From: Haliotis asinina
Taxonomy: Eukaryota > Mollusca > Gastropoda > Lepetellida > Haliotidae
NCBI RefSeq assembly: GCF_037392515.1
Contig: NC_090287.1
Span: 9,283,501-9,347,500 of the forward strand
Reading direction: 5' to 3'
DNA length: 64,000 nucleotides
Made by a program: the position numbers and the translations under genes. Below the pieces are notes generated by a model. That model had not been told where the DNA came from and ran no database searches. It saw nothing but the letters and a program-made list of their open reading frames with translations. Every line of letters starts with the position of its first letter. Position 1 is the first letter of the stretch. Shown piece after piece: positions 1-64,000 of this stretch.

Positions 1-395
1 ATGCAGGGCAATAGGTCAAAAAGGGTGTCGATATTACTTGACTAATTCAAAAGGAGAAAGAAACAAATCTTAGCCAAGAGAAGTCATGCTTTAATGTCTT
101 TTTGCAAATTCCGGTAAACGAAAAAAAACCCAATCAATTAGAATCCCTAAACGTACACAATAGATATGTAACAGTCTAGTTACTATCACAGCAGCTAAAT
201 GGTAAAGTAGATGTGTCACTCAGCTGGAAGCAGTGTAGATCTGGGTTAGAAGTGGCCATTAGCAACCAATGCTATTCGCAAAATGTGAGTAACGGGATCG
301 GGTTTCTTTAGAAATGATTTACCCTCCGTCTATAATTACATGTTGATTAGTGTTTCATGCACTGCTGGAACTTAATATACACACTTTGATTTCAG

Positions 396-554
396 TGTGC
401 CAGCTGCCCAGAGACCCTGGCCCATGCAGAGCGTACATCCCACTGTACTACTTCAACAGTAGGACCTGTCTCTGTGAGAAGTTCGTGTACGGAGGGTGTC
501 AGGGGAATGCCAATAGATTCGACACTGTGGAGGACTGCAGGCGTAGATGTGGAG
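396..554 (+). CDS. Kunitz domain exon 1
   Basis: Acceptor TTTCAG ends at 395 and donor GTAGAG starts at 555, phase 1 on both sides. The exon encodes one complete Kunitz domain with Arg at P1 and the motifs FVYGGCQGNANRF and CRRRC. Its 3' end and donor lie in a 56-bp tandem duplication; only the upstream donor keeps phase 1. Confidence 0.85.
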
Positions 555-1373
555 GTAGAGTAATGTGTAGTGATACGACACTGTGGAGGACTGCAGGCGT
601 AGATGTGGAGGTAGAGTAATGTGTAGTGATAATACGTCGATTCCTTACGTGGTATTCCTGGATGTGTGTGTGTGTGCGTGCGTGTGTGTGTGCGTGTGTG
701 TGCTTTTGTGCTTGCGCCTGTGTGCGTGCGTGTGTGTGTGTGTGCAGGGGGGGTGGAGGGGTGTTGGGTTAGTTCGATATATTGAATCTTCACATAGGAA
801 CGACGTGTTGGGTCACGTGTCCCCGCCTTGATATTCCTGGATGTGTGCGTGTGTGCGTTAGTGCGTGCTTGTATCGAAACGTTGGGTTAGTTGGATGGTG
901 GCGGTCGTCGTCGTCATGGTGGTAGTGAGGTTGTTGATGCTGTTGATGTTGTTCGTGGTGGTGTTAATCTTGGCATGGGGCCGCGGGGTACCCTGGTGGT
1001 TAAAGCGTTGGATCGTCACACCGAAGACCCGGGTTCGAATCCTCACATGGGTGCAATATGTGAGGCCCATTTCTGTTCCCCACTCTGATGTTGCTGTGAC
1101 ATTGCTAAAAGCGGCGTAAAACTAACTCAGCAATCATGGTAGTTCTTCAAAGGGTTTAATACAACATGTTTCTCCCTTTCATGTCCAGGCGGAGACCTCT
1201 GCAGTCTCCCCAGAGATTCGGGTCCTTGTGAGGCCGCTATACCCAGATGGTGGTACAACAAACGCACAAACAGATGTCAGAGATTCACCTATGGAGGCTG
1301 TGAAGGGAACGCCAACAACTTTAAAACATTGGACGAGTGTCGTTTCCAGTGTCGGAGAAGATCGACATATTAA
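396..1373 (+). CDS. Secreted tandem Kunitz (BPTI) protein, 3' part (two exons)
   Basis: Two Kunitz domains are each encoded by a single exon (396-554 and 1189-1373) and joined by a phase 1 intron, the arrangement typical of this family. Both domains carry all six cysteines in Kunitz spacing and the YGGC motif. Domain 1 has Arg at the P1 site (GPCRAYI), as expected for a trypsin-type inhibitor. Domain 2 has Glu at P1 (GPCEAAI), which is unlike a trypsin inhibitor. The first exon also begins in phase 1, so at least one upstream exon, presumably the signal peptide, lies before the window. The protein ends with a short basic tail (CRRRSTY) and a TAA stop, followed 70 bases later by AATAAA. Family knowledge: secreted serine protease inhibitors, common in mollusc mucus and shell matrix. 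The splice joins are inferred. Confidence 0.85.
521..631 (+). repeat. 56-bp tandem duplication spanning an exon end and splice donor
   Basis: The segment at 521-575 is repeated exactly at 577-631. The unit carries the end of the first Kunitz exon and its donor, so a second identical donor occurs at 611. Using that donor would add 56 bases and shift the frame. Confidence 0.95.
664..745. repeat. (TG)n-rich microsatellite
   Basis: An interrupted TG/CG dinucleotide tract in the Kunitz intron. It is followed at about 894-965 by a degenerate GTY trinucleotide-rich stretch. Confidence 0.9.
977..1130 (+). mobile_element. tRNA-derived SINE (family A) copy
   Basis: It has an RNA polymerase III A box (TGGTTAAAGCG, 997-1007) and B box (GGTTCGAATCC, 1032-1042), then the family tail GCGGCGTAAAACTAACTCA. 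It lies in the intron between the two Kunitz exons. No clear target duplication was seen. Confidence 0.85.
1189..1373 (+). CDS. Kunitz domain exon 2 (terminal)
   Basis: Acceptor GTCCAG ends at 1188. The exon starts in phase 1, completing a Gly codon with the last base of the previous exon. It encodes GDLCSLPRDSGPCEAAI, then YGGCEGNANNF and CRFQC, and stops at TAA (1371-1373). P1 is Glu. Confidence 0.85.
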
Positions 1374-1445
1374 ACCTTACATATCAATAAACAATGTACA
1401 GTTACAACGAGGGCGTCTTTCCATGACGATTTGGACGCTGTAACC

Positions 1446-1451
1446 AATAAA
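1446..1451 (+). terminator. Poly(A) signal of the tandem Kunitz gene
   Basis: AATAAA 73 bases after the stop, followed by a GT-rich stretch (GCGTGTTTTGTG). An earlier AATAAA also occurs at 1386-1391. Confidence 0.6.
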
Positions 1452-1689
1452 ACATAATGTGATTTCCAGCGTGTTTTGTGACATACTGAGACCCCCAAAT
1501 CAACAGGTTGTTTATTGGGTCGAACGGTTCTTGGTGTTGGTACTTCACTGCAGACTTTGACCTTTGCCACCGATACGATGTCCATGCACATAAATATGCT
1601 CTGGTTGAATGTTCCTCCTATGATGCACACTGATAGTAGAAATATTAACTGTGCAATCTACTCGTCATGTAGTAAAGCTTACATGGCGA

Positions 1690-1845
1690 CTCACAGGATC
1701 GGGAGGTCAGGTGACTTGATGAATCGTGCCACCGTATCCTAATTTCAGTAATCGACGTCGATCATTATAATGTCTGGCCCAGACTCCAGTACAGACCGAT
1801 GTCATGTTGGTGGTACATTGCTAACTGTGGCGTAAACAAACAAAC
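1690..1845 (+). mobile_element. Degenerate family B SINE-like copy
   Basis: It matches the family B order (GGATCGGGAGGTCAGG, then CAGACTCCAGTACAGACC, then GCTAACTGTGGCGTAAA), but with many differences and internal loss. It is an old copy. Confidence 0.55.
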
Positions 1846-2054
1846 AGTATTATGAATTCCACCGGGTAGTCGGACAATTCGGAATGCAAACTGCATTTCG
1901 CAGTTGAGGTCCGCATATTTGCCTTATTTTTCCTGAATTCTGTTGATCGTAATGTGTCAAAGAGGACAGATAGTTCCACGATATTACTGATTTCACTTGT
2001 TTTATGTACAAACACTTTGAGACAAAGCATTAAACACCTTTCTTTAGCCAAATG

Positions 2055-2189
2055 GAACAGTGGGGTAGGCTTACGGTTAAAGCGTTCGCTCGCCAAAGAC
2101 TCGGGTCGGGTTTGATTCCCCACATCGACAAAGCACTGAAGCCCTTTTCCACTGTTAAAAGCGGCATAAAACTAAAATCACTCAATCTC
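2055..2189 (+). mobile_element. Family A SINE with 14-bp target duplication
   Basis: GGGGTAGGC..GGTTAAAGCGTTCGCTCG is followed by a B-box-like element and a GCGGCATAAAACTAAAATCACTCA tail. The flanks TCTTTAGCCAAATG at 2041-2054 and 2190-2203 are identical, showing retroposition with target-site duplication. Confidence 0.85.
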
Positions 2190-2565
2190 TCTTTAGCCAA
2201 ATGAGACTGCCTTTACCTTCGAACTTGACCTGCCCCCCAATGTTCTAAACATTGAATTTCGGTCTCGTTTGGGATCATTAACAGTATTTGTAACCCTGTG
2301 TCGCTAGTGGAATAAGAGGTGATTCAAGAACACTTTTTTATCGTAGGATCATATGCGAGGAAAATAATAACTGCAGAACGAATGTTCCTCTAGGATACCC
2401 CAGCGCCCCTGCCATGAGTTACTATTGCGTCGGTAAAGAACACGCAAGAAAGAGAATATAAAAAACACAGTTATTTTGACGTAACATATGCAACTTATAA
2501 TATAGTGTATTGTATAGTCATATGTGTTTACATCATTAAGTACAGTCTGTACGTGTAAATTATCA

Positions 2566-2840
2566 GACCCGTGAAGGTCCGAGGTAGAATAAGCCTTCAG
2601 CAACCCATGCTTGCCATAAAAGGCGACTATGCTTGTCGTAAGAGGCGACTAACGGGATCGGGTGGTCAGGCTTGCTGACTTGGTTGACACATGTCATCGG
2701 TTCCCAATTGCGCAGATCGATGCTCATGTTGTTGATCACTGGATTGTCTGGTCCAGACTCGATTATTTTACGGACCGCCGCCATATAGCTGGAATATTGC
2801 TGAGTGTGGCATAAAACTAAACTCACTCACTCACTCACTC
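2566..2840 (+). mobile_element. Family B SINE-like element, near full length
   Basis: Runs from ACCCGTGAAGGTCC to a (CTCA)n tail. It is flanked by a 15-bp target duplication (2551-2565 and 2841-2855) with one mismatch. The body is not obviously tRNA-like; the last ~45 bases resemble the family A tail. Other copies in the window lie at 5070, 12120, 20771 and 34417 (+) and at 45290, 61600 and 63588 (-). Confidence 0.85.
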
Positions 2841-2883
2841 ACGTGTACATTATCAACTAAAATGAGAATGAAATAGTGTACAG

Positions 2884-3165
2884 TGAGTGAGTTTAGTTTT
2901 ACGTCGCACTTAGCTGTATTCCAGCTATATGGCGACGGTCTGTAAATAATCGAGTCTGGACCAGACAATCCAGTGATCAACAACATGAGCATCGATCTGC
3001 GCAATTGGGAACCGATGACATGTGTCAACCAAGTCCGGTGGTTGGCTCGCTGACTTGGTTGAAACATGTCATCGGTTGCCACACAACTTATATTACTTAC
3101 GGACCGCAGCCACATAGCTGGAATATTGTTGATGGGGGTGGAAAACTGAGCTCACTCACTCATTT
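2884..3165. repeat. Palindromic pair of partial family B copies
   Basis: A minus-oriented partial copy (about 2884-3034) is fused to a plus-oriented partial copy (about 3035-3165) at the GACTTGGTTGACACATGTCAT region, making an inverted repeat with arms of about 130-150 bp. It lies 30 bp downstream of a full plus copy. Confidence 0.8.
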
Positions 3166-3540
3166 AAAATGCAGGGATAATATTATTGAAAAGCAACATC
3201 TGGGCACAGAACAGCATGACGTAGTGCAGTTATGGGATACAGTCAGAAATACTTGGCAACCTTGGAAAGCACCAAAGTCATAACAAGTAACATCGTTTCT
3301 TCAATGTATTATTTGTGCAATGATGCATCTGTGATGTGTCTTATAATACCAAATACATGGTGCAATAATTATTATTACTCAGCAGTTACCAGAGATGCAA
3401 AGTAAAACATTGTATTTCAAGCAAACAATGGAACAAAATCGAGCAACGGTTCAGATTACTGTGACCTTAACCCTGCATTTCTTTGTTTGGATCAATAGAG
3501 CTTGAACTAAAAGAAGCATGCTTAATACTGCCTAATATGA
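3166..3540. other. Unannotated spacer
   Basis: No gene, repeat family or motif recognised. Confidence 0.5.
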
Positions 3541-4440
3541 AGCACAGCATGATACCTGAACACGACTAGTTGACTGAAGCAGGAGTTGGAATTCACTTCG
3601 ACCTAGGTGGCCTAAGGGTGGGAAAGACCTATGTTAAGTTGGAAGAGGACATTCACATCTCATCCGACGTTAGACTAGCTGCTAATGTGTCATTACCGCC
3701 GGAAAGTAAGAATGTGTTGAAAGTTAAAGTCAAGAAGAGGGTTAGCTTAGAAATGAATGATTTGTACCAGTTTTCGGCAGCTGACAGGGAATACTTAGAT
3801 AATGAATCAGGTATACTCGCTAGCAATTCGGATGTCATGGTTAGCAAAGAAAGGGATGTTCCAGTCTTGATGGTGAACACCACCAATAGATCAGTCAGAT
3901 TAAGGAGAGGTTGTGTAGTCGGCAATTTAGAAAACATTCCTCCAGAAAGTCTAGTTAGTATGCAGATTTATTGGACAGCAAGACTGAAGATTAGAGTACC
4001 GCGTGAACACAGTAACTGTATACGTGACTGAATAGATAGGAACCAGGATCTATTTACAAGGAATGACATGGACTTGGGACATACTGACACGGTTCGTATG
4101 AGGATAGACACTGGTGACCACCACGCCTGTTAGACTGAAACCTTATACCATTCCACTAAATAAGCGGCAAGCTGTGGATGACGCCACCAATGACTTACAT
4201 CATTCAACGATCGAGGTCACCCTGGGACTTCCTCATTGTGGTAGTGGACAAGTAGGACGGAAGTTTGGCTCAACTTGTACAAAGGATTGTACAGCTATGT
4301 CTCCGAGTGTGTTACCTGTCAAGCACGTACCATGAAGAAGCAGAAGCCCCCAATACAAGAAACAGATATATGTTGAAGGGAATGGGGAATATTCCAGTGA
4401 ACCATTTGATCCCACAGCTCAGGTTAAATTAGAAGAGTGA
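3541..4440 (+). mobile_element. Ty3/gypsy-like LTR retroelement pol fossil
   Basis: The translated segments resemble the stretch between protease and reverse transcriptase of Ty3/gypsy pol, including a motif of the type VNTTNRSVRLRRGCVVG. They lead into the beginning of the reverse transcriptase region (RLKPYTIPL type). Only this part of pol is recognisable; no flanking LTRs, integrase or gag were identified. The copy is broken and fragmentary, with several disruptions, and looks old. Confidence 0.7.
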
Positions 4441-5065
4441 AATGTTTCTCGGGCACCGGCGTCACTCTAATTCATTGCCATTAAAAAAAATAATTTTGAA
4501 TTTGCCGCGTCCCGATCATTCATTTGTCCACTCTAAGAATGTGTGTTTGCAAGACCGACTGTGACTGAATTTATGACTCATTAACGCGTACTAAACTTTC
4601 CAAGCTGTATGTCTGAGAGAGAAAAGACCCAAAAATGTGTTCGTGGATAAAACCACGAAATGTTGAGGTTTCGAAACTGGGTGTCGGCACTACATGCTGA
4701 AGTTTTCAATATTGTTATATTTTACGATCGCATTTAGTGTTAGCAAGTCAAAGTCATATCAGTCTTCGAAACAAGAAATAAACCAAGGGCTATTCCTCAG
4801 AAAATCCCCGAACAGGGGGCGACATTGAAGTAATGCCCGTCCCATACCTCCCCGGGCCTAGGCTTATGACAAAAAAAATACTGGGTCTCGAAGAAAAGAG
4901 GGACGTCACTCGAGGTTTATCTCCGTCGCCGGCCAGGCAGTCTTGATGAGTTTACTTCCGCTTCATTCTCAAAATCTATGTGATAAATTACGAGTGTGAA
5001 TGTGATGTGAACACTTAGATTTAAAAGCATTACCGTATAAGATTGATCATCTAAAGAACAAAACT
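4441..5065. other. Unannotated spacer downstream of the retroelement fossil
   Basis: No recognised gene. It may include more decayed retroelement sequence, but nothing can be assigned. Confidence 0.4.
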
Positions 5066-5069
5066 GTGA

Positions 5070-5328
5070 AGGTCTGGGCTAGAACAGGCCTTCAGCAAGC
5101 CATGCTTGCCACAAAAGGCGACTCTGCTTGTCGTAAGAGGCCACTATTATGATCGGGTGGTAAGGCTTGCTGACTTGGATGACACATGTCATCGGTTCCC
5201 AATTGCTCAGACCGATGCTCATGCTGTTGATCACTTGTTTATCTGGTCTAGACTCAATTATTTACAGACCACAGCCATATAATTCAAATATTGCGGAGTG
5301 CACCGTAAAACAAAACTCACTCACTCAC
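5070..5328 (+). mobile_element. Family B SINE-like copy
   Basis: Nearly full-length match from GTGAAGGTCTGGGCTAGAA to CTCACTCACTCAC, more diverged than the 34417 copy. Confidence 0.8.
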
Positions 5329-5780
5329 AGGCACAAAGTCCCAGGATGTGTTAAACTGCAGCCTTCACAGTCTGACATATGACAGACTCAACAGTGTGAA
5401 TTCAACATCATAAAAAAATACAAGAATTTAATGTCTGTTTCAGCAGTGTGGTACCACCTCAGAGTTGACTGGCATGGAAGGTTGAAATTTGTTTTATCAT
5501 TGTATTACTCGCCTTCGAGCTGATTGAAATACAGATTTTATGGTCACAATGTCAGGAACTTAGTAACTTTATGGCATTGACCATTGCTCCTGCTATCATC
5601 AAATGGGTGACAGGGCCAGTCATACAGCGTGACAGACCACGTGTCACTGGAGTTCATGTAGGTATTATATCTTGGCACATGCCAGAAACATGTAAAATGT
5701 CACTGAGTATTGCTCATTCTATCAGCCACTGATTTGAATGCATACTGTATGAATACATACTGTTTTTGAAATTCAGGGTA

Positions 5781-5877
5781 TATAACGAAACTATAATAGC
5801 TCTACGTGTTTCATTTAAAAACTGACGCTACACGTTCAGTTTTAAATCAAATTTAGAGCTACTATAATTTTGTTATA
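5781..5877. repeat. 97-bp near-perfect hairpin (MITE-like)
   Basis: TATAACGAAACTATAATAGC at the left is answered by the reverse complement ending CTATAATTTTGTTATA at the right, with arms of about 42 bp around a short loop (CGCTACACGT). No ORF; possibly a miniature foldback element. Confidence 0.8.
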
Positions 5878-6952
5878 GACCTATGATTTTCAAACAAAGT
5901 ATTTTTATCTACTAATTGTCCTCAAGGCAGTAGAGCTTTAAAATACAAACATTCTCTTGCCCAGCCCAAGCCCCATGACATAGTGTCAACGTAACATTGG
6001 AGGGACGCTTGATGTGATACATGTGTTCGATGTTTACCAACAGCATGGGTCCACAATCCTGTCTCCCATACTCAAGGGAAGCAACTCTGCACAGAGTACA
6101 TCACTGTCTACATGTACAGAGCAGAATATGCATAAACATACACACTAAGGTAATATATCAGCTGCATCAGTGAGTTATATGGGATCATTTATAACTTACG
6201 GCAAGATTGGTGGTAAGTTTAAAGGGGGGAGAGAGGTGGGGAGGGGTGGGGGTAGTAAATTTGTACACGGGATTCACATTGCACGTTTCTCCATAAATAT
6301 CATCATTCCCCTCAGCTTCTAGTCGATTATGGCCCAATAACTGGAGATAAAAAAGTTGACAGATACAAAATGAAACAAATTTTGGTTTTATTTTAATATT
6401 CCTAAGCCACGTATAAATATATATATCACTTTGTGCTCGTGTGAATACTCAGTATCTAAAACATCAACCAACAACATATTCAAATATGGCACCATGTACA
6501 ACAACCTGCATCCTCTTCACATACAAGAGTGTGTGTTACCTTCATGTAAAATCTGGTGAGTTCTGTTCACCATGATCACATGTTAAAGGAGGACTAAGTC
6601 ACAGTCGAAACATCAGACTTGAATCATGTCATTTCATCAAGTGAAATATTTCAGTCATCTGCAATACACAAGCATCAGCATAAACGCACAGCATTGAGAT
6701 TTGCTAAAACAGAAATGATATTTTAACATTAACTCTTTTCAAACACTTAGCATGCAGCAAGCACTCCGTCAAGAACTGAGCTATCAGTTGAGCTGTAATG
6801 CAAAGCCACGACAGCTCTGGTACATATTCTTATTCATTAACAAATAACACATAACAAATGCTATATCATGTCACAACTCACCCTGTTTACATCTTTACTC
6901 TTTCCATGATGGTTCCATGGTGGTTTCAATACTGATCAAGTCCCACACAGAA
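5878..6952. other. Unannotated AT-rich spacer
   Basis: Contains a purine-rich patch (6218-6250) but no recognised gene or repeat. Confidence 0.5.
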
Positions 6953-7224
6953 ATGTCACATATGTCATATTTGGGATTACGTTTTCTTAGTAAAGTACAA
7001 ATTCTAGTACTTATTTGGTTGAGTCCCATCTGGGATTTGAACCCGCACCCTCAGAGTCAGGCACCTAATTGCCAGCACACAAAGTCAGCCACCTAGCCCG
7101 CTGAGCCACCGCGACTTCCACAAAAGGGTGCAGGTACGAATCCCAAATGGGACTCAACCCAAAAAGTACTAGAGTCTATACTTTACTAAGAAAGTGTAAT
7201 CCCAATATGAAATGTTACATTTGA
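6953..7224 (-). mobile_element. Foldback element with tRNA-like centre
   Basis: Arms of about 90 bp (6953-7043 and 7134-7224) are inverted copies of each other. The centre, read on the minus strand, has a tRNA-like A box TGGCTCAGCGG (7098-7108) and B box GGTTCAAATCC (7032-7042), about 55 bases apart. It may be a MITE that captured a tRNA-SINE or two head-to-head SINE copies. Confidence 0.75.
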
Positions 7225-8103
7225 CCACTTTCTAAATGGCAGTGTGTAATCGTAATCATCCCACAAAGAAAGATAAAACCAAAAATAGTCTAGTATGCAG
7301 TTGTGATGATAAATCACTCGTCATGTGATAATGTGGTACACAGGATTTCATGAACTGAATGGTCCTATTCACCCCTTGACATTTAGTTTTTTGGTGTTGT
7401 AAGGTCATAGATAAAATCGAGCTGCACATCACTCATATCATTTACCCCTATTTTCACCTGCCGACTTTTCATCATAACTGAAGCAGGTAACCGTGGTAAA
7501 ATTCGGTGTGAAAAAATGTCATTTATCTCATCCAACTATATCAAGTGAGAGATATCAAGTAATTGTGTAAGTCCTTACCACCCTATATCATGTATATAGC
7601 TCAGATAACAGATACTGTTATAATTCTGAAATCTGTACTTGAACATGGTTAACTAGAGATCTCATTTTACTCTTATCCATGCAGAGCATGATGGTAAATT
7701 TCAACACAAATGAAAATGCTGATTTCGAGTCAGTTTGACTCAACACAAAAGAGCTTCTCTCTTTCGGACCTGGAGACATTTAACATATCACAAGAGTTAA
7801 TTCAGTCTTGTTCTGCTCGTGCTACCTTACACTATTGTACTCATGATATTATGCAAACAGCCTTAGAATTTAATGCTGAAAGGCCTTATGGTTGCACTAC
7901 TACCTCTATCTGCAATTCAGAATTATAAGCCTACCTGACGTAAAAGTTTTGTTACTATTAGTTTTGAAGTCTCTGCTACAGATTATTAATAATAATAAGA
8001 GCATGTGTAATGTGCTGAAAGCCACACCACAGAGGGGCATGCTCAAAGCACTACAATGTGATTTTTATTATTAGGCTGGATACCCAGAAGAAGAATTACA
8101 AGC

Positions 8104-8523
8104 TTGGATGTGACATTTTATTCTGATAAACATGATAAAACTTTAAAAACCATCCTGAGAGCAAATGGGAGAGGTGGCAGCAACCAGAATGAGTCCCATT
8201 CCAGAGGATGTATATACAAAATTTCTTGTGATTGTGGAAGCAGCTACATTGGAGAAACTTGTCGGTCTTTCAACATTAGACTAAAAGAACACAAAACGTC
8301 AGTTGAAAAACCTGACCTTAAATCTGCACTCTCAGAACACATTGTTAAAAATAAAAATCATTCTATCAACTGGCAACACTCTCAAATCTTGGCGTCCAAC
8401 GTCAATAATTGGCGGAAAAGAAAACTTCTTGAGTCAATCTGCATTAGAAGATTAGTACCGGAGATCAACAGAGATCCAGGGGTTTACCTCCCTAGTGCCT
8501 GGTGCATCACCAAAAAATCGTAG
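8104..8523 (+). CDS. GIY-YIG endonuclease domain of a Penelope-like element
   Basis: About 139-150 residues. The GIY-YIG pair appears as CIYKI...SSYIGETCRSF, followed by a conserved RLKEHK segment and a C-terminal basic helix. The frame is open further upstream, with no convincing start ATG, consistent with truncation of a longer RT-endonuclease polyprotein. Family role: endonuclease that nicks the target for retroelement integration. Confidence 0.75.
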   Translation: MDVTFYSDKHDKTLKTILRANGRGGSNQNESHSRGCIYKISCDCGSSYIGETCRSFNIRLKEHKTSVEKPDLKSALSEHIVKNKNHSINWQHSQILASNVNNWRKRKLLESICIRRLVPEINRDPGVYLPSAWCITKKS

Positions 8524-8880
8524 TAAAGGGACCAACAAGGGCACCCATGGATGAACAATAACTTCTATGTACTATTAATAGAATTACTTTACATGCTATA
8601 CATGCAATACATTTATCAAAAATTTTTTGTACATGTCCAAACTTATAATTTGGTATAATAATGATCTGTCATTTCTAATTTAATCCAACAACACTACTAT
8701 GTATACAAAATAAGATGTATTCATTCTAGGAGTCATGTTAGTTGTAAACATTCACTACTAATTTTAGTATGTTGTCATAGCATTCCTGTTAGCTACTGGT
8801 ATCATGTTGTCATAGCATTGTGACATCATCAGCATTGTGAAGTCATGGGCAGAGTTAACAGTTAGCCTTACTGTTCAGTT

Positions 8881-8930
8881 CAGCTCAACCTGATGAGGGG
8901 GCTAGGATAAGCCCCGAAATGTCGTGAAAA
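8881..8930 (+). ncRNA. Hammerhead-like ribozyme motif
   Basis: CTGATGA (8890-8896) is followed by a stem GGGGCT/AGCCCC (8898-8903 with 8910-8915), then GAAA (8916-8919) and TGTC. This is the catalytic core order of the minimal hammerheads known in Penelope-like elements. Stem III would be minimal and I could not find a convincing stem I, so self-cleavage is unproven. Confidence 0.5.
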
Positions 8931-9272
8931 TAAACCCAAAAAGTTGCTATCCATAAAATTTGTCCTGTATTACTATGCCAACTTCTAAATGCCTTTGAAG
9001 AATTCACCTGATTGTGACCTGAGCTTTATGCGCAGGACCACACTCCATGACCATTACTGAACATAGCTCATGTATCGATAGGTTGAATTCTTAAGTAGAG
9101 CAACATTGCTATGCCCTATGCACAGATCAACTAGAGCAAGCATAATGTACATTCATTTTCCAAATGAATAAATCCAGAATAACATTAACAAGATATGATG
9201 AATAAAAAGCACATACCACAATATACTGCCAGTACTGGTAGTACAAATGAGTGAAGTTGTTTGTCCAATTTA

Positions 9273-10232
9273 TCAGAATGGTTCACTTTTGTCAAATTCA
9301 GGATGCCCGTGTGCCCATTCATTTGTAAAATATTTCACAGTGTTGTCTAGCTTAAGCAGCTTCTCAAAATCGCTTGATGACAACTTCCAGTCAAAAATAT
9401 CCAGATTATCCTTAATTCTCTCGAAATTTTGACTCTTAGGCAAAACACCCATGCCCTTAAGCAATAAGAAGCTTAACAATATCTGTCCTGGAGTCTTCTT
9501 ATACTCCATAGCTAATCGTTTCACTAGTGGATCTTCAAGCAGAATCGGATCATCGGGTTTTTTCTTAGGTCTAGATGGTGCACCCAGTGGTGAATATGCT
9601 GTAAGTACAATGTTTTTATCTCCACAAAACTCAACAAGTTTGTTCTGCTGCCAGTAAGCATGTGCCTCAAGTTGAAGGTTTGCAGGCTTGATTTTAGCTT
9701 TATTCCATATCTTCTGAATCTGTTTTGGGTTGAAGTTAGATACTCCAATGCTTTTGGTCCAATTCTGACCATGCATCTCCTCAAAGGCAAACCATGTTTC
9801 CAGCAGGTCATAATGCTGGAGTTCACGTTCTCCTTTCGAATTGAGAGGTTTGAGTGTTCCATCCCCTCTATTGACATTACCCCAAGGTTGGTGAATTAAC
9901 AACAAGTCGACATATGTTAGTTTGAGATTTTCTAGCGACATCTCGGTACTTTTGAATGCCGCGTGTCTTTCCAAATAAGCACAGGGTACCTTCGTTGTGA
10001 TAAACAAATCTTTCCTTTTATTTTTCCCAGCCCTAATTCTATCATTGATGACCTCGCCTACTTCAACTTCGTTTCCATAGCTAAGTGCTGTGTCGATTTG
10101 TCTGTATCCTACGAACAGAGCGTAATCGACGGCCCGTTTCACTGTGTCACCTTTCATAAGATAGGTTCCCAGCCCGACAGTGGGCATGCGTACGCCATTA
10201 TTCATTGACAAATAACGCGCAATAGACGCCAT
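9273..10232 (-). CDS. Aldo-keto reductase, single uninterrupted ORF
   Basis: A complete 319-residue AKR-superfamily protein, the usual length for the TIM-barrel family of NAD(P)H-dependent carbonyl reductases. The catalytic tetrad is visible: Asp47, Tyr52 (IDTALSYGNE), Lys81 (TTKV) and His114 (LLIHQPW). GVSNFN (163-168), a QLEAHAYWQQ variant of the usual QIECHPYLQQ, and the cofactor-binding LPKS...R...N near 264-276 are present. It starts at the first Met (MASIARYLSMNNG), aligned with family N-termini, and stops with TGA. No introns interrupt it, although animal AKR genes usually have several, so it may be a retrocopy that kept its frame or an intronless paralogue. No poly(A) tract was seen. 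Substrate unknown; cytosolic (no signal peptide). Confidence 0.93.
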   Translation of the reverse strand: MASIARYLSMNNGVRMPTVGLGTYLMKGDTVKRAVDYALFVGYRQIDTALSYGNEVEVGEVINDRIRAGKNKRKDLFITTKVPCAYLERHAAFKSTEMSLENLKLTYVDLLLIHQPWGNVNRGDGTLKPLNSKGERELQHYDLLETWFAFEEMHGQNWTKSIGVSNFNPKQIQKIWNKAKIKPANLQLEAHAYWQQNKLVEFCGDKNIVLTAYSPLGAPSRPKKKPDDPILLEDPLVKRLAMEYKKTPGQILLSFLLLKGMGVLPKSQNFERIKDNLDIFDWKLSSSDFEKLLKLDNTVKYFTNEWAHGHPEFDKSEPF

Positions 10233-11064
10233 GTTGTGGTCCTTGCCGATTAACTTCTGGTAAATCAGGTGAACGGGAACAGATGATCATGCAGTGTTTG
10301 GAACCACGCACCAACGACGTACACAGTCAAGCATCCAATTTTGTTTACAAACACAAACACGTGAAAAACAAACCGGAAATGGGAAATCGAAATACGGTTG
10401 TCGTAGGCGGCTATCGCTGAATCCTTCTGCGCACCGTAGGCTAGTTCCTGTAACTAATGTGCATTGGTGTTCAATCAGCCCTGGGTAGCCGAAATGCTAG
10501 TGATTGTCTCTATGCTAGTGCCTATATAATGTTTGCGACAAACATACACACGAAGAATTCGGACCCAGTCGGTAAACTCCGCTAGTTGCAGTTTCTTGTG
10601 TCTATATCTAACCACCCTGTGCTAATATATCACTGGAAAGGTCGTCGCTTGGAAACGGACGGTTAGTCCATGAAAACAAAAATTAGATTCAGAACTAGAG
10701 GAATATCTTTTCTTGCTTCATCCGTGGCCTTTACATTATAGAAAGAGCTGACTGAAACAGAAAATAATACTGTATGGGTCAGGGACTGTGAGACGGTATC
10801 AACCGGTTTCGTCTAAGTTTGAAAACAGGTAAACAGTTACTGTAGCAATTAGACGATCCAGGCATAGTCAAGTCGAGTGACTTAGCTCGAAGGCATTTGG
10901 AGCATTCCAGCGGCGTTCTGTTTTCTGTGCACTGTTCTTCTATTTATATATTTATATTGTCCTAATCATCTTAACACTTGACGTATTCATCTTTTCGAAT
11001 ATTCCTTTTCGAATAAACTTTTTTTTTCAAAATCCATCGTATAAAACTACAAAGTAAATATGAA

Positions 11065-11066
<2 letters not shown>
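10233..11066. other. Upstream flank of the aldo-keto reductase; no gene recognised
   Basis: Includes the presumptive promoter of the AKR gene, but no clear TATA or initiator can be named. Confidence 0.4.

Positions 11067-11112
<46 letters not shown>
11067..11112. repeat. (TG)23 microsatellite
   Basis: Uninterrupted TG dinucleotide run of 46 bp. Confidence 0.97.
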
Positions 11113-11113
<1 letters not shown>

Positions 11114-12119
11114 CCACATCATCATCAGGCTATCTACGTCGTTGTGAGTGAATTACATCATTCATGGCTGCACCTATTATGTTTCTAGTCTTATCTTGTG
11201 GAGAATTGTCACAGTGCATGTAATAACTGAAATCCTTATTTTTATTAACAGTGCTTCATCAAGTTTGTTGTCATGTAATACGATCGATGACGGCAAGGCA
11301 GGTGTCAAGTAAGATCAATAACGTGCTTTGCTGTGTAAATCAGAGGATTAAAAGATTGAATTAGTTATTCAGAAGTTGGCATTCATGTAAACTGTTGGCA
11401 AAGGGAGACACTTATCTCCACTAGTATTTCGACAATAATCTCTGAAGATATTTCGTTATGAGCGCGGAGATAAATAATTTTAGAAGTTACAAGTTTTCCC
11501 CAAGGATCTTCAGTGTTGTTTCATGGGGACATTGCCCCGTAAATGCGTTAGGAAGGCATGACGCCACTTTTAATGGATCGTTTTCTGTATGTTCTATTGA
11601 AACTATGAAAACTGTACATGTTTAAGCAGTTTTATATCTCGTGAGAGACCGTTCATCTGGAATATACTGTTCTGGGGCTCATGTATACTAAGGTTAACCC
11701 TAACTCCCATTCTTTGACATTGCACTAAGGTTACCTTAGTGACTTATGATCACCTTAGTGCTTTGTGTTTTCCTCTTACTTCAGTTGTACGTATTTATTT
11801 GACAAGAAGTATAAAAGTGTGAAAAACAAAACAGCAAGTGGTCTGCTGTTTGATAGTTATCATACCAAGCTTTTCAGTTGCATAACGGCAAATGAACCGG
11901 TGGCCAATGAGAAGGCGTCGTTACACCTGAGTGCACACCAACCGGCCCTGACTGGGTTCGGTATTGCGGCTGCTTCTTTTCGAGGGAGGTAAACCCATGT
12001 ACAAAATATTGCACTTTTGATTTGCATTTTTTGTCTTTTAACGGCTTTGGGAGCGCTTCGTTCCGTTTTGGGTCGAGCCATCGACCGTAAATGTTTCCTG
12101 CACACTCTCCTCCGAATAG

Positions 12120-12387
12120 GACCCGTGAAGGTCCCGGAGTAGAATAGGCCTTCAGCAACCCATGCTTGCCGTAAAAGGCGATTCATCTTGTGTTAGGAGG
12201 CGACTAACGGGATCGGGTTTTCAAGCTCGCTGACTTGGTTGACACATCTCATCGGTTCCCAATTGCGCAGATCGATGCTCATGTTGGTGATCACTGGATT
12301 GTCTGGTATAGACTCGATTATTTACAGACCACCGTCATATAGCTGGAATATTGCTGAGTGAGGCGTAAAACTAAACTCACTCACTCT
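12120..12387 (+). mobile_element. Family B SINE-like element with 9-bp target duplication
   Basis: Full-length copy with a CACTCACTC tail. TCCGAATAG flanks it at 12111-12119 and 12388-12396. Confidence 0.85.
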
Positions 12388-12396
12388 TCCGAATAG

Positions 12397-13287
12397 AACG
12401 CACAGGCAGTAAGGGCAGCAATCTGACGAACTCGTCATTTAAACACAATACCCATGTTGCAATATAAAAACATTTATTACATATTGTGTAAATCGTTCAA
12501 AGAGCAAATTTCGTCCAGATATTACACATTCGTGTATATCACAAATACGCATGCCTTATTTCCTCAATTCATGGCTCAAGCCCTAATGAGTATTTTTCTG
12601 TAAGACCCGACACATCTTAGAAGATGTAAAGTATTTGTACTGGATTACAAAGGGTTTAAAAAGCAAGTGGAATAAGGAATACCAGTAAATGATGGTTTTG
12701 GATTTCTTACGTGGAGATAAGGACAAGTCCGACATGAATACTAGATATCTCAACAGCCTCACGTACAATCCTTGCTTGTTTTGACGGCTTGGTTTATACG
12801 GTGTCACAAAAATATATCATGCTCAAGTTCCCCCAATTACATCTAGGCCTACTGTTAATAAGGTAATTTACTATGATATAACCTAACGTTACTGGTGTTA
12901 TATCTTCATGGTTACCAGTAAAATGGGTAGCAATATACAATGAACTCACTTAGTCCAAACTGAACGACTGGGAGACTTAATATAACACTTGACCTAAACA
13001 TGTAAGCATGTTTTGTGTGCAATCAGTTCCTCTATCTATGCAATTCAAATGTACCTGTTTAACTGAAAATATCACACATAAGTAAACAGTGTAAAAGCGG
13101 TTGTGTTTGTTCCAAAATCCTGCACTTAAGATTTCTAATGGGTGGTTACCTGTTGCAAGTTTTTACTTCTTGCAGCCTAAAGTATTGAATACATATTCAT
13201 GAGCCTAATAGCAAGATTAACAGCACTGTAACTGCATGGAGCTATATGAATCAATAAATATTATGTGACCCTGACCATGAATTGTTC
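12397..13287. other. 3' flank of the minus-strand Kunitz gene; nothing else recognised
   Basis: AT-rich DNA that should contain the 3' UTR. No canonical AATAAA was found on the minus strand. Confidence 0.4.
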
Positions 13288-13472
13288 TTAATGAACAGGT
13301 TGCTGACCACGCTGACAGACGCGACGACACTGTTGCAGCGTTTTGAAGTTGTTGGCGTTGCCCCCACAACCGCCGTAGAGGAACTGCTCACACCGGCCGC
13401 TGGCAGGGTTGAAGAAGAAGCGACGGAAGGCAGCTCGACATCGTCCGATCACCATCGGAAGACTGCAAGTAT
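13288..13472 (-). CDS. Exon 4, Kunitz domain (terminal)
   Basis: Acceptor GCTCCAG, phase 1. Six-cysteine Kunitz domain with Arg at P1, then TAA at 13288-13290. Confidence 0.88.
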
Positions 13473-15323
13473 CTGGAGCAAAGACGTATCACAAACGTGA
13501 CTTCGAGGCAAACTGAAAATTTGGCTATAGGGTTTCGTGTCAATGGGTGATAAGTCTCCTTGGTATTTTTACGACTGATTTAATTCGTGATTTGATTGTT
13601 GTCGTGTTGTCGGACAACCGAATAGGAATCTTCTTGCCGGATGCGGCAAGCAGCGACTGCTGATGAATGGATGTGTTTTCAATGCTACAAAACCAAATGT
13701 TCCTATCCACCATTGCTGATTTCGCGCTCGTAACAAACACATCTGTAAATAGAGTTTAGTATACATACTTACCATCAGCCATGACGGGTTTGCGTGTAGG
13801 GCGGATGGCACTGTATGGGTGGTATGCGGGAACACACACGGTTCTTCCATAGCGCTCCACGCACCTGGAATTCTTCCCACATCGCGTGAACTGTAATAAT
13901 AATTTTTTAATTAATGTAATGCATACTTTATAATTTTTTAATTGTTTTTGGTTTCTTAACGCAGAAGTTGAAATTTCCTTTTCCTGAATGACGGTGGTCT
14001 GTAAAATATCAAGTCTAGACAACCCAGTGATTCGTATCATTAGCAGCGATCTTCGCCGTTGGGATACTGTGACATGCATCAAATATTTCACTGTTATGAC
14101 TACCCGTAAGTCGCCTCTCAAGAAAAGAATAGTTTGCAGAACACCAGTTCTAACCCAGATCTTCATAAAAAAATATGCATGCCAGGGAATATACCCTCAC
14201 TCGCTCACATTTTGTACTCAGTATTTAGTATATTATATCAAACTATACCGTTTAGAAGTCTACCAGAAGTTGCAATATACCGCACGAAATCATACAAATA
14301 TATTAGATCTTGGGATGATATTAAAGAGCGATGTGGGTTTAACATTAATTTCAACTGCATTTCATTTCTTTCACAGTTAGACTGCAAAATGTTGAACATG
14401 AAATTATGAAGAACAATGATCACTGTCTCACAAACCAATAATCACAATGGATGGTAATATTACAGTCAATATAACATTGTGATATCGATTATCTGTTTCT
14501 TACCAAGCAGCGTGGTGAGACTTTGGGGTGTGTCTTGTCAAGTAGACCGCCACTACGACTGGACCATGAGTTACACTTACACTCCCCAGGGATCATACCA
14601 TTGAGGCAAAACAACAAGCATCTTGGAACCGGTTCTGAAAATACAAATGATTTCTGTGAAGTCTTTCAGCGGCGTTTAGAAGTTTCTGTGAAGTTGTGAA
14701 GTTTAAAATCAGACAATCAATAATAGTTAAATTAGAAATTCAACAGGTGTCATTCCATACCTGACACTCTGACATTGTCGTTATTGTCTCGAGATACCAA
14801 TGTCTATCTATTAGACCGCTCCGATAGCGGTGGAGATGCCGATGGAATTGATGTCAGTCACAAGCAGTCGTGATCACGGCATCATGACATACAAAAATGC
14901 CAAACGTAAATACCAGTCAAACAACAGTTTGAAATAGGTATGCCGGAAAGCGACAGGATGTGAAAGTCTCATACATTACTAGTTTATCATTGTTTCTGTC
15001 GTACTGAATCTGTAGCTATTCAGGGCCACCTGTTTATCAGTCAGACTGGGGCATATTTTTATGCTTTCGTTCTCTCGGAAATTTGTAATAATATCCACTT
15101 CACATTAGCGGTAGGAGTGGTGTGATTGTTATATAATCTACCACAAACTCTGTAGAAGTTTGGGAATTTAAAAAGATGGTTAGGCACAATGAAATGTAAC
15201 CGCTGTGAGAAAAGAATGTTCTTTGGAAATGTAACTGAAATGGTCAATATACGTACCAATAAACGAACTCGCTTCAACTGCCGTGAGAACAACAAAGGCA
15301 CACAAGACAGTCTTGATGTCCAT
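13288..15323 (-). CDS. Secreted cysteine-rich / Kunitz protein, complete four-exon gene
   Basis: Four exons (15257-15323, 14504-14634, 13773-13890, 13288-13472) join in consistent phases (1, 0, 1) to give 166 residues. Residues 1-19 are a signal peptide ([19 protein letters not shown]). Residues 23-105 form a cysteine-rich region with no recognised domain ([31 protein letters not shown]). Residues 106-166 are a Kunitz domain with six cysteines, Arg at P1 (GRCRAAF), an FFF core and [11 protein letters not shown], ending QQPVH. It is predicted to be a secreted trypsin-type protease inhibitor. All splice sites are GT/AG. The opposite-strand ORF over the Kunitz exon is a shadow. Assembly is inferred but well constrained by phase and domain. 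Confidence 0.85.
13773..13890 (-). CDS. Exon 3, cysteine-rich region
   Basis: Acceptor ATTACAG, donor GTAAGT; phase 0 in, phase 1 out. Encodes [20 protein letters not shown] and a basic proline-containing linker to the Kunitz domain. Confidence 0.8.
13985..14135 (-). mobile_element. Degenerate family B fragment in intron 2 of the Kunitz gene
   Basis: Minus-oriented remnant (GACGGTGGTCTGTAAAATATC..CCCAGTGATTC..CCGTAAGTCGCCTCTCA) with many substitutions. Confidence 0.6.
14504..14634 (-). CDS. Exon 2, cysteine-rich region
   Basis: Acceptor TTTTCAG, donor GTAAGA; phase 1 in, phase 0 out. Encodes [16 protein letters not shown]... with five cysteines. Confidence 0.8.
15257..15323 (-). CDS. Exon 1, signal peptide
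   Basis: ATG at 15323; encodes a hydrophobic signal peptide and ends in phase 1 at donor GTACGT. Confidence 0.8.
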
Positions 15324-16932
15324 ATTGTTACCTGCAACAGCAAACATTGTGATAGTTTATGACCTTTATCTGACACAACGCCTTAGACCAGGTGTCACCT
15401 GTCAGTCATAGCGGTATAAGTGACTCTAGTCGTGTGGTAAGTATGGCTTAGCGTGCAGGGGAGACGTTTGTCACCAACACCCTCAGGTAAATATATACTT
15501 GCACCTACTTTTACATCCTTTGTGTTGGTTATAAACATTCCTCCTGTACTAAAATCGGTCAGATATAGTATTTTAGAAATATTGAAGAGATCAAAGAATT
15601 TACTGGTTTGTGACTTTGAATAAGCTGGTTTAAACGCGAACTGTATTAGACGGAAACAAGCATCAAAATAATTTATATATCATATTTTCACTAGTCATGT
15701 TACTTGTTTTATGATAACACTAATAATGTTTAAATTAACGTTGCCACGGAGGGTCTGAGTGTGCAAGAGAAAGAGTATTTTTGTTATTATCAGGGCATAA
15801 GGTTGGCAGCAGCGAGAACAAATGAGATAGAAAACTATATTTTAATTGACATCGGAATGAAAATTCAGGGCGGGAGGGAGATGGGTTACTCAAAAATGAA
15901 TGACAGCGTAAACAATAAAACTGAAATGAGATTTATCAAAACGTACAGGTGTGTCTAATTCATTATACCTGTTTAATTGAAATATATATTTTTTTAAATC
16001 ATACCTGGTCGTTGCAATATGTCGACACGGTGCAAGATTCCGCAGATGGGTCTTGGTATAGAATCAAGTGGTTATCAATCCTTTATATACACTAGATAGG
16101 TAATAATTTGTGGAACAATACAAAGAGTGTCACGCCTCAGTAAACGATTTCGTTTTCTGAATACTGATTGGTTGAAGAGATGTGACGTCAGCCGTCCATG
16201 TCTGACATGCCATTCTTCAAATAAGCTGTCTCTTGCATGCGTCAGGTACTCGACGTAAACACCGAACCATCATGCTGTTGTTATTCAGTTGAATAAAAGT
16301 TGGCATCAATCATTTTCGCATCCACCAGGGAAACGTGACACTGACCACTTCCGCATTAGAAGCCGCTTCATTGTCTCAGCACCCGTCAGTCCCTATCTCC
16401 TGACTACACTGTCATAGGTACAGATCTCTTTATGACGCGACGTTGTCCGTATATAGACCTATATATAGACCGGGATCCAGCTTATAGACCTATATTGATC
16501 TATTTAGATCCTTACGCTGTTGGCAAAGGTTGTCTCGTTAAAACGGATTAATTGTTTTTAAACCATCAGATTTTATTTGCAAGAACATCTTATTTGGAAT
16601 CTTAAAAAGGCGTCGTTCGTTCATATTCATTAATTTATCCTTTGGCTGATTGTTACTTATAGCACTAAGTGTTCGTAACGTTTTGACTGGAACTAAGAAG
16701 TGTTGCACAGAAAGCTGAACATTTATAAACAACTTCTGAAACACGAGGTATATGGTGTTTCTTATTCCTTCATCGGGTGAATGAAAACTGGGAATCAGAT
16801 AGCTGTAATTGTTTCTAGACTGTATATGCCTGTGAACCTTAATGTATTAACTGAAAGCAGTATGTAAACTTTTGCATTCGTATTGAAATGTGTCATAAAA
16901 GTAGAATTATGTACATGTATTTCATCTTAAAA
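15324..16932. other. Upstream flank of the minus-strand Kunitz gene
   Basis: No further gene recognised. A short ATAGACCTATATA repeat lies near 16450-16500. Confidence 0.4.
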
Positions 16933-17095
16933 GGGTGATGGGGTAGCCCAATGGTTAAAGCGTTGGCTTGTCACGCCGAAGGTCCGGGTTCGATACCTCA
17001 CATGGGCCCAATGTGTGAAGCCTATTTCTGGTGTCCGTGCTGTTGGTTGAATATTGCTAAATGAGGCGTAAAATCATACTTATTCACTCACTCAT
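16933..17095 (+). mobile_element. Family A SINE
   Basis: ATGGGGTAGCCCAATGGTTAAAGCG (A box) and GGGTTCGATACC (B box), then the tail GGCGTAAAATC..CACTCACTCAT. Confidence 0.85.
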
Positions 17096-17716
17096 CTGGC
17101 CAGAGACATGGATGACAACATGTAGTCAGCACTTGCTTGACAAACAGAACCAGTGGTCAGCCTTGGTCAATGCTTGTCATATACATATTTCAGCCCAATC
17201 ACGGCACTAGCCAGACGCTGTCCTGCAGACACAGGTACAGGCTCCGCCCTGTATGATTAGTGCGATTAGACAGTTCGTTATCACATTGGTTAAAAATATT
17301 GGCAAGTCTCCATGCTAATCCCTCCCACCAGTCTATCTACCAGCCCCTAATCGATTATTGTGGATTAGAAATCATTGGCGACCACTACATGCGAGGTGAC
17401 AGCATCAGCATCAACATCGTTGCTTGTATTTAGAAATATCTCCACCGCCTATATCTGAATCTTGTTCTGTCAAGGCAACAAATACTCCTACCTGACATCA
17501 AAGAACTTGTTAATTACTTACATCAGTTCGCCATAGAAGATGTATAAGTAAGTATTGTACAAGTTGATTATTGAGTGTAACTGAAGGAAACTGGCCGACT
17601 ATGTACCGACGACACAATGGACACGATACCCGAAAAGAACACATCGCAAAAACTGTTTGTTAAACTGATATTGCCGGTACACAAGACAACGTGGACTGCA
17701 CACCTCTCCGGTTGAT

Positions 17717-18040
17717 ATGGTTATACACGTGACACGCGGACGATCACAAGCGATGTATATTTTGTGCTATATATTAGTTATTCTCCTGGCACCAGTGTGT
17801 GCGATACACACGGACAATTACCGAGTTCTGACCTCGTGTCCTGGACATATCATGAAGAGTGAGTACATATCCTTGACAATTCGGGATGTAAGTAAGTTGG
17901 CCTGTGGGAGTAGATGTTCTGAGAGCGATTCCTGCAAGTCGTTTCAAAATGGATCGTCTTCGAGGATTTGCCGTCTGACATCTCATTACGGTGATTGTTC
18001 AAAGATGGAGCCCAGTACAGAAATGATGTTCTACGCAAAG
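17717..18040 (+). CDS. Exon 1, signal peptide and PAN/apple-like domain
   Basis: 108 codons ending in phase 0 at donor GTACGAG. Two starts are possible (17717 or 17753); the second gives the more compact signal peptide. About six cysteines follow in the module. Confidence 0.7.
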
Positions 18041-21000
18041 GTACGAGAGTACTTCTGACTTATGGAGTTATATATATGCGTGTACTGTTTCTCTTTATGT
18101 TGCCTTTCATAGTTTTCCCGGTCAAAATTGTCCCAGGTATATTTTATAGGGTCTGCCTCAGACTTCCTGCCTTTGACTATACTTGTGTCCATCTTTGTGT
18201 ATTGTACTTGATCCAAACGCTCCACTATATCTGTACAAAGAGAGAAGTATTATTGATGGATAACACAAATATTAAACCAAATCACTGTCACAAAAATTAC
18301 CCATAACCGCAGATGCGATCACGAGTGAGGACTCCCTTTAAATTCTCTGGAATTGTTTGAGTGAAATTACACAGTGAGGATTCTCAAATCCCCTAAGGAT
18401 TTGAAATGTTACATAACTCTAAAGGAGAGAGTTCATTCTGTCAAAACATTTGATTTGTGACACAGCATCCTGAAGGAAACTCTCTTTCTGTGTGGCACCT
18501 GTCACTAAACCTGCTAATGACAGAGCCAACCTGGAGTGAAAGTCGGGACGGGAAACAAATGGGCACCCATTGTGTCCCCTTTTATTTTGATCTGCTTGTG
18601 CAGGCAAAACAAAGAGACTGCTTTGAATGGCATTTTTTAGGTTGGGAAGTACAATATCGAAGCACGATACAGTACGGGAAGTACGATACAGATTCTTGTA
18701 CCGTTGTCAAGTATAGAGGTTTATACTTGAGAACGGTTAAATAATCTGTATTGAAACGTTGCACTCACTAATAAAAGAAGTTGTTATCCGCAAATTTTCT
18801 TCTCTGTGATAAATCATGCAAACATAGCAAAGAAGTTGAACTAAGCCTCATCTACATCGATATCGTAAAAAAATCGGTTCAGTTTCGTACGATAAATGAC
18901 CGAGACCAGTGAAATCGTCCCACCAGTAGCATTCAGAGTGACAAATTTTCTCTTATGTCGATCTGTATTAAGTGTTATAAACTTAAGGATGCGGTGAGGT
19001 AGCCTAGTGCTTAAAGCGCTCGCTCGTGACGCAGAAGACCCGGGTTCTATTCCCCAGATGTGTACAATATGTGAAACCTATTTGTGGTGTCCAAGCCCCG
19101 TAATATTGCAGGACTATTGCTATACGCGACAGACGGTTAAACTAGAGACACTCACCCACTCGCTGTAACTTTAGATAGTGTAGGACCACATTCTTGGTGT
19201 TCAAATGATAAATATTTGTTGTACAGTTTGGGGCTGTGCTTGGGAATATCATCAACTTGGTTCTACAGACATGTCTATGAATGTTTAAACTACGTCATGA
19301 AGATACATATTTACACGAAATCATTACTTACAACCTAAGGGGGAGAACCAGAAGGCTAGGGGACTAACTGAAATTCAGAATGTTCTGTCTCGGGGAATCT
19401 GTCACAGTACGGGTGACACGTGGGCATGCGTTATCTTATTAATGTGTGATGAATGAACGACATCACTTGAGGCCCAATGATCTCATCAGACCTGTAAGAT
19501 TGCCACTGACAATGACAAGTTGAGTCCCACCATGAGACCCCCAAACCATAACTCTACGTCGGACAACGCACCGTTCACCTCCCCGTCTGTATACCATGCC
19601 ATCTGAGCCTTCCAGACCTCGTCTATTGTGCAGTAGATCCTGCTATATCTGAGCCTTCCAGACCTCGTCTATTGTGCAGTAGATCCTGCTATGGCTATGT
19701 CTGAAACACGTGGGTGACGTATTGCATGGCGCTGGGTCCGGATGTTGTACTTCCTCAGTCGGTTCCGTACAGTCCTGGAATTGACTAGGCCTAGGCCAGG
19801 AATGGCCTGAGCAGTCTAGAATTACTTCCTTAGATGGGTCTGCCAAATGTGGCTGCCTTGCCAACGTGACGTGACGCTGTCCGAGACAAAGGTCTTGTGT
19901 TATGTTGAAAACGTCTCCATTGTTTATGAGATGAGATCGTGTTTAGAAAGACAATGGACAACGATATCATACAAACAAACATAAGTATGATATGAACATA
20001 AAATGGCGAAAAGCGAATCACTAACTATAGTTGTTGCAATATTTTTCATCATTTTTCATGTACACATTGTGGAAATTATTCATTCAGTCGCAAAGAGCTA
20101 AGTAGAAAACTTGATTCCATGTCTTCTTCAAGTGCCATCTTTTGTTCGATAACGGTGTTAGAATCTACACCGAGACGTCGCATCCACTGCAAGAAAGAAG
20201 TTGTCTATCCATAAAAATCTTCATCCTCCTTGAGATTCAATGGTTGGTGACGTTTTGATAAATGTTCAGAATCCCGCTGCAGTCGTCAAAAACTGGAAAG
20301 TTTCCCCTGAATCGCGTGCACATTTTCCCCATCTCTGTGTCCCGTTTAGTCGAAGGTCACTGCAGCGAAGGAGCTTTGTGTCGTGCAAAGTCAAACTGTA
20401 GCGCAAATAGGATCGCACAACAGAGAGAAAAATATATGTATACATGATATGGATGCTCAGGCATAAGTATAAAAGAATATATCGTCTTAAACGGCATTCC
20501 ATTCGTGATGGGCCGTGATTGTCATTGGTAAACTCGGTCATTTGCTCTGTATTCTCTGTTTGTTAGACCAGTGAATGTGAAAATGGCGGTATTCTACAAC
20601 CTGACTCGAGTTGCCAGTGCGTCAATGGCTACGTGGGTACGAAGTGCGAACGTTTGATGAGAGGTAAGTGTAACAGTCTTGCCATTGTCTCTCCTTTATC
20701 GCCACGATATGACTGCAATATTGCCTCGGTGTGACGTCAGATATTATCTCACTCACTCACTCCTTTATAGACCCGCGAAGGTCCAGGGTAGAATAGGCCT
20801 TCAGCAACCATACTTGCCATTAAAGGCGTCTATACGGGATCGGGTGGTTAGACTCGCTGACGTGGTTGACACTTGTCAGGGATTATCTTTTATATCTATT
20901 GTTCTTTGAAGTGGTACATAATTGTAGCTAAAGTTGGCAAGCTCAGAAACTTGCTTCTTAGCAACTTAACGTGTGCCATCAGTATATTTTTAAATGAACT

Positions 21001-24000
21001 TTCTAAAATATCTCAAGGTTTCGAAAGATCAGACTTCTCCACCATGTGTCAAGATAAATATTACCATTAAGTCAAATGCTAACAAAACACAGTCTATAGG
21101 TAAGCCTAACTTTCTAAAGAACGTTATACCGAAGTAGATATAACTATCAACCATTTCAGAAATTTTTGTGGTTTTTGATGGTTCTTTCCCAAATATTGCT
21201 TTTTAAGTTTTGTTTACATTCACTTTAGTCTATAGCCCGTAAATGAGTCCAAACCATCTTGTAGTCCCTTTGACGATTCGTTACTTTCTGTTGTATCATG
21301 TGCATATAGTAAAACTACCAACTTAACAAATTTCACTAAAACTTCGTCATCGTTTTAGTTGGCATTTACACCATTACAGTCTGAAATAAGTTACTGAGAT
21401 TCAACATCATTTATAAAAATGGGAAATAACAATGATGCCAGATTTTCACCCTGTCTGACGCCATTGTTACATGAAAAGTGGTTTGAGAGATCATTATTAC
21501 TTTGGAATAAGATTCATGTCTATAAACACGTTATTCATAAAGAGAATTCATTTTTAACACGTCTTCGTCAAGCTTTATTGAATGTTTTCCCGGCAGTATG
21601 ACTCGCTACACGGTTTAGATTTCTTAATATCTGGTGAACTCGTTAATTTACCATGAGCTAGTACTCATTCAAGTGGTGAACTCGTCAGCTGAGACGAGCC
21701 CTGAACTGTCAAAACGACTTTAGTTGGAGTTAATTACTTCACACGACACCTGCAAGTCGGCTTTGCGCAACTCTCTGCAGGTCTAGTTTATTCAAATGTC
21801 TGCCTGGCGGAAAGCCCTCACTAAAACAGCAAGTCACAGGCAAGGAATGAGGAATGTAAGGTGGGTGTTTTAATGAGGCCATGTAGAAAACCCTTCATGA
21901 CTTGACAAAAGAAAAGTAAAGTGTAATGAATGAATTAAACTATAGCATACTGTCATGAATAGACAAACAGTCTAGTTCAAAAGGGTGTGCGCAAGAGCAA
22001 GTTAGTCATTTCATCTTGCATAGACTATAAAACACTGAATGCAGTTGAATTTCAAAGAGCCCGCGCTCGGCAGAGCATACGATTTGAAACTATTGTTAAC
22101 AAGATGTAAAGAAGGCGCTAAAGGTTGAAATTATATTTCATGCTAGCTTTTCCTTTTGCATGGAACCTTATAAATTGTACAGTTTGACTTTAAACTGTGT
22201 AAACTAAAATATGTATACAGTTTTAGTTCTATTTTTGGGGTGGGTGATGGGTGGTGTTTGCATGCGCCAATGTCCTTTGACACTGCTGCCTCTGGACACC
22301 AGTGGTGAAGATCATCAAGGATTATTTACATGTGTGTATTGCAATACCAGATTAAAATATAAATCGCATTTTTAACGCATAGCCAAAGGTGTGCTGTGAA
22401 AAAAAGAGCGCCCTCTAAGATTCCCTCCTGCAACTGTAAGACAGCATAAACTCTACGGTAATGTAGCCTTACAAACAGTTTCACTCTCACCAGCAAACAG
22501 ATTGGACGTGAACAACAAGGAGAGAGAGCCAAAGATGAGACTTGACCCAAGAGACATATAAAACCACGTTGAGAAAATCACTACGGAGAAAAAAAACACA
22601 CAAGTACCCCAGAAAGCCACCGTAGAAGACAGGTAACAGGTAAAATGAAAACAGTGACAGCCCAGAGGGAACAGAAGCCAACACTCTAACCTATGAAAAT
22701 GCAAGATACGTCAGAGATGCAAGCTGTAGTGAATCGGGCTGCTTTGAAACGAGCGAACACCGACTTGAAACGTCAGAGATGCAAGCTGTAGTGAATCGGG
22801 CTGCTTTGAAACGAGTGAACACCGACTTGAAACGTCAGAGATGCAAGCTGTAGTGAATCGGGCTGCTTTGAAACGAGTGAACACCGACTTGAAACGTCAG
22901 AGATGCAAGCTGTAGTGAATCGGGCTGCTTTGAAACGAGTGAACACCGACTTGAAACGTCAGAGATGCAAGCTGTAGTGAATCGGGCTGCTTTGAAACGA
23001 GTGAAAACCGACTTGAAACGTCAGAGATGCAAGCTGTAGTGAATCGGGCTGCTTTGAAACGAGTGAACACCGACTTGAAACGTCAGAGATGCAAGCTGTA
23101 GTGAATCGGGCTGCTTTGAAACGAGTGAACACCGACTTGAAACGTCAGAGATGCAAGCTGTAGTGAATCGGGCTGCTTTGAAACGAGTGAAAACCGACTT
23201 GAAACGTCAGAGATGCAAGCTGTAGTGAATCGGGCTGCTTTGAAACGAGTGAACACCGACTTGAAACGTCAGAGATGCAAGCTGTAGTGAATCGGGCTGC
23301 TTTGAAACGAGTGAAAACCGACTTGAAACGTCAGAGATGCAAGCTGTAGTGAATCGGGCTGCTTTGAAACGAGTGAAAACCGACTTGAATCGTCAGAGAT
23401 GCAAGCTGTAGTGAATCGGGCTGCTTTGAAACGAGTGAACACTGACTTGAAACGTCAGAGATGCAAGCTGTAGTGAATCGGGCTGCTTTGAAACGAGTGA
23501 AAACCGACTTGAAACGTCAGAGATGCAAGCTGTAGTGAATCGGGCTGCTTTGAAACGAGTGAAAACCGACTTGAAACGTCAGAGATGCAAGCTGTAGTGA
23601 ATCGGGCTGCTTTGAAACGAGTGAAAACCGACTTGAAACGTCAACAGTATAAAAGAAAGCTTGAACCCCTGTAATCTGAACACTTGTATAGGATCATGGT
23701 GGGAGTGATTATCTGTCTGGACTGTGGGAAGAGGTTCACATGAAAAGATAATCTACAGAGACATTGGAAGCAGATGCACGCTCCAAATATACCTCCTCCA
23801 CTGAATAACGACAGAACAGAAGTTTATTTCCGTAAATCATACAACATGACATAGAGAACACACAGTCATTTACATTACAGTAACATGTGATGAGATATAT
23901 TGATTACAGTTGTATAAAAGACTTATAGCAGTTTTAGCGAAAAGGGATAGTTTCAATACTAGTGGGCTATAATCTGATTGAGTGACATACATTTGTCCAC

Positions 24001-27000
24001 AGGTGGGTTACTACAAAAATAAGAGTATCTCCTTACGTTCAGCATCAAGTTGTGTTCATGATAAACTAATATGAAATCATAACAAATAACATTATTTTCA
24101 CACACAGTACATGTTTTGTTTCCTAGATCCACATTAAACCATCATCCCGTTTCAATTGGTAATATATGATTAGAAGTTCTTAATTTTGTTAACCAGATAC
24201 GAACATTTGGTGGGAGGTCTAAAAGACAGGGTTCTAAGGTGAGTTTTACATAAATGATAATATTTTCTTTTAGATGCATTTGAGCATCTGCGTACTATGA
24301 TTGTTTGATCTGGTCAATTAATGAAGTTTTGACATAAAGTTTCAAGCAGTGGATGGTAGGAAACTTTTGTGATTTCCAAATAGAAGGCATTTGAAGAATA
24401 CTTTTGACTGCTTATAGTTAGCTGATCGAAATCAGCATTCTGGGGAGATGATCTGAATTTCATAACGTTATAAACAATGTGGGGAAATTTACTATACTAC
24501 CCACAAAAAGGAACTGTGCATTGTCAAAATATCATCCCAGTTGATAAGTATAATAACAATGTCAAAAATACAGTATGGTTCAAAATTATTGAGAATAGCT
24601 AAAGCATTTCATATTATTAAACGAGAACAAATCAGATAAAATTGAATGTATTGTGAAAGTGAACTGACCTTTTCATGTTGTGTAGGTAACAATTTAATAT
24701 TTTATCAAGTCTCCTTGAGCCTCACGGCACAGTCTAAGACGGGTAGGCATACTTCCTATCAGAGAGGTTAGTGTCTCGTGAGTTATGCTGTCCCAGTATC
24801 GGACCACTTCTCTCTTCATGTCTTCAATTTTTGTCAACCCCTTTTGATTCACACATTCCTTCATCATCCCCCAAATGTTCTCAATGGGATTTAAGTCAGG
24901 ACTATATGCAGGAAATGGTAATGCAGTCACATTTTTCTCCTGAAACCACTGCTTGGCATGTTTTGCGGTGTGTTTAGGATCATAATCTTGCTGCAAAATC
25001 CAGTCATTTCGATAAAACACATGTGCACGTGGAAGGAGAAAATGATCTAATATGTTAGTGTAGCGTTGACTTGTCAGATTTCCCTCAAACACACACAGCG
25101 GGATCGTTCCTAATAAGGATATCCCTCCCCATACATGAAACTTTGGGCTGTATTTAGGTCGTCGATACAACGGTGCTGACGCAGACTTTGTCCATATTTT
25201 CACATTATTGGGATATACCCATATTGAGCTTTCATCAGTAAAAATCACATTTTCCCAGTCAAAGTTTGCATGTGCCAAACACCACTCAACACGCCTGTCT
25301 TTATGTTCTTGTTTCATGAGAGGAGAAGGAATTCCAGTCTTTTTCTCCCATCCAAGATCAATCAAATTTCTTCTAACTGTAGATTTTGATGCAACTGTTG
25401 ATCCCCTTTCTATCATTTCATACCTGATGTTGGAGATGCTTGCCCTTTGCTTTTAAGACGCTAAAAGTCCCAGCCGGACGCGATCTGAGAAGTCCAATTT
25501 TATGGGTCTCCCTGCTCCTTTCTGGTGCCCAAAATCCTTTCCCTCTTTAAAATTCTTCCTAATCCTTTACACAGTAGAAAGAGGAGTTCCTGTTCTCTCT
25601 GCCAATGTATTTACATCATCAATTCCTTGATTACACAACTCAAAAATCAACCTTCTTTTATCTTCAGCAGACATTATTGACAGTGCTGAGGAAAATGACG
25701 TCTGCTACAAATTCAGGGGAGGTAACTCTAATTGTACTATACTGAGTAGGCCAAGATGAGTTACCTCCCTTATACCATTACTTAGTTTTAAGTATCAGTG
25801 AATCAGTTGAGGTGTTAGGATAGCTCAAAGTAAGAAGAAAAATTCTCAATAATTATGAACCAGACTATACATATAAACTTAATTGGAGGGGATCATGAGA
25901 CCATAACAAGTTGGGAGAATTTCAACTGAAAAGTCAATCATAATGACGTCCCGAGTCCACGAGCGGGACAGGAATCAAACGACCATGTCACAAGCTCAAT
26001 AACGGGTATGTCCACCATCGGCAGTGAGAACAGCAGTGCATCGATGACACGCAGAGCCAATTAAATGTGCAAGGAAGGCTTGTGGGATGTCACGCCACAT
26101 TCTCTCAAGTTCTGTTGCAAGGTCAAGGACGTCATCTTGCGGATAAGGAAGACGGCGTGGACGTCGATTGACCTTGTCTCACACATGCTCCATGGAGTTG
26201 CGTAGCGTAGAGAATATGACCAGTCTTCACTTGAGTAATTATGAAACATGGGGTAGGAAACGTGAGTGCACAACCAAATGAGGACATGGGAGTGTACCTT
26301 TGATGGTGGTGATATTTCATTTTGACATATTTTTCGATCCGAAGCGAGGGAAGTACGTTGCCAACCTTTTCCACTTTGAATGTTCTTCGAAAGTTTTGAA
26401 CATGTTTAAAACATTTACAGCATGTTACAAGAATTGACCCGAACAGTTGGAATGCATTACTGTAAGAAGTTTTAGAATTCACTTCGAATTTCCAGGAATC
26501 TCAGAAATTCAGACAGCATTTCGACTCATTACGGCTCAAGTGTGATAGAGGTGTTAGGCCTTTTGGCAAGTCAAAACATTGATAACAGAACAGTCTCGTT
26601 TCCTGTTTACTGGGTTCCGTCCTGTTGCACAAGTTAGTGCGATAACCAGTCCAGTTTTGTTTAGACTAATTCTTTAAAGTGGATGCATGATTATTAATCA
26701 GTATGATTTGAAACGTCTAAGCACTTGTGTACTGCAACACCACTGCGCTCATTCTAATCCATGCAGACACGCCGTATATCATGCTCTGTCGCACAGCAAG
26801 CTTTGACAAACGGAAATCTGGAAATCGTGGAAATCTCAAAACGAGGCTCTGCCGCAAGAAAACGTTGGCCGTCTGGTATAAATTGACACTTTAACAATTT
26901 CATTGTGCATTACAGAACTACATTGAATAAACGCGAAAAAAACACATGTAACCAGTGAGCCAGATGCATTGTGAATCATGTTATGGCGTCATCATACAGG

Positions 27001-30000
27001 GTCAGTCTGTGATTTCTTAGTCAAGATGTGATGCCTACACCTCGCCATAAATGATAGAAATACGGTGTTAATAAAGTTTAAAGTTAAAATGCGTTTTTAA
27101 CATTTTCTTGTGAAACAAGGCATTGGAATGAAGTGTAACCAGAGTTGTTTGTGATGTCTATTTTCACTTTCACAGGAGATCGACTGAAAATTAGGCCTTT
27201 GAATAGGTTATTGAGATTCATGTTTTGGCATGTTATTTGAAAGGGGTCCCCCCTAGAGTGAATTCGTTAACAAACAACAATTCGATTTCAGCTCACTTGA
27301 AAGTAGGAAATAACCTACCAGCTAGTGTATATCTGGTGATTGTTAAAACACTTGGACGTGCGAGCGCTGGACACCTCCACAAAACTAATTCAACCGAGGA
27401 TAATCTACAACATAGTCTCCCTGATACTACTGATGGCGAAGGTGTTCACTTCATTTCAGAACTGACAGAACTGACATTGGCGAAAACAATTCAGTGTATT
27501 GTACTTTATATACATTATCGAAAATGGCTGTATTCAGCGTCTAATAGTCAAAGCAGGCTGAAATGACTAAGCACCCTTTTGAACTAGACTGTCTATATAC
27601 TCATGACAGTATGCTATACATAAATTTATATATTACTCTTTACTTTTGTTTCATCAAGTCATTTAGTGTTTTCTGTGTGAACCACCTTTCATTCCGGCTG
27701 CATTCAGTGCTGTAGTCAGTGCAGGGTGAAATGACTACCTTATACTCGCGAGCACCCGATTAAACTAGACTATGTATTCATGACAGTGCGCTTTATAATG
27801 TATTCATCATACATGTACTTTACTTTTGTTTTCTCAAGTCATGAAGGGTTTTCTACATGGCAGCATTAAAACACTCACCTTCATTCCCCTTTCCTGGCCT
27901 GTGACGTGCTGTTTACGCACAAGTCATCCAATCTGATCACGTGACTTGGATTAACCAGTGAATTTTCCTTAACCTTTCCTCCACCTTCTCACCACCAAAA
28001 CCTCCTGGCGACCCTTACACCACTTTTCACGTTGTATATGGTTCTGAATACAGATCGTCAGAGAAGATTGAAATACTAGTTAAATCACCTGACATTCCAT
28101 TGGTTACACGATAAACTGATTAGTGTTCTAGAAGCAACTTTAGTCTTTTTTGTATGATATTCTGAATTAATTACTCCTAAGTTAGAAGTGCTGTTCGAGT
28201 GATCAAATGGTCGGTCAATCACGTTACATACTAGCTGTGACGGGGTCTTCGTACTGTATTAAGTCCCCGTATGTGACAGTATACAACGTCCATGCATTTT
28301 AGCGGTACATGGCCCTGTGCACTTATCGATATCCATAAAACAAGAAACATCGAAATAAACTTCAGGGAGCGTGTTTCTTATTTTTCTTTCACTTGTACAG
28401 TTTTGCGTCACATTCGTTGCTTAGATGAGTTTATTGGTGGGGGTTACAATTTCAATCGATTTTTGATCGATTTCTGAGCTCCTATTATCGAGTTATAAAC
28501 AGCACTGGAATTGGTACGCAAGAAAAGTAAGTGGTGCATTATAGAGCAATCGATTCTTTTGTAATGGGAGAAAGTGTTTAGAACCACCTATGCTTTACCT
28601 AACATGATTCCAGCATAACAGACACACCCATACAATCAGTTTCCGAGTTTCCAATGGCACATTCTATTAAATCTTTTGAAGGAAAGGAATCATGTTAAGA
28701 AACCTAAATACTTCCGAAAAATTACTGGAAACATTTTGGAGCAAAAATGCGGCAATAGAATTTAATAGTGATTTTCAATTTCCACGAATTCCTATTTAAG
28801 GGGTCTTAACCCAGAGATTTGGGGGGGACACCATTGGCTCAAACACCCTCCATCGAAAGTTGGTGTAATATGTTATGCACTTTTCACATGACTCAGGGGG
28901 GTAACGTGTGTTAATGAACGGGCACAGGATCCCTCATTGCTGAACCACTTCAAGTAGAGAGAACCACCTTATATATACTAGGCTAAAAGATTTCTTAGGG
29001 GTTTTTTTTGTCCCGGATATCGACTTGCGCCAAACCCGAAGGCCAAACCCACCAATATTAAGACATAAGAAATAGGCCTCACACGTTGTACCCATGTGGG
29101 AAGTCGAACACGGGTCTTCGGTGTGACGAGCGAACGCTTTATCCACTGGGCTACCCCACCGTTGTATCTTCATCATAAATATAGGTCGTCTTATGTTAAA
29201 ATTGAAAAAGTGAAAAAAACAAAAACATAAAAAACTCACAAGTAATCTTTTCCTGTTAATGTTCAAAAACCACCTGTCGGGCCCTTCACGCCTTTGGAGA
29301 ATTGGTCTTGCTTACTGTCGAAAATGACCTGGTTGCGCCCATGCAATCGGCGAAAAAACGGGACGAATGTTAAGGAAGGAAACTAAACCAAAAGTAATAA
29401 GAATCCACGACGTTTATGGTTTGTACACCTTGCTACACTCTTACATAAACTCAGGCTGCAATACAAAGTGTACATAACTGTCTCTCCTCCCAGCTCCAAA
29501 AGTATGGCTCCGTTGCGTGTCTTAAAGACTCAACTCTGTTTATGGTTCCATGAACTCCCAGTCACGTAAACAGAATACATCGACCACGTGTTACTCTTCT
29601 GTGTAGTAAATCGGTTATTGAACATGGCCACTAATTTTGGTTCGGATATATTTATATATTCTGAAGGACTGATCGTGTCTCCACATTGATGTTGTCAAGG
29701 TGGCCGATCAAACTCCGATAACGATGTATTTGTCACTGCTTTTATATTGCATTGAAGGTTTACACTACGCTCCCTCTACATCCTTGAATAGGGCCCTTTA
29801 TAACCTTCCTGTTGTACAGGCATGCGTAAACATTTTGCAAACTGTGCCCGATGTATTGAAGCATTGTATAGTGCTGGTGGCCTCAACGGTAGGGTCCACG
29901 TTGCACGGTGCATAATTGGTCGAAGGACTCGCTGGGACCAGTCCATCACTTGATTTGTAGATATACAATTGCTCTCGGAATAGTTCCGGCCACTTTGTGT

Positions 30001-32520
30001 GGTGATTGGAAACGACGTTTACAGGGCATCTTCCTTGAGTGGCATATAGAAGCACGCATGTTTGGTAACGGTGTCAGTATGGTTACCGAAACGTCCTATC
30101 TATTGCAATGAAGCAGTAGGCACAAATTCGCATTTGTATTAACGGGTGGCGGGTGGTTACGGTGAATAATTTGCCTTGACAAAAGGTGTAAGAAATCCCC
30201 TCAGAACCAGTAAAACACTTAGAAGTCTGATATTTTCCATAATTTGTGTTCAGCAAAAAGGCAAAGGCAAGACAAGATACAAAAGATTCACAAAAGAGGT
30301 TTCATGTACAATGCAACTGAATCAAATCTAAAGTAATGGGTCACAAATATAATGTCAACTCAAGTCTTGGTGGTTATGAAGGTCAAGCGTTGACGGAGGC
30401 AGGTTGATATAGTCCAGTTAATCTTTCTGTGTCCGGTCTTAGCACACCAACTAGCCTTTATATCCATAGTCATTGATTCAAGAACTTTCGAGCACTTTGC
30501 GACTATCGCCATCAACGTAGAAGCTTGTAGTAGTCTCCCGGAAGTAGGCACAACTAGTCAAAACATTTCGTCAAGAGGAGGTAAGTTTAAACTCTAAAGC
30601 GCTACCTTAAAGCCTGCTGCCAAAATACGAAAAGTGATGAACATTTATTGATACGAAATGAGACCCATTACAACAATCACGCAAAACTTTAAACATTGTG
30701 ACCCAAATAATATTTTTTGGCATTACTGAATTAATAATACAATTTACAGAAAATACACTCTCGAAACAGTGTGTGTGTGTGTGATGGAGAGAGAGTGTGT
30801 GAGTGTGTGTGTGTAGGGGGGGGGGGGGGGGGGTCTAGGCAGCGGGGAGTTAAGGAGTTCGATCCCCCGAACGCCCCTCTGAGTCCGCCAATCATATACA
30901 TGTGTAACGATATGGCTCTGGGTGGCCTGGGAGTAGATTTGACCGTTATACTAATGATGCCAAAGCCATTCGTGTCAATCACACGAAATCATACATGTAT
31001 TTCATTCATGACTGCAAAGTAACCAGTAGCCCAAACTGACATCCGTTGTTGTCTAAGTTTATGATGAGTTTGGGGTGTAGGGTTATGAGCCACGAATAGT
31101 GAATTTATGGAGACCAGTGAGATTCCTCATCTAGTGTGAGTCATACGCGTCATAGGGGCGGTGGACTAGTGGCTAAAGCGTTCGCTCGTCACGCCGAAGA
31201 CTTGGGACTTGGACACGTGTGAACATTTGCTGTCTACATATATTTGAGACCGGCCAGATGTTTGTAAAATCTACACGGCCCATAGGGTTAACTTAAGACA
31301 AAAAAGAATTTGTCTTAAAAAGCTGACCGACAAATAGAAGACTCAGGGAATTTCTATTTATCGTTGCTGGGAATCGCCCCTTAAAGGGAAATTAGCGATT
31401 ACTAACCTTGGGCCCATGCTATTCATAGGTGACTGGGATCGGATGGTTAGACTCTTATTGCTCATGATATCAATCACACTGTCGGTTATCAAATATACCC
31501 CATCACACTGTCGGTTACAAAATATACCCCATCGCACTGTCGGTTATAAAATATACCCCATCGCACTGCCGGTTATCGAATATATCAACTGCCCATTGCT
31601 TTTGACCCCGGAATCACCACTCCTTTGACACTGAACCATTGAAACATTAAGAAATTATACGGATTATTTGAATAGATAATGCTTCACATACTCAAGCTGT
31701 TCCCCAAATTAGTTAACTGCATACATGTAGTATTTCAAGGTTTTAAATTTTAATGTAAATTAATCATGTTTGACCTAGGTCGTGCCGTCATAAATACCAG
31801 GACGTATTGTATCATAAGTAGTTCTTCCCTCCTGTCCAGGCTGTTGTTATAGCTGGTGTTATTTCAGATTGCAGTGAAGGGTATATTTCTGGATTTGGCT
31901 ACCCCGACGGCTACTACAGCATCCAGCCAACGTCTTCATCTACGCCGTTTACGGTGAGATGTGTCATGGCACACGGGGGAAGAACAATTATCCAATACCG
32001 CATGGAGACACCAATTGCCACTCTCGACTTCAACCGGAGTTGGGCTGAATATCGTGACGGTTTCGGGTTGATCAACAAAGATCACTGGCTGGGGCTCGAG
32101 AAAATGTATCACATTTGTAAACCTCGGATCCTTACACTGAAGGTTGAAATGAAATTTGCTGATTATTCATTCAAGCAACAGTTCTACTACAACTTCTATC
32201 TTTCAGGAGAGGCCGACGGTTATCGTATGCACTTTTCGCAAACACGTGGCAACAGCAGGGTGTCATTAGGAGATTGTTTAACTCCGCTAAACGGTTCTGC
32301 GTTCAGCACATATGACAGGGACAACGACAATGATGCCGGAGGTTGTGCAGCCAGATACGAAAGCGGATTTTGATTTGACGCATGCGCAGAATGTAACCCC
32401 AATGGTCGCCTGCTTCGTCCACTGGACGAGAAACGAACTAATGTTTCGTCAGAGGTGTCCTGGACACATGACCTTGGGGTCAAGGTACCCCACAGAATGA
32501 TAATGTGGTTATCAGTGTGA
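17717..32520 (+). CDS. Secreted PAN/apple-EGF-fibrinogen-like protein, three exons, interrupted by TGA
   Basis: Exon 1 (17717-18040) encodes a signal peptide (the Met at 17753 gives MYILCYILVILLAPVCA) and a PAN/apple-like module (TSCPGHIMKSEYISLT..CGSRCSESDSCKSF..CRL). Exon 2 (20567-20663) is an EGF-like module (ECENGG..CQCVNGYVGTKCE). Exon 3 (31868 onward) is a fibrinogen-related domain (SEGYISGFGYPDGYYSI, DFNRSWAEYRDGFG, STYDRDNDND). Intron phases match: 0 between exons 1 and 2, 1 between exons 2 and 3. A TGA at 32371-32373 replaces the second Trp of the usual WW pair. The same frame then stays open for 48 codons (FDACAECNPNGRLL..) to TGA at 32518-32520, ten bases before AATAAA. Fibrinogen-domain proteins are often lectins in mollusc immunity. 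The 11-kb second intron is filled with repeats. Confidence 0.72.
18687..18751. repeat. Hairpin, about 28-bp arms
   Basis: ACAGATTCTTGTACCGTTGT..AAGTATA is mirrored by TATACTTGAGAACGG..AATCTGT around a 6-8 base loop, with mismatches. Confidence 0.7.
18990..19162 (+). mobile_element. Family A SINE (diverged) in intron 1
   Basis: GCGGTGAGGTAGCCTAGTGC..AAAGCGCTCGCTCGTGACGC with a B-box-like GGGTTCTATTCC and a CTCACCCACTCG tail. Confidence 0.75.
19600..19910 (-). mobile_element. Tc1-like transposase N-terminal fragment
   Basis: The minus strand encodes NSRTVRNRLRKYNIRTQRH, a helix-turn-helix and linker typical of Tc1-family DNA-binding domains, followed by degenerate sequence and a stop. The rest of the transposase is missing. 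It includes a 46-bp tandem duplication (19601-19646 and 19647-19692). Confidence 0.6.
19601..19692. repeat. 46-bp tandem duplication
   Basis: ATCTGAGCCTTCCAGACCTC.. occurs twice, at 19601 and 19647, nearly identically. Confidence 0.9.
20567..20663 (+). CDS. Exon 2, EGF-like domain
   Basis: Pyrimidine-rich acceptor ending TTAG (20563-20566) and a strong donor GTAAGT (20664). Encodes TSECENGGILQPDSSCQCVN and GYVGTKCERLMR; CxCxxGYxGxxC is the second half of an EGF fold. Phase 0 in, phase 1 out. Confidence 0.72.
20697..20880 (+). mobile_element. Family B tail fragment followed by a family B head fragment
   Basis: A tail-like piece (ATATGACTGCAATATTG..ACTCACTCACTC, to 20762) sits just before a head piece (GACCCGCGAAGGTCCAGGG, 20770-20880), a tandem arrangement of two partial copies. 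Confidence 0.7.
21824..22050 (-). repeat. Inverted repeat arm, left
   Basis: The reverse complement matches 27690-27917 at roughly 80 percent by eye, sharing AAGTCATGAAGGGTTTTCTA and TGCATTCAGTG. See the right arm. Confidence 0.75.
22709..23638. repeat. 62-bp satellite array, 15 copies
   Basis: Exactly 15 head-to-tail 62-bp units starting CGTCAGAGATGCAAGCTGTA. The units are almost identical, differing at a few sites (GAACACC versus GAAAACC, one GAGCGAAC, one TTGAATCG, one ACTGAC). 62 is not a multiple of 3 and the unit contains stops, so it is not coding. It sits in intron 2 of the PAN-EGF-fibrinogen gene. Confidence 0.97.
24571..25867 (-). mobile_element. Tc1-like DNA transposon, nearly whole, 1297 bp
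   Basis: Terminal inverted repeats of about 26 bp (CAGTATGGTTCAAAATTATT at the left; the right end ends GAACCAGACTA) are flanked by TA duplications at 24569-24570 and 25868-25869. The transposase frame runs on the minus strand from ATG at 25674 to the stop at 24694 with no frameshift. Confidence 0.92.
24694..25674 (-). pseudogene. Tc1-like transposase with two in-frame stops
   Basis: DD34E catalytic triad: TDES, QQDYDPKHTAK, and PDLNPIENIWG with 34 residues between the second Asp and the Glu. The N-terminal DNA-binding part (MSAEDKRRLIFELCNQGIDD..) is in the same frame but has TAA at 25567-25569 and TAA at 25453-25455. The downstream 240-residue catalytic part is uninterrupted. The second catalytic block reads QDYDPKHTA where QDNDPKHTA is usual. 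It probably does not make active enzyme. Confidence 0.9.
25996..26205 (-). pseudogene. C-terminal fragment of a second Tc1-like transposase
   Basis: The minus strand encodes NSMEHV, then DKVNRRPRRLPYPQDD.., LERMWRDIPQAFLAHLIGSA and DGGHTRY, ending TGA. The order matches the ExxW..IP..F..SM..R..GG.TRY end of Tc1-family transposases. A TGA stands where HVW(D/N) is expected. It is a different family from the neighbouring 24571 element. Confidence 0.7.
26230..26375 (+). repeat. Lone copy of the foldback arm seen at 35.6-36.2 kb
   Basis: Shares AAACATGGGGTA.., ATGGGAGTGTACCTTTGATG and ATTTTTCGATCCGAA with 36080-36245. Confidence 0.75.
27530..27917 (+). repeat. Inverted repeat arm, right, tandemly duplicated
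   Basis: Two diverged tandem copies (27530-27685 and 27690-27917) share GTCAAGCAGGCTGAAATGAC/CAGGGTGAAATGAC, AACTAGACT..TCATGACAGT and TTTACTTTTGTTT. The second is the inverted partner of 21824-22050. Confidence 0.7.
27920..29050. other. Intronic DNA without recognised features
   Basis: Within intron 2 of the PAN-EGF-fibrinogen gene; nothing recognised. Confidence 0.5.
29055..29161 (-). mobile_element. Family A SINE fragment
   Basis: Minus-oriented: TAGGCCTCACACGTTGTACC..CGAACACGGGTCTTCG..CGAACGCTTTATCCACTGGGCTACCCCACCG. The CTCA tail is not recognisable. Confidence 0.8.
30771..30833. repeat. (GT)n/GA-rich tract ending in an 18-G homopolymer
   Basis: GT and GA dinucleotides followed by 18 consecutive G (30816-30833). 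Prone to polymerase slippage and G-quadruplex formation. Confidence 0.95.
31155..31215 (+). mobile_element. Family A SINE 5' fragment
   Basis: GGGGCGGTGGACTAGTGGCT..AAAGCGTTCGCTCGTCACGCCGAAGACTTGGGA; cut before the B box. Confidence 0.75.
31477..31590. repeat. 29-bp tandem repeat, about 4 copies
   Basis: CACTGTCGGTTATCAAATAT..ACCCCATCA repeats at 31477, 31506, 31535 and 31564, the last copy diverged. About 270 bp upstream of the fibrinogen exon. Confidence 0.9.
31868..32520 (+). CDS. Exon 3, fibrinogen-related domain with in-frame TGA
   Basis: Acceptor ATTTCAG ends at 31867; phase 1 entry gives D-CSEGYISG. Fibrinogen-domain landmarks: TVRCVMAHGGRTIIQYR, DFNRSWAEYRDGFG, HWLGLEKMYHIC, FYLSGEADGYRM, STYDRDNDND, GGCAARYESGF. 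TGA at 32371-32373, then FDACAECNPNGRLL and a terminal WTHDLG..MIMWLSV in the same frame, ending TGA 32518-32520. Loss of the last 48 residues would remove the carboxy lobe of the domain, including a conserved cysteine. Confidence 0.8.
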
Positions 32521-32529
32521 TTTCAGACA

Positions 32530-32535
32530 AATAAA
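32530..32535 (+). terminator. Poly(A) signal of the fibrinogen-like gene
   Basis: AATAAA ten bases after the second TGA. Confidence 0.7.
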
Positions 32536-34403
32536 AACAAGATTTTCGTATAGTCTGACTTTAAAAATGTAAAGGTGCGAGCAATAAAAAACATCTGGAA
32601 GCCGGATACCTAAAAAGGGCACACATCGAAGAAATGTTTGTGTCCAGTCTGGGTTTACTCAAAGTTCAAGATCTTTTGTCATTCCTCTAGGTGCCTAGAC
32701 CTGTTGATAGTGTCTGCAGTTGATCTTAACGCAGATAGATGTCGTATCAGAATACGTTTCCATAAGACTGAAAACTGTTTAATGTCTTCCCTCGAAATCT
32801 ATGATATACATCTGCCAAACCAGGGCGATGGCTGATGTCAGGCTGAACGACAAGATGAATACGTCTTTATTTTCAGGTTGAGTTTTTCACTTTCTTTTTT
32901 TTTTAAATTAGGGACAGCCTCTACTATGATAATATCTATTGTTTACACGAAATGATGGCATTGATGGACATTGTAGGGATTAATGCAACATGGAACTCGC
33001 AGACCATTCACCTCCAGTTCTCGTTTGAACGTTAACATAATGCAATGGTACACCATTGTGTGGAACTGGCTCCAATGTTTCACATTGGTGCTCAGCAAAA
33101 GCCCCAACCTAAAATACGCAAACTATCAAAATTCGAAACTAGAACTTTTAAACATAAAATGTTCCCACAGGCATATATGCCCAAAGTTCTCTGTCGCCTG
33201 AACGCCTCGGGTTTCATTCTGTCGTATTATAAAATTAGATCATCCTCGCTACCGCAAAACAGGATCTGAGTTACGGGTCACCTAAGAACAACCTTAGTCA
33301 AACTTTGACAAAAACAGTGAAATGACAAAAAAGAATTCAATATTAGCCTATTACAAAGCAGCCTTCTCAAGATATAAGGCGCTAAATGTTTATTTATTTA
33401 TACACGGCGTTTCTGGGATAATGCCTTCCCTTTCATCAGGTGAATAGTTACAGAGTTATATATAGTATGTACGAGAGGTCACAGAGTCGGTTTTACAAAG
33501 GTATTACAAGAAGACACAGAGTTGTATCTACAGTAGATTAGCGAGGGAATGAAGTTAAACTAGGGTATACAGTACATGATGTTTGTACAACATGTTTACA
33601 TAGAGTGAATGACCATACATGAAGCCAGTAACGTATACAGTAATGGAAATTGGGATGTGCAATAATATTCGACTGTGATACACAGCATATTTAGGTAAAC
33701 ACCATTGTTCAACGAAATCAGTTAATGCACCAGGTTGTGGGAAGGCAGACACCCTGGTCCTATTCAGCTCAGATCTAGCACGTTTGATGTGAGTGGCTTC
33801 CATTTATTTCAGTTTACGCCAGGTGGTAATGTTCATGGCTAAGATTTTTGTGTGTTGGTAGCTGATGGTGTGGTATTACTCTCTCATTTTATGAAATACT
33901 GTTCAAACATTCACTGGAACATCCACTCAATATTTCACGAACGAGGTAAGTTACCGCTTGTCTGTAAACCCTGTCGAAACAGACGTAAAATACTTTCATG
34001 TTTCCGGTTACTTTTTTTAAACGAGAAAACGTGTTGTGTCATTTGTCCTCCGGTAATGGTGTGAACCTGGACTGGTTGAGGACTTTGCAAAAATGCGTGT
34101 GCGGTGCCGCTGCAGTGTGTGCGTGCTGAAAGAACATTACAAGAGGCAGAGTGAGATATTATATATGTGTATTAAACAGTTTTGGTGGATGTTTCAAAGT
34201 TGCGAAAAGCTGCATGAAGCAAAACGAAAGATATTAAAATCATGACAGTTATTCAAAAACAAAACTTTTATGCTCTGGAAGTAATGTATACATCATGTAC
34301 ATATTGTATTTCCTAGTATTACGTGTAAGATATGTGTGTCAGGTCCAGCCTTTCTTGCTTGTCTCGTTCTGTGTTTTAGAACGCTGATATCGTTCTCGGT
34401 AGG
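32536..34403. other. Intergenic DNA, no gene recognised
   Basis: Only short open frames without recognisable similarity. Confidence 0.5.
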
Positions 34404-34416
34404 TCACTTATATCAA

Positions 34417-34679
34417 CCCGTGAAGGTCCCGGGGTAGAATAGGCCTTCAGCAACCCATGCTTGCCATAAAAGGCGACTCAGCTTGTCGTAAGAGGCGACT
34501 AACGGGATCGGGTGGTCAGGCTCGCTGACTTGGTTGACACATGTCATCGGTTCCCAATTGCGCAGATCGATGCTAATGTTGTTGATCACTGGATTGTCTG
34601 GTCTAGACTCGATTATTTTCAGACCGCCGCCATATAGCTGGAATATTGCTGAGTGCGGCGTAAAACTAAACTCACTCAC
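34417..34679 (+). mobile_element. Family B element, best-preserved copy
   Basis: Complete from CCCGTGAAGGTCCCGGGG to ACTAAACTCACTCAC. A 13-bp target duplication TCACTTATATCAA occurs at 34404-34416 and 34680-34692. Likely a recent insertion and a good family reference. Confidence 0.92.
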
Positions 34680-35582
34680 TCACTTATATCAAATCTGTAT
34701 TTGTGTGAAAATATTTCACATCTCAGATCTAGCTGTACTCTACCTCACGTACATACAGAATAAAGTAAAAACAACGATGTAAGCACAAATCCGTTCGGTG
34801 TAACGCATTCAGTCACGCAAACAACAAATATGAGTCTGGTTTATTGAAAGATATAACCATGAAAAGCCGTTCTCAAATATTTACCCAATTTAAAAGTAGT
34901 GTCCAGATTGATAAAGGAAACATGGTATATTTCAAAATGCCAAGGCATACCAGAATAAATCGTTTACTTATAATAAGCGTTATTTCATGCTTGTAGTTCC
35001 TTTAACCGGTATAGCTGCATAACGGGTGATAAAGTACCGGGGATAATAATATGATGTAAATGATTTTTTGGATATAGAATTCATTACTGGTGTTATCAAT
35101 ATTCATTAAAGTTTATCATATTTCCATACCGTCTTTTATAATACGAGCAAAATTGGAATCTGGATAGAAAGCAGTCTACACTTTTTGAGTTATGCTGTTG
35201 TGTAAGTAATATGCCAGATATCACACGGATTTCCTAACCTAGCACTTCATGCCTTGGGTGTTACAATATGAGAGTTACAGTTAAATCTAAAGGGGAGGTA
35301 ATTGAGTGGATAGGAGTAGATATAGGAGTAATTGTTGACTTGGGGAAATGGTAATACATGCACATGGTAATTCCGTGAGAAGAACACTGTATACGGTACA
35401 TATCCTGTTTCGGGTGCTTTCAGGATATCCTACCATCTCTGGAACACATATGGAGGATTCTGTTATTACCGCTTAACTACCTATCGCCACAGTTGTTTCG
35501 CGAGTGGACTGCGTTTGTTTACATTTGAGATGCAATTCCTTCAAATTTGACATAATTCCTTCCATTACTTAGGAGGGCCTGA

Positions 35583-36211
35583 TATTTTTCATGTCAAAAC
35601 AATATATCGCCACGATCAAAGGTACACTCCCATTTCTTCACCAGGTTGTGCTCTCGCATTTCAAACCCCATGTTTAGTCATTAACCACGTGAAATATGTT
35701 TTATTCAACATTTAAGCACAACTCGTGGTATATCATACCGTTCTTCGCCTCCTTCCACGCCTTCCCCTTCCAGCTTCCAGATCAACGGAGTGAAGGAACG
35801 GGAGAGTATTATTCTATATGGAATACTAACAGTTATCTACCCTGCATCATTCACCCCTTACGCCTTAAGTGTTTTATGTAGAATAATTGTTACGAAAATT
35901 CTAACAATAGCGACGGCAGATAAGGCAAATATACTCCAACAGGTTCACGAAAAAATTAGGCAATATTAGGCAATTTCTGCTTTTTCTTTTTCCGTCACTA
36001 AGTTCATCTGGAAGCTGGCAGGGGTAATGGTGGCGAAGAACGATCTGAAAACCACTGGAGTCGCTTAAAATGTTGAATAAAACATATTTCACGAGACTAA
36101 TTACTAAACACGGGGTATGACATGTGAGAGCCACAGCCATGTGAGGAAATGGGAGTGTGGGCGGGAGTGTACCTTTGATGTTGGAGATATTTTCGTTTGA
36201 CATGAAAAATA
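35583..36211. mobile_element. Foldback element with ~225-bp inverted arms
   Basis: The left arm (35583-about 35805) and right arm (about 35985-36211) are diverged reverse complements, sharing ACCTTTGATC/GATCAAAGGT.., TGAATAAAACATATTTCACG, and CAGCTTCCAGAT..GTTCTTCGCC. The ~180-bp centre has no ORF. Non-autonomous DNA transposon type. Confidence 0.78.
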
Positions 36212-36739
36212 TTTTTCGATCCGAAACGAGGAACGTACGTTGACAAACTTTGCTCGCTTCGCTCGAGCATATAGTAGACTTGTCATATTCTCTATGCTGC
36301 GCAATCCCATTAGCGCTACAGTTTGCCTGTGAACTGACATTGGTGGTAGCGCTCCTTTCTGGAACAGAACTAAAATCCCTTTAAATAATCTCTTCCTCTT
36401 TGACATATACATTTACACACCAAAACATTTGACATAATCATAACTAGAAGATATATTCATGAAGAGTATTATGTTCTTGCAGGAGATACCGATGACCCAT
36501 TTGTGACCAACTTGTGTTATTCCAACACAAGTCCCCGAATACAACAATAAACTGAAAACAAACTGAATAATAACAACTCAAAATACAGAAAATATATATT
36601 ATTTAATGATTCCTCATAGAAATACAAAAACAATTTGGGAGTGGTGCACTTTACTGGGCGCAAATTTTCCAATTTTTTTTCGGATGGATATACTCGCACC
36701 AAAGGTAAGCCAGCCATAACCTTTATTCACTAACCCTAA

Positions 36740-36826
36740 GAATCTAGAAGGGGGTGCCCAAAGGCTAAAGATCTAGAAGGGGGTGCCCAAGGGATAAGGA
36801 TCTAGAAGGTGCCCAAGGGCTAAGGA
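36740..36826. repeat. ~29-bp tandem repeat, three copies
   Basis: ATCTAGAAGGGGGTGCCCAA..GGCTAAAG repeated at 36740, 36769 and 36799; the third copy is shorter. Confidence 0.9.
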
Positions 36827-37145
36827 TACAGCAGCGCGCTCATTAGCAAGTGCTCAGCAGTTCCCAGGTAGCACGCCCAGTAAACTGCACTCCAGCCAAC
36901 AATTGTAGAAAACATGTGGATATACTATATATACATACACGAATGAAAAGACTTATTGTGCGTTGGTGAAGAGGTAGAATCCATTTGAAACAATTAAGAA
37001 TGTTCCGTAGAGTGTATCGTGATCGAGCGCTCTTATATTTTCAATATTTACATGTAACACAGATGTGGAGAATGTATCTCATATCAAGCAACGAAGTAGT
37101 GCCTGAACATTCCTTGAGCAAATGCTGAACAGGGAAAATCCCAGT

Positions 37146-37217
37146 CTACATGACAACGATGTCACCACATTGGTAGAAGGTTGGAGGAGCTTTTGGGTTC
37201 ATTGTCACATACTGCGT
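37146..37217 (-). CDS. Exon 5, terminal
   Basis: Encodes TQYVTMNPKAPPTFYQCGDI and VVM then TAG (37146-37148). Confidence 0.8.
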   Translation of the reverse strand, partial: TQYVTMNPKAPPTFYQCGDIVVM

Positions 37218-40200
37218 CTGAAATACAGGTAGGTATACAGTTATCACTGTATCTACTTGATCAGTTTTGACATATACACACAGTTAGTTACCGAAGGTTG
37301 GGTCGGGGATATGTGCTTACACTTATACACCCGTACAGATGAGCAATGACATGACACAAGGCTAATACATACCTGAAGAATATAACCTTTACCGGGCCTG
37401 AAATGTGTGAAAAGAAAGTTAGCAGAGAACATTATTTATAAGATAACAACACTTCTGTACTCAACATAGTGACCTGTAGCCTTCAGTTTGTGTTCTTGGA
37501 GATCATTCATCTGTATTTAACCCATATAATACAATGAGTACATGTTGGTGAGCACATGGGTAAAGGGTAATGGTTGCAAATCACTGGCACTACATCATTG
37601 GTTTGATATTCCGATGCCATTCATAAAGTGACTGCATTATACACCAAAACCTCCAAAACGTCTATTTATATGACAAAGATAAAAAATATGCATTAAGTCC
37701 CATATTTATTCCTGATAATGATTTTAGAAAACTAAAAGAGCACTCTGATTATCATCTCTTTTAATATATAGTTACATCTTTCTAATTTAGCTTCCACAAA
37801 ATTTCTTTCTTTCTTTCAAAGTCGGATGCCTTGTCCACATGACCAAAGAGGTTATAACCCTCTCAGCAAGCTCACAAGGTAAGGATGTCATCTGTGTGAT
37901 GACTCCATGCCCTGCTACACATACACTTGTTCATGTACAGAGATTAGACACAGGCGGTGCTGTTACAACCTTGTGTGCATTTCATAGAGTGCCAGTTACA
38001 CATGTATGAGGAATGTATAGGAATATACAAGAATATCACCATCATTCTCTGTCATCATATAAAATATTCCGGAATGATTTACTGAGTTCAGTACTGACAA
38101 CATTCTACCAGAGACTTTTCAATCCCAGACATTGGTGCACTAGCTGGTCTACAGTGGGCCTTGGCCCGGTGGATGCAGATTTACATACCTGACAACTGGT
38201 ATAGTGATGTTCACAGAGAAAAGTGAGAGTGAGGGCTGGCCCATGTCAGGTATTCTCACCAGCTCAGTCAGGTTCATTGTCTCCACACCAAACATGACAG
38301 AGAAGTGGCCCTGGAAGATCACAACTCCATGATAACTGGAGATACCGGTAGGGAATCAGTGGTGGACACTGGCTGGCAAGTTGGATCAGCCATGAAAGCC
38401 AGGTGTTTGCAATCTGGCTAAATATGTTTTGTTCCAACACAATTTGCTAAAAAAGTGTTTGTATGTTGATATACAACCATACATAAACATATCATACGAT
38501 CAAATACCAATTTACCATATGCCATACAATCATACAGCAATATACTGTACAATCACACATCAGTATACTATACAATCACACATCAACATTACTATACAGT
38601 CTAAAGAAACTAAGGTCTAAATGTTCAAAAGGTATGTGCAAATGTCAAGTTTCTTGCTATGGTAACCTGTGTTCTGATTGGTCAGTTGAAAGATTTAGTT
38701 GAGGCAACTTTCTACTAGGGTTTGTTAGACTCAGAATAGATGTGTAACGAATAATATTGAGCTTAATACTAGACAATCATACATCAATATACTATACAAC
38801 CATACATCAATATACCATACAACCATACATCAATTTATTACACAACCATACATCAATATACTATACAATCATACATCAATATACTATCCAACCATAGATC
38901 AATTTACTATACAACCATACATCAATATACTATACAACCATACATCAATATACTATACAACCATACATCAATATACTATACAGCAATACATCAATTTACT
39001 ATACAACCATACATCAATATACTACACAACCATACATCAATATACTATACAACCATACATCAATATACTATACAGCAATACATCAATTTACTATACAACC
39101 ATACATCAATATACTATACAACCATACATCAATATACTATACAATCATACATCAATATACTATCCAACCATACATCAATTTACTCTACCCATACATCAAT
39201 ATACTATACAACCATACATCAATATACTATCCAACCATACATCAATATACTATACAATCATACATCAATATACTATCCAACCATACATCAATTTACTCTA
39301 CCCATAGATCAATTTACTATACAACCATACATCAATATACTATACAACCATACATCAATATACTATCCAACCATACATCAATTTACTCTACCCATAGATC
39401 AATTTACTATACAATCATACATCAATATACTATACAACCATACATCAATATACTATACAATCATACATCAATATACTATACAACCATACATCAATATACT
39501 ATACAACCATACATCAATTTACTATACAACCATACATCAATATACTATACAACCATACATCAATATACTATACAATAAATGTATAGGCCATAGTTTCTCC
39601 AAAATACAGAAATATGAAGACAGCAAGGCTCATACGGGTGAAGGTGAAAGGGCACCTGTCATTAACACTTACTGGTGTTGCTTTAACCCAGTGGTCAAGG
39701 TTCTTTTGAAAGGTCACTGTGAAGTTTTGGCCTTTGCTGAAAGTAAGTTGGTCCGAATCAGTAAACTAAATGTCAGAAAATACCAACTTGAAAACTGGAA
39801 TGAAAACATATCACAAATGTGTCAGAAATATAATATTTACCTTGTCCTGTTAAAAGTAATCAAGCTGCTTATCCTGATCAAGACCGGTTAATGTTTTGCA
39901 CCAACAATCTAATTACACCAGATGGTTTGTCACTTCACCCTGGCTTTCTTGGTTACATCCTATTCTGTCTACAATCCCAATTTGCCAACATCCCAGTTTG
40001 CCTACAAAAATTACTGTAGGCAGATTGGGAAATGGTTTTTTACCTATAAATAATGGAAGAACCTGTTTACCAGTCACTGAAGGGTGTGTTGTTTGGTTTG
40101 GGGAAAAGGAAATTAATGCAGTTTCACTTAAAGGTGAAATTATTGGGAAGACCTTTCATCATTCATGTTAAATGACAAAGGTTACCATTTAGAATTTCTC

Positions 40201-41739
40201 ATGTCTGGAGTAAATACTCAACATTACTGACTTGGGTCTGATGTGGCAACACGCCCATGGAAGTGGAGAAGAGGAAGTATCCCTTGACTTAAACAAACTA
40301 AAAACAACATCAATCCATGAGTTAACTGATTGATAAACTACTTTCAGCTAGTCAACACGTAGTGTTAGTGTATGCAGATGTACAAAACTAAACTGAATAC
40401 ACCCACTTTCTGTCGTAAAATCCCTTTGTAAATACAATATCCTTTCTTCAAAAGATGAACTACATTGATTGATTGCTTCTTGTTATCTAACTAAATTATT
40501 CTGTTTTGATTCATCAGTAGTAGCCACTTTCATTCCACTGGGTTTTTTTCACTCACGTTTGACGAGACAAATAACACATGCATACATACTAGGTCACACT
40601 TAAAGTGTGGGTGTAAAAATGATTTACATAACGAGTCTACAAAATATCAAGATATTACAATCATACAAGTCATTTACTGAAAACAGATTTTGTACTTTTC
40701 AAAATACAGAAAAATATAAGAATAAATTAATTAGGATTATGAGATAAAAATATATTGACATAAAATGACTTGGGTCTTTCTCACTTCTAATATTTTGTAC
40801 CACTAGCAGATGAATTTTAAAATGTTCTCACTTGTTATCATAATAATGAAGATAGAAGTATAATTAATGAGTGAAAAAGGTGATAAACACACAATGTCCC
40901 ATACCTGAGAGCCACTGCTGGACCCATTGCCCGCCCCCCACACGGTCCAGCAAGCAATATGCAGTCATCAGCTCCTGCAACACAGACACAATACATCCAG
41001 AAGGCTGGAAGGTATCACTTACCTCATGTCCCCACTTCAATTCCCACTTGAATGAAAACATATTATCTTCATTAGTTAAAATAGCTTATGAAAAACCCAG
41101 AAGAAGTGTTCATGTAAAAGATTTCAGTTCACACATGGATTACCATGTAATATTATTAGTGAGTGTATATGGTTTAACCTACTGGTCTAATGCACTGGTT
41201 CAAGCAGTGTTAAGGCGGGGCTTCAGGTACTGTACCCATGTGGGGAATCCAATATTACCCGATGTACGACTATTTAAAAATATCGCCACTCAAAACTGAA
41301 GTAAATCATTTTACGTATAGAGGACTCACCTAAGAATATGTATAAAAAGGAAAGAGTTCCGCCAGAACCACCCTCTGTTTACATATTAAATTTGTCATTC
41401 CCCGGTGTAATATTCCAACATCGAAATAACATAATAAGTTCACTGCTTGTTTCTATAATTGTCCTGGTTTATTGAATGTATATTTAGGGTGAGGTATGCA
41501 TGTAAGTTTGTAATTCTTTTTTTTTATGGCAGTGGGAGTGCGCGCGCAATTCTTACCACAAAATGATTGTTGCAATATAACAACAATAGTGCTAAAGTAG
41601 TCTCACAGCATATGACCACATATAACTCACCCTTCTTGTTGATGCCGAGCATGGACCCTCGCTGTGGGGGGCTTATCATGCATAAATGAGCCGTCGCAAC
41701 TGCGACACAGGCAAAAAGATACAACACACACTTGGTCAT
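37146..41739 (-). CDS. Small secreted protein with predicted N-terminal histidine (LPMO-like features), five exons
   Basis: Exons 41631-41739, 40905-40974, 38189-38335, 37373-37397 (a 25-nt microexon) and 37146-37217 join with consistent phases (1, 2, 2, 0) into 140 residues. Signal peptide MTKCVLYLFACVAVATA is predicted to be cleaved before His18, so the mature chain would begin HLCMISPPQRGSMLGINKKG. Other segments: ADDCILLAGPCGGRAMG, YHGVVIFQGHFSVMFGVE, LFSVNITIPVV, GYILQTQY and PTFYQCGDIVVM. The mature protein has four cysteines. An N-terminal His and a terminal FYQC.DI motif recall copper-binding lytic polysaccharide monooxygenase folds, but a second copper His is visible only as candidates, and I cannot name the family. 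Function unknown. Confidence 0.8.
37373..37397 (-). CDS. Exon 4, 25-nt microexon
   Basis: Acceptor ATTTCAG, donor GTATGT. Encodes PGKGYILQ after completing an Arg codon; leaves the reading frame in phase 0 for the last exon. Confidence 0.75.
38189..38335 (-). CDS. Exon 3
   Basis: Acceptor CTCCAG, donor GTATGT; phase 2 in, 2 out. Encodes YHGVVIFQGHFSVMFGVETM.. to VNITIPVV, beta-strand-like. Confidence 0.78.
38466..38600. repeat. Degenerate part of the 23-bp minisatellite
   Basis: CATACAATCATACAGCAATA-type units, separated from the main array by about 165 bp of non-repetitive DNA. Confidence 0.75.
38766..39573. repeat. 23-bp AT-rich minisatellite, about 35 copies
   Basis: Unit close to CATACATCAATATACTATAC+AAC. 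Variants (CCAACC, GCAATA, and a shortened CTCTACCCATAGATCAATTT form) recur in blocks, suggesting a higher-order pattern. Lies in intron 2 of the N-terminal-His gene. Confidence 0.95.
39986..40036. repeat. Short hairpin
   Basis: TCCCAGTTTGCCTACA is followed after 9 bases by TGTAGGCAGATTGGGA, nearly complementary. Confidence 0.75.
40905..40974 (-). CDS. Exon 2
   Basis: Acceptor TTGCAG, donor GTATGG; phase 1 in, 2 out. Encodes ADDCILLAGPCGGRAMGPAV. Confidence 0.8.
41631..41739 (-). CDS. Exon 1, signal peptide and N-terminal His segment
   Basis: Start chosen at 41739, not the in-frame ATG at 41769. The TATA box at 41776-41783 would place transcription start near 41750, downstream of the latter. 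Donor GTGAGT, phase 1. Confidence 0.82.
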
Positions 41740-41775
41740 GTCGGTGGAGTCAGGGGAGGTGCAGGGCAACTTGTC

Positions 41776-41783
41776 TTATATAA
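41776..41783 (-). promoter_or_regulatory. TATA box of the N-terminal-His gene
   Basis: TTATATAA (same on both strands), about 37 bases before the chosen start codon; implies a 5' UTR of only about 10-20 bases. Confidence 0.6.
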
Positions 41784-42075
41784 CCTGTAACCCAACTCTT
41801 GTCACATGGCTCAGCTTTGTTAGTAAACGAAACCTGCCACCTTGTGATTAAGGGGAGGTAATTCTGACCGTGTCTTGACAGTTTTCGCCCAATCGGGTCT
41901 TTCGAAGTCGGTGAAACTTGGCCTGCAAATCGGGTCCGATAAGTTCACTTCGTCCAAATTCGGAAACTTAAACTGACGTGGTGAAACCTTATTCCAACCC
42001 GAGGGCACTTGTTATGACCAGGGAGCCTATATAGTTGTAGAGTATCCCTGTTATAACCTTTGGACGAGTCTTTCG

Positions 42076-42247
42076 TGAGTGAGTGAGTTTGGTTTTACAC
42101 CTAACCGCTTTTAGCAATATTCCAGCGATATCACGGCGGGGGACAGCAGAAAATGGGCCTCACATATTGTACCCATGTGGGGAATCGAACCCGGGTCTTC
42201 GACGTGACGAGCGAACGCTTTAACTACTAGGCTACCCCACCGCCCCC
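42076..42247 (-). mobile_element. Family A SINE, full length, with 10-bp target duplication
   Basis: GAGTCTTTCG (42066-42075) and GAATCTTTCG (42248-42257) flank a minus-oriented copy with a GTGAGTGAGTGAG tail, B box GAATCGAACCC and A box CGCTTTAACTA. Confidence 0.9.
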
Positions 42248-42257
42248 GAATCTTTCG

Positions 42258-43475
42258 GGTGGACATACCAACACTTAGAGAGCTGATGGTGTGCAGTTCA
42301 GTACTACAATCTCCATAATCGCGTTATCAAAATGCAGCCAGTGTTCGGATTAAAACAATGCAGATTCCCCGTCGCAATATAAGAAAGTCTACAATTAACT
42401 CTGTAACCTGACAGTCTATACCTGCATGGCTCAGGCAACATGTACAAAACCAGGCACATTTGCAATGGTTACTGAAAAGAACAGGCGTGGTTTCTAAACA
42501 TTGTTTTTCGGACTAGCGGGTACAGAGAGGGGTGTGCACCCCCTACACACTCGCGTACACATACACCCGACCAAATGCGTGAGGAGCACATTTCCCCTAA
42601 CCTTTGGACTTCAGGAATTACGTGCACCACCTCTTTTCCGAACTCCTGCATCAATCCACCCCTGTGGGAGTAGCAGGAACTAGTTTCGTCAGTACAACTG
42701 CTATTGCGGAATTCCCCTGATCTACAGAGGCAATCTACTCTCTTTTAAGTGTAAAGATAAGACATCAATGACAGGGAATAACCAGTCTCTATTATCTGCT
42801 GACACAAATTACAAGAAGGCAAATAGCAGTGAAAAACACGATAAATCATAATATATAAACGAATCTTATGTTTTGTGATGACAAACGGTGTTTCGCGAAT
42901 AGGGAAAGCACGACCCACACCAGGACTACCACCGTAGACCTACTCACACAACGTGCACAAGAAGCATGTGTTTGTTCTCTTACACCGGTCAGCATACATG
43001 GACATTTAGTCTGAACTTTTACAGAAGAGACAAACTACTTAAAACTACATATTGCAGGGCACTATATATTCTGAATGTACAGTTGTGTGATCGTGCAAGG
43101 GATCGATGAAATGTGCAAGGCTCCATTACGACTTTGTGGAGGGCTTGGACTCGTGCAAGTCTGGTCTTGATCGAGGACATATCATGTGCACAGATTATAG
43201 ACATGTATAACAAAGTGTCGTCAAAATGAGATTTGAGAGTCAATGTTCACAACAAATGAAGTAAAGTAAAATAGTACATGTATTTTTTATGCCGTTTTGT
43301 TCGAGATAAAACATAGAGATCTTCACCAGGGGGATGTAATTACATCCGGGTCATCGGCTAAAACGGTTTTGCTAATACAGGGTTAAGAATGTTTAGGCAA
43401 CACAGTTCAATTTTCGCAGCTTAGAGCCTACTTGCTGCTTCATGTTGGCGCGTTTTTACATGGTGGTTTACAATT
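42258..43475. other. Intergenic DNA, no gene recognised
   Basis: No similarity recognised on either strand. Confidence 0.5.
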
Positions 43476-43486
43476 TCAATACGAAT

Positions 43487-43647
43487 AGGTGTAGTGGGGT
43501 AGGCTAACGGTTAGAGCACCCGTTCTTCACGTCGCAGACACGGATTCGATTCCACATATATGGCACAACGCGTGCAGCCCATTGTTGCTGTCGCCGGACG
43601 TATTATTGCTAAACGCGGCATAAATCCGCATGTTGACCGACTCACTC
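43487..43647 (+). mobile_element. Family A SINE with 11-bp target duplication
   Basis: TCAATACGAAT flanks at 43476-43486 and 43648-43658; contains GGGGTAGGCTAACGGTTAGAG and GGATTCGATTCC. Confidence 0.9.
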
Positions 43648-43658
43648 TCAATACGAAT

Positions 43659-45285
43659 GTCTCGTATTTCAGTCACAGATTGCTCAATAAGGTTGCACTG
43701 TAACATAAGACAAGCGTACATGGACCTCACTTCTGACTGCGTGAACAAGGTCCCTCATAAATCCTTTAATAAGTCAGTCATTGTTTACTGCTTTCAGGCT
43801 GTACCAAGTCCAAGTTGTACATTGTTTCTTGAGAAATAGGTGGTGTGGTTTACTGACAAGTCTTAGTGAATTAAGTGCGGGACAGTTTTCATCTGTGCCC
43901 AAAAGCTAGTTACAGTTCGTCCCATGGGACGTGTCCTTGAGGGCGTCTTCACAATTCAGGGAACACAACTTGACTGAGGTTTGATCATGATTGCTGACAT
44001 TTGGTTACCAATGCCTGTGTTGTTGAATGATTGTTTATTTCCACAATGAGTGTTCCAGGTTTAACGCAGCGAGTCAGGTTAACGTGAGACGAAAACCCGT
44101 AGTAGGGCAGATCTCAGACCTCCACCATTTGTTGCCGACAAACCGTTAATCATCATTCAAGTTGATTCGAACCAATAATTCAAAATGTCTACTTTAGAGA
44201 TGCGCATTGTGAATCGTGGCGACTTCGGCGAAGGGTTCAACGACTTAAATATAATAAATGGGACAAAAATTGGTATTCAGAACAATGCGCAATACATCCC
44301 AACTGACACAAGACAAGAGCCAAAGGGAATATATACAATACATTTCTAATTAGGTTAATTTTGAGGAAGACATTTCAAGTACCCCCCATGGAAGTCCCAT
44401 TTTTAATAATTCCGCACTTGATTGCAGTGTCCCATATTGACTGGCAATACATGAGCACGAGATTACCTTAAACAAACTTCTCATCAAATGTAAGTACACA
44501 CATACCTTGGCTGCTTACGAAAACATTACACTCTCACGTTTGAAATACGCGTTGTACAAGGCAAAGGACAATTTCATGACACTTGGGACGAATGAACAAA
44601 AAGCAGTCACGTTGATCACGATGTCATAATTGTCACTGTTCACTGAAAAAGAAACGATGAATGTCGCATAACCAAGTTTGTGAACTCTTCCAAGACGCCT
44701 CAGTAATGGCGCCAGTATCATATGTGACCTCCCCGGGCATAGTGTGAATTATACGATACGGTGCATCGTCATACAGGTCGTCTCGTTGGTAACGGATCGT
44801 GGATTAAGGTCCATCTTTTTCTGGAAGACTGTTAATCTGGGCGATTACACTGGTACCTTCCAGGTTTATCAAGTTCCAAGGTATTCGTTTCTCAGCGGAA
44901 AGCTTCTTTGAGTATCGAATACCTATTTCCTAATGGTTAGACTCTAAACAGTGTGTTCAGCACATTACCAGTATCTGCTTTGCTTTGTTCCATCGTATTT
45001 TCGTGCCCTAACTGTATGTCAGTTCGTCCCCAAAGATGGAAGTTATGTTGTGTCACCCTGTACACAAGATTATCGGGAAAAAAGTCACGCGAACGCGAGA
45101 ACGTCCCTTGCAGTATTTCGTGGGTCCTGATTCAAGTTTCGTAAGATGTTTACCATTGGTGTATGATCCCATATCCCCACTGCAAATATACATACACACG
45201 TAATCAGCGTCGCTTTTGGTCCCACCCAACCCCCATGATATTTTGTCATAACACGAGACTTAATAATTTATATTATTTATCGCTT
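43659..45285. other. Intergenic DNA, no gene recognised
   Basis: Nothing assignable on either strand. Confidence 0.5.
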
Positions 45286-45287
45286 TC

Positions 45288-45470
45288 ACACAGGCATATT
45301 CCAGCCATACATGGCGCCGGTCCGTTAATAATCGAATCTGGACCATACAGTCCAGTGATCAACAGCATGAGCATCGATTTACGCAATTTGGATACGATGA
45401 CATGAGGCAACCAAGTCAGAGAGCATGAACACCCGATCCCGTTAGTCATCTCTTACAAAGGCATGAGCTG
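45288..45470 (-). mobile_element. Family B partial copy
   Basis: Minus-oriented: ATTCCAGCCATACATGGCG..CAGTCCAGTGATCAACAGCA..CACCCGATCCCGTTAGTC. Confidence 0.8.
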
Positions 45471-46193
45471 CTTATGAACTATTCCGACACGTACCTTTGC
45501 ACGGTTCGCTGCATTCCTTATTACACTGTCCAGCATGTCGCCACATTGTGTTGTCACGTGATAGACCACAGCGAAAGGTAGCATGATAGAATTCATTTAT
45601 CATTCGAGTCATGAAGAGATGTAGAACTTTTTCGGACGAGAACGTTTGCTTGTAACCTAGAGATTTTATTATTCATGCAACTTCTACACACATTTGTAAC
45701 AGAAAACACGTATAACATTCGTATTATTTTGTTAACTGACAGTAACTAGTAGCTTATATTGACATTCATGGTTGTCTGAGCCTCTGACCAGGCTTGGAGT
45801 TTGTGCTGTATGATTAAGTGCCGTGAACAGTGAATCTATGCTGACAATGACATTTCTCATCCAGTCATTATTTGAGTGATGTTGGGATGTAGAACATTTA
45901 CCAGCGAGAAAGGATGCTTACTCCAAATTGTCAAAATAGAGAACCAATATCATCGATCTTCTTAAATGAAACTGTCTCTAAAACATTATTCAATGTATAG
46001 TAGAAAATTGCAAAAGAGCCAAAACTAATTGATTTCATAAATGCATCTCTGAAGTCGCCTGTTACCACACGTTAGGCCAAAAATCAACCTGGATCTTCAT
46101 GGAAAGATACAATGTGTGTGCTGCACTGCACGAGAACACCCTGTCATAAAATCACGATATCCTCTGCGATTTAAATCACCATAAGACAAGAAC

Positions 46194-46252
46194 TGAGTGA
46201 GTTTAGTTCTACGCCGAACTCCGCAATATTCCATCTATATTATGGAGATGTG
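46194..46252 (-). mobile_element. Family B/A tail fragment
   Basis: GAGTGAGTTTAGTTCTACGC..CGCAATATTCCATCTATAT only; severely 5'-truncated copy. Confidence 0.7.
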
Positions 46253-47290
46253 CTTATCTTCAGGCTTTCCCCCAGTGTAAATGATATGCCATCCAAATTC
46301 TCTTATGAGCCGCAACTGGTTGTACGTCGTGGACGTTACCCGAAGCGGGAGTAAACTATTTATAAGACTTTGCATATACTGACGTGTTGGAATTCAAAGC
46401 GTCTTGGAAACTATATATGATATCATCATGAAAATGTCACGAAAGACTAAGTTACATTCCTTTTTACCAAACTAATAACGCATTCACTGGCTTTCAGTTA
46501 CCTCTACTCCCAGTTTGAAAGTCACAGCTGGGGTTTGACTTCATCTAAGAAAAACACGAAATGACGAACATATACTTTAATGGTTACATTTTTCATTTCA
46601 AGTGGCGGGTAAACTTTAATTAAAAAAACCCCGAATTCATTGTTAGAACCAATATTTCATGCACGTTGCGTCTTCCCTGCCATACCACATACAGGGACCT
46701 GTACTTCTGTGTTTGGAGTTTGCCACCAATCGTCATCAAATGCGTCGTTGTTACTATGACGTCACAAACAGCGTCACGTGACACTCTGACAATCATTTGT
46801 CGTCTGGGGTGTTGAGAAGATGCTCAGTGCTTTACAGAATGCGTGTGCTTTAAAGTTGCAGTGGGTGTTTGGCGGCGATGTTTCTGCTGATAGAACACTA
46901 GAAGAAGCAGGGTAAAATACTTTAAAGATTATCAACGAAGCAGATTGATTTTAAAACTGCATAAAACTATGCGGAAACAGACTCGCGCCTATGAACAATT
47001 TCTGAGAGTGGCATTTAGAACGTCTTTGTTACATCCTTTATGAATTCAACATAGTATTATCTTTCATTACGCTTGTATGAAGTATTACAGAAAACATAAA
47101 TAACTAACACACATGTGTTACTGTACTACTGATATCTACTACTGTACGCTCGGTATTCTCATCACTTTCTTTATACACAGTCCGTTGTTTAAGGCTCAGT
47201 TACTGTTCGTTTATATTTTCCATTGTGGTACCTTTCGAGTCGCTGAACACAGAATGGCATGCATATATGTTTATATAACTGCATATTTTA

Positions 47291-47342
47291 GTGTGTGTGT
47301 GTGCGCGCGTGCGTGCGGGCGGACGCGCGCGGTCGCGCGTGA
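47291..47342. repeat. Alternating GT/GC tract (Z-DNA-prone)
   Basis: GTGTGTGTGTGTGCGCGCGT.. to CGCGCGGTCGCGCGTG; CpG-dense in an otherwise AT-rich region. Confidence 0.85.
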
Positions 47343-48100
47343 ATAACATTCTCGATTTGAAATACTTATATGAGGATGTTTCAAAATCAAGATATATATT
47401 TACAGGTCAGTACTTTCTGCGCTGCCCCACTCTGTGGTTCGAAACGCCGAAGTCAGTAAGTTATCTCTTTCGGGTCGGTTCCAGCCTTGTGTTTCAGAAA
47501 CAGTAGTACGGCTCTCTTCTGCAACAAAAGACGGTTAACCCTTTGATGTGGTAAAATTTGGTCTCTTACACTGACCTGATAAGACACTAACTGATTGGAA
47601 TCTTGATAAAGGAAATTCTATATATCCGGGAACTGTTCTTCCTCAGTCACCCTTTAACAATTTAAACTAAATATTACATTCATATTAAATCTCTTTAAAT
47701 GGTCGTGGAGGCTATGCAACCGAGAATTCTGCGCCAGGAAAATTAGCTGCATAGAAACTGTATGTATCTGATATTTTCTTTTACAACAGTGCAGTCTCCT
47801 CTATGTTTTCTGCACAACTGAACTCTGTAGGATTCTTCACTGGTGGTGCTACCTTCTTGTGTAAGTAATGTGTCCTGTCATGATACGTATGACCATCACA
47901 CCAAATGTTCCTACCTGTAGCTTTGTACCTTCGCCTCTACAATATGAGATATAAATGAGTTGTGTCAAACATTCACGAAACATATCTCACATATATTTAT
48001 TAACATGGTGGAAATGCACAATATTTTATAAAGATTCTATGACAGAATATTTTATTGAAATATCGAAATGCTACACGTTCCACATCTTCAATCTACCAAG

Positions 48101-48245
48101 GGTCACACTGATAACGAAGGTCCAAGACCAATATCTTGCAAGTGTTAACAGGTAGAGATAGTCTAATCCAATTTATGGTGTACTTCACTCGTGGTCACAC
48201 TGATATCGAATGTCCAAGACCAATATCTTGTATGTGTCAGCAGAT
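48101..48245. repeat. Direct repeat, ~50 bp at ~94-bp spacing
   Basis: GGTCACACTGATAACGAAGG and GGTCACACTGATATCGAATG each continue GTCCAAGACCAATATCTTG. Confidence 0.85.
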
Positions 48246-48399
48246 GCATCATGTCGTTCGCCGCTGTCAACGCCGCTGTCCTCAAATACATTTTTGCTCT
48301 CATGACCACATGTTAAGATCCTTGGCAAGGTCGTTATGTTTAGGTGGAACGTGATCGTTGATATATTTTAGACTGTATTACTCTCTATTGCTCTGTTCA

Positions 48400-48555
48400 G
48401 GAGCAGTACCCTAGGTACCATAGTGGTTAGAGCGTTTGCTCATCAAAATGAAGGTCCGGGTTCAATCCCCCACGTGGGCACAATGTGTTAAGCCCATCTC
48501 TGGGGTCCCAAGCTATTGCTGAAATATTGTTGTGTAAAACCCAACTCGCTCCCTG
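48400..48555 (+). mobile_element. Family A SINE
   Basis: TAGTGGTTAGAGCG (A box) and GGGTTCAATCCC (B box). Approximate flanking repeats TATTGCTCTGTTCA (48386-48399) and TATTGCTGTTCA (48556-48567). Confidence 0.82.
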
Positions 48556-49500
48556 TATTGCTGTTCATGTTTTGTCTATTTGATAATAGTGGTTTCGTGG
48601 CTGTCGTGGAGCGTGTCGTTTATTGTTTAATTATTGTATCATGAGTGAATATCTTCCCGTGTTGAATGATACTGGTATAATGTATACAGTGTGTTCGACA
48701 CTGTGTATTTCATTATGTACTGCGTAATATTGTTTTGGATATGCTAGTATTATAAGATGTATGAAAGAAATTGGGTTGATGTTATGTGTTAGAAAATGTA
48801 TATTGATTTATGTAGTATGTGTCGTGTACATCGACGTATGATGATTATGTACTTTGTATATCAGCATATAATGATAATGTAGTTTGGCAACTGATTACTG
48901 ATTGTCAATATGTTCTAATAATTATTTGTACCTAATCATGTAAAAATCCTCCTGTGACTGTGGCATAATAAACTCCTTGTTTATTCACTGAGGTTCTCGT
49001 GTTGTGTGTGGGTTGGTATAGTTACACCTCCTAGCTGCCAAGCGAGCTGATTCCCCAAACTCGCGAGTTAACATATTATTTCATTGTCTGGAGACGTGAA
49101 ACCGCCTGATATTAACCCCAGGGCCACGTGAAACGTCATAAATATACGTAATGACAACGAAGAAGAAAATAATGTATTACAAAACAAGTGCTTTTAGTTA
49201 AGTCAATGAAAAGTATTCTACAATTGACCAACCCTGCCGCGTGGTTGCTTGTTTAATGGAATACAGTTGTTAAAACCCTGGTGTTAGTAAGATGGCTGAC
49301 GGGTTCTTGAGTACTACGGTAGCGAAAGGCATGACCAAGAGCGCTGTTTGCTATTTGGACAGAAAGGCAACAATAAGCGCTAAACATATGTATACTAGAA
49401 CACCAGTGGATGCTAGAACAGCCAGGGGACACAGCCGTGTAGCAAACACAATGTAACTCTGATTACAGGAACTATATGGAGGAACTGATCGGGAACATAT

Positions 49501-49905
49501 ATGGAGGATCTTCTGTCAGACGCAAATATTTCCGTAGAAAATCCAGACACACATCCTGTACAGGTCCAACATGAAGCTCAGGAGTACAACCTGAGCACCC
49601 AGGAGTTTCATCCCGACACCCAAGATCTGCACTCCGACCTTCCTTACCACCCTGAGTGGTGCTTGTCCCTTGGGAGCCTATGGTGTGAGGTAACAGTTAG
49701 GGATGCTTGGTCCCAAGGGAAGGGGGTTCCAGATGATCCACTGTACCGGGTACCCGCTTGGATAGAGGAAGGAAATAAGACCGACAATGGTAGCCGTAGC
49801 TGGGATGAGGCCCTCAGTATACCCGAAGGTGCTCAGTGGGCTGACATTATTCCTGTGGGGGACCCCGTATTGGAGGCTCCTTACCACCTGTGGGCAGAGG
49901 AGTAG
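49501..49905 (+). CDS. Unrecognised 134-residue ORF, GC-richer than its surroundings
   Basis: MEDLLSDANISVENPDTHPV.. is acidic and rich in Trp, Pro, Asp and Glu, ending YHLWAEE. No domain, signal peptide or membrane segment is recognised. It is the longest uninterrupted non-repeat frame between 42 and 58 kb and has a plausible 3' end (AATAAA at 50358-50363). It may be a last exon, an intronless gene or part of an unrecognised mobile element. A purine-rich tract follows (49985-50040). Confidence 0.4.
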   Translation: MEDLLSDANISVENPDTHPVQVQHEAQEYNLSTQEFHPDTQDLHSDLPYHPEWCLSLGSLWCEVTVRDAWSQGKGVPDDPLYRVPAWIEEGNKTDNGSRSWDEALSIPEGAQWADIIPVGDPVLEAPYHLWAEE

Positions 49906-50357
49906 TCTGGTGGGAGGATCTGGAGTGGGTGGTCGGTTGAGCTAGGCTAAGCACCCTGGAACTTCCCCCAGACGTTGGGGGAAGTGTGAGAGGCACAGGA
50001 GGGAGGGTCCTGGAAGGAGGCGTGAAGAGGAAGAACAAACCCAAAGGAACTTAAGCTAGAAATCATTACCTTGAAGAAAACACTTGCTGTTGCTATCTTG
50101 CAACCATCTTTATGAAACTTTTATACAAAATATGTTAGCTATTCTTTGTATTTCGAACAAACACATGAACAAAGTTTACACAAACTTATGAAAAATATTC
50201 ATTTCGTAATTCCACTGGTGCAATACCAACACTATTTATTAATTTTTGTTTGTTTGTTCTGCTGTGCTTTTACTGATGGACACAAAGATTTTAAAAAATC
50301 GTGTTATAAACAGTTCAAAGAAATTTAAAAATATCTGTTGTTATATTTGCATTAGTC

Positions 50358-50363
50358 AATAAA
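50358..50363 (+). terminator. Poly(A) signal, plus strand
   Basis: AATAAA followed by a GT-rich stretch (TGGTGTCTTGATTGTTC). Candidate end for a transcript carrying the 49501 ORF. Confidence 0.45.
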
Positions 50364-51412
50364 ATATCTTCAGTAACATTTCTGGTGTCTTGATTGTTCA
50401 TTTGACATTTATTTTTCAGTCCTATGATCTTGCAGTTTGTTCATGGCCAAATGGGAATTGTAGTAGATCTACAATGATTCAGCCATTGCAGTAAAGAAGA
50501 ATATAAACTCAACACCCAATATATTGATGAATAATTTTATTTAATTTTTCTTCAGAAATATTCAACAAATATCTGTAGGAAAGTGTACAGATGGATTGTA
50601 AATACTACAAGAAGCACAAATAGGACCTGGGACAGGATGTAATAACCTTCAGAACAATGTCCCCCATTATCAGTGGCTTGTAATCATAGCTTCAGAGACA
50701 GATCATCGATTTTCCTTCAGGCACTAACTTATCCAGGTCTCATAGGAACAATCTCTCTACGACCTCAAATTTTATATCTAACATTATGAATTCACATATT
50801 GGGTAAGAATCAAAAGAAAGATACTCTTAAATGAGGTTTGTTTTACCTTTAACACAGACCAGTGTGTTGCCAGCTTAAAAAATGGATCCTCGTCTCAAGT
50901 AATACACTCAGTTCTTAATATACTTGAACACCCAATCCTGAAGGTGACCTGTGGTATCATGCAATAAAACTGAACGGTAAAAGCACTAATACAGAAGAGG
51001 GTATATTTGTGTATTACCCCACACCCAATATTACACTATGATTACAAAACAGAACAGAGCATGTGACTCAAGCTTCACAATGATGTTATGAATCCACCAC
51101 CATCCACATTTTCTTTTGCTTTACAGAGGAACTGACTTACCTTTTAGCTAGTTATTTATAAATAAATAAAAATAAAGGAAAAGAGAAAATCAACTAGCAG
51201 TGTTGCAAAAATACTTTATGTAAAAGTCAATAATGACCATTTTGAAATGTCTTTTTTAAGTTTGGGTTCAAAAATGCATAAACATACTACACTGGCCTGT
51301 CAACTCTAAATATCTTCATTGTGGCCAAATAAAATATCTTCATTGTGGTTTTTCAAAAAAGCAGCTTACACAGTGTGTGTTTAGTGGTCAGTATGTCAAC
51401 ATGCAAACCTTT
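50364..51412. other. AT-rich DNA, no gene recognised
   Basis: A minus-strand AATAAA (TTTATT at 50536-50541) could end a minus transcript. Whether ERO1's 3' UTR reaches this far is unknown. Confidence 0.35.
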
Positions 51413-51585
51413 TCAGTGAGTGAGTGAGTGAGTTTGGTTTTACGCCACTTTTAGCAATATTCCAGCGATATCATGGCAGGGACACCAGAAAATGGGCCTC
51501 ACACATTGTACCCATGTGTGGAATCGAACCCTGGTCTTTGGCGTAACGAGTGAACGCTTTAACCACCAGGCTACCCCACCGCCCC
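51413..51585 (-). mobile_element. Family A SINE with 10-bp target duplication
   Basis: GCAAACCTTT at 51403-51412 and 51586-51595 flanks a well-preserved minus copy, GTGAGTGAGTGAG.. to ..CCACCAGGCTACCCCACCGC. Confidence 0.93.
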
Positions 51586-52618
51586 GCAAACCTTTAAGAA
51601 TAAGGTCAATGTGATGCATGTCCGTAACATGCTGAATTAGACCCTCCCATGAACATCAATGACATCGTAAATAAAAGACGGGTATACTGGCCAGGCAGTT
51701 AATAATATTAAATTTTTCCTTCCCTCAAAATTTTTGTACATAATAATTCAAGTTATAATGGCCATATTCTAAATTTGTAAAAATTAAAAGTACACCTAAA
51801 TTTGTTAATAAAAAAATATAACATCTGATGATACATTATAGCAAACCCTTAATAATTGTGAAACCACATTTGATGATATTTATAACAACATTTTCTGGGT
51901 GATAAGAAGCCTGTTATGAAAATTTGGACAGATCCAAGTGTCTATAATAGTCCTTTGACATGCAGAGATATGGGACATAAGTATTAACCACTTAGCATAC
52001 ACTGGCATTTAAGTGTAGCAAACAAAAATTTCAGAGACATATTACAGACTGAAACACAAAACATGGGATATAGGTAGCAGAAATTCATTTCCATGAACGC
52101 AAGAAGATTTGTCTTCAGTGATAAGGACAGATATCATCACAAAGTGTACCCTAGGAAAAAAAATACTATTGATGTTTTCCAATTGTTATTCCGTAAGTTC
52201 TCTGAAAATTTGAGTTACCTGATATGAAAATAGTGCTTTTAATGTGTGCTGTTATTGGCCAGGTTTATCTCTGAAAATATCATTAGTACCTCGAAATGAG
52301 ACGTACATCACTCGAATGTATGAAGAAAAGGATGTCTCTTCTTTACATCCTGCTTCAAGGTCCATGTATGCAGCTCAAGGTCTTCTGATGATTTACAAAA
52401 TATGAAAATAGAAATCCAGACTTCACATATTTACAAGTGACTAAGTTATACAACCAGGCACTCAGAGACAGTCACTGCCACTTCTCAGGAGGCTCTTTTG
52501 ATTTCAGTCTTGCAGTTACTTGTCATAAAAACAGAAATAAGAGAGGGTGAAACATGCTGTGCCTGCTTCCACTTGTTCAAACAAAGATTGTGAAAAATAG
52601 TCCCTCAGTTGATTTGGT

Positions 52619-52700
52619 CAGTCTAAGTAAACTTATCTTCAGTACTACTGAGTGGTGGAGTGTAACGAAATACACTGAGACTAAGTTTACTAAGACTGTC
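52619..52700. repeat. Imperfect 18-bp inverted repeat
   Basis: TCAGTCTAAGTAAACTTA (about 52618) and TAAGTTTACTAAGACTG (about 52683), each next to GATTTGGTCA. Confidence 0.7.
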
Positions 52701-52884
52701 GATTTGGTCAAAGTCACTTTATCAGCTTTCAGTTATATAACAGAGTGTCACATTGTAGACTTACTCCAGTTTGATAGCTACTGGGATGAGAAACTGCTGA
52801 TTATAATCAGTACATGATTTGAACCAGCAGTTTAGATGTGGGCACAGCTAAGGGAGGCAACTCTGCACAACAAAGAGCAACGAG

Positions 52885-52914
52885 TGAGTGAGTGAGTGAG
52901 TTGATATTTAACGT
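52885..52914 (-). mobile_element. Ultra-short SINE tail insertion with 14-bp target duplication
   Basis: About 30 bases, GTGAGTGAGTGAGTTGATAT.. (the reverse complement of the SINE tail), flanked by CAAAGAGCAACGAG at 52871-52884 and 52915-52928. Confidence 0.85.
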
Positions 52915-52928
52915 CAAAGAGCAACGAG

Positions 52929-55900
52929 AAGCAAATGAACATGATAATCAATACAAGTTGAAAACATTTTGAAAAGAAGACCACTTGTAAATTCAACAAG
53001 CATGGAACCTTAAAATACTAGAAAAACAGGTATATAGAACACCTTAAGTCTAATTTCTATGCACTATGTTGTATGAAAGCAACTTACACAGCAAATATCA
53101 TCGAAACATCTTATCATAATACACGGCTTGTTAACAAATTCAAATCTAAAAATACAAATAGGTGCGTAGGATTTATACATCAACAGTCAATGACCTTTGA
53201 CACAGTGGGTGCCTGACAAAGAGGACCTGATGTCACAGAATGGCACAGAAAACCCATACAATCTGGTGCTGTGAATCTTGGAAAAAAAAAAAATACTCTA
53301 AAAAACTGGAGAGGTATTACGCAGCGATGACTCAGTGATGTGGAACAATCAAAAAGATGCAGTTGATGTTTTAGTCCATGGCTTTGGAAATTTTCGAGTA
53401 GTATCTGGTAAAGTGGTGGGGGAGTTGTGTACAAGCTTATCTACTTACTGAGACAAATCACTTGTTCTCCATGTTTTAACATCTTGTCAAGACACCCACT
53501 ATGCTGTTGAAGTATTAACTAATTTATCACCTCTGAACAGACTAGTGTCACTTCATATTGCAGTCAGTGGTATGGGTGTACCAATGTCATGAACATAGAA
53601 CAATAGCTTATAATGGGTATGTACAGATGCTTCAAATCAAGATTCTCTTATACAAACATACAGTCATACTGGGCAACATGATGAAACCAACTTTCTGTAT
53701 ATAGTGAAACCATGTGAATCTGGACAGAAACTTCCAAAGTGAAATAATTTGGGATAACAATTTACACAAGAAAGGGTCATGTGTACAGAGTTATGTTCCT
53801 GTATATTAAAAAATCAGCAATCCCCTTAAAGATGGGTTTCTGTATCAACAGTGTCCAGTCAAACATGGTCTCATTGTTCAAGAAACCGATTTAATCTGCC
53901 ACCTCAACATGGAGTTATCATCCATTTCTTGTTAGGTCATAGAAAAATACATCTCAGGGATTCCCAAAAGGGACTACATGGCTTTGTAAAGATGTCTTTC
54001 TATATGCAAGTGCCTGTAATGACTCTGTTCATGTGGGTTCAATGATTTTATCCACAGGGTTAAAAACAAAACACCTTTTTCAACTAAATATTCTGTACAT
54101 TAATCCATCAGTGTGAAAAGCCCAGTTATTCCAGGGACATAGATAAATGGATTAACTTCACAACGATGATAACTAGAAACACCCACAGAAATAGTACTAC
54201 GTCTAAAGTAAAATATCAACAATATCTGTTCAAAAGCATATTCCTAATTAAATTCAATTCACATATGTATGTGGAATGAGCAGAATAAAAACTATGTTTT
54301 TGAGAAAGGTGAATGTCCAAGTTCAATTTAAAAAATCGAAGCAGACCAAAATTGCAATCAGTCCTGTGACGAGTCATTCCAGAAAATCTGGGGTTTTTTT
54401 TAATTCACCAGACAAACAGCATTACTATTGTTTTGAGAAATAATTTATTTAAACACTAAATTTTCATTTCAAATTTCATTTTGACTCCGACTGTACAGTT
54501 TTTCAAAACAAATATATAACTTTTGTAAAAAAAGGTCAGGCCCCACATGCTAAGGCTATCAAGAATATTTGACTTTTCAGCAAATTTGGCGCTGGCACTA
54601 TCTGAAGTAAAACTGACTTTAAAGGGGAAAGATTCCCAGCTGGCACAATTTTGGTTGAGCAGCTAATATCTGTTTTCATTTTCCACTGAGACTTCTTACA
54701 TAACTGTTTGTTCAGTGGACCATCTTCAGAGACAAAAGAGACAAGTCACAACCACAAATAAAGTATAAATCTACGAATTCTCTGACAACAATCAACTATA
54801 GGGTACACTGCTTATATTTTACAGAAACACAAATTCCGAACACACTGAGTTATAAATGTCAATATATACAAAGATATCATCATGACTGTGCAGACTTATA
54901 TTATAACTTGCTGTTGAAATTTCTTCCACGCACAAAGGTCAGTTCTGCTGTACATCAACATCACCAATCAGACACATACATAAGCACATACACCCATAGC
55001 AATTACACGGCTATTGCAAGCAAATCGTTATTCTATATGCTTTTATGTCCAACTACCCATATAAATTCAAACTATGCCACTCAAATTTTGCTAGGGATAT
55101 TCTGGATACCTGGAGGATGTAATACAAAAAGTATTCCATGTTGTCAAGGAAAAAAACACAGTAAGAGTTTGTTTCCAATGAGTCACTGTGTTTGGTTTAT
55201 AGTTCAGTCATATCAAAGTGTGTTGGCTGGATTTGGGAGGATATAATGTGACAAAAGTCATCTGTGTATACCACTTTAGTAAAACCAACACAGGTACTGA
55301 GCTGACATACATAACAACGAACAAAGTTTCAAAACAAAAATACTATACACATGGAAATGCATAGAGGTTTTGACTCTTGTCATGTAACAAGACCTGTACG
55401 TTTATATCCATGATGGACATAAATGAGAATCCAAACTCCAATATTACTGCTATATTGTAACCCCTCAGACTTCACATGTCAAATTATCAATGTCAATTTT
55501 TTCCCAAAAGTTACATTTACATTTTAACAGTGCAGCAAGATCTCTGGGAAGACAAATGGACATGAATTCCTGAAAAGTCATGACCATTCCTGCCTTCAAC
55601 ATTTTCTATAAAAATACTAGTATACACAGTGACATTTTCTATCATCTGTGAAACTGTAAAATTTGTGTCCTTACCAAACTTTGAACAGTATACAAAAGCA
55701 AGCGCAACCCCTAACAAGCTGGCATGTTAACACTAAGGACTATACCACAAACATGAGAAATAAAGGACTACACATCAAGGCGCTGTACAAAACAGATAAT
55801 CCATCAACCTACAAAACATCAAACAGTGAATATCACAGTCTTATCATCAATAGATAATGAAAGAATATATACATCAACATTATCAAACAACAAACAATGA

Positions 55901-58110
55901 ATTGAAACAGAGATGATACCTATTAAGTTTATCTTCTTTGGTAAACAGAAGCCAAAACACAACGATCTAGGACTTTCTTGTCTATACAACAGAATGAAAG
56001 GACTTAAAAAAACCCAGCCAGCAGTAGTGGACAATACTGTTTATTATGTTACGGATTTCACTTTGTATTCTATGTTCTTTAGTGAAGTGGAAACATTTAT
56101 ATTTACTGTTGCTGTCAGATACATAAGATACAGTGGGTTTATACTCTGAACAGTCTCTCAGTTCCAGCATGGCATATCAGCTTGGTTTGCAAGGAACGGT
56201 AGACATAATGCAGAGCCTGGACATGCAAACACTATGGTTAAACCAACAGCATGAAGCTGATATGTCTAAAAATATATCAGAAACTCACAATCATAGGGTT
56301 GTGGCACAGCTAAGGGACACAACCACCACAGCACATTGTCGCTTCATAGACATTGTTCTCTTGATATCCCCAGTTGTTTGATTTGCCCGAGTTATTATGT
56401 TACACAGTTGGTATTTATCTGTACAACTGCCACTAACCAACTGAACAAAACACAATACCATTGATTTAAGTATGTAGACACTGATTTGTAATGCATCACA
56501 AATCTTTTATCGATGTACCTTGAAACTCCAAATTTCATTTCACAAATGAATGTAAGTAACATACATTTGCAAGACTAACAACACTGAAAGTAATGACCTT
56601 GAACATCCTTTCAGTCGTGTCATTGCAGTGATTTTATACAGGATAATAAAACCAATACATTCGCGATCCAGGAATATTCTCTGCAACTGTAGTGATCGAC
56701 ACCTTATATTTCATGTATCAATTATCCCCCATGCCCATCAGTATCCCTTATCACTATTACCTCATCAAGTTCAATCCATGCTCATACCTTGATTCATAAT
56801 GAAAAAATTGTTTCATTTGCTAACAGAAACAGACAATTAAACAGCATGCATTGTTGGTATGAGTGCCGGGTTATCTGAATCTATTTGGTTGTGGCAAGTA
56901 TAAATAACAACAAATAAATAACCAACTAAATGCTGACACAGGTGTTTTGTTTAAGTAGGCAATTATCACGAACAACATTGTATTGTTCAAAATGAGGTCA
57001 ACATGTCATAATCTTTACATGGTCAGGTGAATATAGCAACAAATGTTTCACAAATATATAAAAGCAATGCAAACTTTGTCACCTGATACCATGATTCTAT
57101 ACATACTTCTCCAAACAGCAAAAATTAATTAACAGAAATGAAGGATTTAAAATCAATTTGTAACAAACTAAATATATAAAATATATGTATATCTAATTCA
57201 TAATAATCACTGTTTGGAGCCAAAAATAATGTTTATAGCTGTGTTGCGTTAAACATTGATGTCGTGTTAGAGAAGATGATCAGCTAACTCTTGGACTCAC
57301 ACTTTCTTGATGTATTTCATCAAATGTTACATTGTAATCAAACTGACAATGAGACTTACTATTAGGATAAGAAATGAGGCATGTTTAACTTAAGACAGAT
57401 TTCATCAAAGGGTATTTAACAATCACCTTTATGTTCTGATCAAAACCCAAGAGTCAATCATAACCATAGCAACACTGACACTGAGGACAAACTTTGCATG
57501 TGTCAGTCTGGACCAAATGCCACTGGTCATTGATGGAATCAGTGAAGAAATCACATCAAGTACTTCACAACAAAAAATGGCATTAGGTAATTTGGAGCTG
57601 CCATATGTTGGTCCAGTGACAAAATAATAACAACCAACATATAAAGGCAAAACATAAATTCTTTGTGGAATGTTTTGCATTTGTGTGAGGGATATTTTGA
57701 GGAGTCTTGGGTCAACATAAAAATTCATACATTACAACATCAGGAAAAAAGAATTCAGAAAAAGACAAAATAAACATTGAAAACAGACAAATTTAAAAGT
57801 GGTAAAAGAAAAAGATTGTCAGCTGAAATTGTTTGTGGTCATCTTGCACGTTAGAATCTGACCAAATAGCATGAAAACGATGTTGGCAGAAATTATAAAA
57901 TGTCAAACATAGTACAGACACTGTACCAAAATATCTTTGTTCTCAAAATATTCTTTTCATGTTCCTCTTTCTTTCTACATTTCCAAAGAATGATGTTTAC
58001 TCTTTCACACAGAAGTGTGACTTTTAAAAGATTGTCCAACAGTGGAGTTAACCATGAATAAGTTGGTCCAGTTGATCGGTTGGACTACATGATACCTAGC
58101 TTCACCAACA
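52929..58110. other. Long AT-rich stretch without recognised genes; probable ERO1 3' flank/UTR
   Basis: No coding similarity found. Part of it could be ERO1 3' UTR on the minus strand, with several TTTATT sites. Confidence 0.4.
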
Positions 58111-58162
58111 TCATTGCAGCTTCTTACGGAACACCTCCAGTGTGTGAATACTCGTGGACAAC
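58111..58162 (-). CDS. ERO1: ERO1 terminal coding exon
   Basis: Acceptor TTCCAG; completes GR, then [16 protein letters not shown] and TGA (58111-58113). Confidence 0.92.
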
Positions 58163-61100
58163 CTGGAAGACAGATTATCGAGAATTATCATAAATTAACA
58201 TAACTGCTATAAATCACTATAACAGCTTTCTCAGGATCATCTCTGCAGTTAGAAAAAACAATTAATCTCTATCAAACTCAAAACCTTTATTCTGAGCTAC
58301 ATGGAAAATAATTACAATAAGACGACACAATTACAATAAGACGAATTATAAACTGACAGTGATAAATTGATTACAAGACAATAGCCTTTTGGAAATGAAA
58401 ACCACGTAAAATATTTACAAGAATGCTTACAACTGGCCTCTTTAGGACAAACAAGCTGTTTTCACAAGCCTTATGGATAACAACTACTTTAATTTGTGAG
58501 TGTGACGTTTCGATACCCATGTCAAGCAGGACATTTCAGCCATGAACTCAAAAAACAGCCAGTACTTCCCAGCACTAACCTGACATGAACTGTAAACACT
58601 GCCATGAACTGTAAACACTGCCATGAACTCCAAACTCTACCAATATTCCCTACACTGCCCTGAAAAGATCTCGAAACACTGCTAATAATCCCAGCACTGA
58701 ACTGACAACTCTCCAAACACTGCCAATAATATGGCATGAACTCCAAACACTTCCAATATTCCCTGCACTGCACTGACAAGATCTCCAAACACTGCAAATA
58801 ATCTGACATGAAGTCCAAACACTGCCAATATTTCCAGCACTGACCTGACAAGATTTTCAAACACTGCCAATAATCTGACAAACACTGACAAACACTCAAA
58901 CACTGCAAGTTGTTGACCGGCACTGCCTGGATAGCAATTCCAAACACTGCCGTTATTTCCTGACAGGAACTCCAAACCCTGCCCATATGCCTTGCACAAC
59001 CCTGAAATGAACTAAGAAAACCCAGACAATATTTCCAAGCACCGACCTGACATGAACTTCAGATATATTCCCCATTAAGACCTACCTTCCAAAAGCATTG
59101 AAGAGTGACACTATCTCTGATCTGGTGAGTTGAAAGTTACGCTTGCTGCTGGCATTTACTGTGGACTGTGGACCAATAGTGTCCCCAGAGAAGAGGATCT
59201 TGAGGGCAGTTCCCATCCCCTGGATCTGCAGCTTGCCCCACAGCCTGCACTTGTCACACCCCACACAGTCCATGATGCGGGAAATGTTCCTGAAGTGCAT
59301 CCGGAACTCCTCCTACAAAGAACATAATGACAGTTACAAGAGTCTGCAGCTCACTTTTCTTGTTTCTGGGAAAATCGGCAACATTATATCATTTAAGTTC
59401 AATGTAAAGGTGAAAATAATCAAACTTATTTGGCTGCAACAAGACTCCATCATTCCATAATACAAAGATGCAGTGGAAACAATATCAATCTCCTGAGTGA
59501 AATTTATGAAAACTTAGCATCATAGAAACACAATTTCAACTTCAGCATTTGTTTGGAGCATGTGTGGGACAAGTTACTGAGCCACGTCACTCAATCCACC
59601 TTTCACAACAATCATAGTGTCCTGGGAACCAACATGATACAATTTACCATAAAATGTCACTGAGGCTCTTTTGAAGGAAAATTCTTGGTATCATTTTCGC
59701 AAATATAACCAGAACTTCTAGCACAGCTATGGTGTAAATGAAGGAGAGAGATTGCTGTGGTCTGGATCTGAATTTGGTTTTTGCACATATTGAAGAACAC
59801 ACTATTCTATTCTTGACATAACCAGACTTAAAATATTGGGCCACATCAAATGGTCTTTGATACTGAATGTATCATGTGTAGATTTGTATTCTATATCCTT
59901 GGTGACACTATGTAATATGTATGTTCCTACCTTCAGTTTCCTTGCTTCAGTGGGCTCTCCAGCAAACAATTTACTCTCATCAAAGTGGTCATTGAAGGAC
60001 CTGTTGGTAATATTGATTTTATGAAAACATACGTATGTAATCTATTCATATACTAGCATGCTTGAATCAACAACAGACTGCCCACATGCTTGCATGTTCT
60101 GAGTTATGTTGACTCTGGAAATAGAAAAGTACTTTTGATTTATGTCATTAAGTTCTTGAATACCCATAAAGTGAAAGGACATTATTGAAAGGGTCTAAAG
60201 TTCTGCTCTGGAAAGGATCACTACCACCAATTTCAGTCAAAGTGTACCAAGACATATCTATGTGCTTCATTTAATGTGTACATTAATTTTAGAGAGTTTC
60301 ATTCACATTGAACATGCAACTCCATAAAAATTCATCATCACCCCAGCCCCTTTCAATAAATTATGAACAGTCCCTAAGTTAATATTAATGTATGGCACTT
60401 ACGACTGTCTTAGCACTAAGAGAGCTAAAATCTAGGCCCTTATCAGTCAATGTTCACCAATACCAGACGTATCCATATGCCAAATTTGGTGAAGAAACAT
60501 TGAAAGGTTTTTAAGATCTGCTCCAGTAAAGTGCACTACCACCAATTTCAGTTGAAGTCAAACTTGTTGCCATTGAAATGTACATAATATTGTATTCTGA
60601 AATCGAAATCTACCAAAAGGCACCAGTTCACCACCAGTGTCCTGGTAATCTAAGGGAGACAACTCTGCAGGTAGACAACTGGGAGATGTATTCCCCATAC
60701 ACAATCACAGACTAGTACGAATACTTCAAAGCATGTGCACTTGTAACGTATGTGTTGAACATTTTTATATGAGAGAAAAACAAATACTGATAAAGAAATA
60801 ACTGAGAAACATCATACTTGATGACAGTGAGCAGATCTGCTACCCCTTGTTTGGTTTCCTTATCTTCCTCATCATTTCCAGTGAAGAATTCTTCCTGTAA
60901 ATCAACAGATCCAACTGAGAAGGAAGCAACATGTCTAACTGATCATTGTTTCCAGTCCACTGGTACATACAAAAATCTTACATTGGCCAGAGTAAATCCA
61001 GTCATAGGAAAAGATGTACTTTAACACATATCAGGACAGATGTTAATGAATCTACAGTCCAAAAACACATCATAACATCATGTTGAGGGCCCCCAATCAG

Positions 61101-62541
61101 AACAAGGAAGAACAAATTCACACATAGCAGACTCAGTCATAATAAGAGCGATTGCCATTTCCTGTATCATAATTGCATGTTTTTCTGTGACTTGCATGTA
61201 ATATGTAGGAATTTAGAACAGAGGTGAATATCAGGTAGATGTACTTTTTTAACAGAGAAAGTAAAACATGGAAATGAATTTTTTGAACATCACAGCAAAT
61301 ATAAAACCACACCAGGAAATGTAAACGAGTCAGCTACAACTATATCCTACCTCCAGCAGGTAGGGAGCAGCTTTGGCCAGTGCACGCAGCTCCACTAGAT
61401 ATGCAAAGTACAGGTTCTTCAGCCTCTGTGGTCCCTCTCCATCAGATGTTTGGGGGTCAAACCTCTGCTTGAACTCCTCCAGGTTGGGACCCCACTGAGA
61501 ATCTCCATAACCAATTGCTATTGAGACAAAATATCTCATGTCAAAACAACTTTTCTTCATTAGTAACCAACTGCTTCTGGCTTTGTTTGCTGTTTGATGC
61601 TGCACCCAAAAATATTCCAGCTATGTGACAATGATCTCTAATTAAATAATCAAGGCTAGACCAGACAATCCAGTGATCAACATCATGAGCATTGATTTAC
61701 ACAACTGGGATACAATGACATGTGTCAACCAAGTCAACTACCCAGACTACCTGATTCCACTGACTGCTTCTTACAACATGATCTGTTGCTGAAGACAAAT
61801 TATAACTCGGATCTTCGTGGGCATTTCAAACTTGGTCACCATGTCAGTGTTCAGTACATCTGTCTTAATTGTTCGTGTGGTAGCAAGACATTTTGAAGTT
61901 AATGTTAACTATTAAACGAGTATCTCTTATAAGCATGCAACTTTCACGCATTTAAAAGAAAACATGTCAGCATTGAAAACAGAAATTACGTCCCAAGGGA
62001 CATTACTCTGGATGGACTGTTTAACAGTATGGATAATTGGCAAGCATGCACACTTTCATTCTCTCCACTTCTAAGAAGTCCTGCCCCATTGTAGACACTA
62101 TACACAATGTAACATTGTATGTTTGATCAAATACAGGATAATGCATTACTTAAATACAGAATACATTACCCACATACAGAATGCATCACTCACAAGCAGA
62201 ATAATGCATTACATATTGAATGCATCACTCACATACAGAATGCATCAAAACTTATAGGATGATGCATTATTCAAATACAGAACACATCAGTCACTTTTAG
62301 AAAAGTGAATTATATACAGAATGCATCACTAACATATAGAATAATGCATTACATACAGAATGTATCACTCAAATACAGGATAATGTGTTACTTGATGCAT
62401 ATAGAGAATAATGCAGCACTCACATAAATGACACACACATATACTCACATGGGAAGAGGTACTCTGCACAAAGGTGCACGTTGATGCTTGTGTGAAGCCC
62501 TGACACCATACGATAGAAGGCTCGCTTCTCCAGGCACATGT
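58111..62541 (-). CDS. ERO1: ERO1, ER oxidoreductin (C-terminal half, six exons; 5' end outside window)
   Basis: ERO1 is the flavoprotein thiol oxidase that reoxidises protein disulfide isomerase in the ER lumen. Exons 62449-62541, 61351-61517, 60818-60894, 59931-60000, 59086-59312 and 58111-58162 join with compatible phases to about 228 residues matching the family C-terminal half. Landmarks: [79 protein letters not shown] (the active-site CxxCxxC), [23 protein letters not shown], and [15 protein letters not shown] then TGA. All splice sites are GT/AG. The N-terminal exons, with signal peptide and the shuttle cysteine pair, should lie to the right of 64000. Confidence 0.96.
58555..59060. repeat. 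Degenerate minisatellite filling the last ERO1 intron
   Basis: Alternating CCAAACACTGCCAATATTCC.. and CCAAACACTGCCAATAATCT.. units (about 30-42 bp each, ~71-bp dimer) with GACCTGACA linkers. They fill over half of the 923-bp intron. Confidence 0.9.
59086..59312 (-). CDS. ERO1: ERO1 exon with CxxCxxC active site
   Basis: Acceptor TTGTAG, donor GTAGGT; phase 0 in, 2 out. Contains CVGCDKC followed by RLWGK, the inner disulfide beside the flavin. Confidence 0.97.
59931..60000 (-). CDS. ERO1: ERO1 exon ([12 protein letters not shown])
   Basis: Acceptor CAACAG, donor GTAGGA; phase 2 in, 0 out. Confidence 0.93.
60185..60560. repeat. Two diverged direct copies in an ERO1 intron
   Basis: TCTGCTC(T/C)GGAAAGGATCACTACCACCAATTTCAGT-like segments at about 60200-60240 and 60515-60555. 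Confidence 0.65.
60818..60894 (-). CDS. ERO1: ERO1 exon (acidic segment)
   Basis: Acceptor TTACAG, donor GTATGA; phase 0 in, 2 out. [20 protein letters not shown] and LLTVI. Confidence 0.92.
61351..61517 (-). CDS. ERO1: ERO1 exon ([10 protein letters not shown])
   Basis: Acceptor CAATAG, donor GTAGGA; phase 1 in, 0 out. [20 protein letters not shown].. to APYLLE. Confidence 0.95.
61600..61795 (-). mobile_element. Family B partial copy in an ERO1 intron
   Basis: AATATTCCAGCTATGTGACA..CAGACAATCCAGTGATCAAC..ATGACATGTGTCAACCAAGT; diverged. Confidence 0.8.
62130..62415. repeat. Minisatellite (ATACAGAATGCATCACTCAC type) in an ERO1 intron
   Basis: Repeated ACATACAGAATGCATCACTC and ACATACAGAATAATGCATTA units, about 18-20 bp each, in alternating forms. 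Confidence 0.88.
62449..62541 (-). CDS. ERO1: ERO1 exon (CLEKRAFYR)
   Basis: Acceptor TTGCAG, donor GTGAGT; phase 1 in, 1 out. FAD-binding His and Arg region ([18 protein letters not shown]). Confidence 0.95.
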
Positions 62542-63017
62542 CTGCAAGTACACAAAGTTACACTCATGTTTCCCTATTCTGCCATTAGCTATACTATCAC
62601 ACAGAGGAAGATTCAATATGCAGACTAACAGGTCATGTTCCTATGAAAATTCACCTTGTATGTCAATATAGCTATTCAAGCTTGGTAACATCACATGCAA
62701 TATACATGTTCAATATCAAGGCTGATGGGTGGACTTGTTCTAAATATAGAACTGTGCATTGCAAAGATGTGGCATATAGAATAAGGATCTGTAGTTCACC
62801 TCACACATATACATTCTGTGGCAAAATTAATTTATTTTAATACCTGAAGACATTAAATTGTTCTGGTTTTTTTTTCTAAACATGCTAACTGGTAATTAAA
62901 TGGATACTTATAAATCTCAAATGTTTTTCTTTTGTGCTGGTACAGTGTATTAAGAAAGTCATACTCAAGATATAATTATAAATAGCCAAATCAATAGTTG
63001 ACAAAACAGTTCAACAG

Positions 63018-63165
63018 TATCTGACTGTTATCGACACAGGATAATAGTACCTACATGTTACCGAAGTAGGATAACAGCATCTACCTGTTATCAAGCATTT
63101 GTAACATTATCTACCTGTTATTGAGGCTGAATAATAGCATCCGCGTGTTATTACGCCATGATACT
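63018..63165. repeat. ~30-bp tandem repeat, about five copies
   Basis: AATAGCATCTACCTGTTATC-like units recur near 63026, 63056, 63087, 63116 and 63147. Confidence 0.8.
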
Positions 63166-63587
63166 GCGATCCATATACTATCAATTTTCACACATTTAAG
63201 ACTGTCCAATTCCATGCACAATAATAAATTGTTTCAAATATATTTGCCCACAACCTCCACCCAAATCTGATCATTTATAGATTTGTCTTATACCATCATT
63301 ACAACAGATGTCACCAGTCTCCATGAAGTCATTCTATGATTTGGATCAGTTGAGGGCAAATTATAAGACAAATCAATGTGCCAGTAACTGAAATGTGCTC
63401 AATCTGAAAATGCAAGTCTGTATTCAATAGCGATTTTTGTCAAAACCAGGTCAAATTTATGGCTGAAGTTTTTTTTCCTGTGAATTTAACAATGAATACT
63501 CCTGCAACACTGACACACTTGATGATATAATAAACACATTTTGCAGTTTGAACACTAAAACATATCATCTTGTGAGCTTGTTTGTTG

Positions 63588-63730
63588 ACTAACACTGCAC
63601 TCAGCAATATTCCACCTATATGGTGGTAGTCTGTAAATAATCAAGTCTGGACCAGACAATCCAGTGATCAACAGCATAAACATCAATCTACGCAGTTGGG
63701 ATACATTGACAGTGTGAAAACACATCATTG
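63588..63730 (-). mobile_element. Family B partial copy
   Basis: CACTCAGCAATATTCCACCT..GTAAATAATCAAGTCTGGAC..AATCCAGTGATCAACAGCAT. Confidence 0.8.
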
Positions 63731-64000
63731 ACTCTAACTCAAATGGAATGACAAGTATGTATTTTGGCAGTTGTTCTGTAAACGCATCAAATGAGATTCA
63801 ATACTGTCCAATAACACCATTGTGTTTCATTATTTCATTAAAACGAGGCATAGAACTTTAGTTCATTTTTGTGGCTATTCAAACATGTGTTCTTAAGTGT
63901 GTCATTACATAACATGTACTGGTTTCAGTTTCTTGCTCTCTATCAAGTGACCGACATTAATAAATACCTGGGTTAACTTGGGTAACTCAATATATGGATT

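Follow-up and report, generated by a model that had tools for sequence, protein, structure and literature searches.

Gene structure and splicing

An intact animal gene of six exons is located on the minus strand of the window, a stretch of 64,000 nucleotides of Haliotis asinina (contig NC_090287.1, positions 9,283,501 to 9,347,500). All exons join in frame at GT-AG sites (Table 1), yielding a coding sequence of 462 nt and a protein of 153 residues, of which 136 would form the mature chain (14.7 kDa). An earlier note had described five exons, 140 residues and about 123 mature residues. That chain (423 nt) was reproduced exactly when the 64-nt exon 3, which carries the likely second copper histidine, was omitted and a second acceptor was used that starts the next exon 25 nt early. 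GT-AG introns on the minus strand were confirmed. The reported 25-nt microexon is present in frame (37397-37373) and is needed, since skipping it leads to a stop at codon 5 past the join. The position of the TATA box and the chain end FYQC.DI were also confirmed, the C-terminus reading FYQCGDI.

The six-exon model is better supported than the five-exon chain because LPMO_10 (12.2–12.7 bits) and the NCBIfam family SCE4755 (19.5 bits) match the former alone, and because a profile of 24 bacterial relatives scores it higher (16.2 versus 8.0 bits). The segment SKGQNFTVTFQKNLDHWVKATP of exon 3 aligns with the strand and the second brace histidine of the bacterial relatives. Global alignments to LaX325 and AA15 did not distinguish the two models and were dropped as support for exon 3, the five-exon chain scoring about equally. 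In the whole genome (1.14 Gb), the protein matches this place alone and LPMO_10 matches 25 other places; five of the six exons were found at this locus only, and the microexon gave no match. Three metal-response-element cores, two of them overlapping, occur in 1 kb upstream (0.9 expected), which is too few to be used as evidence.

Table 1 Features of the gene, in positions of the window
Feature	Position	Strand	Remarks
TATATAA box	41776..41782	-	43 nt upstream of ATG
Whole six-exon gene	41739-37146	-	GT-AG introns
Exon 1 (109 nt)	41631..41739	-	donor GTGAGT; signal peptide MTKCVLYLFACVAVATA, then His1 and HLCMISPPQRGSMLGINKK
Signal peptide coding part	41689..41739	-	cleavage after ATA permitted by (-3,-1) rule
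Exon 2 (70 nt)	40905..40974	-	GADDCILLAGPCGGRAMGPAVAL; bears PCGG motif; P30, C31 and G32 invariant in alignment A2
Exon 3 (64 nt)	39673..39736	-	SKGQNFTVTFQKNLDHWVKATP; likely second brace histidine, mature His58 (codon 39693-39691)
Exon 4 (122 nt)	38189..38310	-	GHFSVMFGVETMNLTELVRIPDMGQPSLSLFSVNITIPVV
Microexon 5 (25 nt)	37373..37397	-	RPGKGYILQ
Exon 6 (72 nt including TAG)	37146..37217	-	TQYVTMNPKAPPTFYQCGDIVVM; predicted axial Phe127 (codon 37178-37176); Cys130 (37169-37167)
AATAAA, possible polyadenylation signal	36722..36727	-	

The hydrophobic N-terminal leader ends in AVATA directly before a histidine, and the mature chain would start with HLC. The (-3,-1) rule allows the proposed cleavage after ATA, an AxA-type site from which His1 is predicted as the mature N-terminus, but it also allows cleavage after residues 13, 15 and 16. 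A GPI anchor is absent, as the chain stops three residues past the end motif. The highest 19-residue hydropathy is 1.31, for the segment starting at mature residue 24.

Database searches

No Pfam or NCBIfam family scored above its cut-off for the protein. LPMO_10 (PF03067) reached 12.7 bits at best (cut-off 23). The sole NCBIfam match was SCE4755, 'polysaccharide monooxygenase-like' (NF043005), which covers the whole chain at 19.5 bits (E 0.0008; cut-off 75); the reversed chain and the five-exon version matched no NCBIfam family. Against SCE4755, an AA15 of the same genome scored higher than the protein (27.2 bits). The BIM1-like family (PF20238) gave no direct match at E ≤ 10, compared with 3.3e-24 for LaX325 itself, and its search of the own genome returned nothing, as did that of control genomes, so that this negative carries no weight.

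A PDB search with the protein alone yielded three matches at E 0.18–1.5, none of them an LPMO. By tblastn, phages gave no match at E ≤ 10 and plasmids gave three records (E 0.8–4), all ABC transporter genes. Among four scans of viral contigs, two were without a pattern match, another gave 19 pattern matches, none of them relatives, and the fourth gave 12 stretches, none confirmed as relatives. One scan of genome contigs gave 68 loci with an HLC/HFC-xxx-PPQxG-type motif, none of them a relative (the best tblastn match covered 19 residues at E 0.009). No paper naming the animal family was among the matches listed in the open-licence literature.

Relationship to bacterial SCE4755-family proteins

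In this analysis, SCE4755 members came chiefly from the phylum to which a Myxococcota genome belongs. When 222 genomes of a Myxococcota phylum were searched with the protein as the only query, the top match, with E 2.8e-5 for one genome, was an SCE4755-family gene (colinear, 36% identity across residues 26–135) that the family model finds as well. Only three of the matches listed were family genes, two of which had E values of 0.126 and 0.894, and most family genes known from the family-model search were not reached. With the profile of 24 bacterial relatives, the whole chain (16.2 bits) outscored each of 20,000 shuffles (best shuffle 11.7), while the best single stretch of the chain (9.7 bits) remained below the best shuffle (11.4); the whole-chain score is a sum of weak stretches. 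TdAA15A obtains 26.2 bits with this profile, more than the animal protein.

The animal protein conserves His1, PxxR, PCG, His58 and Cys130. Its His58 aligns with an invariant histidine of the bacterial relatives, and this histidine corresponds in alignment to His91 of TdAA15A. Alignment A2 (15 sequences) contains 11 invariant columns, including H1, P7, C31, H58, P64 and C130. In alignment A1, 19 columns are invariant in the 19 bacterial rows, and the animal protein keeps 10 of these (H1, P18, C19, G20, G36, H49, P50, T98, P100 and C131 in L135 numbering) and lacks K15, E45, R54, L81, D83, C104, C107, M115 and Y128. P50 is kept after a five-residue insertion in the animal protein. The likeness to SCE4755 extends to size (24 extracted cores measure 134–157 residues, counted from His1 to the end motif), to a His1 following a leader, PxxR (in most), PCG, a GxxxxV strand and the invariant second histidine, and to a VTLP-like strand and a YYQCAD-type end.

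Several features set the animal protein apart. The CxxC pair of the bacterial relatives is missing, a WVKAT insertion follows the second histidine, Cys3 and Cys24 are present, and the axial residue is Phe where the 19 bacterial rows have Tyr. The bacterial ORFs mostly (18 of 20) end in a low-complexity linker, a Cys, a hydrophobic stretch and an Arg-rich end, whereas the animal tail is unanchored. With a score below the cut-off and marker residues missing, full SCE4755 membership was rejected. In a tree, the protein was placed among the SCE4755 rows, but its branch is very long and weakly supported.

Of the four bacterial relatives tested, three exceed the Pfam cut-off of BIM1-like or LPMO_10, and some members of the family match both, although Pfam lists these families apart. 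A profile of 19 bacterial relatives retrieved LPMO structures first from the PDB (best AA15 5msz, E 4.1e-5). Among the gene neighbourhoods of 20 bacterial relatives, no listed cluster is shared by more than 5 of the 20 loci once the family and the ORFs opposite it on the other strand are set aside, which gives no clue to function.

Comparison with X325/BIM1-like proteins and AA15

The protein resembles X325/BIM1-like proteins (PF20238; LaX325, PDB 6ibh) in its compact domain, His1 and the YQC(A/G)D end. The spacing from the PCG-type Cys to the second histidine is 27 residues here and in LaX325, 30 in L135 and 60 in TdAA15A. It differs in having no Pfam BIM1-like match, no C-terminal anchor (the chain ends three residues past the end motif) and an Asp-less loop before that motif, with NPKAPP in place of the GGDG of LaX325. 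By its aligned position, the loop VTMNPKAPPT offers neither Asp nor Gly, and the Asp copper ligand of BIM1/X325 is absent. Full X325 membership was rejected, as the cut-off is not reached and marker residues are lacking. According to a passage of Voshol et al. 2017 (PMC5320794), 'LPMO14' has a few distant BLAST matches in bivalves, sea anemones and stony corals. Judged by its linker and helix, 'LPMO14' is probably X325, and its animal matches may include the present animal branch.

With AA15 (TdAA15A, PDB 5msz, and those of the own genome's 25 LPMO_10 matches that are AA15-like genes), the protein shares the start H1-x-x-(L/M)-x-x-P-P-x-R-x-S-M, the end F-Y-x-C-(A/G)-D-(I/V) and an axial aromatic residue, by alignment Phe127, three residues ahead of Cys130 (Tyr184 in TdAA15A). 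It is about 60 residues shorter, has four Cys versus ten conserved in AA15 and carries Leu56 at the position of Ala89 of TdAA15A. The N/Q/E-X-F/Y motif of LPMOs is replaced by Pro125-Thr-Phe127, the CG.CGD segment of AA15 is absent, and no intron position is common with the AA15 exons read (compared by eye). By the markers tested, the protein is not a full LPMO.

Profiles built from AA15 starts and ends of the own genome were used to score words in all six frames of the window. The mature N-terminal 13-mer ranked first among 2,643 His-starting 13-mers and the C-terminal 10-mer first among 73,443 words. None of the words from 68 bacterial loci (23,651 for the start, 799,599 for the end) or from the reversed window (2,120 and 69,714) equalled the scores of the gene. 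In hmmsearch, the AA15 start profile placed exon 1 at the top of the window, weakly (E 0.022; the next, a chance stretch, 0.058), and with the end and His2 profiles exons 6 and 3 were outside the four best stretches. An AA15 His2-block match at 14410 (+), 15 residues long, was taken as chance. Single-sequence hhalign aligned just 7–13 columns, located at the two ends (P 0.032 and 0.005). Taken by itself, the middle of the chain did not score above shuffles when compared with individual LaX325 or AA15 sequences, and it was dropped as evidence. An AA15-only profile did not separate the chain from shuffles and the exon borders differ by eye; an AA15 paralogue or recent duplicate was therefore rejected.

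Interpretation

We are confident that the protein is homologous to the histidine-brace group. The earlier guess of an LPMO-derived or histidine-brace copper protein agrees with the termini in the word test, the sub-cut-off SCE4755 match and the SCE4755-family top hit. Because its ends and likely copper-binding histidines match those of bacterial and fungal compact copper proteins, it probably represents a copper-handling animal protein related to enzymes that cut polysaccharides. On balance, we assign it to the LPMO_10 superfamily, as a diverged relative of the compact histidine-brace group that comprises SCE4755-family proteins of bacteria and BIM1/X325 proteins of fungi. The reading we favour is that of a compact, unanchored animal branch of histidine-brace copper proteins, for which handling copper appears likelier than cutting polysaccharide.

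Binding of copper is predicted with good, though not high, confidence. As suggested by alignment, after signal cleavage one copper ion would be clamped by His1, through both its amino group and its side chain, and by the side chain of His58, with Phe127 on the axial side of the ion, and a Cys31–Cys130 bridge would link the two ends of a beta-sandwich. The protein may bind, buffer or deliver extracellular copper; this seems likelier than polysaccharide cleavage because the AA15-surface loops and the LPMO second-sphere residues are missing. As a prediction in its own right, copper handling rather than catalysis is evenly poised.

The strongest alternative, albeit a doubtful one, is an LPMO that is minimal yet active: an AA15-like enzyme, reduced in size, that oxidises chitin or another polysaccharide. 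Both termini rank first among the window words against own-genome AA15 profiles, and the open copper position is not filled by Asp, unlike in X325. The axial Phe also fits, being the residue of most chitin-active AA10s according to a section of PMC5823890 and of the own-genome AA15 ends read, in a search that asked for Phe. Against such an enzyme stand the LPMO_10 score (12.7 of 23 bits), the four Cys, Leu56, the replaced N/Q/E-X-F/Y motif, the missing CG.CGD segment and the differing introns. Less probable still is a former histidine-brace protein, now secreted in a structural or signalling role, that kept the fold but lost its metal chemistry. The long branch would fit this, as would the lost BIM1 Asp and LPMO second-sphere residue, but both brace histidines are retained despite divergence at many other positions, as is a His directly following an allowed AxA site. 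A hand-splicing artefact, in which unrelated open stretches resemble a gene, has a negligible chance: the model was built from sequence and some profile controls are negative, but six exons join in frame at GT-AG sites, five of them match this genomic place alone, similarity to the bacterial relatives runs in order through the chain and both chain ends outscore every control word.

More tentatively, we suggest an unnamed animal class of free secreted minimal histidine-brace copper proteins, which would share ancestry with the surface-anchored SCE4755 proteins of myxobacteria and BIM1/X325 proteins of fungi. With the BIM1 aspartate gone and the fourth copper position open, such a protein might act as a carrier or a small non-LPMO oxidase, and either, if true, would be new to animal biology. 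A table in a histidine-brace review (PMC10952591) gives X325/Bim1 for fungi only. An animal protein built as compactly as X325/Bim1 would bring that copper chemistry to animals outside AA15, and it would offer a small natural scaffold that has neither the BIM1 Asp nor the LPMO second-sphere residue and would make bare-brace chemistry testable.

Gene model and predicted mature N-terminus

Joining open stretches on the minus strand of the window yields a gene of six exons (see table), separated by introns of 656, 1168, 1362, 791 and 155 nt, all with GT-AG borders. Its product, 153 residues in length, is a putative compact secreted copper protein of the histidine-brace type. The earlier note had proposed a spliced gene with a microexon, which is retained here, but its five exons and 140 residues are not: the third exon was missed and the following one was begun too early, and making both changes to our model exactly reproduces the 140-residue chain. 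Both chains are open reading frames. The sole Pfam match, to LPMO_10 (PF03067), is below the threshold and was found for the six-exon chain (12.2–12.7 bits), while the five-exon chain gave none. The same holds for NCBIfam family SCE4755 (NF043005, ‘polysaccharide monooxygenase-like’; 19.5 bits versus no match), and a profile of 24 bacterial relatives scored the two chains at 16.2 and 8.0 bits, respectively. Based on these family models, the six-exon chain is preferred. Global alignments did not separate the models (z of 3.6, 3.6 and 4.5 versus 3.1, 3.6 and 4.1 to the fungal X325/BIM1 protein LaX325, PDB 6ibh, to the AA15 protein TdAA15A, PDB 5msz, and to one AA15-like copy of the H. asinina genome). 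When the microexon is omitted, the frame stops after RRSM, so the microexon of the earlier note is needed.

Exons of the gene and other features of the window
Feature	Position	Strand	Remarks
Exon 1	41739-41631	minus	open stretch joined by GT-AG sites
Exon 2	40974-40905	minus	open stretch joined by GT-AG sites
Exon 3	39736-39673	minus	64 nt; absent from the five-exon model
Exon 4	38310-38189	minus	begun 25 nt earlier in the five-exon chain
Exon 5 (microexon)	37397-37373	minus	GT-AG borders
Exon 6	37217-37146	minus	last coding exon
Minisatellite	38766-39575		23-bp unit, about 35 copies, 90% matches; in intron 3
Short array preceding the minisatellite and related to it	38517-38598		in intron 3
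Aldo/keto reductase ORF	9276-10232	minus	uninterrupted, 319 residues, E 1.5e-49 in Pfam; perhaps a retrocopy without introns
Tc-type transposase piece	24697-25416	minus	uninterrupted, 240 residues, DDE_3 E 7.1e-17
Exon-like ORF	31954-32370	plus	fibrinogen C-terminal domain
Exon-like ORF	17717-18055	plus	PAN domain after a possible leader peptide

The leader MTKCVLYLFACVAVATA ends in A-T-A directly before a histidine. Cleavage at this site, as claimed previously, is permitted by the (-3,-1) rule, as are cuts after residues 13, 15 and 16. Alignment pairs this histidine (His1) with the first residue of the relatives, so that cleavage directly before it is the likely choice. An Ala-His start was found in 28 of 30 bacterial loci fetched (L134–L163). 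The other two (L153 and L160) were picked by a script demanding Ala or Gly before His together with the end motif; the same script chose the 24 loci kept for alignment, so that the agreement in the start is partly a matter of selection.

Probable relationship to bacterial SCE4755 proteins

Matches to SCE4755, which NCBIfam types as a hypothetical equivalog, had E-values of 0.0031 (mature chain) and 0.0008 (whole chain), both far below the 75-bit cut-off. Against the profile of 24 relatives, the whole chain exceeded the best of 20,000 shuffles (11.7 bits); its best single stretch, at 9.7 bits, fell below the best shuffle's 11.4.

Of 16 bacterial genomes examined at the outset, one contained SCE4755 members; so did 35 of the 235 genomes sharing a phylum with the Myxococcota genome G006, and 1 of 398 from the phylum of G009. 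In the phylum of G014, none of 296 genomes had a match over the cut-off, and one match was weak. A search with nothing but the animal protein gave matches at E ≤ 1 in 77 of 222 genomes of the Myxococcota phylum. The top place (L164; E 2.8e-5, or about 0.006 when multiplied by 222 genomes; 36% identity over residues 26–135) is an SCE4755 gene also found by the family model. Two further places among the matches listed are SCE4755 genes (E 0.126 and 0.894). Most SCE4755 genes known from the family model were not reached by this search, and of ten loci taken from it (L164–L173) only L164 matched the family profile. An alignment of the animal protein with 14 bacterial rows showed identities of 20–30% and 11 invariant columns (H1, P7, P30, C31, G32, G45, H58, P64, T100, P102 and C130 in mature numbering).

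Probable place in the LPMO_10 superfamily

In the PDB, the first match of a profile built from 19 bacterial rows was TdAA15A (E 4.1e-5), followed by AA13 (0.0078), AA9 (0.011) and AA10 (0.035) chains; chains other than LPMOs start at 0.62. Four SCE4755 proteins (L135, L140, L150 and L164) were run against Pfam. Each of them matched BIM1-like (PF20238) as well as LPMO_10, with E-values of 0.01 or less, which makes SCE4755 a link between two Pfam entries that are listed apart. Two passed the BIM1-like cut-off of 27 bits (40.4 and 29.5) and two the LPMO_10 cut-off of 23 bits (34 and 25.9); three exceeded at least one, and one was under both (21.3 and 21.4). Given these scores and the PDB matches, SCE4755 lies between BIM1-like and LPMO_10, with the animal protein attached to it. 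TdAA15A scored 26.2 bits against the 24-relative profile and an AA15-like copy of the own genome 27.2 bits against SCE4755, both above the animal protein; by this measure, AA15 proteins are at least as near to the family. The compact build is common to the animal, bacterial SCE4755 and fungal proteins. In a tree, the animal protein grouped with SCE4755 rows, apart from both AA15 and LaX325, but the support of 59/87 and a very long branch make this only a hint.

In the H. asinina genome, LPMO_10 was found at 25 places at E ≤ 10 (contigs C1, C3, C5, C8, C10, C13, C14 and C16), 24 of them over the cut-off, two of these only with neighbours in frame. Many are AA15-like, with starts of the form HGRL..PP.RSSMWR. 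Several copies are clustered on C3 and C16, which suggests local expansion.

Profiles of AA15 starts (ten own-genome copies) and ends (eight), both taken from motif matches, were run over the window in all six frames. Both ends matched better than expected by chance: the first 13 mature residues scored 35.0 (next best 23.1 among 2,643 His-starting words) and the C-terminal end 29.25 (next best 20.9 among 73,443 words). Neither the reversed window (2,120 start and 69,714 end words) nor a set of 68 bacterial loci (23,651 and 799,599) contained a word scoring as high; for the start, the bacterial set is the stricter control, having been chosen by a start motif of similar form. Other controls pointed in the opposite direction. 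Using hmmsearch, exon 1 was top in the window with the start profile, but only at E 0.022 (next 0.058; reversed window 0.3 at best); exons 6 and 3 were not among the four best stretches with the end and His2 profiles, respectively. With a full AA15 profile, the animal protein did not rise above 20,000 shuffles. In global alignments with His1 held fixed, 4 (LaX325), 5 (TdAA15A) and 0 (own AA15) of 2000 shuffles scored as high, compared to 57 of 2000 for the known pair LaX325–TdAA15A. Local alignments were weaker (37, 469 and 32 of 2000, in the same order). Single-sequence hhalign was confined to the ends, aligning 7 final columns with LaX325 (P 0.032) and 13 initial ones with AA15 (P 0.005). 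Once both ends were cut off, the middle of the chain did not stand out from shuffles when aligned to LaX325 or AA15 sequences one at a time (383, 255 and 718 of 2000 shuffles reached its score).

Among the matches listed from the open-licence literature, no publication naming the animal family was found. An excerpt of Voshol et al. 2017 (PMC5320794) describes a fungal ‘LPMO14’ group with secretion signal, linker and helix, for which 2% of BLAST hits were animal (bivalves, sea anemones and stony corals). Going by this excerpt, ‘LPMO14’ is probably X325, and its animal hits may belong to the same branch as the present protein.

Predicted copper site and possible role

In TdAA15A, the copper ligands are His1 and His91, with axial Tyr184 and with Ala89 (excerpt of PMC5823890). 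In the animal protein, His58 fits the second brace histidine, since it aligns with an invariant histidine of the bacterial relatives, while the nearby His66 is replaced by Tyr, Trp and Thr in L154, L164 and L146. Phe127 fits the axial position; where LPMOs carry the motif N/Q/E-X-F/Y (PMC5320794, in part), the animal protein has Pro-Thr-Phe. BIM1/LaX325 proteins use an additional Asp on a Gly-rich loop (excerpt of PMC7529816); going by the sequence, we take this to be most likely the one in GGDG preceding LYQC. The loop before the end motif of the animal protein lacks Asp and resembles that of L164 (MTENPQNPRYYYSC), its closest bacterial relative. Taken together, the copper site would consist of a bare brace and an axial Phe. 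A disulphide probably joins Cys31 to Cys130, both invariant in the alignment; Cys3 and Cys24 are peculiar to the animal protein.

In 18 of 20 SCE4755 ORFs (L176–L195), the chain closes with a linker of low complexity followed by Cys, a hydrophobic segment and an Arg-rich terminus; one of the others is truncated by the end of the stretch and one has no such tail. This tail resembles a surface anchor, which we take to be of the MYXO-CTERM type. Bim1 is GPI-anchored, as stated in an excerpt of PMC10952591. The animal protein lacks such a tail and should thus be free in a secreted fluid. The missing BIM1 Asp speaks against a chemistry copied from BIM1. The AA15 surface loops, Ala89 and the second-sphere residue are missing as well, which argues for a role in copper binding or delivery rather than polysaccharide cleavage.
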